From: a virus
Reading direction: 5' to 3' (one strand)
IMG/VR virus record: IMGVR_UViG_3300027128_000003
Span: 1-46,213 of that record
Length of the DNA stretch: 46,213 nucleotides
Part shown: piece after piece, positions 1-46,213 of the stretch
Position numbering within the stretch: the first letter of the stretch is position 1
Layout of the letters: every line of letters starts with the position of its first letter
Translations under genes and position numbers: made by a program
Notes under the pieces: model-generated
The model's database searches: none
What the model was told of the DNA's origin: nothing
Seen by the model: only the letters and a program-made list of their open reading frames with translations

Positions 1-1182
1 ACAGTAGACAATGCTGTATTCTTAGGATCTGCAGTAAATGCAGGAACTGTAACTGTTAGTGCTACCTTCCAAGGTGGTTCAACAAATACAGGAACTGTTG
101 CAGCTGCTACTTTCCAAGATACTGCATCGAATGATGGTGGTACCGTAACTGGTAATGCTGTATTCGAAGGAACCTCTACTAATGATGGGGGAACCGTTGG
201 CGGTGATGCTTATTTCGCAACTACAGCTACAAATAACGGCACAGTAAATGGTGAAGTAACTAATGAAGTTAGTAATCCTGCAGCTGGTACCGTATTAAGT
301 GCTGGTGTCGTAAATTACATTGATATCAATGGAAATCAGTATGCCAATGGTACTTATGATGTAATTGCTGATGGTAATGGTGGCAGCAGTAACGGTAATT
401 ATACTTACGTAGCTGAATTCAGTGACATCGGTTCAGATCAAACATATAGATATGTATCTAATGGCGATGGTACATGGGATTCAGTATATATCAATGGATA
501 TGTCATATCCTCCGTTACAAATTATATAACTATCGATGGTAGTCAATACCAAAATGGTACTGTTGATACAGTAGCCGATGGTAATGGTGGTACAAACGAT
601 ACTACTAACTATTTGGCTAACGGAGAGATCATAGCAAATAATATATCTTATACTGAACGCAATGTAGATACCTACATGGGTTTTGATTTTGCTAATGGAA
701 CCGTGGATTATGTATCTGATGGTATCGGTGGTTATACTGAATCAGATAGAGATTATCCTGAAGCAGGTACTGTATTAGGTACTTATGGGGGTTATGCTTA
801 TGTTGCTAATGGCACTGGGGGGTGGAATACTTATCTCGAAGCAGGAACCATTATTTCCAGTAACAATGTTAATTACATTAATATCAATGGATATCAATAT
901 CAAAATGGTACTTACAACGTATTAGCTGATGGTAATGGTGGTAGTTATAATAGCTACACTTATGCAATGCATGGTGATGTATTTACAACAGCATCCGGTG
1001 CAGGATCAATAATTACACCAGCGGGATCAGTTTATTATGATATAAATTATCTCTCTGATGGTATAGGTGGTTATACTGAAGCACACCTCTATCCTGCCAC
1101 AGATACTTATCTAAATGAAGATGAGTCTTATACTTATACTTCAAATGCAGCTGGGGGCTATAATAGCGTTCCAAAAGAATAA
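1..1182 (+). CDS. Repeat-rich tail fibre / structural protein, 3' part only
   Basis: The frame is open from base 1 to the stop at 1180-1182, so the gene enters from the left and its start is not seen. The first ~85 residues are five copies of a 15-17-residue unit with the pattern xAxFxxxxxNxGTV, as expected for a beta-solenoid. After that come about eight copies of an [AS][DN]GxGG[YWST] motif spaced roughly 25-40 residues apart, often preceded by YxNGTxxxxADGNGG. Such Gly/Asn/Tyr repeats are typical of phage tail-fibre shafts. An internal ATG at 613 could be mistaken for the start, but the same repeats continue upstream of it. A strong terminator follows at 1216-1250. The N-terminus of the next gene carries a degenerate form of the same NxGT repeat, so the two probably belong to one fibre system. 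The adsorption role is inferred. Confidence 0.8.
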   Translation, partial: TVDNAVFLGSAVNAGTVTVSATFQGGSTNTGTVAAATFQDTASNDGGTVTGNAVFEGTSTNDGGTVGGDAYFATTATNNGTVNGEVTNEVSNPAAGTVLSAGVVNYIDINGNQYANGTYDVIADGNGGSSNGNYTYVAEFSDIGSDQTYRYVSNGDGTWDSVYINGYVISSVTNYITIDGSQYQNGTVDTVADGNGGTNDTTNYLANGEIIANNISYTERNVDTYMGFDFANGTVDYVSDGIGGYTESDRDYPEAGTVLGTYGGYAYVANGTGGWNTYLEAGTIISSNNVNYININGYQYQNGTYNVLADGNGGSYNSYTYAMHGDVFTTASGAGSIITPAGSVYYDINYLSDGIGGYTEAHLYPATDTYLNEDESYTYTSNAAGGYNSVPKE

Positions 1183-1215
1183 CGTCATAGATTAATCAAT
1201 TATAATTCTCAGTCT

Positions 1216-1250
1216 AATGGGTAGGTAGGCAACTGCCTACCCATTCTTTT
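1216..1250 (+). terminator. Intrinsic terminator after the first fibre gene
   Basis: AATGGGTAGG (1216-1225) pairs perfectly with CCTACCCATT (1236-1245), followed by CTTTT. It ends 14 nt before the ATG of the next gene. Confidence 0.8.
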
Positions 1251-1264
1251 AACACACAACACAT

Positions 1265-2782
1265 ATGCCAGAAAATATTTTTTTAGACGGACAAGGTTCG
1301 TTCAATCATAATACAAAAAATGCCGGTACTATTAAATGGGGGGAATTCAATAATGCAGCAGTTAATACAGGATCTATTGTATTGTCTGCTGTCTTTACTG
1401 GATCCTCAGTAAATAGCGGTACTATTGGTGATTTAATGCCTGTTTATACAGTATCTGTATTTCAAGCCAATAGTGGAAATTGGGAAAGCACTTACTCAAT
1501 AGTAGCTGCTAACTCATCAACCTGGGGTCAGGGCAGTGGCGGTTCATCTGATTGGAATGATATTACCAACAAACCTTCAGAATTTAACCCAACCACACAC
1601 TACCATCATGCTTCTTCGATCAATGCGGGTGTTTTAGATCCTGCCAGAATACCTGTTATTAATACTTCTATTCAAGTAATAAGCCAAGGTGGTTTAGCAG
1701 ATTTAACTCCAGAACAAGAAGATACTATCGTTCAAGGTGCTTTAGTTACAACAACAGATGGATATCGTTATGTTTACACGGGGGGATCAAAAACCAGTTC
1801 TGCTTCTTATATTGCTTTAGCAGATATTACTCCTGATTGGAATGTTCTTGCTAATAAACCTACTGAATTTAATCCTTCATCACACTCACATACTGTCGGG
1901 GATATTGATGGATTGCAATCTGTAGTAACATGGGTCTCAGAAAATTCAGCTTCTAATAACGCATTAGGCAATACAGCTTATTCATTAATAACATCTAATT
2001 CAGCAATTTGGGAGTCAGGAAGTAATAATAGTGGTACTTCTGACTGGTCTAGCATCACAAACAAACCCACTGAATTTGCGCCATCTAGCCATTTTCATCA
2101 TGCTTCTTCCATCAATGCTGGAGTATTGGATCCTGCTAGAATACCAGTAATTAATACTTCTATTCAGGTAATAAGTCAGGGCGGATTGGGTAATTTAACA
2201 CAAGAACAACAAGACACCATTGTCCAGGGTGCTATAGTAACAACAACTGACGGACAACGTTATGTTTATGTCAGTGGTTCAAAAACTATAACAGCTTCTT
2301 ATATTACCTTAGCTGACGTAACACCAGATTGGAATGTTATTGCTAATAAGCCAACCTCATTTAACCCTTCTTCACATACTCATGAAGTATCTAGTGTAAC
2401 TGGGTTGCAACCGGTAGTAACTTGGGTGTCTCAAAATTCAGCTACTCCGGCTATTATCAATTATATATTTGACAATGGTTCAAGTAAAGTAAGTTTGAAT
2501 TCTCGTGGTACTATTACCATGCCTACTAATTTTTCTATCACAGAATGGAAAATAGTAGCAGACGTCGCAACAACAACCGTAATCACTCTTAACAAAGCTA
2601 CTTTTGATAATTTCCCAAATATGACATTATTGGGAACAGCATCATTAGTCGATAGCAGAAAAAATTCAAATTCTTCGCCAGGATTTGCAGGCCTTTCTGC
2701 GGATGATATTCTTGAGTTTATAGTATCTGGTAACACAGATGCTACCAAATTAACAATATCACTAAAAGGTTATAAAATCTAA
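1265..2782 (+). CDS. Tail fibre protein with duplicated stalk repeats and shared C-terminal domain
   Basis: 505 aa. The N-terminus has NxGT-type repeats like the preceding gene. The middle holds two long near-identical repeats, each starting SDW(N/S)xITNKPxEF and containing HHASSINAGVLDPARIP and a TTTDGxRYVY segment, plus shorter DWNVxANKPTxFNPSSH units. The W..I.NKP..F.PSSH.H pattern is a common tail-fibre shaft repeat. The last ~110 residues, beginning near INYIFDNGSSKV, form a compact domain also seen at the ends of the proteins at 14025-14552 (minus) and 27975-29765. This is likely a distal, possibly receptor-contacting, domain. There is no Shine-Dalgarno and no TAAATA box upstream of this ATG. 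A terminator follows at 2790-2824. Fibre role is well supported; the receptor is unknown. Confidence 0.85.
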   Translation: MPENIFLDGQGSFNHNTKNAGTIKWGEFNNAAVNTGSIVLSAVFTGSSVNSGTIGDLMPVYTVSVFQANSGNWESTYSIVAANSSTWGQGSGGSSDWNDITNKPSEFNPTTHYHHASSINAGVLDPARIPVINTSIQVISQGGLADLTPEQEDTIVQGALVTTTDGYRYVYTGGSKTSSASYIALADITPDWNVLANKPTEFNPSSHSHTVGDIDGLQSVVTWVSENSASNNALGNTAYSLITSNSAIWESGSNNSGTSDWSSITNKPTEFAPSSHFHHASSINAGVLDPARIPVINTSIQVISQGGLGNLTQEQQDTIVQGAIVTTTDGQRYVYVSGSKTITASYITLADVTPDWNVIANKPTSFNPSSHTHEVSSVTGLQPVVTWVSQNSATPAIINYIFDNGSSKVSLNSRGTITMPTNFSITEWKIVADVATTTVITLNKATFDNFPNMTLLGTASLVDSRKNSNSSPGFAGLSADDILEFIVSGNTDATKLTISLKGYKI

Positions 2783-2789
2783 TAACTAT

Positions 2790-2824
2790 GTGGCCTAAGC
2801 CTATGGGTTTAGGCCACTTTTTTT
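2790..2824 (+). terminator. Intrinsic terminator abutting the next promoter
   Basis: GTGGCCTAA (2790-2798) pairs with TTAGGCCAC (2809-2817) and is followed by seven T. The T-run ends only 13 nt before the next start codon, with TAAATA in between. Confidence 0.9.
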
Positions 2825-2826
2825 AA

Positions 2827-2832
2827 TAAATA
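2827..2832 (+). promoter_or_regulatory. TAAATA late-promoter-like element
   Basis: TAAATA, then ATACT, then ATG at 2838. It sits directly after a terminator, so the downstream mRNA most simply starts within a few bases of the ATG. Confidence 0.7.
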
Positions 2833-2837
2833 ATACT

Positions 2838-5800
2838 ATGGCAACTCTTTTCGCATTATCTGATGGTGATATTAGTACCATCGGAGCTTTAAATAGTGCT
2901 GCTACTACTATTCAAAATGCCGGAGTCGTTGGCTCCGTTTTATCAGCAAATAGGGCACTAGCAGCATCTACTAGTTACACCAATAATACTCCTGTTAGAG
3001 GGATTGCATTATGTTTATCTTCTGTCGGCATAGTACTTCCTTCAGACACTATTACTATTAGATTAAGCACAACAAATTATGTTTATGCTGCATCGGGATT
3101 ATCGCCCGGGAGATATGTAAATAGTTATGTAACTACTGGATCACAAGCAATGGTTGGCTGGGTCTTGTTCAAATTACCGACCCCAACATCTTTTACTGCT
3201 GCACCTCCTTTATCTGTTTATGGTCCTAATTCAGTCAGATTGCTGGGGTTGAATGCTACTACACCAGCTTCTATATTGGTATATGGCCCGCATAATGCTA
3301 AAGCCGTACTTGCTGATACATTATATTTAACAAAATCTCTAAACACTGATTTTACTATAGAAAACAGAACAGTAACAGGTTCATTTTCAGGTATTACAAA
3401 TGTTTTTATAGGCGATGGTGTTAATTCGAGCAATGATTTTAATTTTCAAAATACAAATATAACTACTAATAATAGTTTATATATAGGACGTGGTGGGTTA
3501 TATTCTGGTGTTGTCACCATGACTGGCGGAAATATTGAAAATTTTATTCATGTTTTAGATGGCGGGGTTTTGTCAGCCAATTACGCGACTCCTACAGCAA
3601 CAGCCAGAATTAAAGCGGTTAGTGGTGCAATTGTAGATTTAACCAATGTTGTGGGATGGAGTATGCTTCCTACGTCCGGATATGCTTATAATTTCAATGG
3701 TAATCCTGCATTTAAATTTGATTATTTGCATGATATTACAACAGGATATGCAAAATTTGATAATTGTACTTTTAGAAAAGGCATTTCTTGTTGCAACCTA
3801 ATCAACAATGTATCCAACTTAACTGCTGTGAATACGTTATTTAAAGGAAAATACTTGCATGTGAATGGCGATAGATCTGCAATTATGGGTCCGATCATTT
3901 CAGATATTTTCTTCAAAACCGGAACAAATACAACCGTAAATAATGTTTCATTTTCAAATATATCTTCCGAAGAAGCTGTTACCTTAAGTGGTAATTATAA
4001 TAATTTTAAATTCGATAATTCTTATATTGAAAAAGAATTTGATATATTGAGATCTAATTTTTCTAATTCAAAAATATCTAACATATCAATACAGAGTAAT
4101 TCTGCATTAGATGCTATGATTCTTTCTGGTAATACAAATTTACCAGAGTTCGAAAATATTTTAATACAGGGTGGTAAAACCGGATTAACAAAATTTGATA
4201 GTTGCGATTTACAATTAAACGGATTATCTTGCTTATCTTCATACTATTATTCGATTTCCGCTAAAGATTTGACCGGCGAATTACGAAATCTTTATTTTAA
4301 AGATAGTACATATGGCGCGTATGACATGACATTTAAATCCAGTACTGCGCCTTTATTCATAAATGGGTTAACCGCTATTAGAGCCTCAAATGATACTTTA
4401 AATAGTAACACATTAACTGGTACGTCAGTATTAACTGGTGTATCTCCATTCGCTAGTGGAAATAGTTTATTATTATCTGCTATAGCAGCACGCGTCGTTG
4501 CCCCTATACCAAAAATTTTAACATATAATGATGATTTAACAATTGAAACCTGGTATTCACCAATATCAGCAAAGCTTGCACAAAATCAATCATTAATAAC
4601 CATTTGGGATCCATTATCTACTACAAATGCATCGTTAGGATGTATTGTGGGGTTGTATATAGATGTAAATGGTCGAATTAATATCCAAAAGGGATTGTCT
4701 GCTAACGGGGCCCCATCACTTATCACAACCGCACCCGCAACAAGCCCATTAACTAATAACAGATGGTATCATATTGTCACAACAAAATCTGGCAATAATT
4801 ATACATTATATCTAGATGGCAAATTTGTAATATCTGCAGCGACGCCAAATGTCGCTGAAAAAGAATTTTTTAAGACAGCGAATACGGGATCATACAATGT
4901 ATATATTGGATCTAGGCCAATTACTAGAACAACTTTCGGCGAATCATTATGTGGTTATGTAGGTGGAGCAAAAATTTCTTACGGATTAACATATAAAGAG
5001 GAATTTGATGTACCAACTACGCCACCAGTAACAACAGGCGGAACATTATTTAATTATATTCCTGGGACTAGTGCTACATATAACATCATTCCAAAAGCTT
5101 TCATCAATATAGAAGATAATAAATCATATTATTCTATTTCATTAAATGGATTGAAATTTATTGCCAATAATCCATTATCATCTTCTTTAATTGATATCTC
5201 TAATTCATCATACGAGAAATTTGAAGTTAATAAATCTGATTTAAGGACATATGGCAAACCATTAATAATGGATACCAATGAAGACTATATTAAAGGCACA
5301 TATGTTTTTAATAGATGTCAGTTAGAAAGCCAGATTGTAGATAGTGATACGATTATCGGGTATCAGCCTTATACTTATAGAGAAGCTGGATTTGCTGTGC
5401 AATATGCAAATGAAGATCCAACTAATAATTATAGGTGGACTAGAGGAGGTAAAGTTTCCTTAGACTCATCTACCAAATATCTAGGTGTACCTACAGAAAA
5501 ATTAGAATCCATTTCAAATGATCTACCCTTAAAGAGTTCAATTAAATTAATACCTGTTTCAGAAAGTTCTATCGTAAAAGGTATTGCTTTAACGTATAAA
5601 ACATCAATTGGATATGTTTCAGGAGGTTCATTGAAAGTAGATAAGAACACTATACTCGGTATTAATGAAGATACTGTGCTTGGGTTATTACCAGATACAA
5701 ATGATACTTGGTCTACTATTACTTTTTCATTATCAAATTTCAACACTCCTTTTTGGAAACAAAAGGCTTATCTGCTAAGTGGCAATTATCAACAATTTAA

Positions 5801-5864
5801 AAAAATAATTAAAAATAATTTCATTATATGTCAACACTTTTCACTATCACGTCTGGGAATTTAA
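2838..5864 (+). CDS. Large beta-helix / LamG adhesin-like tail protein
   Basis: 1008 aa. It begins MATLF, like the MSTLF of the next, larger protein, and the two look paralogous. Residues ~120-535 are Asn/Thr/Ile-rich with short strand-turn repeats (NNVSF, NSYIE, NISIQ), consistent with a parallel beta-helix. Residues ~560-725 form one LamG-like (concanavalin-fold) module: DDLTIETW at the start, RWYHIVTTKSG and YTLYLDGK in the middle, GYVGGAKIS near the end. These modules usually bind glycans, so a host-surface binding role is inferred. The C-terminus (SLKVDKNTILGINEDTVL) resembles the end of the next protein but then departs into low-complexity Lys/Asn sequence. The last 37 nt overlap the following gene in another frame. 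An A7 run just before the end suggests the natural C-terminus may have been altered by a frameshift. Confidence 0.8.
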   Translation: MATLFALSDGDISTIGALNSAATTIQNAGVVGSVLSANRALAASTSYTNNTPVRGIALCLSSVGIVLPSDTITIRLSTTNYVYAASGLSPGRYVNSYVTTGSQAMVGWVLFKLPTPTSFTAAPPLSVYGPNSVRLLGLNATTPASILVYGPHNAKAVLADTLYLTKSLNTDFTIENRTVTGSFSGITNVFIGDGVNSSNDFNFQNTNITTNNSLYIGRGGLYSGVVTMTGGNIENFIHVLDGGVLSANYATPTATARIKAVSGAIVDLTNVVGWSMLPTSGYAYNFNGNPAFKFDYLHDITTGYAKFDNCTFRKGISCCNLINNVSNLTAVNTLFKGKYLHVNGDRSAIMGPIISDIFFKTGTNTTVNNVSFSNISSEEAVTLSGNYNNFKFDNSYIEKEFDILRSNFSNSKISNISIQSNSALDAMILSGNTNLPEFENILIQGGKTGLTKFDSCDLQLNGLSCLSSYYYSISAKDLTGELRNLYFKDSTYGAYDMTFKSSTAPLFINGLTAIRASNDTLNSNTLTGTSVLTGVSPFASGNSLLLSAIAARVVAPIPKILTYNDDLTIETWYSPISAKLAQNQSLITIWDPLSTTNASLGCIVGLYIDVNGRINIQKGLSANGAPSLITTAPATSPLTNNRWYHIVTTKSGNNYTLYLDGKFVISAATPNVAEKEFFKTANTGSYNVYIGSRPITRTTFGESLCGYVGGAKISYGLTYKEEFDVPTTPPVTTGGTLFNYIPGTSATYNIIPKAFINIEDNKSYYSISLNGLKFIANNPLSSSLIDISNSSYEKFEVNKSDLRTYGKPLIMDTNEDYIKGTYVFNRCQLESQIVDSDTIIGYQPYTYREAGFAVQYANEDPTNNYRWTRGGKVSLDSSTKYLGVPTEKLESISNDLPLKSSIKLIPVSESSIVKGIALTYKTSIGYVSGGSLKVDKNTILGINEDTVLGLLPDTNDTWSTITFSLSNFNTPFWKQKAYLLSGNYQQFKKIIKNNFIICQHFSLSRLGI

Positions 5865-8800
5865 CGGACAGTATTTTTGCGAGAACCATTAGTGATGCAG
5901 ACACAACCTCTGTATCTGCAGTAATGGGCATAGGAACTACTCCCGTAGATATAACTACTTTTTTATCTGATGGTTCATCAATCTGGGGTGTATCATTCAA
6001 TGTAAAAAGCAGATCCAGTAATCCAACCGGGTTATTTTCATGCAAATTATTTGATTCTTTCAATGAAGAGATGGGTTCACTTCTAGTACCAATTAGCAAT
6101 TTTCCAGCAGGTGACGGATCTAATAATATAGATTCTATTATCTCACAATCATGGCAAACTTTAAAATTTGATGACCCTATTCCTACTTCTGGTAGCTACT
6201 ATATAAGACTATCTGCCAGCACAGATGGCGAATTATATTTTTATGGATTACCTCAATTAGATGAAACAATTGTAGATTTCGCTTCAAATTCAGACATAAC
6301 GCCCACAGGAAATGTGTCACAAGGATCTTTTAATCCATTTAATACTAAAGCATGGTCTGTTTTTCTTAATAATGGTGCCCATATTTTCTGCGCAACTAAC
6401 GCATCTGTAAATTTATTTACTACAAACTTTACTATCGATTTTTGGTGTTATTTGTCAGAACAAAGAGAAAACAGATTGGCATCCTTTGATAAATTAAATA
6501 TTGATGTTTCTCCTACTAATACATTATTGGTATCAGGAGTTGACACTTCTTTGCCTGTTCAGCAAAATACTTGGACTCATATAGCTGTTACCAGAACATC
6601 TAATATCTTAAATGGCTATGTAAATGGGACTAAGAGCGCGGACATTGCCATCGCAAATAATTTAAATTTCGGTCAAGCAAATCTCTTCATTGGGAGAGAC
6701 AGAACTGCCGCTACGACATACATGCATGGGCATATATATAATTTCCGCGTTGTATTAAACCAAGCTCTTTATTCAGCAAACTTCTCTAAACCCACAAGCG
6801 CTACTTCTAAATTAGATAATGGCGGCGCAACTCCTTCTACCCCACCAGCAGATGGAAATGTAAAATTTTTAATATTGGATGGAAAAAATTACTTGAATGG
6901 AGTAAACGAGACACAATTAGTAAATGGTGATTTGACAGTAGCCAAACCAGTATCGCCTTATAATACATATTATGCAGTAGGAGAAACAGATTGGGGTAAA
7001 TTACAAATAGGAACGCCTCTGCCAAACCCAGGTACTGGTGATTTTACTATAGAAACTTGGTTTTTGCCTACTTATGGTGGTGCATATATATGTGATTTTA
7101 GATCTACAACACCGCAAAATGCACCAGTAATATATTTGAATCTCCCAGAAGGTGGTAAATTGAAATTATGGATTAACGGCGATGATGTGATAGATGGCGG
7201 TATACCGCCATTAAATGTATGGCATCACGTTGCCGTAGTTCGCACTTCGGGTGTATTTAGAATGTATTTAAACGGTAATATGGTTGGCGGTACACATACT
7301 AATAACACACTTACGTTTAATGAAGTTGCAGGTACTCAACATATAGGCGGAAGCTACATTAATTCATGGCGTGGTAAAAACCAATATAGAAATTTTCGTG
7401 TTACATATTCAGCAGTTTATACGGCTAATTTTACACCACCTCCACTTTATGAATTATTGCCTTCTATAGCTAACACACAATTATTATTGCATTTTAATAA
7501 TAAAAATGCGCAAATTGTCGAAGAAAGTCAAAATTTGCGGCTGTCTATTTTCGGAACACCCTATATAGATAGCACTGGTCTCTTTTTTGATGGAAATAAA
7601 AGTCAAATAAGATCAACTTTTAATTGGAACGAGAGTGAATTTACTATACAATTTGATGTAAAATTACATTCTGATGTTTTTAACAAATTAAATGCTAATT
7701 TAATAGATAAGAGAGGCGGTGCTCTCGAAGAATGTTTCTTAATACGATATGAGGGATCAGGAGCCCGAGGCCCGCTAGGAATAAATCTTTGGTGGTCAAC
7801 GAACGGAACAACTTGGGATATAACTAGATTAAATATTCTGCCAAAAGCTAGTATATCCGGCGGCGGGGGAACGCACAGCCCATGGATTAATATAGCAGTA
7901 GTATACAAAGGTGGGGTTTTGAATTGTTATATTAACGGTACTCTAAGTCAAACCCAAAATGTAGGGCCTCTGCTCATGGATTTAAATAAACGTTTAGCCT
8001 TAGGTGGATCACCAGCAACAAATGATGCAGATGTTTCCGATGAAAATTTCAAAGGTTGGATGAAAAATATTTACATAGTTGAAAAGGCATTGTATACTTC
8101 AGATTTTACACCTACACCATTAAATTATTATTTTAAAAATGCTGTATTTGCAATTAAAGGCACTACAAAGATACCTTCTCAAGATAATAATTTTTCACAC
8201 TCCGGTTTCATTGATAGTAGTCCTAGCAATCGTACTATAAATGCTATAGATGATACCGGTTCAGCCGTACGACCATGGTCTGCATTTCAGCATTTAATGT
8301 CTTTAGGTGTTTATAAAAGTTTAGCAGTTGGCCCAAACAACGGTAATTATCCCAATGTAACATTAGATTATATCGACAAACCATACTCTTCTTCTTATTA
8401 TATTGACAATTCATCTGATTTTACGGTAGAAAGTTGGGTAAAATCAAATACTGCTACTAATCAAGGCATTTTAAATATATTTGATGGTGGTTTGAGTTTT
8501 GGATTATCAGCTGGTAAACCTTTCATCGGTAAAACCAACGGCCCAGTTTTATTATCATCTATTTCTGCAGTTAATCAAAATGATAATTTATGGCACCATT
8601 TAGCAGTATCGAGATCTTCGGGTAATTTATCATTATTCGTTGATGGTCGTTTAAGTGCGTCTACTACAGATACCACAGAATTTTCAGCTGGCAAATTAAG
8701 ACTTTTTGGCGATTTTGGTGATCCTGTAAACATATTTGACGGATACTTAGCTGATATTAGATTGACCAATGGACAAGCGCTTTACACATCTACATTTACT

Positions 8801-11800
8801 CCACCAACAGCTACGATTACAAATACAAGTAACGGCGGCGCCTCACCTTCTGTAACACCGATAGCTCCCAATGTTGTTTTGTTGTATGCCGATAATCCAT
8901 CAGTAAATCCAACGAGTGTTATTACTTATCCAACACTCGGTGGTAATGCTGTTTTAACACAAGCGCCATCAGCAGAATTTAGCCCATTCATGCCAGAAGA
9001 AACATATAATCCCGTTACTCACGGAGGTAGTATTTATTTTGATGGCACTAATGATTTAGTTTCTGTTAGTGAAAGAACAACTGAATTTACTTTTGGTACA
9101 GGAGATTTCAATGTAGAATTTTGGTTTTATCCAACAAACGTTGCAGCCAACCATGCTCCGTTATTAACTTGGCAAGATAGTAGTGATTTAGCTGACGGTA
9201 TTATGATTAAATTTGCGACATCTACTAAATTGCAAGTTTTATTGGGAAATGATAATACTGAAAGTGTTACATTGGAATCAGAAGGTACTTATCTCAATCA
9301 ATGGTCACATATAGCAGTGTCAAGAAAAAATAATGTTTATCGTTTATTTGTTAATGGTAATTTACGAAGATCAGCATTTTTTGCTGGATTAAATTTATCG
9401 AATGATAATGATAAATTGAAAATAGGAGAAGCTTGTAAAGGATATATCGCCGATGTGCGTGTTGTCAAAGGACAGGCTTTATATGTAGAAGACTTCACGC
9501 CATCTAATACATCTCTGACATTAACAAATAAAGGTGCCACAGGTCCTGGTGCAGTTGAATTAACAACCACACCTAATTTATTAATAAAAGGTATTAAATC
9601 TGGAGTTTATGATGGTTCGGCTAATAATAATATTCTTCAAGAAGGTAGTATTTTTACGGTTAGTTTAGCAGATACTATTAATGCAGATGCCAATTATACC
9701 GATAATGCTCTGAAATTTAACGGTGTATTCAGCAATAATTATTTGGTATTGCCTGCATCACCTGCTTTAGATTTAGCTGGTGATTTTTGGATTGATTTTT
9801 GGATGAACACAACAAAATGGAAAAGAGATACTATCAGCAGACGTATATTGACTTTAGGAAGCGTAAGCTCAGTTAGTGCTTTCCATGTTTGTTTAAATGC
9901 AACTGGTACTGATAAAAAATTACAAATATTTTCAAATACTAACATCCTTTCATCTAATTTAGAGTATGCTGATGGCCATTGGCATCATGTAGGTATAGGT
10001 AGAAGTGGTTCTACTTTATCCCTTTATCGTGATGGTGTACTAGATACTTCTGCTACCAACACAGTCAATTATAATTCGGGCGTAGCAAACAGCTCTTATA
10101 TTGGTATATATGGTGACGCCACACCAAACAAGGGACGCTATGACGGGAAATTAGTTGGATTGCGAATTATTAATGGTGAATGCGTGCATACTAGTAATTA
10201 TAGTATTCCTACAGAACCAGCTACATTAACTAGTGACGGCGGCACAGGAATCAATAACCTAGGCAATGTATCATTATTCATGAAATTGAATAATATTGTA
10301 TCGCCTGTTAATAATCATGTTATAACATCAGAGGTACAATCTTTAACGGGAGCAATCAGTAATCCAAAAACAGGCAATTTAACATTTACAAATATAGTAA
10401 CTTCGAGTAGAGCTTTACCTGCAAGATCTCGACCTGGTACTACTGCTGCATTTATAAATGTTTTAAGCGGAAGTGCGATAGACTTTAGCACTTTACCTAG
10501 CATGCAATTAGGTGGTGACTGGACAATAGAGGGATGGTTCTATCCACTCACTGGCACTAGTGATAATGGAGATAGATCTATGATATCATTCTATTATAAA
10601 CCAGCAGTAAATAGAGAAGTTGTTAGAAGTTACTTAGCATTTTCCAACAACGCCTATTTTGCAGTAGGGCCCTGGGGCACATTATCTGCAGCTGGTAATC
10701 TAAATGCATACTCACATGTAGCATTGTGTAAAAGATCAAATGATGTATCTTTATATGTAGCTGGTACTAGAACTGCTACAAGTACTGCGCAGTATGATAG
10801 TAATTTTAATATTATTTCTGTAGGAGATTATATAAGATTTGGCGGCGGCATTTATAATTTTGATGCAGATAGATTTTACCAACGATATCATGGTGATATC
10901 TATAATGTGCGGATAATTGACGGTCGTGCCATATATAATGGTAATTTTACAGTTCCGGCACCATCATCGATATCGGCTACTGCCGATACGTGTGTTTTAT
11001 TTAACGATGCTAAACAAGATATATATTATAGACCAGGCCACTTAGAAAAAGTAGTGATTGGGGGGTCTATCTCAAATGAGAATGTCATCGACCCCATTAC
11101 TATTACCACATCATTAAGTTATTGGGCACTTAACAACGTATCGATACAAAATTATGGAACATTTACTTCACCTACCACATCCAATAATACATTTAATATT
11201 ACCAATAATGGATTAAAAATAGGTTCGGGCGGAACTTTTATTCTCTCATCGGCCCCTGGATATCGCAAAGTATTAAATATGGATGAATCCAGAATTCATG
11301 TTTTAGCGGGTGGCGCGTTAGATATTAGAGGCCAACAAAAAACAATAAAAGCTACTTTAACGGGTGACCATACAGCAACACGTAGTGTATTCACACTTAA
11401 TGAAACACCAACAAACTGGTTATCGGGCGATAGTTTAATATTTTTACCCCCGTCTGCAAACAACACACAATTTGAAGAATTATCTACAAAAAGTGTTTTA
11501 ACCAATAGACTTTCTACAACTACCAATTCATTGTATGCACACCAGTATCTGGCTGGTATACCTTCTATAGCAAATGCCACAAGAAATTTTGCTATTAAAG
11601 GATTATCAACCAATCGAAGAGGGTGGCTGCAGTTTGATAAAACGTCAAATACATATATTTGCGATACTGAATTCGAGCATTTAGGCAGAAGCACATCTAA
11701 AAAAGTTGGATCAATAGTTTTAAATGTTAAACCTGGTGGTAGTTTCCTATTATCAGGATGTTATTTAGACGGTTCAACTAGTACTGGAGTTGATGCTACA

Positions 11801-13819
11801 ACCCTGTATGGCAGGTCAAATAATGTAACCATAAGAGATACCGTTTTTTATAAATACTCTGGAAATGCATTTGCCTTTAATAATATAGCTGATAATTTTA
11901 ATATTAATGATAATATAATATTGCGATCAGGAAAAAATGGCATTAAATTGCAAAACGCTACATTGGGAGGAACATGCAATTTAACCAATAATATTTCATT
12001 AGGAAATACTGAAAGGGGAACCTATATAGAAAATGTTGATGGGAATATAGAAGGATCTGCTAACTGGTATAACACACAGGGCGGATTATACTTAGCTAAA
12101 CCCACAACGGGTGAAAATAAAGACATGTCTGATGAAGACATCGAAATAACAGAAGAAGCAACAACTAATTTAGTATCTTTTGATACTCCTCTGAGTGAAC
12201 AATATCCTGATGAAACAAGTACTTTTCCTTTCACAAAACGCCTGATATGGCCCGGTAATTCAAAATATATTTTCCTCGATGATTTCACTATAGAAGCATT
12301 CTTAAAATTTAGTGTAAATAATACCAATGCATTTAATTTGATGGGGAATTATTCCGAAGCTGAATTGGGTGCTATTATTTTATCGTATCAATCAAATACA
12401 CAGACATTTAGATTAAAAACATATGAAACAACCTTTACAACAAGAGCATCAGCTACTTTACCATATTTGCCGATAAATACTTGGCATCATATTGCAATAT
12501 GCCGAAAAGATGATTCTATATCGGTATATCTTAATGGATCTAGAATAATGCTATATAATTCTTCTTTCGAATATAAAGCGACTGATGGGGGTATTGCTTT
12601 GGGGTGGGATACTGATCTTACTAATAAAGGTGTATATGGATTCCGCATATTAAATAGAGCAGAATATGACTCCGTAGATACAATTACAGTTCCGTCAACT
12701 CCATTTGTTTTTGACAACGAGACATTATTATTATATAAAAGAACGGTAAAAACCGGCGTTACTAAAATTAATAATATTTTGAATAATATTAATGGCGTAG
12801 GTGGTATGTTTATTGACAATAATTCCCCTAGCTTAAAAAATACAACAATATCTAATATAAGTTGTACAAAAAATACAGGTTATGGAATATCAATTGATGG
12901 TTCTAATGTAGATTACAGAGAAGCTAATTCATTAACAGCAATAGATATTTTAACAAGAGATAATAATACTATTGGATTAAATCTGAATAATATGACAGGA
13001 GTATTAACTGGTGTATTAGCAATTGACAATTCAACAACTAATATACAGCTGAAGTTGGGTGATGGAATAACTAAGGTAAAATCTGTTACTGGTTTGGTTG
13101 CTTCGAATATTCCTAATATGATTATATATTCTTCGAAAAGCTTCAGGCCAGTTATATTTGATGATATCTATTTGAATAAGAATACTACAATGACATCAGC
13201 TTATAGTGCCGTGCCGTTGCATATTAGAGAAACAGATTTCTTGAATTTCCATTTTGATAATTCAACTCTTGCTGCTGTTAGTACAGGATTTGCAGTGACA
13301 TTAAGTGGTACAGTATTAGGTACTTATCAATTCTCAAATACAGTTACCACAGATGCTGGGGTCCAGAATCTCTCTTGCTTACCTCCTGATAATATTAAGT
13401 CCGGTGGGATCATATTCATGAATAAAAATAAAAATAAAGGTAGTCATGAATCATTCTATAGAAAAGGAAAGAGAGCAACAGATACATCAGTAATAGCAGG
13501 TAATATAGCAGAAAAAATTACACCTAGCTCATTAACAGATAGATTCAAATCTGGTAGCAAATTCGTAGCAGTAAGTTCAAATGACGCTGTAAAAATAAGA
13601 ATGAAAGTTACAACAACAGTAAATGGAGACGCCCGTTTAATGTTGAAGAAAAATAGTTCACTTGGATTTGATGATGATGTATTACTATATCCAATATCTA
13701 ACTCATCAACATTCACTACTACTTCGCCCTCTGCATCAGGAGTTGGTATAATGGAATTCTTTGTTGATTGTACCGGTACAACTGGATCAGTCATCATTGA
13801 CGATTGGAAAGCAAAATAA
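5828..13819 (+). CDS. Giant multi-LamG tail adhesin with G8-like beta-helix
   Basis: 2663 aa, the largest gene here. Eight LamG-like modules can be read, each opening with a DFTIExW-type strand, then WxHxAVxR, LYxNG and a closing GYxxxxRxxxxALYxxxF. They start near residues 199, 403, 602, 863, 1092, 1318, 1563 and 2151. Between the seventh and eighth, residues ~1738-2085 resemble a G8/parallel beta-helix unit as in TMEM2/PKHD1-type proteins: GGALDIRG, then W(L)SGDSLIF near 1864, then CDTEFEHLGR. A second beta-helix covers ~2305-2520. The C-terminus ends with MEFFVDCTGTTGSVIIDDW, a pattern I associate with other phage beta-helix proteins. No TAAATA box precedes the start, which overlaps the upstream gene, so co-transcription is likely. 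Function as a long adhesin or depolymerase-like fibre is inferred; no catalytic residues were identified. Confidence 0.8.
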   Translation: MSTLFTITSGNLTDSIFARTISDADTTSVSAVMGIGTTPVDITTFLSDGSSIWGVSFNVKSRSSNPTGLFSCKLFDSFNEEMGSLLVPISNFPAGDGSNNIDSIISQSWQTLKFDDPIPTSGSYYIRLSASTDGELYFYGLPQLDETIVDFASNSDITPTGNVSQGSFNPFNTKAWSVFLNNGAHIFCATNASVNLFTTNFTIDFWCYLSEQRENRLASFDKLNIDVSPTNTLLVSGVDTSLPVQQNTWTHIAVTRTSNILNGYVNGTKSADIAIANNLNFGQANLFIGRDRTAATTYMHGHIYNFRVVLNQALYSANFSKPTSATSKLDNGGATPSTPPADGNVKFLILDGKNYLNGVNETQLVNGDLTVAKPVSPYNTYYAVGETDWGKLQIGTPLPNPGTGDFTIETWFLPTYGGAYICDFRSTTPQNAPVIYLNLPEGGKLKLWINGDDVIDGGIPPLNVWHHVAVVRTSGVFRMYLNGNMVGGTHTNNTLTFNEVAGTQHIGGSYINSWRGKNQYRNFRVTYSAVYTANFTPPPLYELLPSIANTQLLLHFNNKNAQIVEESQNLRLSIFGTPYIDSTGLFFDGNKSQIRSTFNWNESEFTIQFDVKLHSDVFNKLNANLIDKRGGALEECFLIRYEGSGARGPLGINLWWSTNGTTWDITRLNILPKASISGGGGTHSPWINIAVVYKGGVLNCYINGTLSQTQNVGPLLMDLNKRLALGGSPATNDADVSDENFKGWMKNIYIVEKALYTSDFTPTPLNYYFKNAVFAIKGTTKIPSQDNNFSHSGFIDSSPSNRTINAIDDTGSAVRPWSAFQHLMSLGVYKSLAVGPNNGNYPNVTLDYIDKPYSSSYYIDNSSDFTVESWVKSNTATNQGILNIFDGGLSFGLSAGKPFIGKTNGPVLLSSISAVNQNDNLWHHLAVSRSSGNLSLFVDGRLSASTTDTTEFSAGKLRLFGDFGDPVNIFDGYLADIRLTNGQALYTSTFTPPTATITNTSNGGASPSVTPIAPNVVLLYADNPSVNPTSVITYPTLGGNAVLTQAPSAEFSPFMPEETYNPVTHGGSIYFDGTNDLVSVSERTTEFTFGTGDFNVEFWFYPTNVAANHAPLLTWQDSSDLADGIMIKFATSTKLQVLLGNDNTESVTLESEGTYLNQWSHIAVSRKNNVYRLFVNGNLRRSAFFAGLNLSNDNDKLKIGEACKGYIADVRVVKGQALYVEDFTPSNTSLTLTNKGATGPGAVELTTTPNLLIKGIKSGVYDGSANNNILQEGSIFTVSLADTINADANYTDNALKFNGVFSNNYLVLPASPALDLAGDFWIDFWMNTTKWKRDTISRRILTLGSVSSVSAFHVCLNATGTDKKLQIFSNTNILSSNLEYADGHWHHVGIGRSGSTLSLYRDGVLDTSATNTVNYNSGVANSSYIGIYGDATPNKGRYDGKLVGLRIINGECVHTSNYSIPTEPATLTSDGGTGINNLGNVSLFMKLNNIVSPVNNHVITSEVQSLTGAISNPKTGNLTFTNIVTSSRALPARSRPGTTAAFINVLSGSAIDFSTLPSMQLGGDWTIEGWFYPLTGTSDNGDRSMISFYYKPAVNREVVRSYLAFSNNAYFAVGPWGTLSAAGNLNAYSHVALCKRSNDVSLYVAGTRTATSTAQYDSNFNIISVGDYIRFGGGIYNFDADRFYQRYHGDIYNVRIIDGRAIYNGNFTVPAPSSISATADTCVLFNDAKQDIYYRPGHLEKVVIGGSISNENVIDPITITTSLSYWALNNVSIQNYGTFTSPTTSNNTFNITNNGLKIGSGGTFILSSAPGYRKVLNMDESRIHVLAGGALDIRGQQKTIKATLTGDHTATRSVFTLNETPTNWLSGDSLIFLPPSANNTQFEELSTKSVLTNRLSTTTNSLYAHQYLAGIPSIANATRNFAIKGLSTNRRGWLQFDKTSNTYICDTEFEHLGRSTSKKVGSIVLNVKPGGSFLLSGCYLDGSTSTGVDATTLYGRSNNVTIRDTVFYKYSGNAFAFNNIADNFNINDNIILRSGKNGIKLQNATLGGTCNLTNNISLGNTERGTYIENVDGNIEGSANWYNTQGGLYLAKPTTGENKDMSDEDIEITEEATTNLVSFDTPLSEQYPDETSTFPFTKRLIWPGNSKYIFLDDFTIEAFLKFSVNNTNAFNLMGNYSEAELGAIILSYQSNTQTFRLKTYETTFTTRASATLPYLPINTWHHIAICRKDDSISVYLNGSRIMLYNSSFEYKATDGGIALGWDTDLTNKGVYGFRILNRAEYDSVDTITVPSTPFVFDNETLLLYKRTVKTGVTKINNILNNINGVGGMFIDNNSPSLKNTTISNISCTKNTGYGISIDGSNVDYREANSLTAIDILTRDNNTIGLNLNNMTGVLTGVLAIDNSTTNIQLKLGDGITKVKSVTGLVASNIPNMIIYSSKSFRPVIFDDIYLNKNTTMTSAYSAVPLHIRETDFLNFHFDNSTLAAVSTGFAVTLSGTVLGTYQFSNTVTTDAGVQNLSCLPPDNIKSGGIIFMNKNKNKGSHESFYRKGKRATDTSVIAGNIAEKITPSSLTDRFKSGSKFVAVSSNDAVKIRMKVTTTVNGDARLMLKKNSSLGFDDDVLLYPISNSSTFTTTSPSASGVGIMEFFVDCTGTTGSVIIDDWKAK

Positions 13820-13836
13820 CAATATAATAAAAATAT

Positions 13837-14028
13837 ATGGCTAACATTGATATAAATGGAAATTTAGACTACTGGTATGAAGGAGAAGGTTCTACCAGTA
13901 TTGGGCAAACAAGTGAAGATATTGGTATTCAAGAATATTGGTTTATGGGTGCTCCTACGGGGTACCTCATAGATTCTGAATTGATTGAAAATCAACCTTT
14001 TGCGTTTGCTGTGATGATTGGGTTTTAA
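13837..14028 (+). CDS. Small tail-associated protein
   Basis: 63 aa, 17 nt after the giant adhesin. It contains two related aromatic-glycine segments, LDYWYEGEGS and EYWFMGAPTGYL. I associate such short DYW/EYW-G segments with small tail proteins. It runs into the convergent minus-strand fibre gene with a 4-nt overlap. The hairpin at 14044-14088 lies just downstream and probably ends its transcript. Exact role unknown. Confidence 0.65.
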   Translation: MANIDINGNLDYWYEGEGSTSIGQTSEDIGIQEYWFMGAPTGYLIDSELIENQPFAFAVMIGF

Positions 14029-14552
14029 ACCCTCTCACATTTTAAAAGCACTGTCACGCGGTCAATATTTTCCGCTGACAGTGCTTTTATTATTAATATA
14101 TTGTCTATCTGAAGATACTCTTCCCAATCAAGAACATCTAAGTCTCGGTTCTTAATATCATTGGTTATAAATGGTTTATTGCCATTACAGATAGAAACCA
14201 TATTAGGATAATTGTCGTAATCACAAGTTTGAATATCTAATAAAACAGATCCAGTAACAGTTGCTAAAAGAGTCCAGGCAACAACATTAAGATTGAATGG
14301 AACAGTAAAATAATTGACATCTTCACCCCCTACTAGGGATTCGGGGGTATTTATGTCATAAGAAATAGTGTAATACTCTCTTCCCCCAATCGGAATAATA
14401 TTAGTAGCATCGCCATTACCATCTTCACCACCACCATAATATAGAACATCGTTTATTTCATTGAAGGCTAGTTCGCCATTTTTTAAACTAGAAGGGGCCC
14501 CCGCAGATCCTACCCTTCTTCGTTTTATCTTTATCGTACTATACTCCGGCAT
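14025..14552 (-). CDS. Tail fibre with Mtd-like N-terminus and shared C-terminal domain
   Basis: 175 aa from ATG at 14552. A GTG four codons further upstream is possible, but MPEYSTIKIKRRR is the natural start. Residues 1-45 (IKIKRRR...GAPSSLKNGELAFNE...LYYGGG) match the short N-terminal fold seen on many phage tail proteins, including the major tropism determinant, and recur in the protein at 22740-22922. The last ~110 residues share the C-terminal domain of the fibres at 1265 and 27975 (FTVPFNLNVVAWTLLATV, DNYPNMV). It is a single-gene unit opposite to its neighbours. A TAAATA box is present on its strand at 14565-14570, but 12 nt rather than 5 nt before ATG. Confidence 0.8.
   Translation of the reverse strand: MPEYSTIKIKRRRVGSAGAPSSLKNGELAFNEINDVLYYGGGEDGNGDATNIIPIGGREYYTISYDINTPESLVGGEDVNYFTVPFNLNVVAWTLLATVTGSVLLDIQTCDYDNYPNMVSICNGNKPFITNDIKNRDLDVLDWEEYLQIDNILIIKALSAENIDRVTVLLKCERV
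14044..14088. terminator. Strong bidirectional terminator hairpin inside a coding end
   Basis: AAAAGCACTGTCA (14044-14056) pairs with TGACAGTGCTTTT (14076-14088), with an inner GCGG/CCGC extension. T-runs occur on both strands. It lies within the last codons of the minus-strand fibre gene and just past the end of the plus-strand 63-aa gene, so it can stop both converging transcripts. Confidence 0.8.
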
Positions 14553-14564
14553 GGTCAGTATCAC

Positions 14565-14570
14565 TATTTA
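14565..14570 (-). promoter_or_regulatory. TAAATA element, longer leader than usual
   Basis: TAAATA lies 12 nt before the ATG at 14552. By the spacing used elsewhere, the transcript would have a 7-nt leader. Confidence 0.45.
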
Positions 14571-14613
14571 TGCAACTATTAAAAAAATAAAAGCATATGA
14601 TGAGCAATGTAAA

Positions 14614-14619
14614 TAAATA
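14614..14619 (+). promoter_or_regulatory. TAAATA late-promoter-like element
   Basis: AATAAATA, then AAAAT, then ATG at 14625. It lies in the gap downstream of a divergent minus-strand gene, so no read-through from a plus-strand neighbour is expected. Confidence 0.65.
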
Positions 14620-14624
14620 AAAAT

Positions 14625-17600
14625 ATGGGAATTGAAAAAGTAACGCAACAGCAAAGATTCACAAACACTGATGTCATAATTGGCGCAGATAGTGATAAGT
14701 TAGATAGCGGGCTTTCAGTTTATGGTAAAATCACTACTACAGATAGAATAAGTTCACGTGATGATATATATACAGATAAAAATTTAATTGCAACCGGGGA
14801 TGTATCTGTCACGGGAGTCTTATATGTTACTGGTGGTATAGTAGCACCTGGGTTAACTACAGAAGTATCCCCAGATAAAATCAAAACAACCAATGCAAAC
14901 CTAGGAGATGTTTTAAAAGTAACTGATACTGCGGGTGTGATTGCCTTTACACCGTCTAGAGTAAAAGTAGAAGAATTATCTGCTGATGCACCATTGATTT
15001 TAGATGGTGCTACTATTAGTTACGATGGTGATAAAAAAGCATTTACTGCAAAAAATCCCGAGGAAGCCGTTGTATATGAATCGAGCTATATTAAACAATT
15101 AGCCAAATCAACCTGTGTTTCTAGTAACCTTGTCACTACAGCAGCCTATAGAGAAAATATAGGATTTGCATCTACTACAAATGATGGCCGCGTAATTGCT
15201 TGGGGGTATATACCCGAGAATATTTTTTCACGCTCAACTACAGTTACACCTTATGAAAATATTAGGGTGCCATTTTGGGCATCGTATGATGGATACTTAA
15301 GTTCAGGAGAATATAGACCATATGGCGGAGATTTATTAGACTCATTAACTGGTACTAGTATAGTTGATGTTTATTGGAGTAGCAATTGTGCCATGGCACT
15401 TTTAACCAGCACGAATCCCGATTATAATGGTAGTGTATGGACAGCAGGTAAAAACTTAACGGGTACCGGTATAGCAGCCAATTTAAATCCACTTTCATTA
15501 GTGAAAAATAAGTACGATAATCTATTTATTTTAAATAATACCGCCGGAACCCCTCGTGAAAAATTAATTTTATTGAATGCAGAAAAGGATGTCACGGGGA
15601 TATTACAATATACACCACGCAATACAACAGACATTATTTTAGACAAAACAAATAACGATATTCTGTCAACAGAGTCATATTATTATATTGCAAATGCGGC
15701 AAATCATCCTTCCGGTAATGGATCAGTAGATAGAATAAATCATTTCGGTGAATTTATATCCAGCCATTATTCGGCTGTTACATCATCGAGATTATGTATA
15801 ATTAGCGGTATAGCAATGTCATATAATGACAAAGACGGTAAAAATTTATTGTATGTATGTGATACGTCTGCGACCCAAAGCAAAATAAAAGTTTTTGATA
15901 TTACCAACCAATTGTCAGCAATGCCGCTAATATCGGCCATAGGTACAGGATCAATTAGTGCGCATCTTGATGCAGACACAGAAATTGAACAACCCAAATT
16001 CAAAAATTTAAAAAAAATTGCGATTGATCCATCTAACCAAAATATTTTATATGTAATCGATGAATTTCGAATTAAGAGAGTTTTTAGAAAATCTAATGGA
16101 TATTACAAAGTCAATACTATTTCAGATATAACTGCTGGAAATCAGACAGGCATTTTTAGTCTAGCCACCGGAATTGCAACTGCTAGATTCACAAACCCAC
16201 AAGCTATAGCGGTATCTAATGACGGCAAAAGTTTATTCATAGCAGATATAACAAATAAATGTATCCAAAAAGTCACCATATCCGAAAATGATGAATCTAA
16301 CTTTAATGGTGTTTCTGAATATTATGTCGATACACAAATAGAAAATCCTGCTTATTTTTCCGAATTTTATGGAATGACAAAAGACGGTTCAGGAAATTTA
16401 TATATAGCTGATTCAGGCAATAATGTTATTAGAAAAATTGAATATAATAATACAAATAAAACCTACGGTATAGTAACTACATATGCTGGTCCTAGCGCTA
16501 CTAGTAATTTTGCATCTGCTACCGCGGCCGCAAAATTATCTGCTACTATAGGAGTATCATTATCAGCAGTTAAATTTAATAACCCACGAGGTATTGCATT
16601 TTCTCCCGAAGAAAATGCTCTATATATAACTAATGGACCATTGCATTGCATAAGTAGAATAGACATGGCTTTGTCATCTGTCAGTGCTATAGGAAGTACA
16701 TCCGGTTATCTATCTGGTACAGGCTTAAGTGGTGGTGGAGCACAATTTTTTAATCCATACAATTTATGTTATGGAGTTAGTGGTGGCACAGATAAGTATG
16801 TGTGGACTATAAATTTGGGTAGCAATAACCGTCATTATATAAAACAAATAAAAATATTAGGTGGTCATAATTACGAAATAACAAATCTCACCAATACTGG
16901 TACCAATCCACCAACAACACCTGCTTTAACTAATGCAGCCAATGCGTCTGGCGTTTACTTAAATAATCCCTATGCCATAATATATGATAATATTAGCAAT
17001 TCTTTGTATTTTTCAAATTTGCAATATGCAGTACAAAAATTAAATTTAAATGATAAAAAAATTTATAATGTAGTCGGGAGTAAAACTCCGGGAAATTTGG
17101 CAGGTGCCGCAGGCAATGCACAATTGGGTAGTATTTACAGTTTAGCTATTAGCGGTGATTATCTTTATATAAATGATAGTACAAACAAAAAGATATGGAA
17201 ATTAGAAAACTTCAGAAGTGATTTATCTGCCACTCGAATATTATCTGAATTTATTGGTGGTCCTGGTTCTAGTACGAGATTTTCAAGATTTCCTACAGGT
17301 TTAATATTAGGAAATGATAATGATTTTCTTTTGCAAGATAGTTATCAGATAAAACAGGTTTATTCTCTTAGTGGAAGATATTTACCTAAAGTAATCAATG
17401 GCGTCGCGACGCTTGCCAAGTATAAGAATACAACTTATTCCACATTGGATTGGTTGCCTTCAGCATTATTCATGGATGAGACTAATAAATTGTATTTCAC
17501 TGAACAAAAAAATGATCAGGCTGGGTATATTATAGACAAAAAACTTTATCCGTATAAAAATATGCCTGCGGGAAATTTGGGTATTGGCGCCGGATACAAT

Positions 17601-18673
17601 AAGACAACATGCGGATTTATAAAAGTAAATGCTGAAGATGCTGAAGGCGTACCTAAATTTAAGAGAATACAAATGGTAACAGATAAAGAACCAATCCCCG
17701 GCAATAATAAATTCAATTGTTTATTTGCGGCTTTGGATACAGAAGATTCACTTTGGATTTGGGGTTACAGCCCAGATGGTGCTTTTGGAAATGGGTTTAT
17801 ATATGAAATGGGCCCTACAAAAATATACCAATTTGATAAAAATGTAAAAGATTTTCAAATAAATTGTGCAACAAGTGCGGGGAGTAATCGTACTCTCATT
17901 TCTATTATTACAAAAGATAATAAATTGTATACGGCCGGCGACAATGGCGCAGGTCAATTGGGTCGTAATGATAGTAGAATTTATGATGCCAGTCATCGTA
18001 TATTTAGACAATGCAAAAAAGAAGTTGGTGGTAATGTATATCTAGTAGACGATGCTGAAAAATTAATGGAATCATCAACAGTAGGATATAAAAATAATTA
18101 TTATATTAGTACATTATCTACCGTATGGGCATGTGGTGCAGCATTAAGTGGGGAATTAGGCAGAGGTCCATTATCTATAAGCAAAGATCCCGTTTTTAAA
18201 GAAGTAGATAATTTAACTAATATAAAACAAATAATAGGAAATCTTGGCACTAATGCACCCTCAAATGCTCTTACAATTTTTGCATTAAAAGATGACGGAA
18301 CCTTATATTCATGGGGCTGGAAGGTTCAACCTTAAGTAACAATATGCTAGATGCAGTAATATATACTCCTACAAATTGCTATAATTTCGAAACAAAAGAT
18401 ATTGTGATTGATGCTAAGTATATTATTACAAATAATGATTTCAAACAATTTTCAAGTGCTGGATATATTGATAAACAAAATAATCTCTATGTAGGTGGGC
18501 ATTTAGCAAATGTTGAATTGCCGGATCTGCCTACATATACGCCATATTTTAGAAAATTCAATATGAAGAACATTATGACCGATGTGTGTATGATTAATAC
18601 AACAAATATTGTTAGAAAGTCTAACGGTACTGTTTATACTATCAATTCTTTCGGAGCTAAGAAAGTATTCTAA
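14625..18673 (+). pseudogene. NHL/RCC1 beta-propeller tail protein, frameshifted near 18315
   Basis: The reading frame from 14625 stops at 18335 after 1236 aa. The natural continuation is the overlapping frame ending at 18673. Residues 1-120 look like a fibre attachment or stalk (GDVSVTGVLYVTGGIV). Residues ~180-200 and ~1040-1230 contain RCC1-type repeats (WGYSPDGAFGNG, LYTAGDNGAGQLGRN, WACGAALSGELGRG). Residues ~500-900 contain NHL-type repeats (FTNPQAIAVSNDGKSLFIAD, LYIADSGNNVIRKI, FNNPRGIAF), so one or more beta-propellers are expected. The final RCC1 unit reads LYSWG and then breaks: with one extra base in the G4 run at 18313-18316 it continues as GLEGSTLSNN. It has its own TAAATA box. 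This is either a real mutation, an assembly error or unusual -1 recoding. A display or adhesion role is inferred. Confidence 0.75.
18311..18673 (+). CDS. C-terminal RCC1 fragment in the shifted frame
   Basis: 120 codons in the -1 frame relative to the main propeller gene, overlapping its end by 25 nt. It lacks its own TAAATA or CGAAACC element, and its first residues (GLEGSTLSNN) complete the RCC1 repeat left open upstream. Later segments (DKQNNLYVGGHL, KSNGTVYTINSFG) keep the RCC1 rhythm. It is best read as the lost C-terminus of the upstream protein and not as a separate gene. It ends with a 4-nt overlap against the convergent minus-strand gene. Confidence 0.7.
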   Translation: MGLEGSTLSNNMLDAVIYTPTNCYNFETKDIVIDAKYIITNNDFKQFSSAGYIDKQNNLYVGGHLANVELPDLPTYTPYFRKFNMKNIMTDVCMINTTNIVRKSNGTVYTINSFGAKKVF

Positions 18674-19137
18674 TCTTGCTTGTCAGATGGTAATTCAATG
18701 TCACGCTCTTTAGCTACAGACTTCATTTTTGAAAGGTAAGAGATCATAGTTTCTGGTCTCTTTCCACCATGCTGAAAATCATTTCTTCTATTGATTAGGT
18801 CCTTGTAGATTTTTTTGAATCTTTCTTCTGAAATGTCATAAAGATCTACATCTTTGTCTTCTCCAGAATATTTTTCTTCATTCCTTTCTAGATAATCAAT
18901 AAAATCATCAAATTTGGACTGCTTTTCGGGTGAAGTTGAATATCCTAATTTGGTCATTCTAGCCCAGTTTAGGACTCTACCTAAATTGGCTTTTGTTGGA
19001 GTATCATTAATGAATTTTTTAACAAAAGCAATTTTTTCATCAACATCTTTAATTTTCTTAGCATCTGTTCTTGCATCTTGCCATTCAGTATTAAATTTGT
19101 TAACAGTCTCTGTATAGAATTGTTTAAAAGAACTCAT
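18670..19137 (-). CDS. Unknown charged phage protein
   Basis: 155 aa, not recognised. The N-terminus MSSFKQFYTET is of the FKxFxTE type seen at the start of many small T4-like phage proteins. The rest is Lys/Asp/Glu-rich and predicted helical (KKIKDVDEKIAFVKKF, FIDYLERNEEKY). It has the TAAATA-N5-ATG arrangement, with the TAA being the stop codon of the DNA glycosylase gene just upstream on the same strand. No transmembrane or catalytic motif is visible. Confidence 0.7.
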   Translation of the reverse strand: MSSFKQFYTETVNKFNTEWQDARTDAKKIKDVDEKIAFVKKFINDTPTKANLGRVLNWARMTKLGYSTSPEKQSKFDDFIDYLERNEEKYSGEDKDVDLYDISEERFKKIYKDLINRRNDFQHGGKRPETMISYLSKMKSVAKERDIELPSDKQD

Positions 19138-19141
19138 GTTG

Positions 19142-19597
19142 TTATTTACTCCATTTTATACCATGTCTACAATCTGGCCAGATATAACCTACTTCTGGAT
19201 CAGCGTTTGGAAAGACATCTCCATAAAATACTGGATCTTTTCTTTTTAAAACACATTGATGAGTAAAATGAATTTCTTCATCTCCAAACCAAAACGGTAA
19301 TTTATTATTAGAAGAGAAGAAGTCCTTATAAAAAGCAATTTGGTCTTCTGTATTATCTTTATAACCTCTGCGCTTCCATTCCCTACAAGAAACAATTCCA
19401 TATTCTACTAATTGATTAAAGTGACCCCACCACATCCATTTGCATGGATCTCTGAAGCCTAATGTCTTGTCTTGATCTGGCTTCATTTGGAATGATCGCA
19501 AAATGCCCAAGACTTCTGCTCTTTGCTTACCCAATCTTCGGTAATCAAGAACTCTCAGAGATTTTTCATAATCTGGATACGGAAGAAATGTTTGCAT
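19142..19597 (-). CDS. Pyrimidine-dimer DNA glycosylase-like protein (MSMEG_6728 type)
   Basis: 151 aa. The start MQTFLPYPDYEKSLRVLDYR followed by RLGKQRAEVLGILR, and an inner WMWWGHFNQLVEYG, match the family annotated as MSMEG_6728/pyrimidine dimer DNA glycosylase, related in fold to T4 endonuclease V. The likely role is repair of UV-damaged phage DNA in the cytoplasm. With the UvdE-like enzyme at 26188 it gives this phage two UV-repair routes. It starts divergently from the 217-aa gene at 19639, and both share the palindrome GGTTTCGAAACC. No Shine-Dalgarno is seen. Family assignment is from memory of the motif; activity is inferred. Confidence 0.7.
   Translation of the reverse strand: MQTFLPYPDYEKSLRVLDYRRLGKQRAEVLGILRSFQMKPDQDKTLGFRDPCKWMWWGHFNQLVEYGIVSCREWKRRGYKDNTEDQIAFYKDFFSSNNKLPFWFGDEEIHFTHQCVLKRKDPVFYGDVFPNADPEVGYIWPDCRHGIKWSK
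19143..19148 (-). promoter_or_regulatory. TAAATA late-promoter-like element overlapping a stop codon
   Basis: TAAATA, then ACAAC, then ATG at 19137. The element overlaps the TAA stop of the upstream glycosylase gene. Confidence 0.6.
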
Positions 19598-19611
19598 GAT
19601 TAAAGATAGAT

Positions 19612-19623
19612 GGTTTCGAAACC
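19612..19623. promoter_or_regulatory. Shared palindromic CGAAACC element for two divergent genes
   Basis: GGTTTCGAAACC. The right half gives CGAAACC at 19617-19623, 22 nt before the ATG at 19639. The left half gives CGAAACC on the minus strand, 21 nt before the ATG at 19597. The plus side continues CCTTTAAATTAATTTT. Confidence 0.6.
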
Positions 19624-19638
19624 CTTTAAATTAATTTT

Positions 19639-20292
19639 ATGTTTAGAGTAGAAAATATTGAGAAGCTGGATCAACTTAAGAGAAAGTCAAGATATGAATC
19701 ACAATATCGCGATGAACTTAAGTTAGTTTCCTTTACCTTGAATAAAGAAATTGAAAAGGATGAAAAGCATAATTTTAATATTCTATTTGATTTTTTTAAA
19801 TCAAAGGAATGTCAATATTTTACTATCCTATCTGATGGATTTCATTGTGATAAAGAAATGATTGATTTTAGCAGTAAATTTAGAGATGAATGGTTGTTAC
19901 GGGTAGGATGGAGATCATCTCATTATACGATCTCCAAAAAAGGTACTTACTGGGATTCATCTTTATTCAGAGATAAAAGTGAATATAAAGGACTTTATGT
20001 AAAGAAAGATGATAATACTTATAAGCATTTTTCTAAACGCAAAGAAATTTTAAATTTTTATTTTTCAAATGGTATTGCTACCAATACCACCCAAATGCCT
20101 CTCCCTGCCTATGAATTTACAAGAGATACTGCTATTGATATTAAAACAATTCTTGCAATGCTTTCTCGCTTTGTAACAAAAGATATTATCGTTACAAATC
20201 TTAAACAAATTCGTCGTTATGTAAAACAGTATCATTGGCAAGGTAAAGAAGAAATCGTCGCTGCTTTAAAACAATATTCACACATCAAATAA
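19639..20292 (+). CDS. Unknown protein
   Basis: 217 aa, not recognised. It is rich in Lys and aromatic residues. The first half has a charged helical start and a segment with FTILSDGFHCDKEMIDFSSK. The C-terminal ~70 residues (FTRDTAIDIKTILAMLSRF, then LKQIRRYVKQYHWQGKEEIV) look like a small helical domain that could bind nucleic acid, but this is only a guess. It is transcribed from the CGAAACC-type element and lies just ahead of the MoxR gene, so it probably belongs to the non-structural set. Confidence 0.65.
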   Translation: MFRVENIEKLDQLKRKSRYESQYRDELKLVSFTLNKEIEKDEKHNFNILFDFFKSKECQYFTILSDGFHCDKEMIDFSSKFRDEWLLRVGWRSSHYTISKKGTYWDSSLFRDKSEYKGLYVKKDDNTYKHFSKRKEILNFYFSNGIATNTTQMPLPAYEFTRDTAIDIKTILAMLSRFVTKDIIVTNLKQIRRYVKQYHWQGKEEIVAALKQYSHIK

Positions 20293-20297
20293 GAAAA

Positions 20298-20304
20298 CGA
20301 AACC
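20298..20304 (+). promoter_or_regulatory. CGAAACC-type promoter element of the MoxR gene
   Basis: CGAAACCCCTTAAACTTAAA begins 34 nt before the ATG at 20332, a longer spacing than the 21-22 nt of the other members, so this transcript may carry a short leader. Confidence 0.5.
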
Positions 20305-20331
20305 CCTTAAACTTAAACATCAATCAAACAT

Positions 20332-21423
20332 ATGGCTACTACATCAAATACCACAATCAGAACCATCACTCCAAAATCTGCAACCAAGGCTATTAAGCGT
20401 GCAATCGCTAAGCGCCGCCCAATCATGCTCTGGGGTCCTCCGGGAATCGGCAAGAGCGACGTCGTTGCTCAAATCGGTGCAGAGCAAGGTCGTGAAGTAA
20501 TCGATATTCGGCTGGCTCTCTGGGATCCAACAGATATTAAGGGAATGCCTTATCTTAATGAAAAAGACGGTACCATGAATTGGGCTCCTCCTAGTGAATT
20601 GCCTCATGATCCAGATAGCAAGGCGATCGTCTTCTTGGACGAAATTGTTTCAGCACCACCCGCCGTTCAAGCAGCTGCTTACCAGTTGATTTTGAATCGT
20701 CGCGTCGGCAAGTATCGCCTTCCAGAAGGTGTAGACATTGTAGCAGCAGGTAACCGCGAAGGAGATCGTGGTGTAACGTATAAGATGCCGGCACCATTGG
20801 CTTCTCGTTTTATTCACCTCGAAATGACAGCATCTAATGATGATTGGGTTGATTGGGCAGTTAATCATAATGTTCATCCGGATGTAATTGGTTACATTTC
20901 TTTCGCAAAGCAAGATCTCTTTAATTTTGATCCACAATCACCTTCTCGCTCCTTTGCATGTCCGCGTACATGGAATTTCGTTTCTGATCTCTTGTGGGAT
21001 GAAGATGAAGATGTGAATTCATTGACAGATCTTGTATCTGGTGCTATTGGTGATGGATTGGCTCTTAAGTTCATTGCGCATCGCAAGCTTTGCGGCAAGT
21101 TGCCTAAGGCCATTGATATTCTCGAAGGTAAGGTAACGGAGCTTAAGAATAAGGAAAGTAAAGAAGTATCTGCGATGTATTCGCTAACGGTTTCTCTTTG
21201 TTATGAATTGAAAGAATTGGCAAATGCTAAGACGAAGAAGTGGCATGATTATGCTGATCGTTATTTTCGATTCATGATGGATAATTTTCCAACTGAATTG
21301 GTTATCATGGGTGCTAAAGTAGCTTTGACCAATTATGAATTGGATATTGATCCAAAGAAGCTTACCTCTTTTGATGACTTCTTTAATAAGTATGGTAAGT
21401 ATGTTTTCGATAGTAATGATTGA
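20332..21423 (+). CDS. MoxR-type AAA+ ATPase
   Basis: 363 aa. Walker A GPPGIGKS at 35-42, Walker B IVFLDE at 99-104 and a sensor-like AAGNRE around 138-143, with the RVG...RLPEGVDIV stretch typical of MoxR/RavA-like ATPases. These act as metal-insertion or assembly chaperones with a VWA partner, which here is the next gene. Phage genomes are known to carry such pairs, but their target is usually unknown; capsid or host-protein remodelling is possible. An intrinsic terminator (21441-21475) separates it from its partner, which has its own CGAAACC-type element. Family call is firm; role is inferred. Confidence 0.9.
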   Translation: MATTSNTTIRTITPKSATKAIKRAIAKRRPIMLWGPPGIGKSDVVAQIGAEQGREVIDIRLALWDPTDIKGMPYLNEKDGTMNWAPPSELPHDPDSKAIVFLDEIVSAPPAVQAAAYQLILNRRVGKYRLPEGVDIVAAGNREGDRGVTYKMPAPLASRFIHLEMTASNDDWVDWAVNHNVHPDVIGYISFAKQDLFNFDPQSPSRSFACPRTWNFVSDLLWDEDEDVNSLTDLVSGAIGDGLALKFIAHRKLCGKLPKAIDILEGKVTELKNKESKEVSAMYSLTVSLCYELKELANAKTKKWHDYADRYFRFMMDNFPTELVIMGAKVALTNYELDIDPKKLTSFDDFFNKYGKYVFDSND

Positions 21424-21440
21424 TATGTAGCCTAACCTTG

Positions 21441-21475
21441 AGAGCTATCTGTACGAGTGTATGGATAGCTCTTTT
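21441..21475 (+). terminator. Intrinsic terminator after the MoxR gene
   Basis: AGAGCTATC (21441-21449) pairs with GATAGCTCT (21464-21472) with a T-run to 21475. Confidence 0.8.
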
Positions 21476-21482
21476 GGTCTTT

Positions 21483-21489
21483 AGAAACC
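21483..21489 (+). promoter_or_regulatory. CGAAACC-type promoter element (AGAAACC)
   Basis: AGAAACCCTTTAAAATTTTT leads to ATG at 21505, 22 nt from the first base. It begins 8 nt after the T-run of the MoxR terminator, which argues for new initiation here. Confidence 0.65.
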
Positions 21490-21504
21490 CTTTAAAATTT
21501 TTAT

Positions 21505-22743
21505 ATGAAAAAGAAGCTCGAAAAAATTGAAAATATTAATATCCCAGCTGTTGATGAAAAGTTGGTAAAGGCTGCTGTTTCGTTGCTAATTAAACACCCT
21601 TTCTTTGGTCAAATGGTTCCTCACCTTAAGCGCACTCGTGCAGAGGATTGGTGTGATACAGCAGCAACAGATGGTCGTAATTTCTTTTATAATCCCGCGT
21701 TTATTCATGCATTAACCACACAAGAAACAGTATTTCTTTATGCACATGAAGTATTGCATAATTGTTTCGAGCATCATATTCGTAGGGGAGATAGGGATCC
21801 TAAGCTTTGGAATGTTGCTGCTGATTTTGCTATTAATCTTATTCTAGTAGATAATAATATTGGTAAACAAATCCCGGGGACTCTGCTTGATGCAAAATTT
21901 AAAGATCTCTCTGCAGAACAAATTTACGATATCATCGAAGAAGAGATTGAAAAGAAGGGTAATTATGGCGGAATGACTTTGGATGAATTAGTGGATAAGT
22001 TGCTAGATGAACATCTTTCAGGCTCGGGAGAAGATGATGAAGAGGGAGATGGTAAAGGTAAAAAGAAAAAGAAGCCTAATATGAGTGGCATGTCTGAAGA
22101 AGAAAAGCAGAAGCTTCGTGATGAAATTAAATCACAGCTAATGGCGGCTGCTCAGAATTGTGCCGGCAATATTCCATCGGGCATGGGTCGTCTTATCGAA
22201 GGTCTATCAGCTCCTAAAATGAATTGGAGAGAGATTCTTCGTACACAAATCCAAAGTACCATTCGTTCAGATTATTCATTCTTGTCTCCTTCTAAGAAAG
22301 GAATGTCAACCCGATTTAAATTGCCAGGTATGAAGAGAGATGAAACCTTAGATATCTGCGTAGGTATTGATGCTTCGGGTTCTATTGATGAAGATGACCT
22401 TAAAGCATTCTTGAGTGAAATTTACGGCATTATGTCACAGTATTGTGATTATCAAATTCATGTATGGAGTTATGATACCCAAGTATATAATCCCGAAATC
22501 TTTCGGGCTGATGAAGGAAGAGATATTTCTACTTATCAAGTAAAGGGTGGTGGTGGTACCGATTTCAATGCTTCATATGAATATATGAAAGATAATTCTA
22601 TTGATGCAAAGATTTACATTAACTTTACAGACCTATATCCTTGCGGCGGATTTGGTGATCCTTCTTATTGTGATACAATCTTCGTTGTAAGGGGTAGCAA
22701 TAAATCTCAGGCTCCCTTTGGATTAACTATCCATATGGATTAG
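21505..22743 (+). CDS. VWA-like metallopeptidase-fold protein (DUF2201 type), MoxR partner
   Basis: 412 aa. The N-terminal half has a zinc-site motif HEVLH at 81-85 followed by FEHHIRRGDRDP and WNVAADFAIN, as in the DUF2201 metallopeptidase-like domain. A charged linker with a poly-Lys run lies at ~170-195. The C-terminal half is a von Willebrand A-like domain with the metal-binding DASGS at 289-293, a GGGGTDF segment near 350 and an NFTD segment near 374. This architecture normally works with a MoxR ATPase, which is the upstream gene. Whether it cleaves protein is not known. The last 4 nt overlap a convergent minus-strand gene. Confidence 0.85.
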   Translation: MKKKLEKIENINIPAVDEKLVKAAVSLLIKHPFFGQMVPHLKRTRAEDWCDTAATDGRNFFYNPAFIHALTTQETVFLYAHEVLHNCFEHHIRRGDRDPKLWNVAADFAINLILVDNNIGKQIPGTLLDAKFKDLSAEQIYDIIEEEIEKKGNYGGMTLDELVDKLLDEHLSGSGEDDEEGDGKGKKKKKPNMSGMSEEEKQKLRDEIKSQLMAAAQNCAGNIPSGMGRLIEGLSAPKMNWREILRTQIQSTIRSDYSFLSPSKKGMSTRFKLPGMKRDETLDICVGIDASGSIDEDDLKAFLSEIYGIMSQYCDYQIHVWSYDTQVYNPEIFRADEGRDISTYQVKGGGGTDFNASYEYMKDNSIDAKIYINFTDLYPCGGFGDPSYCDTIFVVRGSNKSQAPFGLTIHMD

Positions 22744-22922
22744 AGAACTTGAATAGCTGAAGTAGATAATGTATCTGTTCCTGTACCAGAAAGGTCTTGA
22801 ATTTCTGATCCTATATAAAGGGTGTTATCTACTTCATTAAAAGCTAATTCACCGGGATCTAATACCGTAGGTGGTCCTGGATCTCCTGCTAAACGTCTCT
22901 TAATTTGCCATACAAAAGCCAT
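22740..22922 (-). CDS. Solo Mtd-like N-terminal tail domain
   Basis: 60 aa from ATG at 22922. A longer frame continues upstream but would ignore the TAAATA-N5-ATG signal and adds non-tail-like sequence. WQIKRRLAGDPGPP followed by GELAFNEVDNTLYIGS is the same short fold as the N-terminus of the protein at 14025-14552, but here it stands almost alone. It could be a stand-alone adaptor or the remnant of a larger fibre. It sits between the VWA gene (convergent) and the first DUF1501 gene (divergent). Confidence 0.7.
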   Translation of the reverse strand: MAFVWQIKRRLAGDPGPPTVLDPGELAFNEVDNTLYIGSEIQDLSGTGTDTLSTSAIQVL

Positions 22923-22927
22923 AAAAA

Positions 22928-22933
22928 TATTTA
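22928..22933 (-). promoter_or_regulatory. TAAATA late-promoter-like element
   Basis: CCTAAATA, then TTTTT, then ATG at 22922. It faces away from the element at 22959-22964. Confidence 0.65.
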
Positions 22934-22958
22934 GGTGAAATAGTTTCCAAATAATTGA

Positions 22959-22964
22959 TAAATA
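22959..22964 (+). promoter_or_regulatory. TAAATA late-promoter-like element of the first DUF1501 gene
   Basis: GATAAATA, then ATAAT, then ATG at 22970. Upstream transcription is divergent, so this is the evident initiation site for the plus-strand group starting here. Confidence 0.7.
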
Positions 22965-22969
22965 ATAAT

Positions 22970-24235
22970 ATGAATAGAAGAGATTTCCTCTATGCTGGCC
23001 TCTTCGGAGGGTTGGGCCTAACAACCGGTGATGTACTTAGAGCTCAATCAGAGTCTAAGATTTCAGCTAAGGCACAGTCAATTATTCACATCTACCTACC
23101 AGGTGGTGCAGCTGCACAAGAAACTTGGGATCCAAAGATTCATGCACCTATTGAATTCAGAGGACCTTTGGGTTCTGTTCAGACTAGTATTCCGGGCGTA
23201 CATTTCTCAGAGTATATGAAAGAAACAGCAAAGATCGCTGATAAGATTACTGTTGTTCGTTCTATGACTCATGGAGAAGCAGCCCATGAACGTGGTACCC
23301 ATAATATGTTTACTGGATATCGTCCATCTCCTGCTATTAAGTATCCTTCCTTTGGTTCTGTAGTTGCTCATGAATTTGGAAGTAGAAATTACTTACCTCC
23401 TTATGTTTGTGTTCCGAATATGAATTCAGAAGATGCAGGAACAGGATATCTTTCAAAAGCTTTCGGACCTTTCTCATTAGGATCAGATCCAGCAGCCAAA
23501 GACTTCGCCGTTCGTGATTTAAAAATGAATGCCGGTGTAGATGAAGCGAGATTTAATCGTCGTCGTAGTATTCTTGAAACGGTAGATAATCATTTCCGTT
23601 CTATTGAAAATGCCGATGCTATTGCATCTATGAATAAGTTCTATCAACAAGCTTACGATCTTGTCTCTTCATCACAAGCAAGAGAAGCTTTTGAATTATC
23701 TAAAGAACCAGAACATATTCGTAATGCATATGGACAAACACAAGCCGGTCAAAGATTCTTAATGGCACGTAGATTAGTTGAAGCAGGAGTACGTTTCGTT
23801 TCCGTTGTCTATGGTGGGTGGGATCATCATGCTGCTATTGGTGCTAATATTAAAAATCAATTACCAGCATTCGATCAAGCTTATGCAGCTTTGATTAAAG
23901 ATCTAGACCAAAGAGGAATGTTAAAAGATACAATTGTTATGGTATCTTCAGAATTCGGCAGAACTCCTAAGATCAATAAAGATGCCGGTAGAGATCATTG
24001 GCCAAGAGTATTCTCAGTAGCATTCGCCGGCGGTGGATTCAAAGAAGGTTATATTCACGGAGCTTCCAATGCAACAGGTGCAGAGCCAGAAGAAAAACCT
24101 TTGACCGTTGAAAATATGGCGGCAACAATTTATAATCAAATCGGTATCGACCCTGCTAAACATTTGATGTCAGATGGCAATAGACCAGTATCAATTGTTT
24201 ATAACGGAACAGTCGAACAAGATTTATTAGCATAA
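22970..24235 (+). CDS. DUF1501 family protein with Tat signal (copy 1)
   Basis: 421 aa. The start MNRRDFLYAGLFGGLGL is a twin-arginine signal (RRDFL at 3-7), so export across the inner membrane in folded form is expected. The body follows the DUF1501 pattern: IIHIYLPGGAAAQETWDPK, SMTHGEAAHERGTHNMFTGY, GGWDHH near 280, SEFGRTP near 326 and GRDHW near 340. DUF1501 belongs to the alkaline-phosphatase/sulfatase-like superfamily and is abundant in planctomycetes and verrucomicrobia, usually beside PSCyt genes; its activity is not established. I chose ATG 22970 over an in-frame ATG at 22955 because of the TAAATA-N5 spacing. The coiled-coil gene follows 4 nt downstream. This is very unusual cargo for a phage. 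Confidence 0.9.
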   Translation: MNRRDFLYAGLFGGLGLTTGDVLRAQSESKISAKAQSIIHIYLPGGAAAQETWDPKIHAPIEFRGPLGSVQTSIPGVHFSEYMKETAKIADKITVVRSMTHGEAAHERGTHNMFTGYRPSPAIKYPSFGSVVAHEFGSRNYLPPYVCVPNMNSEDAGTGYLSKAFGPFSLGSDPAAKDFAVRDLKMNAGVDEARFNRRRSILETVDNHFRSIENADAIASMNKFYQQAYDLVSSSQAREAFELSKEPEHIRNAYGQTQAGQRFLMARRLVEAGVRFVSVVYGGWDHHAAIGANIKNQLPAFDQAYAALIKDLDQRGMLKDTIVMVSSEFGRTPKINKDAGRDHWPRVFSVAFAGGGFKEGYIHGASNATGAEPEEKPLTVENMAATIYNQIGIDPAKHLMSDGNRPVSIVYNGTVEQDLLA

Positions 24236-24239
24236 TTAT

Positions 24240-24860
24240 ATGGATCAATATAGAGTAACACAAATCATTCAAGAACTCATTAATGATAAAAATAATGAGT
24301 TGTCACAATTAAACAATTATCTTTACGAAGCACAAACTAGTTCATGGAGCTATGTAAATCCTCAAGACTACCAAAATGTAATTAATGAAAAGGATATGGC
24401 TTGGGGAAGGGTAAATGATCTTCAAAATCAATTAAATTCTGTTCAACAGAATTATGATAATCTAGTATCTAACTCTTCAAATTCTTCTGCAGAATTAGAT
24501 GCTATGCGGTCTGTTCTAGATGCAGTAAGAGCAGAAAGGGATTTTCTCCAAACACAATTAGGATCAAATACTTCTACTATTGTAGATCTAGAAAATAAAG
24601 TCAGTCAAAAGAGTGATGAATTATCTACTATTCAAACTTCAGTAAATGATCTTCAAGCAAAGATCTCTGAACAAAATAGTAGTATCGCAGATTTGAATTC
24701 TCAGCTTAATAGCAAGCAAGAAGAAATTTTAGATCTTAAGCAAAAGCTTGGTGACTTCGAAAGCAAATTTCTTAATCTCAAAAGTAAAATCAAAGCCGAG
24801 ATGGAAGAAGCTACTAGCGAAGTTGAAAGCGTTCTTGAAGAATCTGATTTGAACGATTAA
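24240..24860 (+). CDS. Acidic coiled-coil protein
   Basis: 206 aa, almost entirely heptad-patterned helix from about residue 55 (LQNQLNSVQQNYDNL, LENKVSQKSDELSTIQ, LNSKQEEILDLKQKL), with an acidic tail. No signal peptide or membrane segment is seen. It starts 4 nt after the DUF1501 stop and has no promoter-like element of its own, so it is probably co-transcribed. A structural or scaffolding role is possible; function unknown. Confidence 0.75.
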   Translation: MDQYRVTQIIQELINDKNNELSQLNNYLYEAQTSSWSYVNPQDYQNVINEKDMAWGRVNDLQNQLNSVQQNYDNLVSNSSNSSAELDAMRSVLDAVRAERDFLQTQLGSNTSTIVDLENKVSQKSDELSTIQTSVNDLQAKISEQNSSIADLNSQLNSKQEEILDLKQKLGDFESKFLNLKSKIKAEMEEATSEVESVLEESDLND

Positions 24861-24867
24861 CGAAACC
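24861..24867 (+). promoter_or_regulatory. CGAAACC-type promoter element
   Basis: CGAAACCGGGTAAAATGAGG leads to ATG at 24883, 22 nt from the first base, directly after the coiled-coil gene stop. Confidence 0.6.
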
Positions 24868-24882
24868 GGGTAAAATGAGGAT

Positions 24883-25452
24883 ATGAAAAAAATCCTCATT
24901 TGTTCAGTATTAGTAGGAGCCACATTGATCTCTTGCACAGAGAAGACAGATGTGGCTCTCACTGTCTTTAGAGATAAGCAAGAAGATAAACTTTTGCAGC
25001 AGGTAGGTGAAGGAGAGGCTGCTATTGAATTTTATCGACGTCAATATGGTGTATTGAAAGAAAGACTAGTCAGGCTTCGTACTATGGAAATCCTTTTTCA
25101 AAAACAAGCTGATCAGGCCATGGCTGATAATAAAATTACTAGATCATCTTTCTTAGATCAGAAGTTAGCTATGCTTCATGATCGAATTCCAAAAGCAGAA
25201 AAAGAACTTAATGACTTCTATGAAATCCTCGAAAAGAAGAGAGAAGAGATTAGGTTGATCAAAGATGAAACATACATCAATACGGCCATGGCTAAAACTA
25301 CATTGGATATGCCAACAGTATCAACTTATGACAAGAGGAAAGAAACCATTGATAATTTAGTAGAGTCATTAAGACAAAAAGCTAGTAGGTCTGAAGCCTT
25401 ATTGCAAGTAGCTCTTAATGAAGAAAGAATGATTCAAAATGAAACTAAATAA
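24883..25452 (+). CDS. Predicted lipoprotein with coiled coil (1)
   Basis: 189 aa. The N-terminus MKKILICSVLVGATLISC is a lipoprotein signal with the lipobox LISC (Cys18). The mature part is charged and helical (YRRQYGVLKERLVRLRTMEI, KAEKELNDFYEILEKKREE), consistent with a membrane-anchored coiled coil. An outer-membrane spanin-like role would fit such a build, but the length and location away from the lysis genes argue against a simple spanin. It overlaps the next lipoprotein gene by 14 nt, so the two are probably translated together. Confidence 0.75.
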   Translation: MKKILICSVLVGATLISCTEKTDVALTVFRDKQEDKLLQQVGEGEAAIEFYRRQYGVLKERLVRLRTMEILFQKQADQAMADNKITRSSFLDQKLAMLHDRIPKAEKELNDFYEILEKKREEIRLIKDETYINTAMAKTTLDMPTVSTYDKRKETIDNLVESLRQKASRSEALLQVALNEERMIQNETK

Positions 25453-26191
25453 ACTTATTCCTTTATTGGCTACACTTCTAATTGCTTGTAGCCCAGAAGA
25501 AAAGGTGTTTATTCCGAATGATGTGATCTTGGAATATACACCAACACTCTTGACAAAGAAAGAGGCTTTTGAATTCCGCCTACAAAAGATTAAAGAAGAA
25601 AAAAATCTCTTTGAAAAATTGTATAGAGAAATTCAATCACCCAATGCTAGAGAAAATACTTATTTCAAATTGAGAGAACTAGAAAAAGAAGAAGAAAAAT
25701 TAAAGAATCAATTATACAATATTCTTAATACTGCAGAAGAAAATGCTGTTAAAAAGCATGATAGTTTATTACCAGTCAATGATGAATATTTGAATGATAA
25801 GTCATTGCAATCTGAGAAAGTATCTTATCCATTTTATAAACCTAATGGAGAACCCATTCTCTATCCAAATATTAATAAATTCGATGTAGTAAATGAATTT
25901 AAAAACGTTCCAAAGCTGAAGAGACATTTTGATGAAAAAAATGTATGGAGAGTATATCATAAGTATCCTCAAGTATTAGATTGTAAAACACCTGCAGGAT
26001 GGAAATATTATTGCGCAGTCCAGTCTGCAGCTTCACATTTATCTACATATATTCCTGGTGAAGAATTTTTAATGGATCTTGCAAAAGAGTTATATGATGC
26101 ATATGGAATTAAAGATTTAGAAACCATGCATTATAAACACGGATATCAAAGACCAGATCATGTTTTAAAATGGAATAGAAATACACTATGA
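25439..26191 (+). CDS. Predicted lipoprotein (2)
   Basis: 250 aa. MKLNKLIPLLATLLIAC is a lipoprotein signal with lipobox LIAC (Cys17). Residues ~45-105 form a charged helix (FEFRLQKIKEEKNLFEKLY, LRELEKEEEKLKNQLY). The C-terminal half is not recognised; it has two cysteines (LDCKTPAGWKYYCAVQ) that could form a disulfide in the periplasm. It overlaps both neighbours (14 nt upstream, ATGA downstream), so it is in one transcript with lipoprotein 1 and the UvdE-like gene. Function unknown. Confidence 0.7.
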   Translation: MKLNKLIPLLATLLIACSPEEKVFIPNDVILEYTPTLLTKKEAFEFRLQKIKEEKNLFEKLYREIQSPNARENTYFKLRELEKEEEKLKNQLYNILNTAEENAVKKHDSLLPVNDEYLNDKSLQSEKVSYPFYKPNGEPILYPNINKFDVVNEFKNVPKLKRHFDEKNVWRVYHKYPQVLDCKTPAGWKYYCAVQSAASHLSTYIPGEEFLMDLAKELYDAYGIKDLETMHYKHGYQRPDHVLKWNRNTL

Positions 26192-27078
26192 GATTAGGAT
26201 TATGTTGTTTATTATTGGGAGACGAAAGTAGTGAATTTAAATCAACTACTGTCACCTGGGCAAAAAAGAATGAAGATAAAATTTATAATAAATTAAAAAA
26301 TATCTATTCTCATAATTTAAATGAATTATGTAAAGTAATAGATTATTGTATTAATAATAATATTTGGCATTATCGAATTTCATCATCTTTATTTCCTCTA
26401 GGTGATTTAGAACCTTATTCTAATTTCTTTAACGATTTTATTCATAATAAAGAATATTGGTCAATTGCAAGTAAAAAAATTAATGAATATATTTCCTTGG
26501 GTGGTAGATTGTCTATGCATCCTTCGCAATTCTGCATTATAACCAATGAGGATAAAAAGATATCTTCTTCATCTATAGCTAACCTAGAAATGCATGGTGA
26601 TATCATGTCAAATCTAGGGATTCCTGAATCATTTCAGTATCCAATCAACATTCATCTATCAAATGGCAAAAAGCCTCAGGAAGCTATCAATGCGGCGCTT
26701 TTAAACATAGAAAAATTATCTGCTAGAGTTAGATCTAGACTAGTCTTTGAGAATGAAGATAAAAGTTATTGGACTTGGCAAAAGATTAAAAAAGATTTTC
26801 CTAATACTCCTATTACTCTTGACTATCATCATCGTTTAATTAATAATGAAAATGAACCCGAATGGAGGGCTCATGAAGCCTGTGTAGCTACATGGACCCG
26901 TTACGGTGTTAAACCATTATTCCACTATAGTGAAGGTAAAGATCATTCATTAGATAGATCCCATTCAGACTATATTAAAGAATTGCCGAGATACTCTGAT
27001 ATGGATTTAGAGATTGAAGCTAAACAAAAGAATCTAGCTATATTAGATATAAGACAAAAACAATATATTTTTGAATAA
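26188..27078 (+). CDS. uvsE: UV damage endonuclease UvdE-like
   Basis: 296 aa, the usual length. The start MRLGLCCLLL, then WHYRISSSLFPLGDL at 60-74, GGRLSMHPSQF at 105-115, and later ENEDKSYWTW and TLDYHHRL match UvdE/UVDE-type apurinic-like TIM barrels that nick DNA 5' of UV photoproducts using divalent metals. Its job is probably repair of sunlight damage to the phage genome. It is translationally coupled (ATGA) to lipoprotein 2, an odd pairing of an exported and a cytoplasmic protein. The symbol is by family resemblance. Confidence 0.85.
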   Translation: MRLGLCCLLLGDESSEFKSTTVTWAKKNEDKIYNKLKNIYSHNLNELCKVIDYCINNNIWHYRISSSLFPLGDLEPYSNFFNDFIHNKEYWSIASKKINEYISLGGRLSMHPSQFCIITNEDKKISSSSIANLEMHGDIMSNLGIPESFQYPINIHLSNGKKPQEAINAALLNIEKLSARVRSRLVFENEDKSYWTWQKIKKDFPNTPITLDYHHRLINNENEPEWRAHEACVATWTRYGVKPLFHYSEGKDHSLDRSHSDYIKELPRYSDMDLEIEAKQKNLAILDIRQKQYIFE

Positions 27079-27081
27079 ATA
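27076..27081 (+). promoter_or_regulatory. TAAATA late-promoter-like element overlapping a stop codon
   Basis: TAAATA, then TATTC, then ATG at 27087. Its TAA is the UvdE-like gene's stop codon. Confidence 0.6.
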
Positions 27082-27086
27082 TATTC

Positions 27087-27269
27087 ATGTCTGAAGATCT
27101 TCAAATGAAGGTTTCTATCTTGGAACAAGAATTAATCTCTTTGAAATTTCAAAAAGAAACTCTTGAAAAAGAAAATGACAAATTAAAATTAGAACTTAAA
27201 AAATATGCCTCACATTGTAAACATCACGGAGATAGAATATGTAACACCAGTTGCGGAAGGTGTAACTGA
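27087..27269 (+). CDS. Small coiled-coil protein with Cys/His tail
   Basis: 60 aa. Residues 1-40 are a heptad-type helix (VSILEQELISLKFQKETLEK). The tail HCKHHGDRICNTSCGRC has four Cys and three His and could bind a metal such as zinc. It has the TAAATA-N5-ATG signal, and its end overlaps the next gene by 65 nt. Function unknown. Confidence 0.6.
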   Translation: MSEDLQMKVSILEQELISLKFQKETLEKENDKLKLELKKYASHCKHHGDRICNTSCGRCN

Positions 27270-27423
27270 CGAGAGACCAACTTTACTTACATTCGGTGTA
27301 GAAGATAACATCGATAAAGATTATATCGAACAAGAGTTTCTAGAGCATATTAAAGAATATACAGGTCATGACGTGAAATCATTTCGTTACGATTTCACCT
27401 ATACAGAGAATCTAGAAGATTAA
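27205..27423 (+). CDS. Unknown small protein
   Basis: 72 aa starting inside the end of the previous gene in another frame. The start is the only Met in the frame. The sequence is acidic (EQEFLEHIKEYTGHDVKSF) and not recognised. The long overlap is unusual, but the composition looks coding. It ends 4 nt into the convergent tail gene. Confidence 0.5.
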   Translation: MPHIVNITEIEYVTPVAEGVTDERPTLLTFGVEDNIDKDYIEQEFLEHIKEYTGHDVKSFRYDFTYTENLED

Positions 27424-27941
27424 GCTTGGTTCGACCAAACAGCATGTATGGTGCATGCAGCTGCAGCTGATACTGATACTTCATTGGTATTAGCTACCAA
27501 TTCAAGATCTAAAGCCATACCAGGAGATAATATAAAATTAGATGTTGATCCTGTTTTTCTTACCACTACATTTTTACCCGTAAAAACATCTCCTGAATCA
27601 TTTACGATAGAAACTTTTTTTGCTGCATTAGAAGGAAATGCTGCAACTGAAGTTGTTACATTTTGTTCAATGATATTCCAATTAGTAGTGACTGGAACAC
27701 TACCTCCACCACCACCGGTACCGCCTGCAATATCACCTGCGTTAACGATGTAAGTTAATACAGCTGTGTGTGGATATACATCTACAGAGGAAGTAGGTTC
27801 TACTCCGGTTTCTGCATAGGCTACGCGAGTAGTTGATACATAAGGAAATCTGGCGTCTGTTTCATTAATTTTAATAAATTTACCATATTCCAATGAAGCT
27901 GGGTTGTTACGTACATCGGTATCAAAATCAGTGTATGCCAT
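27420..27941 (-). CDS. Tail/structural protein with Gly-rich linker
   Basis: 173 aa. The N-terminal ~80 residues (MAYTDFDTDVRNNPASLEYG) are not recognised. A linker GGTGGGGGS separates them from a C-terminal beta-rich domain (KKVSIVNDSGDVFTGKNVVV, then SPGMALDLELVANTNEVSV) typical of virion decoration or fibre-tip modules. It sits head to head with the fibre at 27975, each with its own TAAATA box in the 33-bp gap, so both are probably late virion genes. Confidence 0.65.
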   Translation of the reverse strand: MAYTDFDTDVRNNPASLEYGKFIKINETDARFPYVSTTRVAYAETGVEPTSSVDVYPHTAVLTYIVNAGDIAGGTGGGGGSVPVTTNWNIIEQNVTTSVAAFPSNAAKKVSIVNDSGDVFTGKNVVVRKTGSTSNFILSPGMALDLELVANTNEVSVSAAAACTIHAVWSNQA

Positions 27942-27946
27942 ACAAT

Positions 27947-27952
27947 TATTTA
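27947..27952 (-). promoter_or_regulatory. TAAATA late-promoter-like element
   Basis: CATAAATA, then ATTGT, then ATG at 27941. It is back to back with the element at 27964-27969. Confidence 0.7.
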
Positions 27953-27963
27953 TGCTTTTGAAA

Positions 27964-27969
27964 TAAATA
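27964..27969 (+). promoter_or_regulatory. TAAATA late-promoter-like element
   Basis: AATAAATA, then AAAGC, then ATG at 27975. Because the upstream gene is divergent, it must supply the transcript for the fibre gene. Confidence 0.7.
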
Positions 27970-27974
27970 AAAGC

Positions 27975-29765
27975 ATGCCCAGTATTACATTTCCTTCCGG
28001 GAGTATATTAGCTCCCACTGTATTAGATCTATCCTCTAACCTGGCTAGTATTTACAGTGTAGTATGTGCAAATAGCGCAGATTGGGGAAGTGTAGATCCG
28101 TCAGATCAATCTAGATGGGATTCATCTTATGATACTGTTAGTTCATTGAGTGGAGATTGGAATAATGTATATTCCGCGGTTTTAAATAATAGCGGATCTT
28201 GGTCATATGATGGTAGTGACATTAAGGCATTAACGGGTGATTGGAGTGATGTATATTCTACGGTTTTAAATAATAGTGGATCATGGTCATATGATGGTAG
28301 TGACATTAAGGCACTAACAGGTAATTGGAATGATGTATATGCAACCGTATCTTCACTCAGTTTTAATTGGGATAGTGCCTATGCATTGCTAACTGGTAGT
28401 TCAGCCAATTGGGATAGTGCTTATACGACAATACAAGATGTATCATCTAGTTTTGGTGATTCATTAACTTGGGTTAGAAGTAACTCATCAACAATGTATG
28501 TTGATAGATTGGGAATTAATACAGACATTAGTTTACTATCTAATAATTTAAAATTAGCAGTTCAGGGTGATACTGTAATATATGGTAATTTATCTTCATT
28601 GGGTACAACTACATTGGTTAATGTAACGGCAAATGTTACTGATGCATTATCTGTTGTCAATCCAGGATTTGGTTCACTTAATGCTATATACATAAGTCAA
28701 GGAGGCCCCGGCGCGGGTATTAAGATGGATAACGCCGGTTCAGGTCCTATGATGACATTAGAAGGAAATGGTAATGTCGGAATTGGAACTGGTACTCCAA
28801 ACGAAAAATTAACAGTAAATGGTAAAATTTCTAGTAATAATATAATTTACGCTTTGGGTGGTGACAGTAATCAATGGAACTCATCCACCACATTATTTGC
28901 ATCATCATCTAGCCTTTGGCAAAGTAATTTTGTTACTACCAGTGCATCGTCTGGTAGATGGAACACCGCATATAACACTTTAACTAGTACATCCGGAAAT
29001 TGGAATTCGACTTATACTAGCTTGACAGCTAACTCTGCTAATTGGACTAGTACATTTAGCGTATTAACAGCAAATTCGGGTGTATGGACCACATCAAGAA
29101 ATATATTAACTGCTAATTCAGCAACATGGAATGCATCTTATACAAATTTAACTGCTAATTCTGCTAACTGGACAAGTACGTATAGTGTATTAACAGCTAA
29201 TTCGGGTGCATGGAATTCAACAAGAAATACACTAACAGCCAATTCTGCCTCCTGGAGTACGGCATATACAAACTTAACTGCTAATTCTTCTAACTGGAAT
29301 AGTTCATTTAGTGTATTGACAGCGAATTCAGGTGATTGGAACACAACACGAAGTGCTGTTACAGCTAATTCCGCAAATTGGAATTCCGCGTCTATCAACT
29401 ATATTATTGATGGAGGGTCAGTAACTGTTACAACCGGGAGTAAAGGTGTGATTTATATGCCAACAGGATTCAAGGTAACTAATTGGAGAGTCATGGCAGA
29501 AACAGAAACAACGGCAAAAATAGATATAAGAAGATTCACAAATAATACTTATAAAACAACATCATTATCTAGTGATTCAATACTCTTAGATAAGACAGAT
29601 CCTCAAATTAGAAACTTACTATCTTTAAATGCATCTTCTTCCGCAGTTGGTACCGGTACAATCTTTAGAGATATATCTGCTCTAGATACATTAGAATTCT
29701 ATGTAGAGGAAAATGACTTCGCAAGAAGGTTCACTGTTGCTCTGGCTGGATACAAAACAACGTAA
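27975..29765 (+). CDS. Tail fibre with W-x-S stalk repeats and shared C-terminal domain
   Basis: 596 aa. Residues ~25-150 and ~310-475 are tandem repeats of about 14 residues with the pattern [YF]xxLTANSxxWxS, a coiled or triple-stranded fibre shaft type. The first block contains a near-exact 84-bp duplication. Residues ~185-290 resemble a fibre stalk segment that often precedes chaperone-type tails (KLAVQGDTVIYGNLSSLG, GNVGIGTGTPNEKLTVNGKI). The last ~120 residues are the C-terminal domain shared with the fibres at 1265 and 14025 (INYIIDGGS...GVIYMPTGFKVTNW). The start is set by the TAAATA box. Confidence 0.85.
   Translation: MPSITFPSGSILAPTVLDLSSNLASIYSVVCANSADWGSVDPSDQSRWDSSYDTVSSLSGDWNNVYSAVLNNSGSWSYDGSDIKALTGDWSDVYSTVLNNSGSWSYDGSDIKALTGNWNDVYATVSSLSFNWDSAYALLTGSSANWDSAYTTIQDVSSSFGDSLTWVRSNSSTMYVDRLGINTDISLLSNNLKLAVQGDTVIYGNLSSLGTTTLVNVTANVTDALSVVNPGFGSLNAIYISQGGPGAGIKMDNAGSGPMMTLEGNGNVGIGTGTPNEKLTVNGKISSNNIIYALGGDSNQWNSSTTLFASSSSLWQSNFVTTSASSGRWNTAYNTLTSTSGNWNSTYTSLTANSANWTSTFSVLTANSGVWTTSRNILTANSATWNASYTNLTANSANWTSTYSVLTANSGAWNSTRNTLTANSASWSTAYTNLTANSSNWNSSFSVLTANSGDWNTTRSAVTANSANWNSASINYIIDGGSVTVTTGSKGVIYMPTGFKVTNWRVMAETETTAKIDIRRFTNNTYKTTSLSSDSILLDKTDPQIRNLLSLNASSSAVGTGTIFRDISALDTLEFYVEENDFARRFTVALAGYKTT
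28155..28322 (+). repeat. Two 84-bp tandem repeats in the fibre gene
   Basis: Copies at 28155-28238 and 28239-28322 differ at a few positions and encode 28 residues each (DWNNVYSAVLNNSGSW and the following SYDGSDIKALTG). A third, shorter relative follows. This is a coding repeat. Confidence 0.85.
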
Positions 29766-29772
29766 CGATACC
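29766..29772 (+). promoter_or_regulatory. CGAAACC-type promoter element (CGATACC)
   Basis: CGATACCCGTTAAGATTAGC leads to ATG at 29787, 21 nt from the first base. Confidence 0.55.
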
Positions 29773-29786
29773 CGTTAAGATTAGCC

Positions 29787-30281
29787 ATGGTTATTTCATA
29801 TGGCAAACATTGTGGTAAATCAGTAGATGAAGTAAAAGAAATTGATCCGCATTATCTAAAGTGGATAGCTTCATATGAGAATCCTCCTACAAAGAAGAAG
29901 AAGAAAACTAAGCATCCTCTTGAAGAACTTTCAACATATCTAAAAGAAAATAAACAAATCTTAGACGAAATTGAAAATAAGATTAATGCATTAGCAGATA
30001 AAAATTCTGCTTTTTTAAATGAAATTAATCGCTATATATTCATGTCTCAATTGACTGGTAATTATAGAGGAAAGATTTTTCTAGAATCTATTAAAAAATC
30101 TTTGTTGGCGGGTAATAATTTATCTTTTAATACGAGAAAAATTTGCATAGATATCATTTCTCGTGGAACAGCTAAGAAGCCAATTCGCAGAGGCAGTAAG
30201 AAATATATGGAAAAAGTAGATGCATTAAATTCACATTTTGAAACTAGTGATACGGTGAATTCGGGTGAAGAAAATGTATAA
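29787..30281 (+). CDS. ExoX-C/DUF3820-like small protein
   Basis: 164 aa. The N-terminus VISYGKHCGKSVDEV followed by DPHYLKWI is the short motif (xSFGKHKGKxxxEVxxxDPxYLxW) found at the C-terminus of exonuclease X-like proteins and in DUF3820. No exonuclease active site is present. A Lys-rich stretch (KKKKKTK) and two helical segments follow. It may bind DNA or assist a nuclease. Its promoter-like element is of the CGATACC type, in keeping with a non-structural role. Confidence 0.6.
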   Translation: MVISYGKHCGKSVDEVKEIDPHYLKWIASYENPPTKKKKKTKHPLEELSTYLKENKQILDEIENKINALADKNSAFLNEINRYIFMSQLTGNYRGKIFLESIKKSLLAGNNLSFNTRKICIDIISRGTAKKPIRRGSKKYMEKVDALNSHFETSDTVNSGEENV

Positions 30282-30284
30282 ATA
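30279..30284 (+). promoter_or_regulatory. TAAATA element, 7 nt from the start codon
   Basis: TATAAATA lies 7 nt before the ATG at 30292, or 3 nt before an out-of-frame ATG at 30288. Its TAA is the stop codon of the ExoX-C-like gene. Confidence 0.5.
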
Positions 30285-30291
30285 ATAATGT

Positions 30292-31656
30292 ATGGATTAC
30301 CTTTGCAATACACGCTTCGATGTCTCTTCTAGAAGAGAGTTCCTAACAAAAACCAGTTTCGGTGTTGGTGGTGTAGCATTGGCTACAATCCTTCAAGACC
30401 TTCAAGCAGCGGAAAGCCCACTTAAACCACGTAAAGCTCCTTTACAAGGCAAGGCTAAAGCTGTTATTCATATCTTTGCTGGTGGTGCACCTTCTCACCT
30501 GGATACCTTTGATTATAAGCCCGAAATGAAGAAGTTTGATGGCACTTCCTCAGACAGTGGTCAAAGAGAGATTTTTTATACTCCTTTTAATTTTACTCCA
30601 TCAGGTAAGTCTGGAATTCATATTTCCGATGCTTTTCCACAACTTCAAACCGTTGCTGATGAAATGTGCCTTATTAATTCTGTCACCACAGATGTTCCTG
30701 CCCATGGTCCTGCAGCTAAATTAATTCATACTGGTTCGTTGGTACTTCCTAAACCTTCCCTAGGTTCTTGGACCCTATATGGATTGGGAACAGAAAATCA
30801 AAGTTTGCCTGGATTTATTACTTTAGGTGGCGCAGCTGAATGGAGACAATCTTCTTTCCTTCCTTCTTTATTCCAAGGTTCTGTTGCTAACTTTAATCGT
30901 AATGCAGCTCCTAATAAGGTTCTTCCAAATCTTTTCTCAGAATTCACAACAGCAGATTCACAAAAGAATCAAATTGATCTAACAAAGAAATTGAACTTAA
31001 TGCATGAACAAAGAGTTCAAAAAGACGAACAATTAGAAGCACGTATTGAATCCTTTGAACTAGCATTTAGAATGCAAGCTGCTGCAACAGATGCTTTTGA
31101 TATTAAGAAGGAATCTGAATCAACCCGTGAAATGTATGGTAATACAGAATTAGGAGCAAAACTTTTAGTAGCAAGACGTTTAGTAGAACGTGGTGTTCGT
31201 TTCGTTCAGATCGAGGCTGGTGGATGGGATCATCATACAGATGTTAAAACAAATGTAACACGTGTAGGAGGAGCTATTGATACTCCTGCTGCAGCACTTA
31301 TTAGAGATTTAAAACAAAGAGGACTCTTAGATTCTACTCTCATTATTTGGGGTGGAGAATTTGGTAGAACAGTAACTACCCCAGGTCGTGTAAATGAACG
31401 TTCTGGAAGAGATCATCATAGCAAAGCATTTTCTATGTGGATGGCCGGGGGCGGTGTAAAGGGAGGTATTCGTTATGGTAAGTCGGATGAGATTGGTAAG
31501 AATGTCGCAGAAGATCCTGTGACAGTACATGATTTCCATGCAACGGTCTTAAGGTTGCTTGGATTCGACCATACGCAATTGACATATCGATATAATGGTA
31601 GGGACTTCCGTTTGACCGACAATTACGGAGAGATCATCAAGGAAATCATTGCATAA
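30292..31656 (+). CDS. DUF1501 family protein with Tat signal (copy 2)
   Basis: 454 aa, close to the usual DUF1501 length. The N-terminus MDYLCNTRFDVSSRREFLTK is a classical start for this family, with the twin-arginine RREFL at 14-18. Motifs: VIHIFAGGAPSHLDTFDYKP, EAGGWDHHTD near 310, GGEFGRT near 354, RSGRDHHSKAFSMWMAGGG near 370 and YRYNGRDFRLTDNYGE near the end. It is more canonical than copy 1 and not a recent duplicate, since the two differ widely, so two separate acquisitions or an old split are likely. Expected location is the periplasm; the reaction is unknown. ThyX and the PSCyt gene follow, which recalls the DUF1501/PSCyt pairing of planctomycete genomes. Confidence 0.92.
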   Translation: MDYLCNTRFDVSSRREFLTKTSFGVGGVALATILQDLQAAESPLKPRKAPLQGKAKAVIHIFAGGAPSHLDTFDYKPEMKKFDGTSSDSGQREIFYTPFNFTPSGKSGIHISDAFPQLQTVADEMCLINSVTTDVPAHGPAAKLIHTGSLVLPKPSLGSWTLYGLGTENQSLPGFITLGGAAEWRQSSFLPSLFQGSVANFNRNAAPNKVLPNLFSEFTTADSQKNQIDLTKKLNLMHEQRVQKDEQLEARIESFELAFRMQAAATDAFDIKKESESTREMYGNTELGAKLLVARRLVERGVRFVQIEAGGWDHHTDVKTNVTRVGGAIDTPAAALIRDLKQRGLLDSTLIIWGGEFGRTVTTPGRVNERSGRDHHSKAFSMWMAGGGVKGGIRYGKSDEIGKNVAEDPVTVHDFHATVLRLLGFDHTQLTYRYNGRDFRLTDNYGEIIKEIIA

Positions 31657-31739
31657 GAATTCACGCTGGTCACGTGCGCTTGAGTGTCACGGTGGAGCAC
31701 CGCGAAAGAGGCTCCTTAATCACTCTGACAAAAACCGTC
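31657..31739 (+). other. GC-richer non-coding gap with possible RNA structure
   Basis: Most of the 104-bp gap between the DUF1501 stop and the next ATG is visibly less AT-rich than its surroundings. CGGTG-GAG-CACCG can form a hairpin, GGAGC and GCTCC could pair across it, and GAGTG/CACTC could enclose the whole. No tRNA T-loop or known riboswitch core was recognised. Confidence 0.35.
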
Positions 31740-31746
31740 CGATACC
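31740..31746 (+). promoter_or_regulatory. CGAAACC-type promoter element (CGATACC)
   Basis: CGATACCCTTTAAAATAGGT leads to ATG at 31761, 21 nt from the first base. It would drive the 121-aa gene and thyX. Confidence 0.65.
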
Positions 31747-31760
31747 CTTTAAAATAGGTT

Positions 31761-32126
31761 ATGAGAAGAGCTGCCCTAAGATGGTTACGAAAACCATATG
31801 AAGATTATACTAATGCAGAAGGCATTATAGATGGTCAATTATATGATGAGAATGGTAATATACATCCTACACCCGAGATTAAATGGCCTCACAAGTTCTG
31901 GTCTGGTAATCCCAAAGAAAGTAAAACAGATAAGCTAATGACTAGCGGAATCTATATATGCAGACACCATCCTATAAAATACGGATTAGAATTTACCAGT
32001 AAAAGAAAATGTGGTGCCATATCAAAGAAAACTATTCACTCTTACAAAATAATTGATGCGAAGAAATTTTTCATATTTGCTATTAAGTATCCTGAATTGA
32101 TTTATTTCAATCCTATGTCAAAATAG
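31761..32126 (+). CDS. Unknown small protein ahead of thyX
   Basis: 121 aa. The N-terminus MRRAALRWLRKPYEDYTNAE is basic. A segment IYICRHHPIKYGLEF and the end YKIIDAKKFFIFAIKY resemble the C-terminal pattern of the small proteins at 39190, 39410 and 44675. It is 4 nt upstream of thyX, so co-transcription and perhaps coupling are likely. Not otherwise recognised. Confidence 0.65.
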   Translation: MRRAALRWLRKPYEDYTNAEGIIDGQLYDENGNIHPTPEIKWPHKFWSGNPKESKTDKLMTSGIYICRHHPIKYGLEFTSKRKCGAISKKTIHSYKIIDAKKFFIFAIKYPELIYFNPMSK

Positions 32127-32130
32127 GTTC

Positions 32131-32838
32131 ATGAAAGTAACCTTAATTGACAAGTTAGGAACAGACCTCACAGTTGTAAATGCAGCTCGTGTATCTTTTG
32201 ATAAAGAATCTTGTTTGGAAGTAGTTGGTTATGACGAAGAAGTGGATTTAGATTCCAGAAGTGTAACCTCAACACCAATTCTTAAGCTAAAGAAAGGAGA
32301 CGAAAAACTGATTAACTTCTTGGCTGAACACAATCATTGGTCTCCGTTTGCACATGCGCAATTGCAATTTAGAATTAAAGCACCAATCTTTGTTGCGAGA
32401 CAACTTGGTAAACATCAAATCGGAATGATTTGGAACGAGATTTCTAGACGATATGTAGACAGTGAACCAGAATTTTATTTTCCTGATAATTGGCGCAAGA
32501 AAAATCCCGACAAAAAGCAAGGGTCAATGGAAGACGAATTTGTTAATTTGGATTTTGCAGAAAATTACACTGTTAAAAATATTGTGATGAGCTGTCTTGA
32601 ACTATACAAGGTTATGCTTTCCCAAGGCGTATGTGCTGAGCAAGCTAGAATGGTTCTGCCTCAAAATATGTATACCGAATGGTATTGGACTGGTTCGTTA
32701 TATGCATTTGCTCGTGTTTGTGGTTTGCGTTTAAAGAAAGATACACAAGCTGAAACGAGAGTTATTGCTCAACAAATTGATGAACTAATTGCAAAAGAAT
32801 TTCCTGTGTCTTGGAAAGCTCTAACAAAAAATAAATAA
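32131..32838 (+). CDS. thyX: FAD-dependent thymidylate synthase
   Basis: 235 aa. The ThyX signature appears in its phage form RQLGKHQIGMIWNEISRRY at 90-108, with VNAARVSFDK at 16-25, HNHWSPFAHAQLQF at 67-80 and CAEQARMVLPQNMYTEWYW in the C-terminal third. It makes dTMP from dUMP using methylene-tetrahydrofolate and flavin, raising the thymidine supply for replication of this AT-rich genome. It lies between a small unknown gene and the PSCyt gene; the TAAATA box of the latter overlaps its last codons. Confidence 0.95.
   Translation: MKVTLIDKLGTDLTVVNAARVSFDKESCLEVVGYDEEVDLDSRSVTSTPILKLKKGDEKLINFLAEHNHWSPFAHAQLQFRIKAPIFVARQLGKHQIGMIWNEISRRYVDSEPEFYFPDNWRKKNPDKKQGSMEDEFVNLDFAENYTVKNIVMSCLELYKVMLSQGVCAEQARMVLPQNMYTEWYWTGSLYAFARVCGLRLKKDTQAETRVIAQQIDELIAKEFPVSWKALTKNK
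32832..32837 (+). promoter_or_regulatory. TAAATA late-promoter-like element of the PSCyt gene
   Basis: AATAAATA, then AACAT, then ATG at 32843. The box overlaps the final thyX codons and stop. Confidence 0.65.
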
Positions 32839-32842
32839 ACAT

Positions 32843-35821
32843 ATGAAGAAGATCCTATTAACACTACTGGCAATTGCTTCTATTTCTTATGGAGATGAAG
32901 GAATTAGTTTCTTTGAAAAGAACATTAGACCACTTCTTGCTGAGAAATGTATTGAGTGTCATTCTTCTGAAAAAGGAGTATCAAAAGGAGGATTAACTCT
33001 AGACACTAAGAAAGGCTGGGAAGATGGTGGTCAAGGAGGAAAAACTATCATCCCAGGAAAGCCTGGAGAGAGTATGTTCATCAAGGCTATTGAATATACA
33101 GATGACGATTTGCAAATGCCTCCAAAGAAGAAAGGAGGAAAACTATCCGATGAACAAATCAGCTTATTCAAACAATGGATTGCAATGGGAGCACCAGATC
33201 CAAGAGCTGGAGGAGAAGTCAAAAAGCTATCTGGAATGACAGAGCAAGCTAAAATGAATTGGTCTTTCTTGCCAATTTATTATAAGCCAGAAGCTCCCAT
33301 GATTGGTGTACTATCTAGGACTTCTAAGATTGACTTTAGCAACTGGGCAAGGAATGAGATTGATTCATGGATTGTGTGGAAAATGATTAATGATAAGACT
33401 GGATTAACTCCTTCACCTTATGCTGAACCAGAAGCCCTTCTTCGTAGAATGTTTCTTGACCTGGTTGGTTTTGCCCCAACCGTAGAATCAATGAAACAGT
33501 TCTCCATGCAATATCGGGATGCTATTCTGAGAAAACAACCAGGAACAATTGAGTATCTCGTTGATCAATGGATTGATCAGCTTTTAGCTTCTCCTCATTA
33601 TGGTGAGCGCTGGGCTAGACACTGGCTCAATACAGCTAGATATTCAGACACTACTGGCAACAGAGAAGGTAATGCCCGTAATGCTGAGTATCGTTATGAG
33701 TATGCTTGGACATATAGAGATTACGTAATTGATTCTTTTAATCAAGATAAGCCTTTTAATAAGTTTATTGTAGAACAATTAGCAGCAGACCAATTGCCTG
33801 ATATTGGTACAAGTGATCCAAGACTGGCAGCTTTGGGCTTCCTCACGGTTGGTAAACGTTTTAATAACCCAGATGATGTGATAGATGAACGTATTGATAC
33901 AACCTTTAAAGCATTCATGGGACTAACTGTATCATGTGCTCGTTGTCATGATCACAAATTTGATCCAATTCCTACTGCCGATTACTATTCAATGCATGGA
34001 GTATTCAACTCAATCTATGAACCAACGGAGGTTCCAATGGTTGCAAATGTAGGTTCTAAATATGAAGATGACTTTGTAAAGAAAGTTGAAGGGTTTGAAA
34101 AGGAAAGTAGAGACACTTATTACATCTATCTCAGAAAGAAGATCAAAGAATTTAATGAAAAAGCTTCTGCTTATCTAATGATCTCCACTAAGAAGGGGGC
34201 TGAAAGATTTGATGCATTGAAAGAATATGGATTCAACCAGAATAGAGAAGATGATGACTTTCCTGCACGTGCTGTGAGACTCAATGATAAGCATCCCGTG
34301 CTTGGAATCTTTTCTATTCTATCTAAGACTCCAGAAGATAAGATTGCTGAAAAGTTTGCAGAGATCAAAGACAAACCAGAATGGAATCAGTCAGTAAGAG
34401 CTCAATTTAGTCCAGCTACTCCAAAGACTCTAAAAGATGTAGCTGCTTTATATGAAACTTTATTCAATTCTGTTTCTCCAACACAGATTAATGATTACTA
34501 TGATCAAGCTGCAAAGAAAGACTTTACAGAATATAAAGATAAGAATATGGCAGAACTTATTACTGCTGTATATCCAGTAATTCCAGCTTCTGATATTTGG
34601 ACTAATGACCAATTCTTGCAAGTGTTTGGAGGAGGCATGATGAGGAATGCCACAGCAAAACTTCCTCCTTTACCAAGAAACTTCTTGCAATCAACTGCAG
34701 TTAATAAAATTAACTCATTGAAGATTTCCCACAAAGGAGCCCCAGGAGGAGCAATGATTGTTAAGGACAAAGACAAGCCAGTCGATTCTAAGATTTACAT
34801 TCGTGGAGAGAGATCCAAACAAGGAGACGTAGTTCCCCGACGCTTCCTTACTTTCTTAAATCATGAAAACGAAGTATTTAAGCAAGGATCCGGTCGCTTA
34901 GAGCTTGCAGAAGCAATTGCTTCTAAAGATAATCCAATGACAGCAAGAACGATTGTTAACAGAGTCTGGATGTGGCACTTTGGTGAAGGTCTAGTAAAGA
35001 GTCCAGATGATTTAGGTAATATGGCTTCTCGTCCAAGTAATCAAGAACTCTTAGACTATCTTGCTAGCTGGTTTGTAGAGAATGGATGGTCTTTAAAGAA
35101 GCTTCATAAGTTTATCATGAAGTCTGCAACATATCGTCAGTCATCTGCCCCCAATGCAGCATTTGCTGTGAAAGATGGAGAGAACAAATACTTCTGGCAC
35201 TATCCAGTCCGTCGAATGGACTTTGAATCTATTAGAGATTCCTTGGTACAAATTACTGGCAAGATGGATAAATCTGTTGGAGGTAAACCAGTTAATATTA
35301 CTGATGAACCTTATTCCTATAGACGTTCCATTTATGGTTATGTTGATCGTTCTGCCGTATCTGACCTCATGATGCAGTTTGACTTCTCAGATCCAGAAAT
35401 GACAAACTCTAAGAGAGCTTCATCTATTGTACCTCAACAGGCTTTATTCTTCATGAATTCACCTATGATCATTGATGCGGCAAGAGCTGTTACAGAGAGA
35501 AAAGATTTCCAGAATGCAAAGGATGATGATGAGAAAATTAAGGTTGTTTATGCTGTTTTGTTTCAGAGATATCCTAGGGGATCAGAACCATCAATGGCTA
35601 AAGAGTTTATAACTGAGGCTACTAAACATTATAAACCATCAACAACAAAACCAAAGACTACAACAAATGCTGAGGTGACTTTAGAGACTACGGTAGTTAG
35701 CAATAGTAATATGGGAATCCTGAAGAATGTAGGGAAGCCTGTTGAGCGCAAACCATTGACTCCATGGGAAGCCTATATACAAGCATTGATTATGTCTAAT
35801 GAGTTTGTATACTTCAATTAA
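32843..35821 (+). CDS. PSCyt1-DUF1549-DUF1553 exported cytochrome-like protein
   Basis: 992 aa, full length for the family. A Sec signal (MKKILLTLLAIASISYG) is followed by a PSCyt1 c-type cytochrome domain with heme motif CIECH at 36-40, then LTLDTKKGW and MPPKKKGGKLSDEQ. The middle is DUF1549/PSCyt2 (RRMFLDLVGFAPT, HYGERWARHWLNTARYSDT), with a second CARCHDH at 365-371 before KFDPIPTADYYSMHGVF. The C-terminal third is DUF1553/PSD1 (RTIVNRVWMWHFGEGLV, SRPSNQELLDYL). This planctomycete-verrucomicrobial family normally sits next to DUF1501 genes; its reaction is unknown, but periplasmic redox work is likely. It has an exact phage TAAATA box, so it is not a random host fragment. Confidence 0.93.
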   Translation: MKKILLTLLAIASISYGDEGISFFEKNIRPLLAEKCIECHSSEKGVSKGGLTLDTKKGWEDGGQGGKTIIPGKPGESMFIKAIEYTDDDLQMPPKKKGGKLSDEQISLFKQWIAMGAPDPRAGGEVKKLSGMTEQAKMNWSFLPIYYKPEAPMIGVLSRTSKIDFSNWARNEIDSWIVWKMINDKTGLTPSPYAEPEALLRRMFLDLVGFAPTVESMKQFSMQYRDAILRKQPGTIEYLVDQWIDQLLASPHYGERWARHWLNTARYSDTTGNREGNARNAEYRYEYAWTYRDYVIDSFNQDKPFNKFIVEQLAADQLPDIGTSDPRLAALGFLTVGKRFNNPDDVIDERIDTTFKAFMGLTVSCARCHDHKFDPIPTADYYSMHGVFNSIYEPTEVPMVANVGSKYEDDFVKKVEGFEKESRDTYYIYLRKKIKEFNEKASAYLMISTKKGAERFDALKEYGFNQNREDDDFPARAVRLNDKHPVLGIFSILSKTPEDKIAEKFAEIKDKPEWNQSVRAQFSPATPKTLKDVAALYETLFNSVSPTQINDYYDQAAKKDFTEYKDKNMAELITAVYPVIPASDIWTNDQFLQVFGGGMMRNATAKLPPLPRNFLQSTAVNKINSLKISHKGAPGGAMIVKDKDKPVDSKIYIRGERSKQGDVVPRRFLTFLNHENEVFKQGSGRLELAEAIASKDNPMTARTIVNRVWMWHFGEGLVKSPDDLGNMASRPSNQELLDYLASWFVENGWSLKKLHKFIMKSATYRQSSAPNAAFAVKDGENKYFWHYPVRRMDFESIRDSLVQITGKMDKSVGGKPVNITDEPYSYRRSIYGYVDRSAVSDLMMQFDFSDPEMTNSKRASSIVPQQALFFMNSPMIIDAARAVTERKDFQNAKDDDEKIKVVYAVLFQRYPRGSEPSMAKEFITEATKHYKPSTTKPKTTTNAEVTLETTVVSNSNMGILKNVGKPVERKPLTPWEAYIQALIMSNEFVYFN

Positions 35822-35994
35822 TGTTGTTGAATCTTTATATTAAATTGGGGTGGTTAGTAGTAAAAATACTATACCACTCTTCATATTTCTTTTGTATTAA
35901 ATTATTAAACAATGAAAAATTAGGTAATTATATTTGCAATATACAACACACTTTTGCATTTCACTTATTGAAATTAGAGCATAAAAACAAATGA
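35821..35994 (+). CDS. Doubtful small ORF between PSCyt and membrane gene
   Basis: 57 codons starting at a TAATG overlap with the PSCyt stop and ending in ATGA with the next gene. The arrangement suits translational coupling, but the composition (many Leu, Lys, Asn, His) is not convincing. An imperfect hairpin at 35850-35877 (GTGGT...ACCAC), followed by a pyrimidine-rich stretch, lies within it and may be a weak terminator. If it is not a gene, the 169-nt gap holds only that hairpin. Confidence 0.3.
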   Translation: MLLNLYIKLGWLVVKILYHSSYFFCIKLLNNEKLGNYICNIQHTFAFHLLKLEHKNK

Positions 35995-36158
35995 AAACAT
36001 TTTGGTATCTATGGAGTAAAGCATTAGGAGAGAAAGCCCATGATGACAGGGCTACAGCAGATAAGGTTGCAATTATAAGAACACTTATTGTTCTTGTATA
36101 CGTTATAACTAATTTGTTTATAGTATCAAATATTATTATAGGTTGGTTAAAACATTAA
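35991..36158 (+). CDS. Small single-span membrane protein
   Basis: 55 aa. MKTFWYLWSKALGEKAHDDR precedes DKVAIIRTLIVLVYVITNLF and a hydrophobic C-terminus ending GWLKH, so one membrane helix is expected. The pattern (FWxxWxKxLGEK...ADxVAIIRTLIVL..ITNxFI) is one I recognise from small conserved proteins of other large phages. Function unknown. The stop codon forms part of the TAAATA box of the next gene. Confidence 0.7.
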   Translation: MKTFWYLWSKALGEKAHDDRATADKVAIIRTLIVLVYVITNLFIVSNIIIGWLKH

Positions 36159-36161
36159 ATA
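36156..36161 (+). promoter_or_regulatory. TAAATA late-promoter-like element overlapping a stop codon
   Basis: TAAATA, then AAACT, then ATG at 36167. Its TAA ends the small membrane-protein gene. Confidence 0.6.
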
Positions 36162-36166
36162 AAACT

Positions 36167-36760
36167 ATGAACTTTAAGGATTTTTGTTATTCAGAAAAAA
36201 ATATTTCACTTCTTGAAGAAGTAGAAGTTAGTGAGGGTCTAAAATATCATCTAGATAACAATATTTCTTTATATGAGAATGTTTATCGTATTTACTCAGA
36301 TGCTTGGATTGCTTTAATAGAAGAAGCTAGAAGTCTTTATGAAAGAGATCTTCTAGCTTTAAATGATGAAGATGCAGAATTATTAGGAACAGACGTTGGT
36401 GAAGTGGTTCTTATTGAAGGCAGAGAAATATATTTGGATGCACCAATTCCATTAGAAGAAGATCTAATGTTAGAAGAGAAATCAAAAGGCAAAAAACATC
36501 GTTTAAATTCTCCATTCAGAACACCGGGGGGACCTAAGAAGTTTGCCGTTTATGTAAAGACAGGAGCAGGTAGAGTTAAGAAGGTAACATTCGGTGATCC
36601 TAATATGCGGGTTAGAAATTCTTCTAAAGCTAGAGCCAAATCATTTAGAGCAAGACATAAATGTGATCAGAAGAAAGACCGAACCACTGCGGGATATTGG
36701 TCCTGTAATATTTCTAGATATCGTAAGGCTTTGGGATTAAAGTCTAGCAGAGTATGGTAA
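36167..36760 (+). CDS. Conserved phage protein with basic C-terminal domain
   Basis: 197 aa. I start it at the ATG of MNFKDFCYSEKN, with TAAATA 5 nt upstream, not at the TTG eight codons earlier. The first half is acidic and helical. The second half (HRLNSPFRTPGGPKKFAVYV, GRVKKVTFGDPNMRVR, FRARHKCDQK, then AGYWSCNISRYRKALG) is strongly basic and highly characteristic of a protein I associate with T4-like and pelagic phages, often near head-assembly genes. Two cysteines and a histidine in the tail could bind metal. A role in the head core or DNA binding is inferred, not shown. Confidence 0.75.
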   Translation: MNFKDFCYSEKNISLLEEVEVSEGLKYHLDNNISLYENVYRIYSDAWIALIEEARSLYERDLLALNDEDAELLGTDVGEVVLIEGREIYLDAPIPLEEDLMLEEKSKGKKHRLNSPFRTPGGPKKFAVYVKTGAGRVKKVTFGDPNMRVRNSSKARAKSFRARHKCDQKKDRTTAGYWSCNISRYRKALGLKSSRVW

Positions 36761-37029
36761 ATGATTTTCCTTTCAAACAAGAGCAAATAGAAGAAAATGT
36801 CTACATAAGGGAATTCAGTCCGAGTGTAGATAGTAATGAACTACAATGGCACTACGATCAAGAAGATCGTCTAGTAGATGTTTTAAATGAAAACGATTGG
36901 TTAATCCAATTTGACAATGAATTGCCAAAATCTTTAACACAAACCATTTTTATCGAAAAGGGAAAATACCACAGGATCATAAAAGGTACAACACCGTTAA
37001 AATTAAAAATTAAAAAAATAAAATGTTGA
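36754..37029 (+). CDS. Small cupin-like conserved phage protein
   Basis: 91 aa, overlapping the previous gene by 7 nt. The pattern FSPSVDSNELQWHYDQEDR, DWLIQFDNELP, then IFIEKGKYHRIIKGT is familiar from small proteins of cyanophages and other large phages. The LQWHYDQED and KGKYHR segments suggest a single cupin-type barrel. No function is assigned in the family as far as I know. It overlaps the next gene by 7 nt, so the cluster is probably co-translated. Confidence 0.7.
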   Translation: MVNDFPFKQEQIEENVYIREFSPSVDSNELQWHYDQEDRLVDVLNENDWLIQFDNELPKSLTQTIFIEKGKYHRIIKGTTPLKLKIKKIKC

Positions 37030-37262
37030 TACTATTCGGTTTATCGTTATTATTAATTGTCATGCAAATCGACTCAATTTATCTTAGACCAATTCTAGAA
37101 ACATTAAAAGCAGCTAATACAGTTATTGATAAACCAACAAATCCTATTGATTCATATGGTACTATCCAAGAAAATTTTGGAACAACAAAATCACCAACTA
37201 TCTACAATGCTCACGGTATTGTAACCCCAGAGAATCCAAATACTCTCATCGCAAAAGTCTAA
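37023..37262 (+). CDS. Small membrane-anchored or exported protein
   Basis: 79 aa. The hydrophobic start MLILFGLSLLLIVMQIDSIY is either a signal anchor or an uncleaved membrane helix. The rest is polar and Pro/Asn/Thr-rich (NPIDSYGTIQENFGTTKSPT), suggesting an extended extracytoplasmic tail. Not recognised. Its stop codon is part of the next TAAATA box. Confidence 0.6.
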   Translation: MLILFGLSLLLIVMQIDSIYLRPILETLKAANTVIDKPTNPIDSYGTIQENFGTTKSPTIYNAHGIVTPENPNTLIAKV

Positions 37263-37265
37263 ATA
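37260..37265 (+). promoter_or_regulatory. TAAATA late-promoter-like element overlapping a stop codon
   Basis: TCTAAATA, then TAGAT, then ATG at 37271. Confidence 0.6.
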
Positions 37266-37270
37266 TAGAT

Positions 37271-37756
37271 ATGATCAAGATCATTGCTTTACTTGGTCTT
37301 TTAGCTTTACCTACTTATGGTGGCTTAAAGCTAAAAGAGAAAGAATCTCCTTCTTCTTTATCGTTAGATCAAGTAAAGCAAGGAACTGATGACCTAGGAA
37401 ATATTAATTTAGATTTAATTGCTAAGCTTAATGCGGGTGATTTAGTATCATTTAAATTAGCAGATCGTATTGTTGTAGGTAGAGTAACAAAAGTAGAGAT
37501 AGTAGAGAACGAACATATCAAAGTTATTGGTGTTTTCGATAAAGAAGAAAAAGCCGGGTTTGGTTTCATCTTCTCCCAGAAAGAAGGTAAGATTGGGGGT
37601 ACGCTCTTATTTGAAGGAGATAATGTTACCTATCGTTTACGATACAATGAGAATAAAAAATTCTTTTATCTAGAGAAAGATCAAACGCCACCCATTAAAA
37701 TTAATCATGATTCAAGCGTCAAAAGACATTCTTCAACACGCGGAACATCTGTTTAA
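37271..37756 (+). CDS. Secreted beta-rich protein of unknown function
   Basis: 161 aa. The start MIKIIALLGLLALPTYGG is a Sec signal. The mature part has LNAGDLVSFKLADRIVVGRV, GVFDKEEKAGFGFIFSQKEG and LLFEGDNVTYRLRYNE. This order of strands recalls the small propeptide-like domain (GDxVxxPLxxxxxxxGxV...GxFxxxxxGxFxF..YRI) on secreted verrucomicrobial and planctomycete enzymes, here without an enzyme attached. The resemblance is weak. Its last 50 nt overlap the TilS-like gene. Confidence 0.6.
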   Translation: MIKIIALLGLLALPTYGGLKLKEKESPSSLSLDQVKQGTDDLGNINLDLIAKLNAGDLVSFKLADRIVVGRVTKVEIVENEHIKVIGVFDKEEKAGFGFIFSQKEGKIGGTLLFEGDNVTYRLRYNENKKFFYLEKDQTPPIKINHDSSVKRHSSTRGTSV

Positions 37757-38465
37757 AAACCAAAAAGCACCCACTGCAAAATATACTTTAATGGTTTCAG
37801 CAGGAGTAGACTCTATTGCTGCTGCTCATTATTTTATTCATAAGGTCAGTAGAGAGAATGTGATGGTATATCACTTCAATCATAACCTAAGACCTCAGAA
37901 TAATGAAATGGAAAGAAAGGTTAAACAATTTTGTGAAGATTATAAAATCCAATTTCATACTTGTAAAAATGAATTGCCTAACGATTCAGAATGGTTTAAA
38001 GAATCTAAAAACTATAGAGAAGGTGATTTAAGAAGGATGCGATTAGGTTATATTCGAACAGAAAGAACTATTGCTATTACTGCTCACCATTCTGATGATG
38101 TAGTAGAATCTTATCTTCGCAATACCTTCGAAGGCCATGCAGATTATCTACCCATTCCTTTTGCAACAGCTGTAGAGTGCTATTTAAAAATGGGTACCTC
38201 TGTTATTGCACATCCATTCTTATTCTGCAGAAAACAAAATTTTATCTCTTATGCAGAGAGACATGACCTAATGAAGTATGTAGAAGAAGACGAAACAAAT
38301 AAGGTTGTGAAAGGTTCTAGAAGGAATATGATTAGAAATCTTATTGTTCCAGTATTGAGAAAACATGATATTGTTATGAATAAAATGCTCATTAGGAATA
38401 TGTCAGAAAGATTGAAAGATCAATTAAAGAAGGATTTGATTGAAAAAATTAAAAACGAAGTTTAA
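37707..38465 (+). CDS. tilS: TilS-like tRNA(Ile)-lysidine synthetase
   Basis: 252 aa, shorter than bacterial TilS and lacking the C-terminal domain. The PP-loop motif is SAGVDSIAAAHYF at 31-43, a variant of SGGxDS, followed by VYHFNHNLRP, LGYIRTERTIAITAHHSDD and, near the end, SRRNMIRNLIVPVLRK, typical of TilS. The enzyme would modify C34 of tRNA-Ile(CAU) to lysidine so that it reads AUA codons, common in an AT-rich genome. No tRNA gene was found in the window, so the substrate may be host tRNA or a phage tRNA elsewhere. It starts inside the preceding gene. Confidence 0.8.
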   Translation: MIQASKDILQHAEHLFKNQKAPTAKYTLMVSAGVDSIAAAHYFIHKVSRENVMVYHFNHNLRPQNNEMERKVKQFCEDYKIQFHTCKNELPNDSEWFKESKNYREGDLRRMRLGYIRTERTIAITAHHSDDVVESYLRNTFEGHADYLPIPFATAVECYLKMGTSVIAHPFLFCRKQNFISYAERHDLMKYVEEDETNKVVKGSRRNMIRNLIVPVLRKHDIVMNKMLIRNMSERLKDQLKKDLIEKIKNEV

Positions 38466-38468
38466 ATA
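38463..38468 (+). promoter_or_regulatory. TAAATA late-promoter-like element overlapping a stop codon
   Basis: TTTAAATA, then TTTCC, then ATG at 38474. Its TAA ends the TilS-like gene. Confidence 0.6.
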
Positions 38469-38473
38469 TTTCC

Positions 38474-39193
38474 ATGGAACAGACTCTAGTAGTAGGTGAT
38501 ATACATACAAAACTATATCCTCTCTTAAACTTTTTAGAGTCGTGGAAAGGTGAAGTAGTCTTTACTGGAGACTACTTTGATGATTTTGGTGATGACCCAT
38601 ATATTAATATGAGAGTCGCTGAATGGTTGAGGACTAGCCTAGATAATCGAAAATATACTTTCTTAATAGGTAATCATGATTTTCAATACATGACATTACC
38701 TTATCTCTTTTATTGTTCAGGGTTCAATGAACAAAAACATACAGCTATTAATAATGTTTTAAAAAAGTCTGATTGGGAAAAATTTAAATTCTTCCATCAT
38801 AAAGATAGATATTGGTTTTCTCATGCCGGTATTACTTCTAATTGGTTTGCACATCCCATTCTTGGTTTAAGCATTGAAAATATCTATAAGACTATCGAAG
38901 AATGTGATAGGTATATCATGACAGGACCATTAGATAATATATTGCCTTTATGGGCTGCAGATATGTTTAGAGGTGGTTTATATAAAAAAGGCGGTCTGCT
39001 TTGGAATGATTGGAACAATAGAGAGTTTATTCCTAATGTTACCCAAGTAATGGGCCATACGCCGCAAAATAATATCATCATCCTAGAAGACGAAGATACT
39101 AATTCGTGTTGCATTAATGTAGATGCGTATAAATCAAATAATGAATTATTGATTATTACAAGAGATGGTGTAACTAGTATTAACATCTCATGA
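38474..39193 (+). CDS. Calcineurin-like metallophosphoesterase
   Basis: 239 aa. The five metallophosphatase motifs are in order: GDIH at 8-11, GDYFDD at 32-37, GNHD at 66-69, FSHAG at 115-119, and MGHTPQ in the C-terminal part. This layout is that of the lambda-type protein phosphatase/ApaH group, needing two metal ions. The substrate could be a phosphoprotein or a dinucleotide polyphosphate. The next small gene overlaps its stop as ATGA. Confidence 0.88.
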   Translation: MEQTLVVGDIHTKLYPLLNFLESWKGEVVFTGDYFDDFGDDPYINMRVAEWLRTSLDNRKYTFLIGNHDFQYMTLPYLFYCSGFNEQKHTAINNVLKKSDWEKFKFFHHKDRYWFSHAGITSNWFAHPILGLSIENIYKTIEECDRYIMTGPLDNILPLWAADMFRGGLYKKGGLLWNDWNNREFIPNVTQVMGHTPQNNIIILEDEDTNSCCINVDAYKSNNELLIITRDGVTSINIS

Positions 39194-39435
39194 AGAGCCC
39201 TTTAAAAGAGATTTTGATATCACATACATCCATGCATGATATTAGAAAGAAATATACTAATAATTTCTATAATCTATCAAAGCACAATCAAAGATTAATT
39301 GATAAGAAGATACAAACAGATTTGGGATTAAAATTTAAGTGGAGAATGTTCTTTGATGATGTTTATTATATAGAAGACGAATCTAAGTTCTTATTATCAA
39401 AGATTAAGTATGGATACGAAAACAGTTTTCATTAA
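39190..39435 (+). CDS. Small protein with EDExKxLLxKxKY tail (member 1)
   Basis: 81 aa, coupled to the phosphoesterase by ATGA. It is basic and helical. The tail YYIEDESKFLLSKIKYGY matches the ends of the next protein and of that at 44675. Function unknown. Confidence 0.65.
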   Translation: MKSPLKEILISHTSMHDIRKKYTNNFYNLSKHNQRLIDKKIQTDLGLKFKWRMFFDDVYYIEDESKFLLSKIKYGYENSFH

Positions 39436-39628
39436 TGCTGATACATACAGCAGAATACTTTTAAAGTATATGCAAGGGAGTCCTGATTGGGGTGATTGGG
39501 GCAGCTGGTCTGATGAATTAGATGAAAGCTTAGGAATAGAATTAATAGGAGAAGATACTGATGTTTATTCATTTCGTGTAGATGATGAAATGAAATGGAT
39601 GATGGCTAAGATCAAATGGGGTCTATAA
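39410..39628 (+). CDS. Small protein with DDExKxMMxKxKW tail (member 2)
   Basis: 72 aa, starting 26 nt before the end of member 1. It is acidic and Trp-rich (GSPDWGDWGSWSDELDESLG), with the tail SFRVDDEMKWMMAKIKWGL like member 1. Such KLKW endings are frequent in small proteins of T4-like phages. It overlaps the convergent gene by 6 nt. Confidence 0.65.
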   Translation: MDTKTVFINADTYSRILLKYMQGSPDWGDWGSWSDELDESLGIELIGEDTDVYSFRVDDEMKWMMAKIKWGL

Positions 39629-40102
39629 GAACATTTCGTTTAGGAAATTTTCCCACTTTAAATGATGTTCTGCTATATCTAAGTGGTTATTCTTTTTGAA
39701 TAAGAGAATAGAAGCTGATCGATAAAATTCTGGTGAAGGAGCACCATGATATTTTGTTCTTCTTTCCATAGCTAATCGAAAGAAGGCTAATGCCGTTAAG
39801 GTTTTCTCTGCTAAACGAAAACCAAAATCATCCATTAGGTATGGTAATGGATTTTCATAAGTTAATCCTTTATGAACTATAATAGCTACAGTTTGACATT
39901 CTTCCTTTGTATTTGCGAAGGATGCGGTACAACATATGAGGGAAAGTATATCTAAAGGATTTGACAGCAATATGCGCTCGGAATCGACTATTTTATATCC
40001 TATGGCATGCATGATAGCATCTCTAGAAGATGGATCAGCAGAATATAATAACTTTATTTTCTCACATTCACTAGACTCGTATAGCTCATCAATTAAAGCC
40101 AT
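39623..40102 (-). CDS. Unknown helical protein
   Basis: 159 aa from the ATG of MALIDELYESSECEKIKLLY; an upstream in-frame start is rejected because TAAATA lies exactly 5 nt before this one. It is all-helical in appearance, with SADPSSRDAIMHAIGYKI and ALAFFRLAMERRTKYHG. No motif recognised. It follows the lysis cassette, but a terminator at 40114-40143 separates them, so it has its own transcript. Confidence 0.65.
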   Translation of the reverse strand: MALIDELYESSECEKIKLLYSADPSSRDAIMHAIGYKIVDSERILLSNPLDILSLICCTASFANTKEECQTVAIIVHKGLTYENPLPYLMDDFGFRLAEKTLTALAFFRLAMERRTKYHGAPSPEFYRSASILLFKKNNHLDIAEHHLKWENFLNEMFL

Positions 40103-40107
40103 ACTAT

Positions 40108-40113
40108 TATTTA
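40108..40113 (-). promoter_or_regulatory. TAAATA late-promoter-like element next to a terminator
   Basis: CCTAAATA, then ATAGT, then ATG at 40102. It begins 3 nt past the T-run of the holin-gene terminator on the same strand. Confidence 0.75.
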
Positions 40114-40115
40114 GG

Positions 40116-40143
40116 CAAAAAAATACCACCTTGCGGTGGTATT
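40116..40143 (-). terminator. Intrinsic terminator of the lysis cassette
   Basis: On the minus strand AATACCACC pairs with GGTGGTATT across a 4-nt loop and is followed by a T-run (the A-run at 40117-40123 of the plus strand). Confidence 0.85.
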
Positions 40144-40176
40144 ACACTTAATATGTATGTTTATTATTTAATTGAA

Positions 40177-40347
40177 TTATTCTTGTGACTTCTTATTTTT
40201 GAGTAATGACCAGACAAATCCGAGAATAGTTACAATAGCACCAGCTACTGTTTCTGTATCAGATCCTTGTGAAGTACCTTGAACTACCAAAGCACCACCG
40301 CCAGCCGTTAATGCGTGTCTAATGACACTTGTTACTAATGGATTCAT
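40177..40347 (-). CDS. Putative holin (Pam3-gp28-like)
   Basis: 56 aa. MNPLVTSVIRHALTAGGGAL, then VAGAIVTILGFVWSLLKNKK, gives two short hydrophobic helices with a polar turn and a Lys-rich end. The pattern RHALTAxGGALVxxG...VAGAIVTxxGxVWS is that of small phage holins of the Pam3-gp28 type. It would make holes in the inner membrane to release the endolysin. It lies 17 nt downstream of the endolysin gene and before a terminator. TAAATT, one base off the usual box, lies upstream. Confidence 0.75.
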   Translation of the reverse strand: MNPLVTSVIRHALTAGGGALVVQGTSQGSDTETVAGAIVTILGFVWSLLKNKKSQE

Positions 40348-40364
40348 AACAATAATAATTTAAC

Positions 40365-41030
40365 CTAACTATTGACAATAATCACCCCGTTGGCGTCAAT
40401 TTTATCTGAATCTAGATTCCAATCATTCTTTTCTATTAATGAAAGAAATAAATTTGTTCTATAAACAGTATTATTTAAAATTTTGTTTTCATGGTTCTTT
40501 AACCATTCTCTTCTAGTTTTAGTATAAGCTGTTACCCAAGCTTTTTCGTCACCTCCAGCAGAAGGCAATGTTTCAGAGAATTTATTTCTCAAAAAAGGTA
40601 ATATAGATCCAGAATGCAGAAAAGAATCTGCAATGACTAATTGAGATAAAGGCAATACTAATCCACCTTTCTTACACCAGGCTAAGGCCGGGTCAATATA
40701 CATTTCATTAAAAGCTTCTTCTTGACACATAGCCATTACATTATCTTTACAAGATTCTTTAAGTAGGTCTATAAAAGCTTTATCATTGACTAAAGATTCT
40801 TTACCTATCTTTGGAAGATAAGATTCCAATCCTTTTACTGGTCCTTTTTTCTTGACATAAGATTCAACTAACTTCTTTAGATTACCCCATTCTGTAATAC
40901 CAAATGAAACAGTAATTTGTTTGATCTTATTTGGCCCGTCATTCCAAAAATATAGCTTGTCATACTTTATGGAAGTAGAACTTTGTTCAAAACTCACTAA
41001 GACTTTTTTAATTAAAGATATTTTATCCAT
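40365..41030 (-). CDS. GH46 chitosanase-like endolysin
   Basis: 221 aa from ATG at 41030; a longer frame reaches into a structured gap and is rejected. VLVSFEQSSTSIKYD, NKIKQITVSFGITEWGNL, then LPLSQLVIADSFLHSG and PSAGGDEKAWVTAYTKTRREW match the phage chitosanase/GH46-like lysin family. Glu15 in SFEQSS is the likely catalytic acid. In phages this domain is taken as a cell-wall glycosidase. With the holin downstream it forms the lysis cassette, read leftwards. No signal peptide, as expected for a holin-dependent lysin. Confidence 0.82.
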   Translation of the reverse strand: MDKISLIKKVLVSFEQSSTSIKYDKLYFWNDGPNKIKQITVSFGITEWGNLKKLVESYVKKKGPVKGLESYLPKIGKESLVNDKAFIDLLKESCKDNVMAMCQEEAFNEMYIDPALAWCKKGGLVLPLSQLVIADSFLHSGSILPFLRNKFSETLPSAGGDEKAWVTAYTKTRREWLKNHENKILNNTVYRTNLFLSLIEKNDWNLDSDKIDANGVIIVNS

Positions 41031-41042
41031 ATAAAAAACTTC

Positions 41043-41133
41043 AGCACAACCCCACATGGTGGACCTTACCATGACCTTTCAGAGTTACCCGTAGCGAAAA
41101 GATAAAAAGCCCGAGATTCTTAGGGGTTGTGCT
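41043..41133. other. 11-bp inverted repeat enclosing a ~91-nt structured region
   Basis: AGCACAACCCC (41043-41053) is perfectly complementary to GGGGTTGTGCT (41123-41133). Inside, CATGGT and ACCATG form a 6-bp hairpin with a 7-nt loop. On the minus strand a T6 run follows the stem just before the endolysin ATG, so it could be a leader RNA or attenuator for the lysis genes. It fills most of the 124-bp gap to the divergent epimerase gene. It does not fit a tRNA. Confidence 0.5.
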
Positions 41134-41154
41134 ATAAAATATATTTATCTAAAT

Positions 41155-42036
41155 ATGAATAAAGTTTTAGTTTTTGGTAGTTCTGGTTACATTGGTCAAG
41201 AATTTGTTAGGCAATTACACAGATCAGATCAGATTGTAGTTTGCGCACCTTCTCATAAAACCTATAAGACACAGAGTTGTGTAGCTAAATTAATTCGTTC
41301 AGTAAATCCCGTTCATGTATATAATGCTTCAGGCTATACCGGAAAGCCAAATGTAGATGCGGCCGAATATGAAAAGGACAAATGCTTCTTTGGTAATGTC
41401 CTACTACCTACTTGGATTGCCGAAGCTACTTCTTCAATGAAGATTCCATTTGTTCATGTATCTTCTGGTTGTATCTATAATGGTTATCAAAAAGCTTATA
41501 CAGAAGATGATGCATCAGATTTCTCTTTCGCGCAAAACAATTGCTCATTCTATTCAGGTACTAAAGCTCAAGCAGAAGAACTGCTTAAGTGGTATGACAA
41601 TACATATATTCTAAGATTAAGAATTCCATTTGATAATGAACATAATCCTAGGAATTATCTGACTAAGTTATTGACATATGATACAATCTTAAATCTAGAT
41701 AATTCTATTTCACACAAAGCCGAATTCGTATCTAAGTGTATTGACATTGTTAATAAAACTGATGTGCCTACTGGTATCTATAATCTCACCAATGAAGGAT
41801 ATGTGAATGCTGAATTTGTATTAAATCTTTTCAAGAAACATCATCCGTCATTAATTGAGAAGATTGAGAAGAAGAAGTTTTTTTCTTCTTTAGAAGAATT
41901 CATGACGAAGGCTGTTGCGCCCAGATCAAATTGTATTCTTGATACAACCAAGGCTAATCTTAATAAGGTTAATTTGAGAGATGCAAGAGAGGTAGTCGAA
42001 GAATGTGTTAAGAATTATATGCTAATTAAGTCTTAG
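41155..42036 (+). CDS. NDP-rhamnose-type 3,5-epimerase/4-reductase (RmlD / NRS-ER family)
   Basis: 293 aa, short-chain dehydrogenase fold. Nucleotide-binding GSSGYIG at 8-14 and catalytic YSGTK near 133-137. NASGYTGKPNVDAAE, FYSGTKAQAEELLKWYDN, LRLRIPFDNEHNPRNYLTK and VAPRSN follow the plant NRS/ER and mimivirus L780 proteins closely; these finish UDP- or dTDP-L-rhamnose from the 4-keto-6-deoxy sugar. The phage may use it to alter host surface sugars or decorate its own parts. The 4,6-dehydratase partner is not in the window. No clear promoter element precedes it; it overlaps the convergent gene by 11 nt. Confidence 0.78.
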   Translation: MNKVLVFGSSGYIGQEFVRQLHRSDQIVVCAPSHKTYKTQSCVAKLIRSVNPVHVYNASGYTGKPNVDAAEYEKDKCFFGNVLLPTWIAEATSSMKIPFVHVSSGCIYNGYQKAYTEDDASDFSFAQNNCSFYSGTKAQAEELLKWYDNTYILRLRIPFDNEHNPRNYLTKLLTYDTILNLDNSISHKAEFVSKCIDIVNKTDVPTGIYNLTNEGYVNAEFVLNLFKKHHPSLIEKIEKKKFFSSLEEFMTKAVAPRSNCILDTTKANLNKVNLRDAREVVEECVKNYMLIKS

Positions 42037-42901
42037 TTCCTGTATTTAAAGTGCCAGTTAAATCTCTAGCTGTAGCTGCAGATCTTTGAGCTGCATTCTT
42101 ATGTATTGTAGAAAGGAATTGCAAGAGATGTTCTAAAGCTTCTTTATAAGTATTTTTACCTTCATGTAATCTCAAATATAATCCTATATTATTGTTTCTA
42201 CTAGCTTTTGAATTATCAGTAGGATCTTCAGGTGGTTGTGGTTCTGGGCCTCTTGATGATAGTGCGGTTGTATACCAACGTTGCCATTCTCTATTATATA
42301 ACCTAATTTCAGCATTATATCTTGCCATAGCTGATTTGTCACCCTTTCCTAGTGCATCTATTGTTTGTTTAACAGTAGATATTAATTCGTCGCCTGATAA
42401 AGGTATAGGTTCCCCACCTGAAACTGGTTTTGTAAATACTTGGGATGTGATGATGTTCCACATTGCGTCGCCAAATTGTTTTAAAGTATATCCAGTATAA
42501 TCATTTGCCATAGCTACTACAATACCGGTAGAATTACCTAAAGGGGCTCTAGAGCTGTATCGAGTAGTATCTTGCACCGCGCCATATACACCATTTAATG
42601 TTTTGATTAAATTGTCATCTATTTTAATATTTCCATCCACACCTTGCATTTTATTGATAAAAGTACTGAACATAGATGATACTTTTCCTGCAAAAGCCGC
42701 TACGCCTGGATTCACGGTTAAATTTGCACCAAGTGCACCCACTGCAGCGTTGGTAGCTGTGCTCAATGCTTTACCAGCAAGATTTGCGACGGGTTTAAGA
42801 TTCTGAGCTATACCAGCTACCCCTTGTCCAAATGTGTTTAGACCTCCCATAAAATTCACTTCAAAGAGAATCTTATTAATTTCATCATCATACTTACTCA
42901 T
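42026..42901 (-). CDS. Unknown Gly/Ala-rich, possibly virion, protein
   Basis: 291 aa from the ATG of MSKYDDEINKILFEV, with TAAATA 5 nt upstream; a slightly longer frame is rejected. Residues ~20-75 are Gly/Ala-rich and could be amphipathic or membrane-interacting (LNTFGQGVAGIAQNLKPVAN, ALSTATNAAVGALGANLTV). The rest is helical with a Pro-rich segment (GPEPQPPEDPTD). Not recognised. Together with its late-type promoter, a virion-associated role is plausible. Confidence 0.65.
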   Translation of the reverse strand: MSKYDDEINKILFEVNFMGGLNTFGQGVAGIAQNLKPVANLAGKALSTATNAAVGALGANLTVNPGVAAFAGKVSSMFSTFINKMQGVDGNIKIDDNLIKTLNGVYGAVQDTTRYSSRAPLGNSTGIVVAMANDYTGYTLKQFGDAMWNIITSQVFTKPVSGGEPIPLSGDELISTVKQTIDALGKGDKSAMARYNAEIRLYNREWQRWYTTALSSRGPEPQPPEDPTDNSKASRNNNIGLYLRLHEGKNTYKEALEHLLQFLSTIHKNAAQRSAATARDLTGTLNTGTKT

Positions 42902-42905
42902 GCGA

Positions 42906-43409
42906 TTATTTAGTTTTAAATAACTCAAAGTATAATGGATTCTTAAAAACCTTTTTAAATAATTTACATTCTTCCCATTCTGCTTTAATTTCTTTTACTT
43001 TTTCTAGATCTCCTTGGTCTCTAAAATATTTCATTAATCTAATAGCTCTTTTTCTACCAGTTATCTTATATGGTTTAAGCCTTTCACCAGTAGGACCTAC
43101 CTTATATCCATACAATTCAAATACTCTCTCAGCTGATAGTGGTTCACTTTCTAATCGCCAAACTGAATGATATGGATTGTCATTATCATCCATAGCATAG
43201 TTATATGAATAGAAAGTCTCACCATCTTTTTCTAGATTAATTTTATACTTCCCAATACCCAATCTATTATTCCCCAAACAGGTAAATTCAGTTCTATCAA
43301 TTGCTTTGATAGGATGACCATCTTTCCAATAGAATCCCCCGATAGGACAAGATACTTTCATTCCTTTTAAAATTTGCCCTGTATAATTATCTAATTTGAT
43401 TCTCGCCAT
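42906..43409 (-). CDS. Unknown basic protein
   Basis: 167 aa, not recognised. The N-terminal part (YTGQILKGMKVSCPIGGFYW, TEFTCLGNNRLGIGKYKI) looks like a small beta domain with two Cys. The C-terminal half is Lys/Arg-rich and helical (KITGRKRAIRLMKYFRDQGD, VKEIKAEWEECKLFKKVF). The fold and charge would suit nucleic-acid binding, which is a guess. Its promoter-like element is of the CGACACC type, marking it as probably non-structural. Confidence 0.6.
   Translation of the reverse strand: MARIKLDNYTGQILKGMKVSCPIGGFYWKDGHPIKAIDRTEFTCLGNNRLGIGKYKINLEKDGETFYSYNYAMDDNDNPYHSVWRLESEPLSAERVFELYGYKVGPTGERLKPYKITGRKRAIRLMKYFRDQGDLEKVKEIKAEWEECKLFKKVFKNPLYFELFKTK
42907..42912 (-). promoter_or_regulatory. 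TAAATA late-promoter-like element
   Basis: ACTAAATA, then ATCGC, then ATG at 42901. It overlaps the last codons of the gene upstream on the same strand. Confidence 0.65.
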
Positions 43410-43423
43410 ATTTTTTTATACCG

Positions 43424-43430
43424 GGTGTCG
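43424..43430 (-). promoter_or_regulatory. CGAAACC-type promoter element (CGACACC)
   Basis: CGACACCCGGTATAAAAAAA leads to ATG at 43409, 21 nt from the first base. It is immediately next to the divergent TAAATA box at 43432-43437. Confidence 0.55.
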
Positions 43431-43431
43431 T

Positions 43432-43437
43432 TAAATA
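43432..43437 (+). promoter_or_regulatory. TAAATA late-promoter-like element
   Basis: GTTAAATA, then ATATT, then ATG at 43443. Upstream transcription is divergent. Confidence 0.65.
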
Positions 43438-43442
43438 ATATT

Positions 43443-43754
43443 ATGGGGATTGCATTAATTTTTATCTATCATTTTTTGATAGCTATAGCTGCTGCTTATA
43501 TATCCCTTAATATTAGAAAGAATAACTTTCCTATATATTCTAATATAATTGTATCTTTATCCTATGCTTTAGGATGGATATTGTCCTTGAAATATCTAAA
43601 AATAGATTTAGTAAAGATTGGTGCCTTAGTAGACTTTTCCACCTTCTCAGGATTCTATATAGGATTATATTTCCTCGGCGGAACTATATCGGCCAATCAG
43701 TTTATAGGACTCCTACTAATGCTAATAGGAGTCTTTATTATCAATAAAGATTAA
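43443..43754 (+). CDS. Four-helix SMR/EamA-like membrane protein
   Basis: 103 aa from ATG 43443; a GTG six codons upstream is ignored because of the TAAATA spacing. Four hydrophobic segments can be read (ALIFIYHFLIAIAAAYISL, IIVSLSYALGWILSL, STFSGFYIGLYFLGG, FIGLLLMLIGVFII). Length and the ending match small multidrug resistance or ArnE-type half-transporters. The membrane Glu of EmrE (position 14) is absent, so drug export is unlikely. It may move lipid-linked or sugar-linked compounds, which would suit the nearby rhamnose-type gene, or act on the host membrane. Confidence 0.65.
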   Translation: MGIALIFIYHFLIAIAAAYISLNIRKNNFPIYSNIIVSLSYALGWILSLKYLKIDLVKIGALVDFSTFSGFYIGLYFLGGTISANQFIGLLLMLIGVFIINKD

Positions 43755-44614
43755 ATGCCATCTAATAGGAATATACCAGCGCCAAAAGATGGTGGGTCTG
43801 TCTGTCTGATTTTTATATAACAATCTAAATTTCCATTTAATTGTACTGTAAAGTAATTTAAAGCGGAACTGTTATTTCCTGCTGCTACCCTATGAAAATT
43901 GGATATATAAGGTTTACTACTAATAGTGACATACTCAGTGCGTAGCCTATCTTGCCACGTATTCAATGAATTACTATCGGTGGTTTCTAATGGAAAGGCT
44001 ATTTCTATTTCAGCTTCAGACACATAAGCACATATAGTTATTTTTGAAACATCTGGTGTTAAAAAATAATAATCCCAATTCCTTCGGACAGCTGGTAAAG
44101 TTTGCATTATATTTTTTAATGATTGCCAGGTATTGTCACAAAAACTAGCATTATTTACTTGACTCGCCTGGAAAATCAATATACCAGACATATTTGGTCT
44201 TAATTGGGATCCTTTTTTACCTGATTGGGGTATCCATTTATTTTGCGATGCACTCCAAATTGGTGTGTCACCGTCCACCGCATTACTTTTTGAGATATTA
44301 GATAAACTAATAAATTGAGTAGATCCATTTCTTGTTATATTATTTTTAAAATCAATTGTATAAGCACTGATTAGAGAGGCAGATGCGGCATTAGTAATTA
44401 ACGAATTGGTATTTAGTGTATTTGTAGTAGCACTATTCGAAATAATATTAGTACCCGAAATAGTAGTACCCGAAATAGTAGTACTATATATTGTCCCCGT
44501 AGCACTAATATCGCCCTTCACAGTTAATCCTGGTACTGCCGCGGCAATATTGCCACCTATTACAATACCCGGATTAGCTAATGTAATATTAGTTGTAACT
44601 ATCTCTCTAAACAT
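43751..44614 (-). CDS. Tail fibre-like protein
   Basis: 287 aa from ATG 44614 (MFREIVTTNITLANPG), chosen by the TAAATA box 5 nt upstream; a longer frame upstream is rejected. The N-terminal 100 residues are Thr/Ser/Asn/Ile repeats (GDISATGTIYSTTISGTTIS, GTNIISNSATTNTLNTNSL) typical of a fibre stalk. The C-terminal ~130 residues form a globular beta-rich domain (GILIFQASQVNNASFCDNTW, ITICAYVSEAEIEIAFPLE) that may contact a receptor or another tail part. A single-gene late unit overlapping the membrane-protein gene by 4 nt. Confidence 0.78.
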   Translation of the reverse strand: MFREIVTTNITLANPGIVIGGNIAAAVPGLTVKGDISATGTIYSTTISGTTISGTNIISNSATTNTLNTNSLITNAASASLISAYTIDFKNNITRNGSTQFISLSNISKSNAVDGDTPIWSASQNKWIPQSGKKGSQLRPNMSGILIFQASQVNNASFCDNTWQSLKNIMQTLPAVRRNWDYYFLTPDVSKITICAYVSEAEIEIAFPLETTDSNSLNTWQDRLRTEYVTISSKPYISNFHRVAAGNNSSALNYFTVQLNGNLDCYIKIRQTDPPSFGAGIFLLDGI

Positions 44615-44619
44615 ACCTA

Positions 44620-44625
44620 TATTTA
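44620..44625 (-). promoter_or_regulatory. TAAATA late-promoter-like element
   Basis: GATAAATA, then TAGGT, then ATG at 44614. Confidence 0.65.
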
Positions 44626-44674
44626 TCAATTGGACTAATGTTGATAAGGGTATAGAAGAACCTATAATAGCTGA

Positions 44675-44980
44675 ATGAATTTGAAAGACTATCCTCGTTT
44701 CAAACAATCTGTTTCCAAGAGGAAACCAGAGATAATGGAGAAGTTGATAGTAGTTATTAAAACTATTGATCTGAATAAATTAGTAATTAGCGAAAGAAAA
44801 AACATTGCGTCATGCGGACTAAAATGCATTCCTCGTTGTTGGATCTACAAAGTAGTAGGAAAATATTCAGCATTCTTTGTAGAAGACGAAAAGAAGTATT
44901 TGCTATTTAAATTAAAATATTCAAACCTAATCGAATCCGAAACCCGATATAATAAAAAAGAAGAAATAAACAATATATGA
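44675..44980 (+). CDS. Small protein with EDEKKYLLFKLKY tail (member 3)
   Basis: 101 aa, basic. MNLKDYPRFKQSVSKRKPEI precedes a helical middle and two Cys (SCGLKCIPRC). The segment AFFVEDEKKYLLFKLKYSN near residues 67-85 matches the tails of the proteins at 39190 and 39410. TATAATA, a variant of the late box, lies 5 nt before ATG. It overlaps the RadA-like gene as ATGA, so the two are probably coupled. Confidence 0.65.
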   Translation: MNLKDYPRFKQSVSKRKPEIMEKLIVVIKTIDLNKLVISERKNIASCGLKCIPRCWIYKVVGKYSAFFVEDEKKYLLFKLKYSNLIESETRYNKKEEINNI

Positions 44981-45894
44981 AATTCCAAGTCGCCGCTAAC
45001 GTAGTAATTCCCGATGCATATTTCAACCGGATCAAGACAGGTTCTGATGTGTTCGATACACTCCTGGGTGATGGTCTTTTACCTGGTAGTACGATCACCT
45101 TCTCTGGAAAGCATGGAACAGGAAAGACCCAATTCTGCCTTTCTCTTCTCGAAAGTCTTTCGCGTAATTATTCAGTGGGTTATATCTCCAATGAAGAGAG
45201 TATTGAACAATTGGCATTCACCTGTAAGCGTATTAATACCTTCAATGTTCCAATTGCTAATGCCTTCTATGCCCATGAAATTGCAGAAGCAACCAAAGAA
45301 CTTGATGTTCTTATTGTAGATTCATTCTCAAAGCTTAAAGTAGATGGAGTGAATTCGTCTTTGAAAACAGAATCAGAAGCATTAAAGCAAATCATTCAAT
45401 CTGCAAAAGATAATCAATGTTGTGTTATCCTCATTACACATAATACTAAGAATGGCATGTCGAAAGGTACTTCCTCGGTTCAACATGATGTTGATGCTAC
45501 TCTCTATATTGAAAAAGTAGAAGATACGGATCTTCGTAAGGTTTGGTTCGATAAGAATCGTTTCGGTGGATCCGGAGAGATCTATTTGGAAATGAATGCA
45601 TCAGGTTATGTTTTGGAATTGAAGTCAGCACCATATGATTCTGATGCACCTTCTGCCAAGAAGAAGTCTAAGACCCAAGGTTATTACGATCAAATTGAAT
45701 CCCATATTCGCGACAATAACAATTCAGCCGATATTGTTTCAATTGCTAATGTCCTGAATATGGATCTTCATCGAACTGGAATGTTGCTCCGGGATCTTCG
45801 TAAGTTGGATCGTGTAGTTAAAGATGGTCGTGGTGATGATGCTACCTTTAGCTTATCTGCAGCTCTTGTAGCTGAAGTTGAATGCCCTTTCTAA
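44977..45894 (+). CDS. RadA/Sms-like RecA-fold ATPase
   Basis: 305 aa. Walker A GKHGTGKT at 44-51, Walker B VLIVD at 111-115, and the RadA-specific KNRFG at 193-197 after a ITHNTKNG segment. The N-terminal zinc finger and C-terminal Lon-like domain of bacterial RadA are missing; instead the last ~70 residues (YYDQIESHIRDNN, ADIVSIANVLNMDLHRTGML) look like a winged-helix. It probably drives strand exchange or branch migration in phage recombination or replication, in place of UvsX. TAAACA lies 4 nt before ATG. Confidence 0.82.
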   Translation: MKFQVAANVVIPDAYFNRIKTGSDVFDTLLGDGLLPGSTITFSGKHGTGKTQFCLSLLESLSRNYSVGYISNEESIEQLAFTCKRINTFNVPIANAFYAHEIAEATKELDVLIVDSFSKLKVDGVNSSLKTESEALKQIIQSAKDNQCCVILITHNTKNGMSKGTSSVQHDVDATLYIEKVEDTDLRKVWFDKNRFGGSGEIYLEMNASGYVLELKSAPYDSDAPSAKKKSKTQGYYDQIESHIRDNNNSADIVSIANVLNMDLHRTGMLLRDLRKLDRVVKDGRGDDATFSLSAALVAEVECPF

Positions 45895-45895
45895 T

Positions 45896-46213
45896 ATGAA
45901 ATTTGATAAAATTTATAATGAAATAATTGATTCAAAATTAAATTTTCTCAATGAAGAAATATCTCTAGATAATTTCGATTGGGATATTTTTTTCGAAATA
46001 TATTCCAAATTTTCAGTATTTGAATCTGTAAGTAAGTCTGCCCTATATAAGGATGAATATCGTGTAAATGATAGAAGGCATTTGGAATATATTTTTACTG
46101 TAGGCGATTTAAATTTTTTAGGTATATTAGATTTTAATAGATGTAAAAATGAATTAGATTCACTAAAGGAGGATTTAATAAAATATGAATTTAAAAAAAT
46201 TAATACTACACCC
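45896..46213 (+). CDS. Unknown protein, 5' part only
   Basis: 106 codons from ATG 45896 without a stop before the right edge. It starts 1 nt after the RadA-like stop. The sequence is acidic and aromatic (MKFDKIYNEIIDSKLNFLNE, NFDWDIFFEIYSKFSVFE). Not recognised. The start resembles the short MxFKxxxxE beginnings of other small phage genes here. Confidence 0.55.
   Translation, partial: MKFDKIYNEIIDSKLNFLNEEISLDNFDWDIFFEIYSKFSVFESVSKSALYKDEYRVNDRRHLEYIFTVGDLNFLGILDFNRCKNELDSLKEDLIKYEFKKINTTP

Follow-up and report, generated by a model that had tools for sequence, protein, structure and literature searches.

Known late promoters and leaderless genes

Late transcription in bacteriophage T4 is a textbook system in which the mRNAs carry 5′ leaders. 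The T4 late promoter has a TATA-type box and no required −35 element, and the box precedes +1 by about one helical turn (PMC2988020). The DNA studied here, a 46-kb IMG/VR record (IMGVR_UViG_3300027128_000003; 46,213 nucleotides, a fragment, hereafter the window), resembles the gp55/gp33/gp45-dependent T4 promoters (TATAAATA) in the type of box and in the gp55-type sigma factor of two distant relatives, G005 and G007. It differs in that most T4 boxes stand 9-39 nt away from a start codon and none has a spacing of five nucleotides (N5) to a gene start, whereas here the ATG stands at the predicted +1. In addition, the full TATAAATA is rare in the window clade, where the box is TAAATA and this core is kept at a fixed position.

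Bacterial leaderless genes, known from Actinobacteria and Deinococcus-Thermus, have TANNNT some 12 bp before the start codon (PMC3160421). The window shares with them a box at a fixed distance from the ATG and the lack of a Shine-Dalgarno sequence, and both the second promoter class of the window and the TAAGAT-N6-ATG arrangement of G007 match the bacterial signature; here, in contrast, the arrangement is also found at a box of the phage late-sigma type, in a T4-related jumbo phage. In phiKZ-type jumbo phages the late promoter is TATG, with the G as start site (PMC5312081). These promoters are likewise short, phage-specific and at or near +1, but they are used by a phage multisubunit RNA polymerase, whereas here a T4-type box served by a gp55-like sigma factor would be expected. 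Transcripts of AR9 have leaders of 26-491 nt, as opposed to the leaderless ones predicted in this study. Each part, the leaderless mRNA, the T4 late promoter and the terminator, is known. In open-access text, no report was found of leaderless T4-type late transcription or of a T4-related clade of jumbo phages that combines the three as its standard late layout.

A terminator, a late box and a start codon within 49 bp

The region at 2790-2838 (Table 1) separates an ORF with matches to tail and virion protein families (1265-2782) from an ORF whose 1008-aa product contains a Laminin_G_3/concanavalin-like lectin domain (E 9e-11). The preliminary description had named the latter a fibre gene, which the lectin domain and the tail/virion-type neighbor make plausible, although the identity of the protein is unproven. 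No homologue of it was found in IMG/VR, so the site at 2838 has no orthologue with which it can be compared.

A GC-rich hairpin followed by a U-run, as expected of an intrinsic terminator, was found at 2790-2824. The hairpin (stem GTGGCCTAAGCC/GGTTTAGGCCAC, loop TATG, 2790-2817) has a folding energy of −21.6 kcal/mol (z −4.3), which was equalled by 0 of 200 shuffles, and no other terminator-like site in the initial 20 kb of the window is as strong. It had been described with a 9-bp stem; the hairpin itself was recovered, but the stem read from the sequence has 12 pairs, including one G-U. The end of the T-run, the box, the start codon and the length of the protein could all be read directly and agree with the preliminary description. 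Only 2 nt lie between the T7 run and TAAATA. The earlier argument that the 5′ end must fall within 13 nt of the ATG holds for transcripts that do not result from read-through.

Table 1 Features of the 2790-2838 region and predicted promoter sites elsewhere in the window
Feature	Position	Strand	Basis or remark
Intrinsic terminator (predicted)	2790..2824	+	12-bp stem 2790-2817, T7 2818-2824; directly 3′ of ORF 1265-2782
Late box TAAATA (putative T4-type late promoter TATA box)	2827..2832	+	−11 to −6 of ATG
Spacer ATACT, 5 nt	2833..2837	+	pyrimidine at −1
Predicted transcription start, A of start codon	2838, ±1 nt	+	inferred from box position and −1 pyrimidine
1008-aa ORF, lectin-like domain	2838..5864	+	probable tail fibre or surface protein
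RCC1/NHL repeat protein, 1236 aa	box 14614-14619, ATG 14625, to 18335	+	same box in G001
DUF1501 protein	box 22959-22964, ATG 22970, to 24235	+	box and spacing kept in G001, G002, G006, G007
60-aa ORF	box 27076-27081, ATG 27087, to 27269	+	N5 in G001, G002; N6 in G006
596-aa putative virion protein	box 27964-27969, ATG 27975, to 29765	+	sequence
PSCyt1-PSCyt2-PSD1 protein	box 32832-32837, ATG 32843, to 35821	+	sequence
197-aa protein	box 36156-36161, ATG 36167, to 36760	+	flanks diverged; box kept in G002, G006
161-aa protein	box 37260-37265, ATG 37271, to 37756	+	sequence
239-aa phosphoesterase	box 38463-38468, ATG 38474, to 39193	+	sequence
103-aa ORF	box 43432-43437, ATG 43443, to 43754	+	sequence
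159-aa ORF, second packed site	hairpin from 40142 down, TAAATA 40113-40108, ATG 40102, to 39623	-	
155-aa ORF	box 19148-19143, ATG 19137, to 18670	-	sequence
60-aa ORF	box 22933-22928, ATG 22922, to 22740	-	sequence
173-aa ORF	box 27952-27947, ATG 27941, to 27420	-	sequence
291-aa ORF	box 42912-42907, ATG 42901, to 42026	-	sequence
287-aa ORF	box 44625-44620, ATG 44614, to 43751	-	sequence
Putative second class, ACCC-TT-TAAAAT-N6	21487..21504, ATG 21505	+	HNH endonuclease gene
Putative second class	24865-24876, ATG 24883	+	motif
Putative second class	29770-29781, ATG 29787	+	motif
Putative second class	31744-31755, ATG 31761	+	motif
Putative second class	37690-37701, ATG 37707	+	motif

Spacing of TAAATA in the window

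The hexamer on its own is under-represented in the 46-kb window (71 observed, 104 expected); its raw count is below chance and was rejected as evidence. TAAATA-N5-ATG, by comparison, occurs 17 times in the 46 kb; shuffles gave 2.3 ± 1.6 (maximum 9), the reversed-pattern control gave 0 occurrences in the window, and each of the other spacings from 0 to 40 gave 0-7. Under a simple longest-ORF rule for calling gene starts, 15 of 44 starts had the box exactly at −11 to −6, and none of the 44 was preceded by a Shine-Dalgarno-like motif. Both sequence marks of leaderless genes are thus present, namely a spacing that leaves no room for a 5′ UTR and the absence of a Shine-Dalgarno sequence. For about half of the starts, neither the late box nor the box of the second class is in the expected place.

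The base at −1 is T or C in 94% of the cases in the gene-start analysis, as against 37% before the non-start ATGs of the window. Four of the five starts with a purine at −1 overlap the preceding gene, as expected if the initiator signal is restricted to the starts of transcription units.

Conservation of the spacing in related contigs

Contigs G001, G002, G003 and G006 are close relatives of the window, whereas G004/G005 (141 and 289 kb) and G007 (227 kb) are distant ones. Distances from the box to predicted gene starts were counted. In the window clade, 28 of 37 boxes are at N5, the other nine being at N1, N7, N9 and N12, with none at 13-45. The distribution is bimodal in G005 (15 boxes at N5, the rest mostly at 16-43) and in contigs found through gp55 (38 boxes at N4-5, most others at 14-45). 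This suggests that leadered and leaderless populations share one box in the relatives, and that the window clade has almost only the leaderless one. N5 is the main spacing in the 289-kb contig; in the 227-kb contig it stands alongside N6 (12 and 14 boxes, respectively), with a Shine-Dalgarno sequence at 6 of 273 starts and T or C at −1 in 77%. Among N5 sites, −1 is T or C in 28/28 cases in the window clade, 14/15 in G005 and 28/28 in the gp55 contigs (70/71 in total).

Retention at orthologous starts points the same way. The gene at 36167 has unrelated flanks in the window, G002 and G006, yet TAAATA-N5-ATG is kept in all three, and it is likewise shared by the DUF1501 gene at 22970 and its G007 orthologue, whose proteins are 71% identical. 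At orthologous starts, 19-22 of 22 are identical in the columns of the box and 15-20 of 22 in neighboring columns, a contrast that is modest because many orthologue pairs are near-identical.

No clear excess of N5 over the control was seen in PA5oct, Phosso, Atu_ph07, XaC1, RaK2 or P-SSM2, of which PA5oct, RaK2 and Atu_ph07 are T4 relatives with a similar ATPase and a gp55 match. N5 was also not enriched in 80 contigs with a related ATPase, which show a TATAAATA peak at 12-13 nt instead, and the ATPase was accordingly rejected as a marker of the clade. Gene starts of G009 (152 kb), a contig with a DUF1501 gene, had no box at N5.

TAAATA peaks 12-13 nt before the ATG in a T4-like contig group (L043-L122), where 39 starts have the box at N12-13 and 22 of these boxes are TATAAATA.

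Late sigma factor and transcription start

A gp55 gene is absent from the 46-kb fragment and probably lies in the missing part of the genome. G005 encodes a gp55-like late sigma factor (phrog_12791, E 1.9e-80), and the gene itself is preceded by TAAATA-N5-ATG, as are those for the tail tube, the terminase large subunit, a virion protein and an Rz-like spanin; the gp55-like match in G007 is weak (E 3e-13). In about 30 of 41 diverse gp55-bearing contigs (L210-L256, minus strand), the box lies 4-7 nt from the ATG of a gp25-like baseplate gene, a name assigned from the sequence and a weak T4 match. The box was thus found before late structural genes in all three settings: the putative virion and lectin-domain genes of the window, morphogenesis genes of G005, and the gp25-like gene of about 30 contigs. 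No homologue of the 1236-aa protein, another gene with the box, was found.

Since the T4 late box is located about one helical turn before +1, a spacing of N5 would put +1 at the A of the ATG or right beside it, and the −1 pyrimidine, together with the T4-like position of the box, points to the A itself. We consider it probable, on these comparisons, that T4-type late promoters give leaderless or near-leaderless mRNAs as a rule for the late genes of this clade. The 49 bp at 2790-2838 would then be the border between two late transcription units, at which the hairpin and T7 would stop transcripts arriving from the upstream tail gene. TAAATA would serve as a T4-type late promoter for host RNA polymerase with a phage gp55-like late sigma factor. 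Transcription would start at the A of ATG 2838, or within ~1 nt of it, and the 1008-aa protein would be made from a leaderless mRNA whose 5′-terminal AUG is the signal for the ribosome, in a clade without Shine-Dalgarno sequences, where leaders after the late box are rare or absent. The preliminary description had read this one site as leaderless or near-leaderless on the strength of its terminator; that reading now finds support independent of the terminator, in the fixed N5 spacing, the −1 pyrimidine, the bimodal relatives, the absence from T4 and the retention in orthologues.

The spacing is not fully rigid, as cases of N4, N6, N7, N9 and N12 exist, some of them (N4, N6, N7) at orthologous positions, so leaders of a few nucleotides are possible. 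TAAATA might then be a late promoter whose 5′ end falls a few nucleotides off the ATG, with a leader of 1-5 nt or with multiple starts. N5 nevertheless clearly predominates in the window clade, and nearly every N5 site has T or C at −1; we regard this alternative as a real but minor possibility.

If the leaderless reading is true, the clade would offer a natural experiment in the shift from leadered to leaderless expression. Sharp predictions of 5′ ends would follow, and both promoters and start codons could be called from sequence alone in phages without Shine-Dalgarno sequences.

A second promoter class

The motif GAWACCC-NN-TAAAAT, a putative second promoter class, is also found 5-7 nt from the ATG. 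Five genes of the window carry ACCC/ACCG-NN-TARRAT at N5 or N6, and the motif recurs in the relatives. Over the whole window it occurs 8 times, against 3.1 in shuffles (maximum 8); as this excess is modest, the strength of the motif lies in its placement and its conservation. An array of ~20 mostly small genes of G007 (L323, L324), which often start with ATGATG, has TTCCCC, a TAAGAT-like box and N6 ahead of each ATG, and TANNNT in G007 peaks at a spacing of 6 (48, against ~10 at neighboring spacings). This array looks like a family of middle promoters that have an activator box upstream. We put at about even odds the broader proposal that the clade has largely dropped 5′ leaders, with most transcription units of the late and the second promoter class, the latter being TTCCCC...TAAGAT in G007, starting on the A of AUG and one element encoding the starts of both transcription and translation, and that the gp25-type gene of T4-like phages more broadly keeps a conserved leaderless late promoter.

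A near-palindrome, ggtttcgaaacc, at 19597-19639 is common to two divergent genes (gggtttcgaaaccc in G001 and G002) and would place a promoter of the second class on each strand.

Host and translation signals

Megablast of the window against phage records gave no match; for its MoxR-type ATPase and HNH gene, the nearest named phages are PA5oct, Phosso and Atu_ph07. The window carries two DUF1501 genes (22970-24235 and 30292-31656) and a PSCyt1-PSCyt2-PSD1 gene (32843-35821). DUF1501 and PSCyt1-PSCyt2-PSD1 genes together form a cassette characteristic of Planctomycetota and Verrucomicrobiota. The closest cellular DUF1501 relatives belong to the same phyla, where a host is plausible. In cellular stretches, a Shine-Dalgarno sequence was found at 5/146 starts in Verrucomicrobiota and 9/160 in Planctomycetota, and a clear leaderless peak was not found at gene starts of either phylum. 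The arrangement in the window may hint at how phages adapt to hosts in which Shine-Dalgarno sequences are seldom used.

With no Shine-Dalgarno sequence at the 44 starts of the window and little use of it in the probable host phyla, TAAATA at −11 could instead be a translation signal for such hosts, carried on an mRNA with a normal leader; A/T-rich upstream regions are known in non-Shine-Dalgarno genes of several phyla (PMC5397173). However, the same box lies 14-45 nt upstream of other genes in G005 and the gp55 contigs, as a promoter would, and late morphogenesis genes are among those that carry it there. The preference for a pyrimidine at −1 suits a transcription initiator, strong terminators stand directly 5′ of the box, and a second, unrelated promoter-like motif is found at the same distance from the ATG. 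We therefore judge a translation signal to be very unlikely.

Terminator packing at other sites

A second packed site was found on the minus strand at 40142-40102, where the hairpin ATACCACC-GCAA-GGTGGTAT is followed by a T-run, TAAATA and ATG. Hairpin, T7, GCC, TAAATA and ATG are all kept in G002 and G006, while the loops differ (GCAA, TCGA-type and TTCG). The tail-tube gene of G005 shows the same packing of terminator, box and ATG. A stringent terminator lies ≤60 nt upstream of the N5 box at 2/16 sites in the window, as against 7/4746 background positions. Most N5 sites have no terminator, and the packing is an occasional extra, outside the promoter proper.

Another strong terminator (−19.6 kcal/mol) is present at 1218-1264, with ATG 1265 close behind; this site is without TAAATA and has no evident promoter.

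Neighboring virion-type genes are co-directional, and the hairpin at 2790 might be leaky, or an mRNA-stabilising 3′ end, with most fibre mRNA arising by read-through from the tail gene and the hairpin lying in a long leader, but this is very unlikely given the strength of a 12-bp stem with T7, the lack of a Shine-Dalgarno sequence before the ATG and the conservation of the packing at 40142 despite its changed loops.
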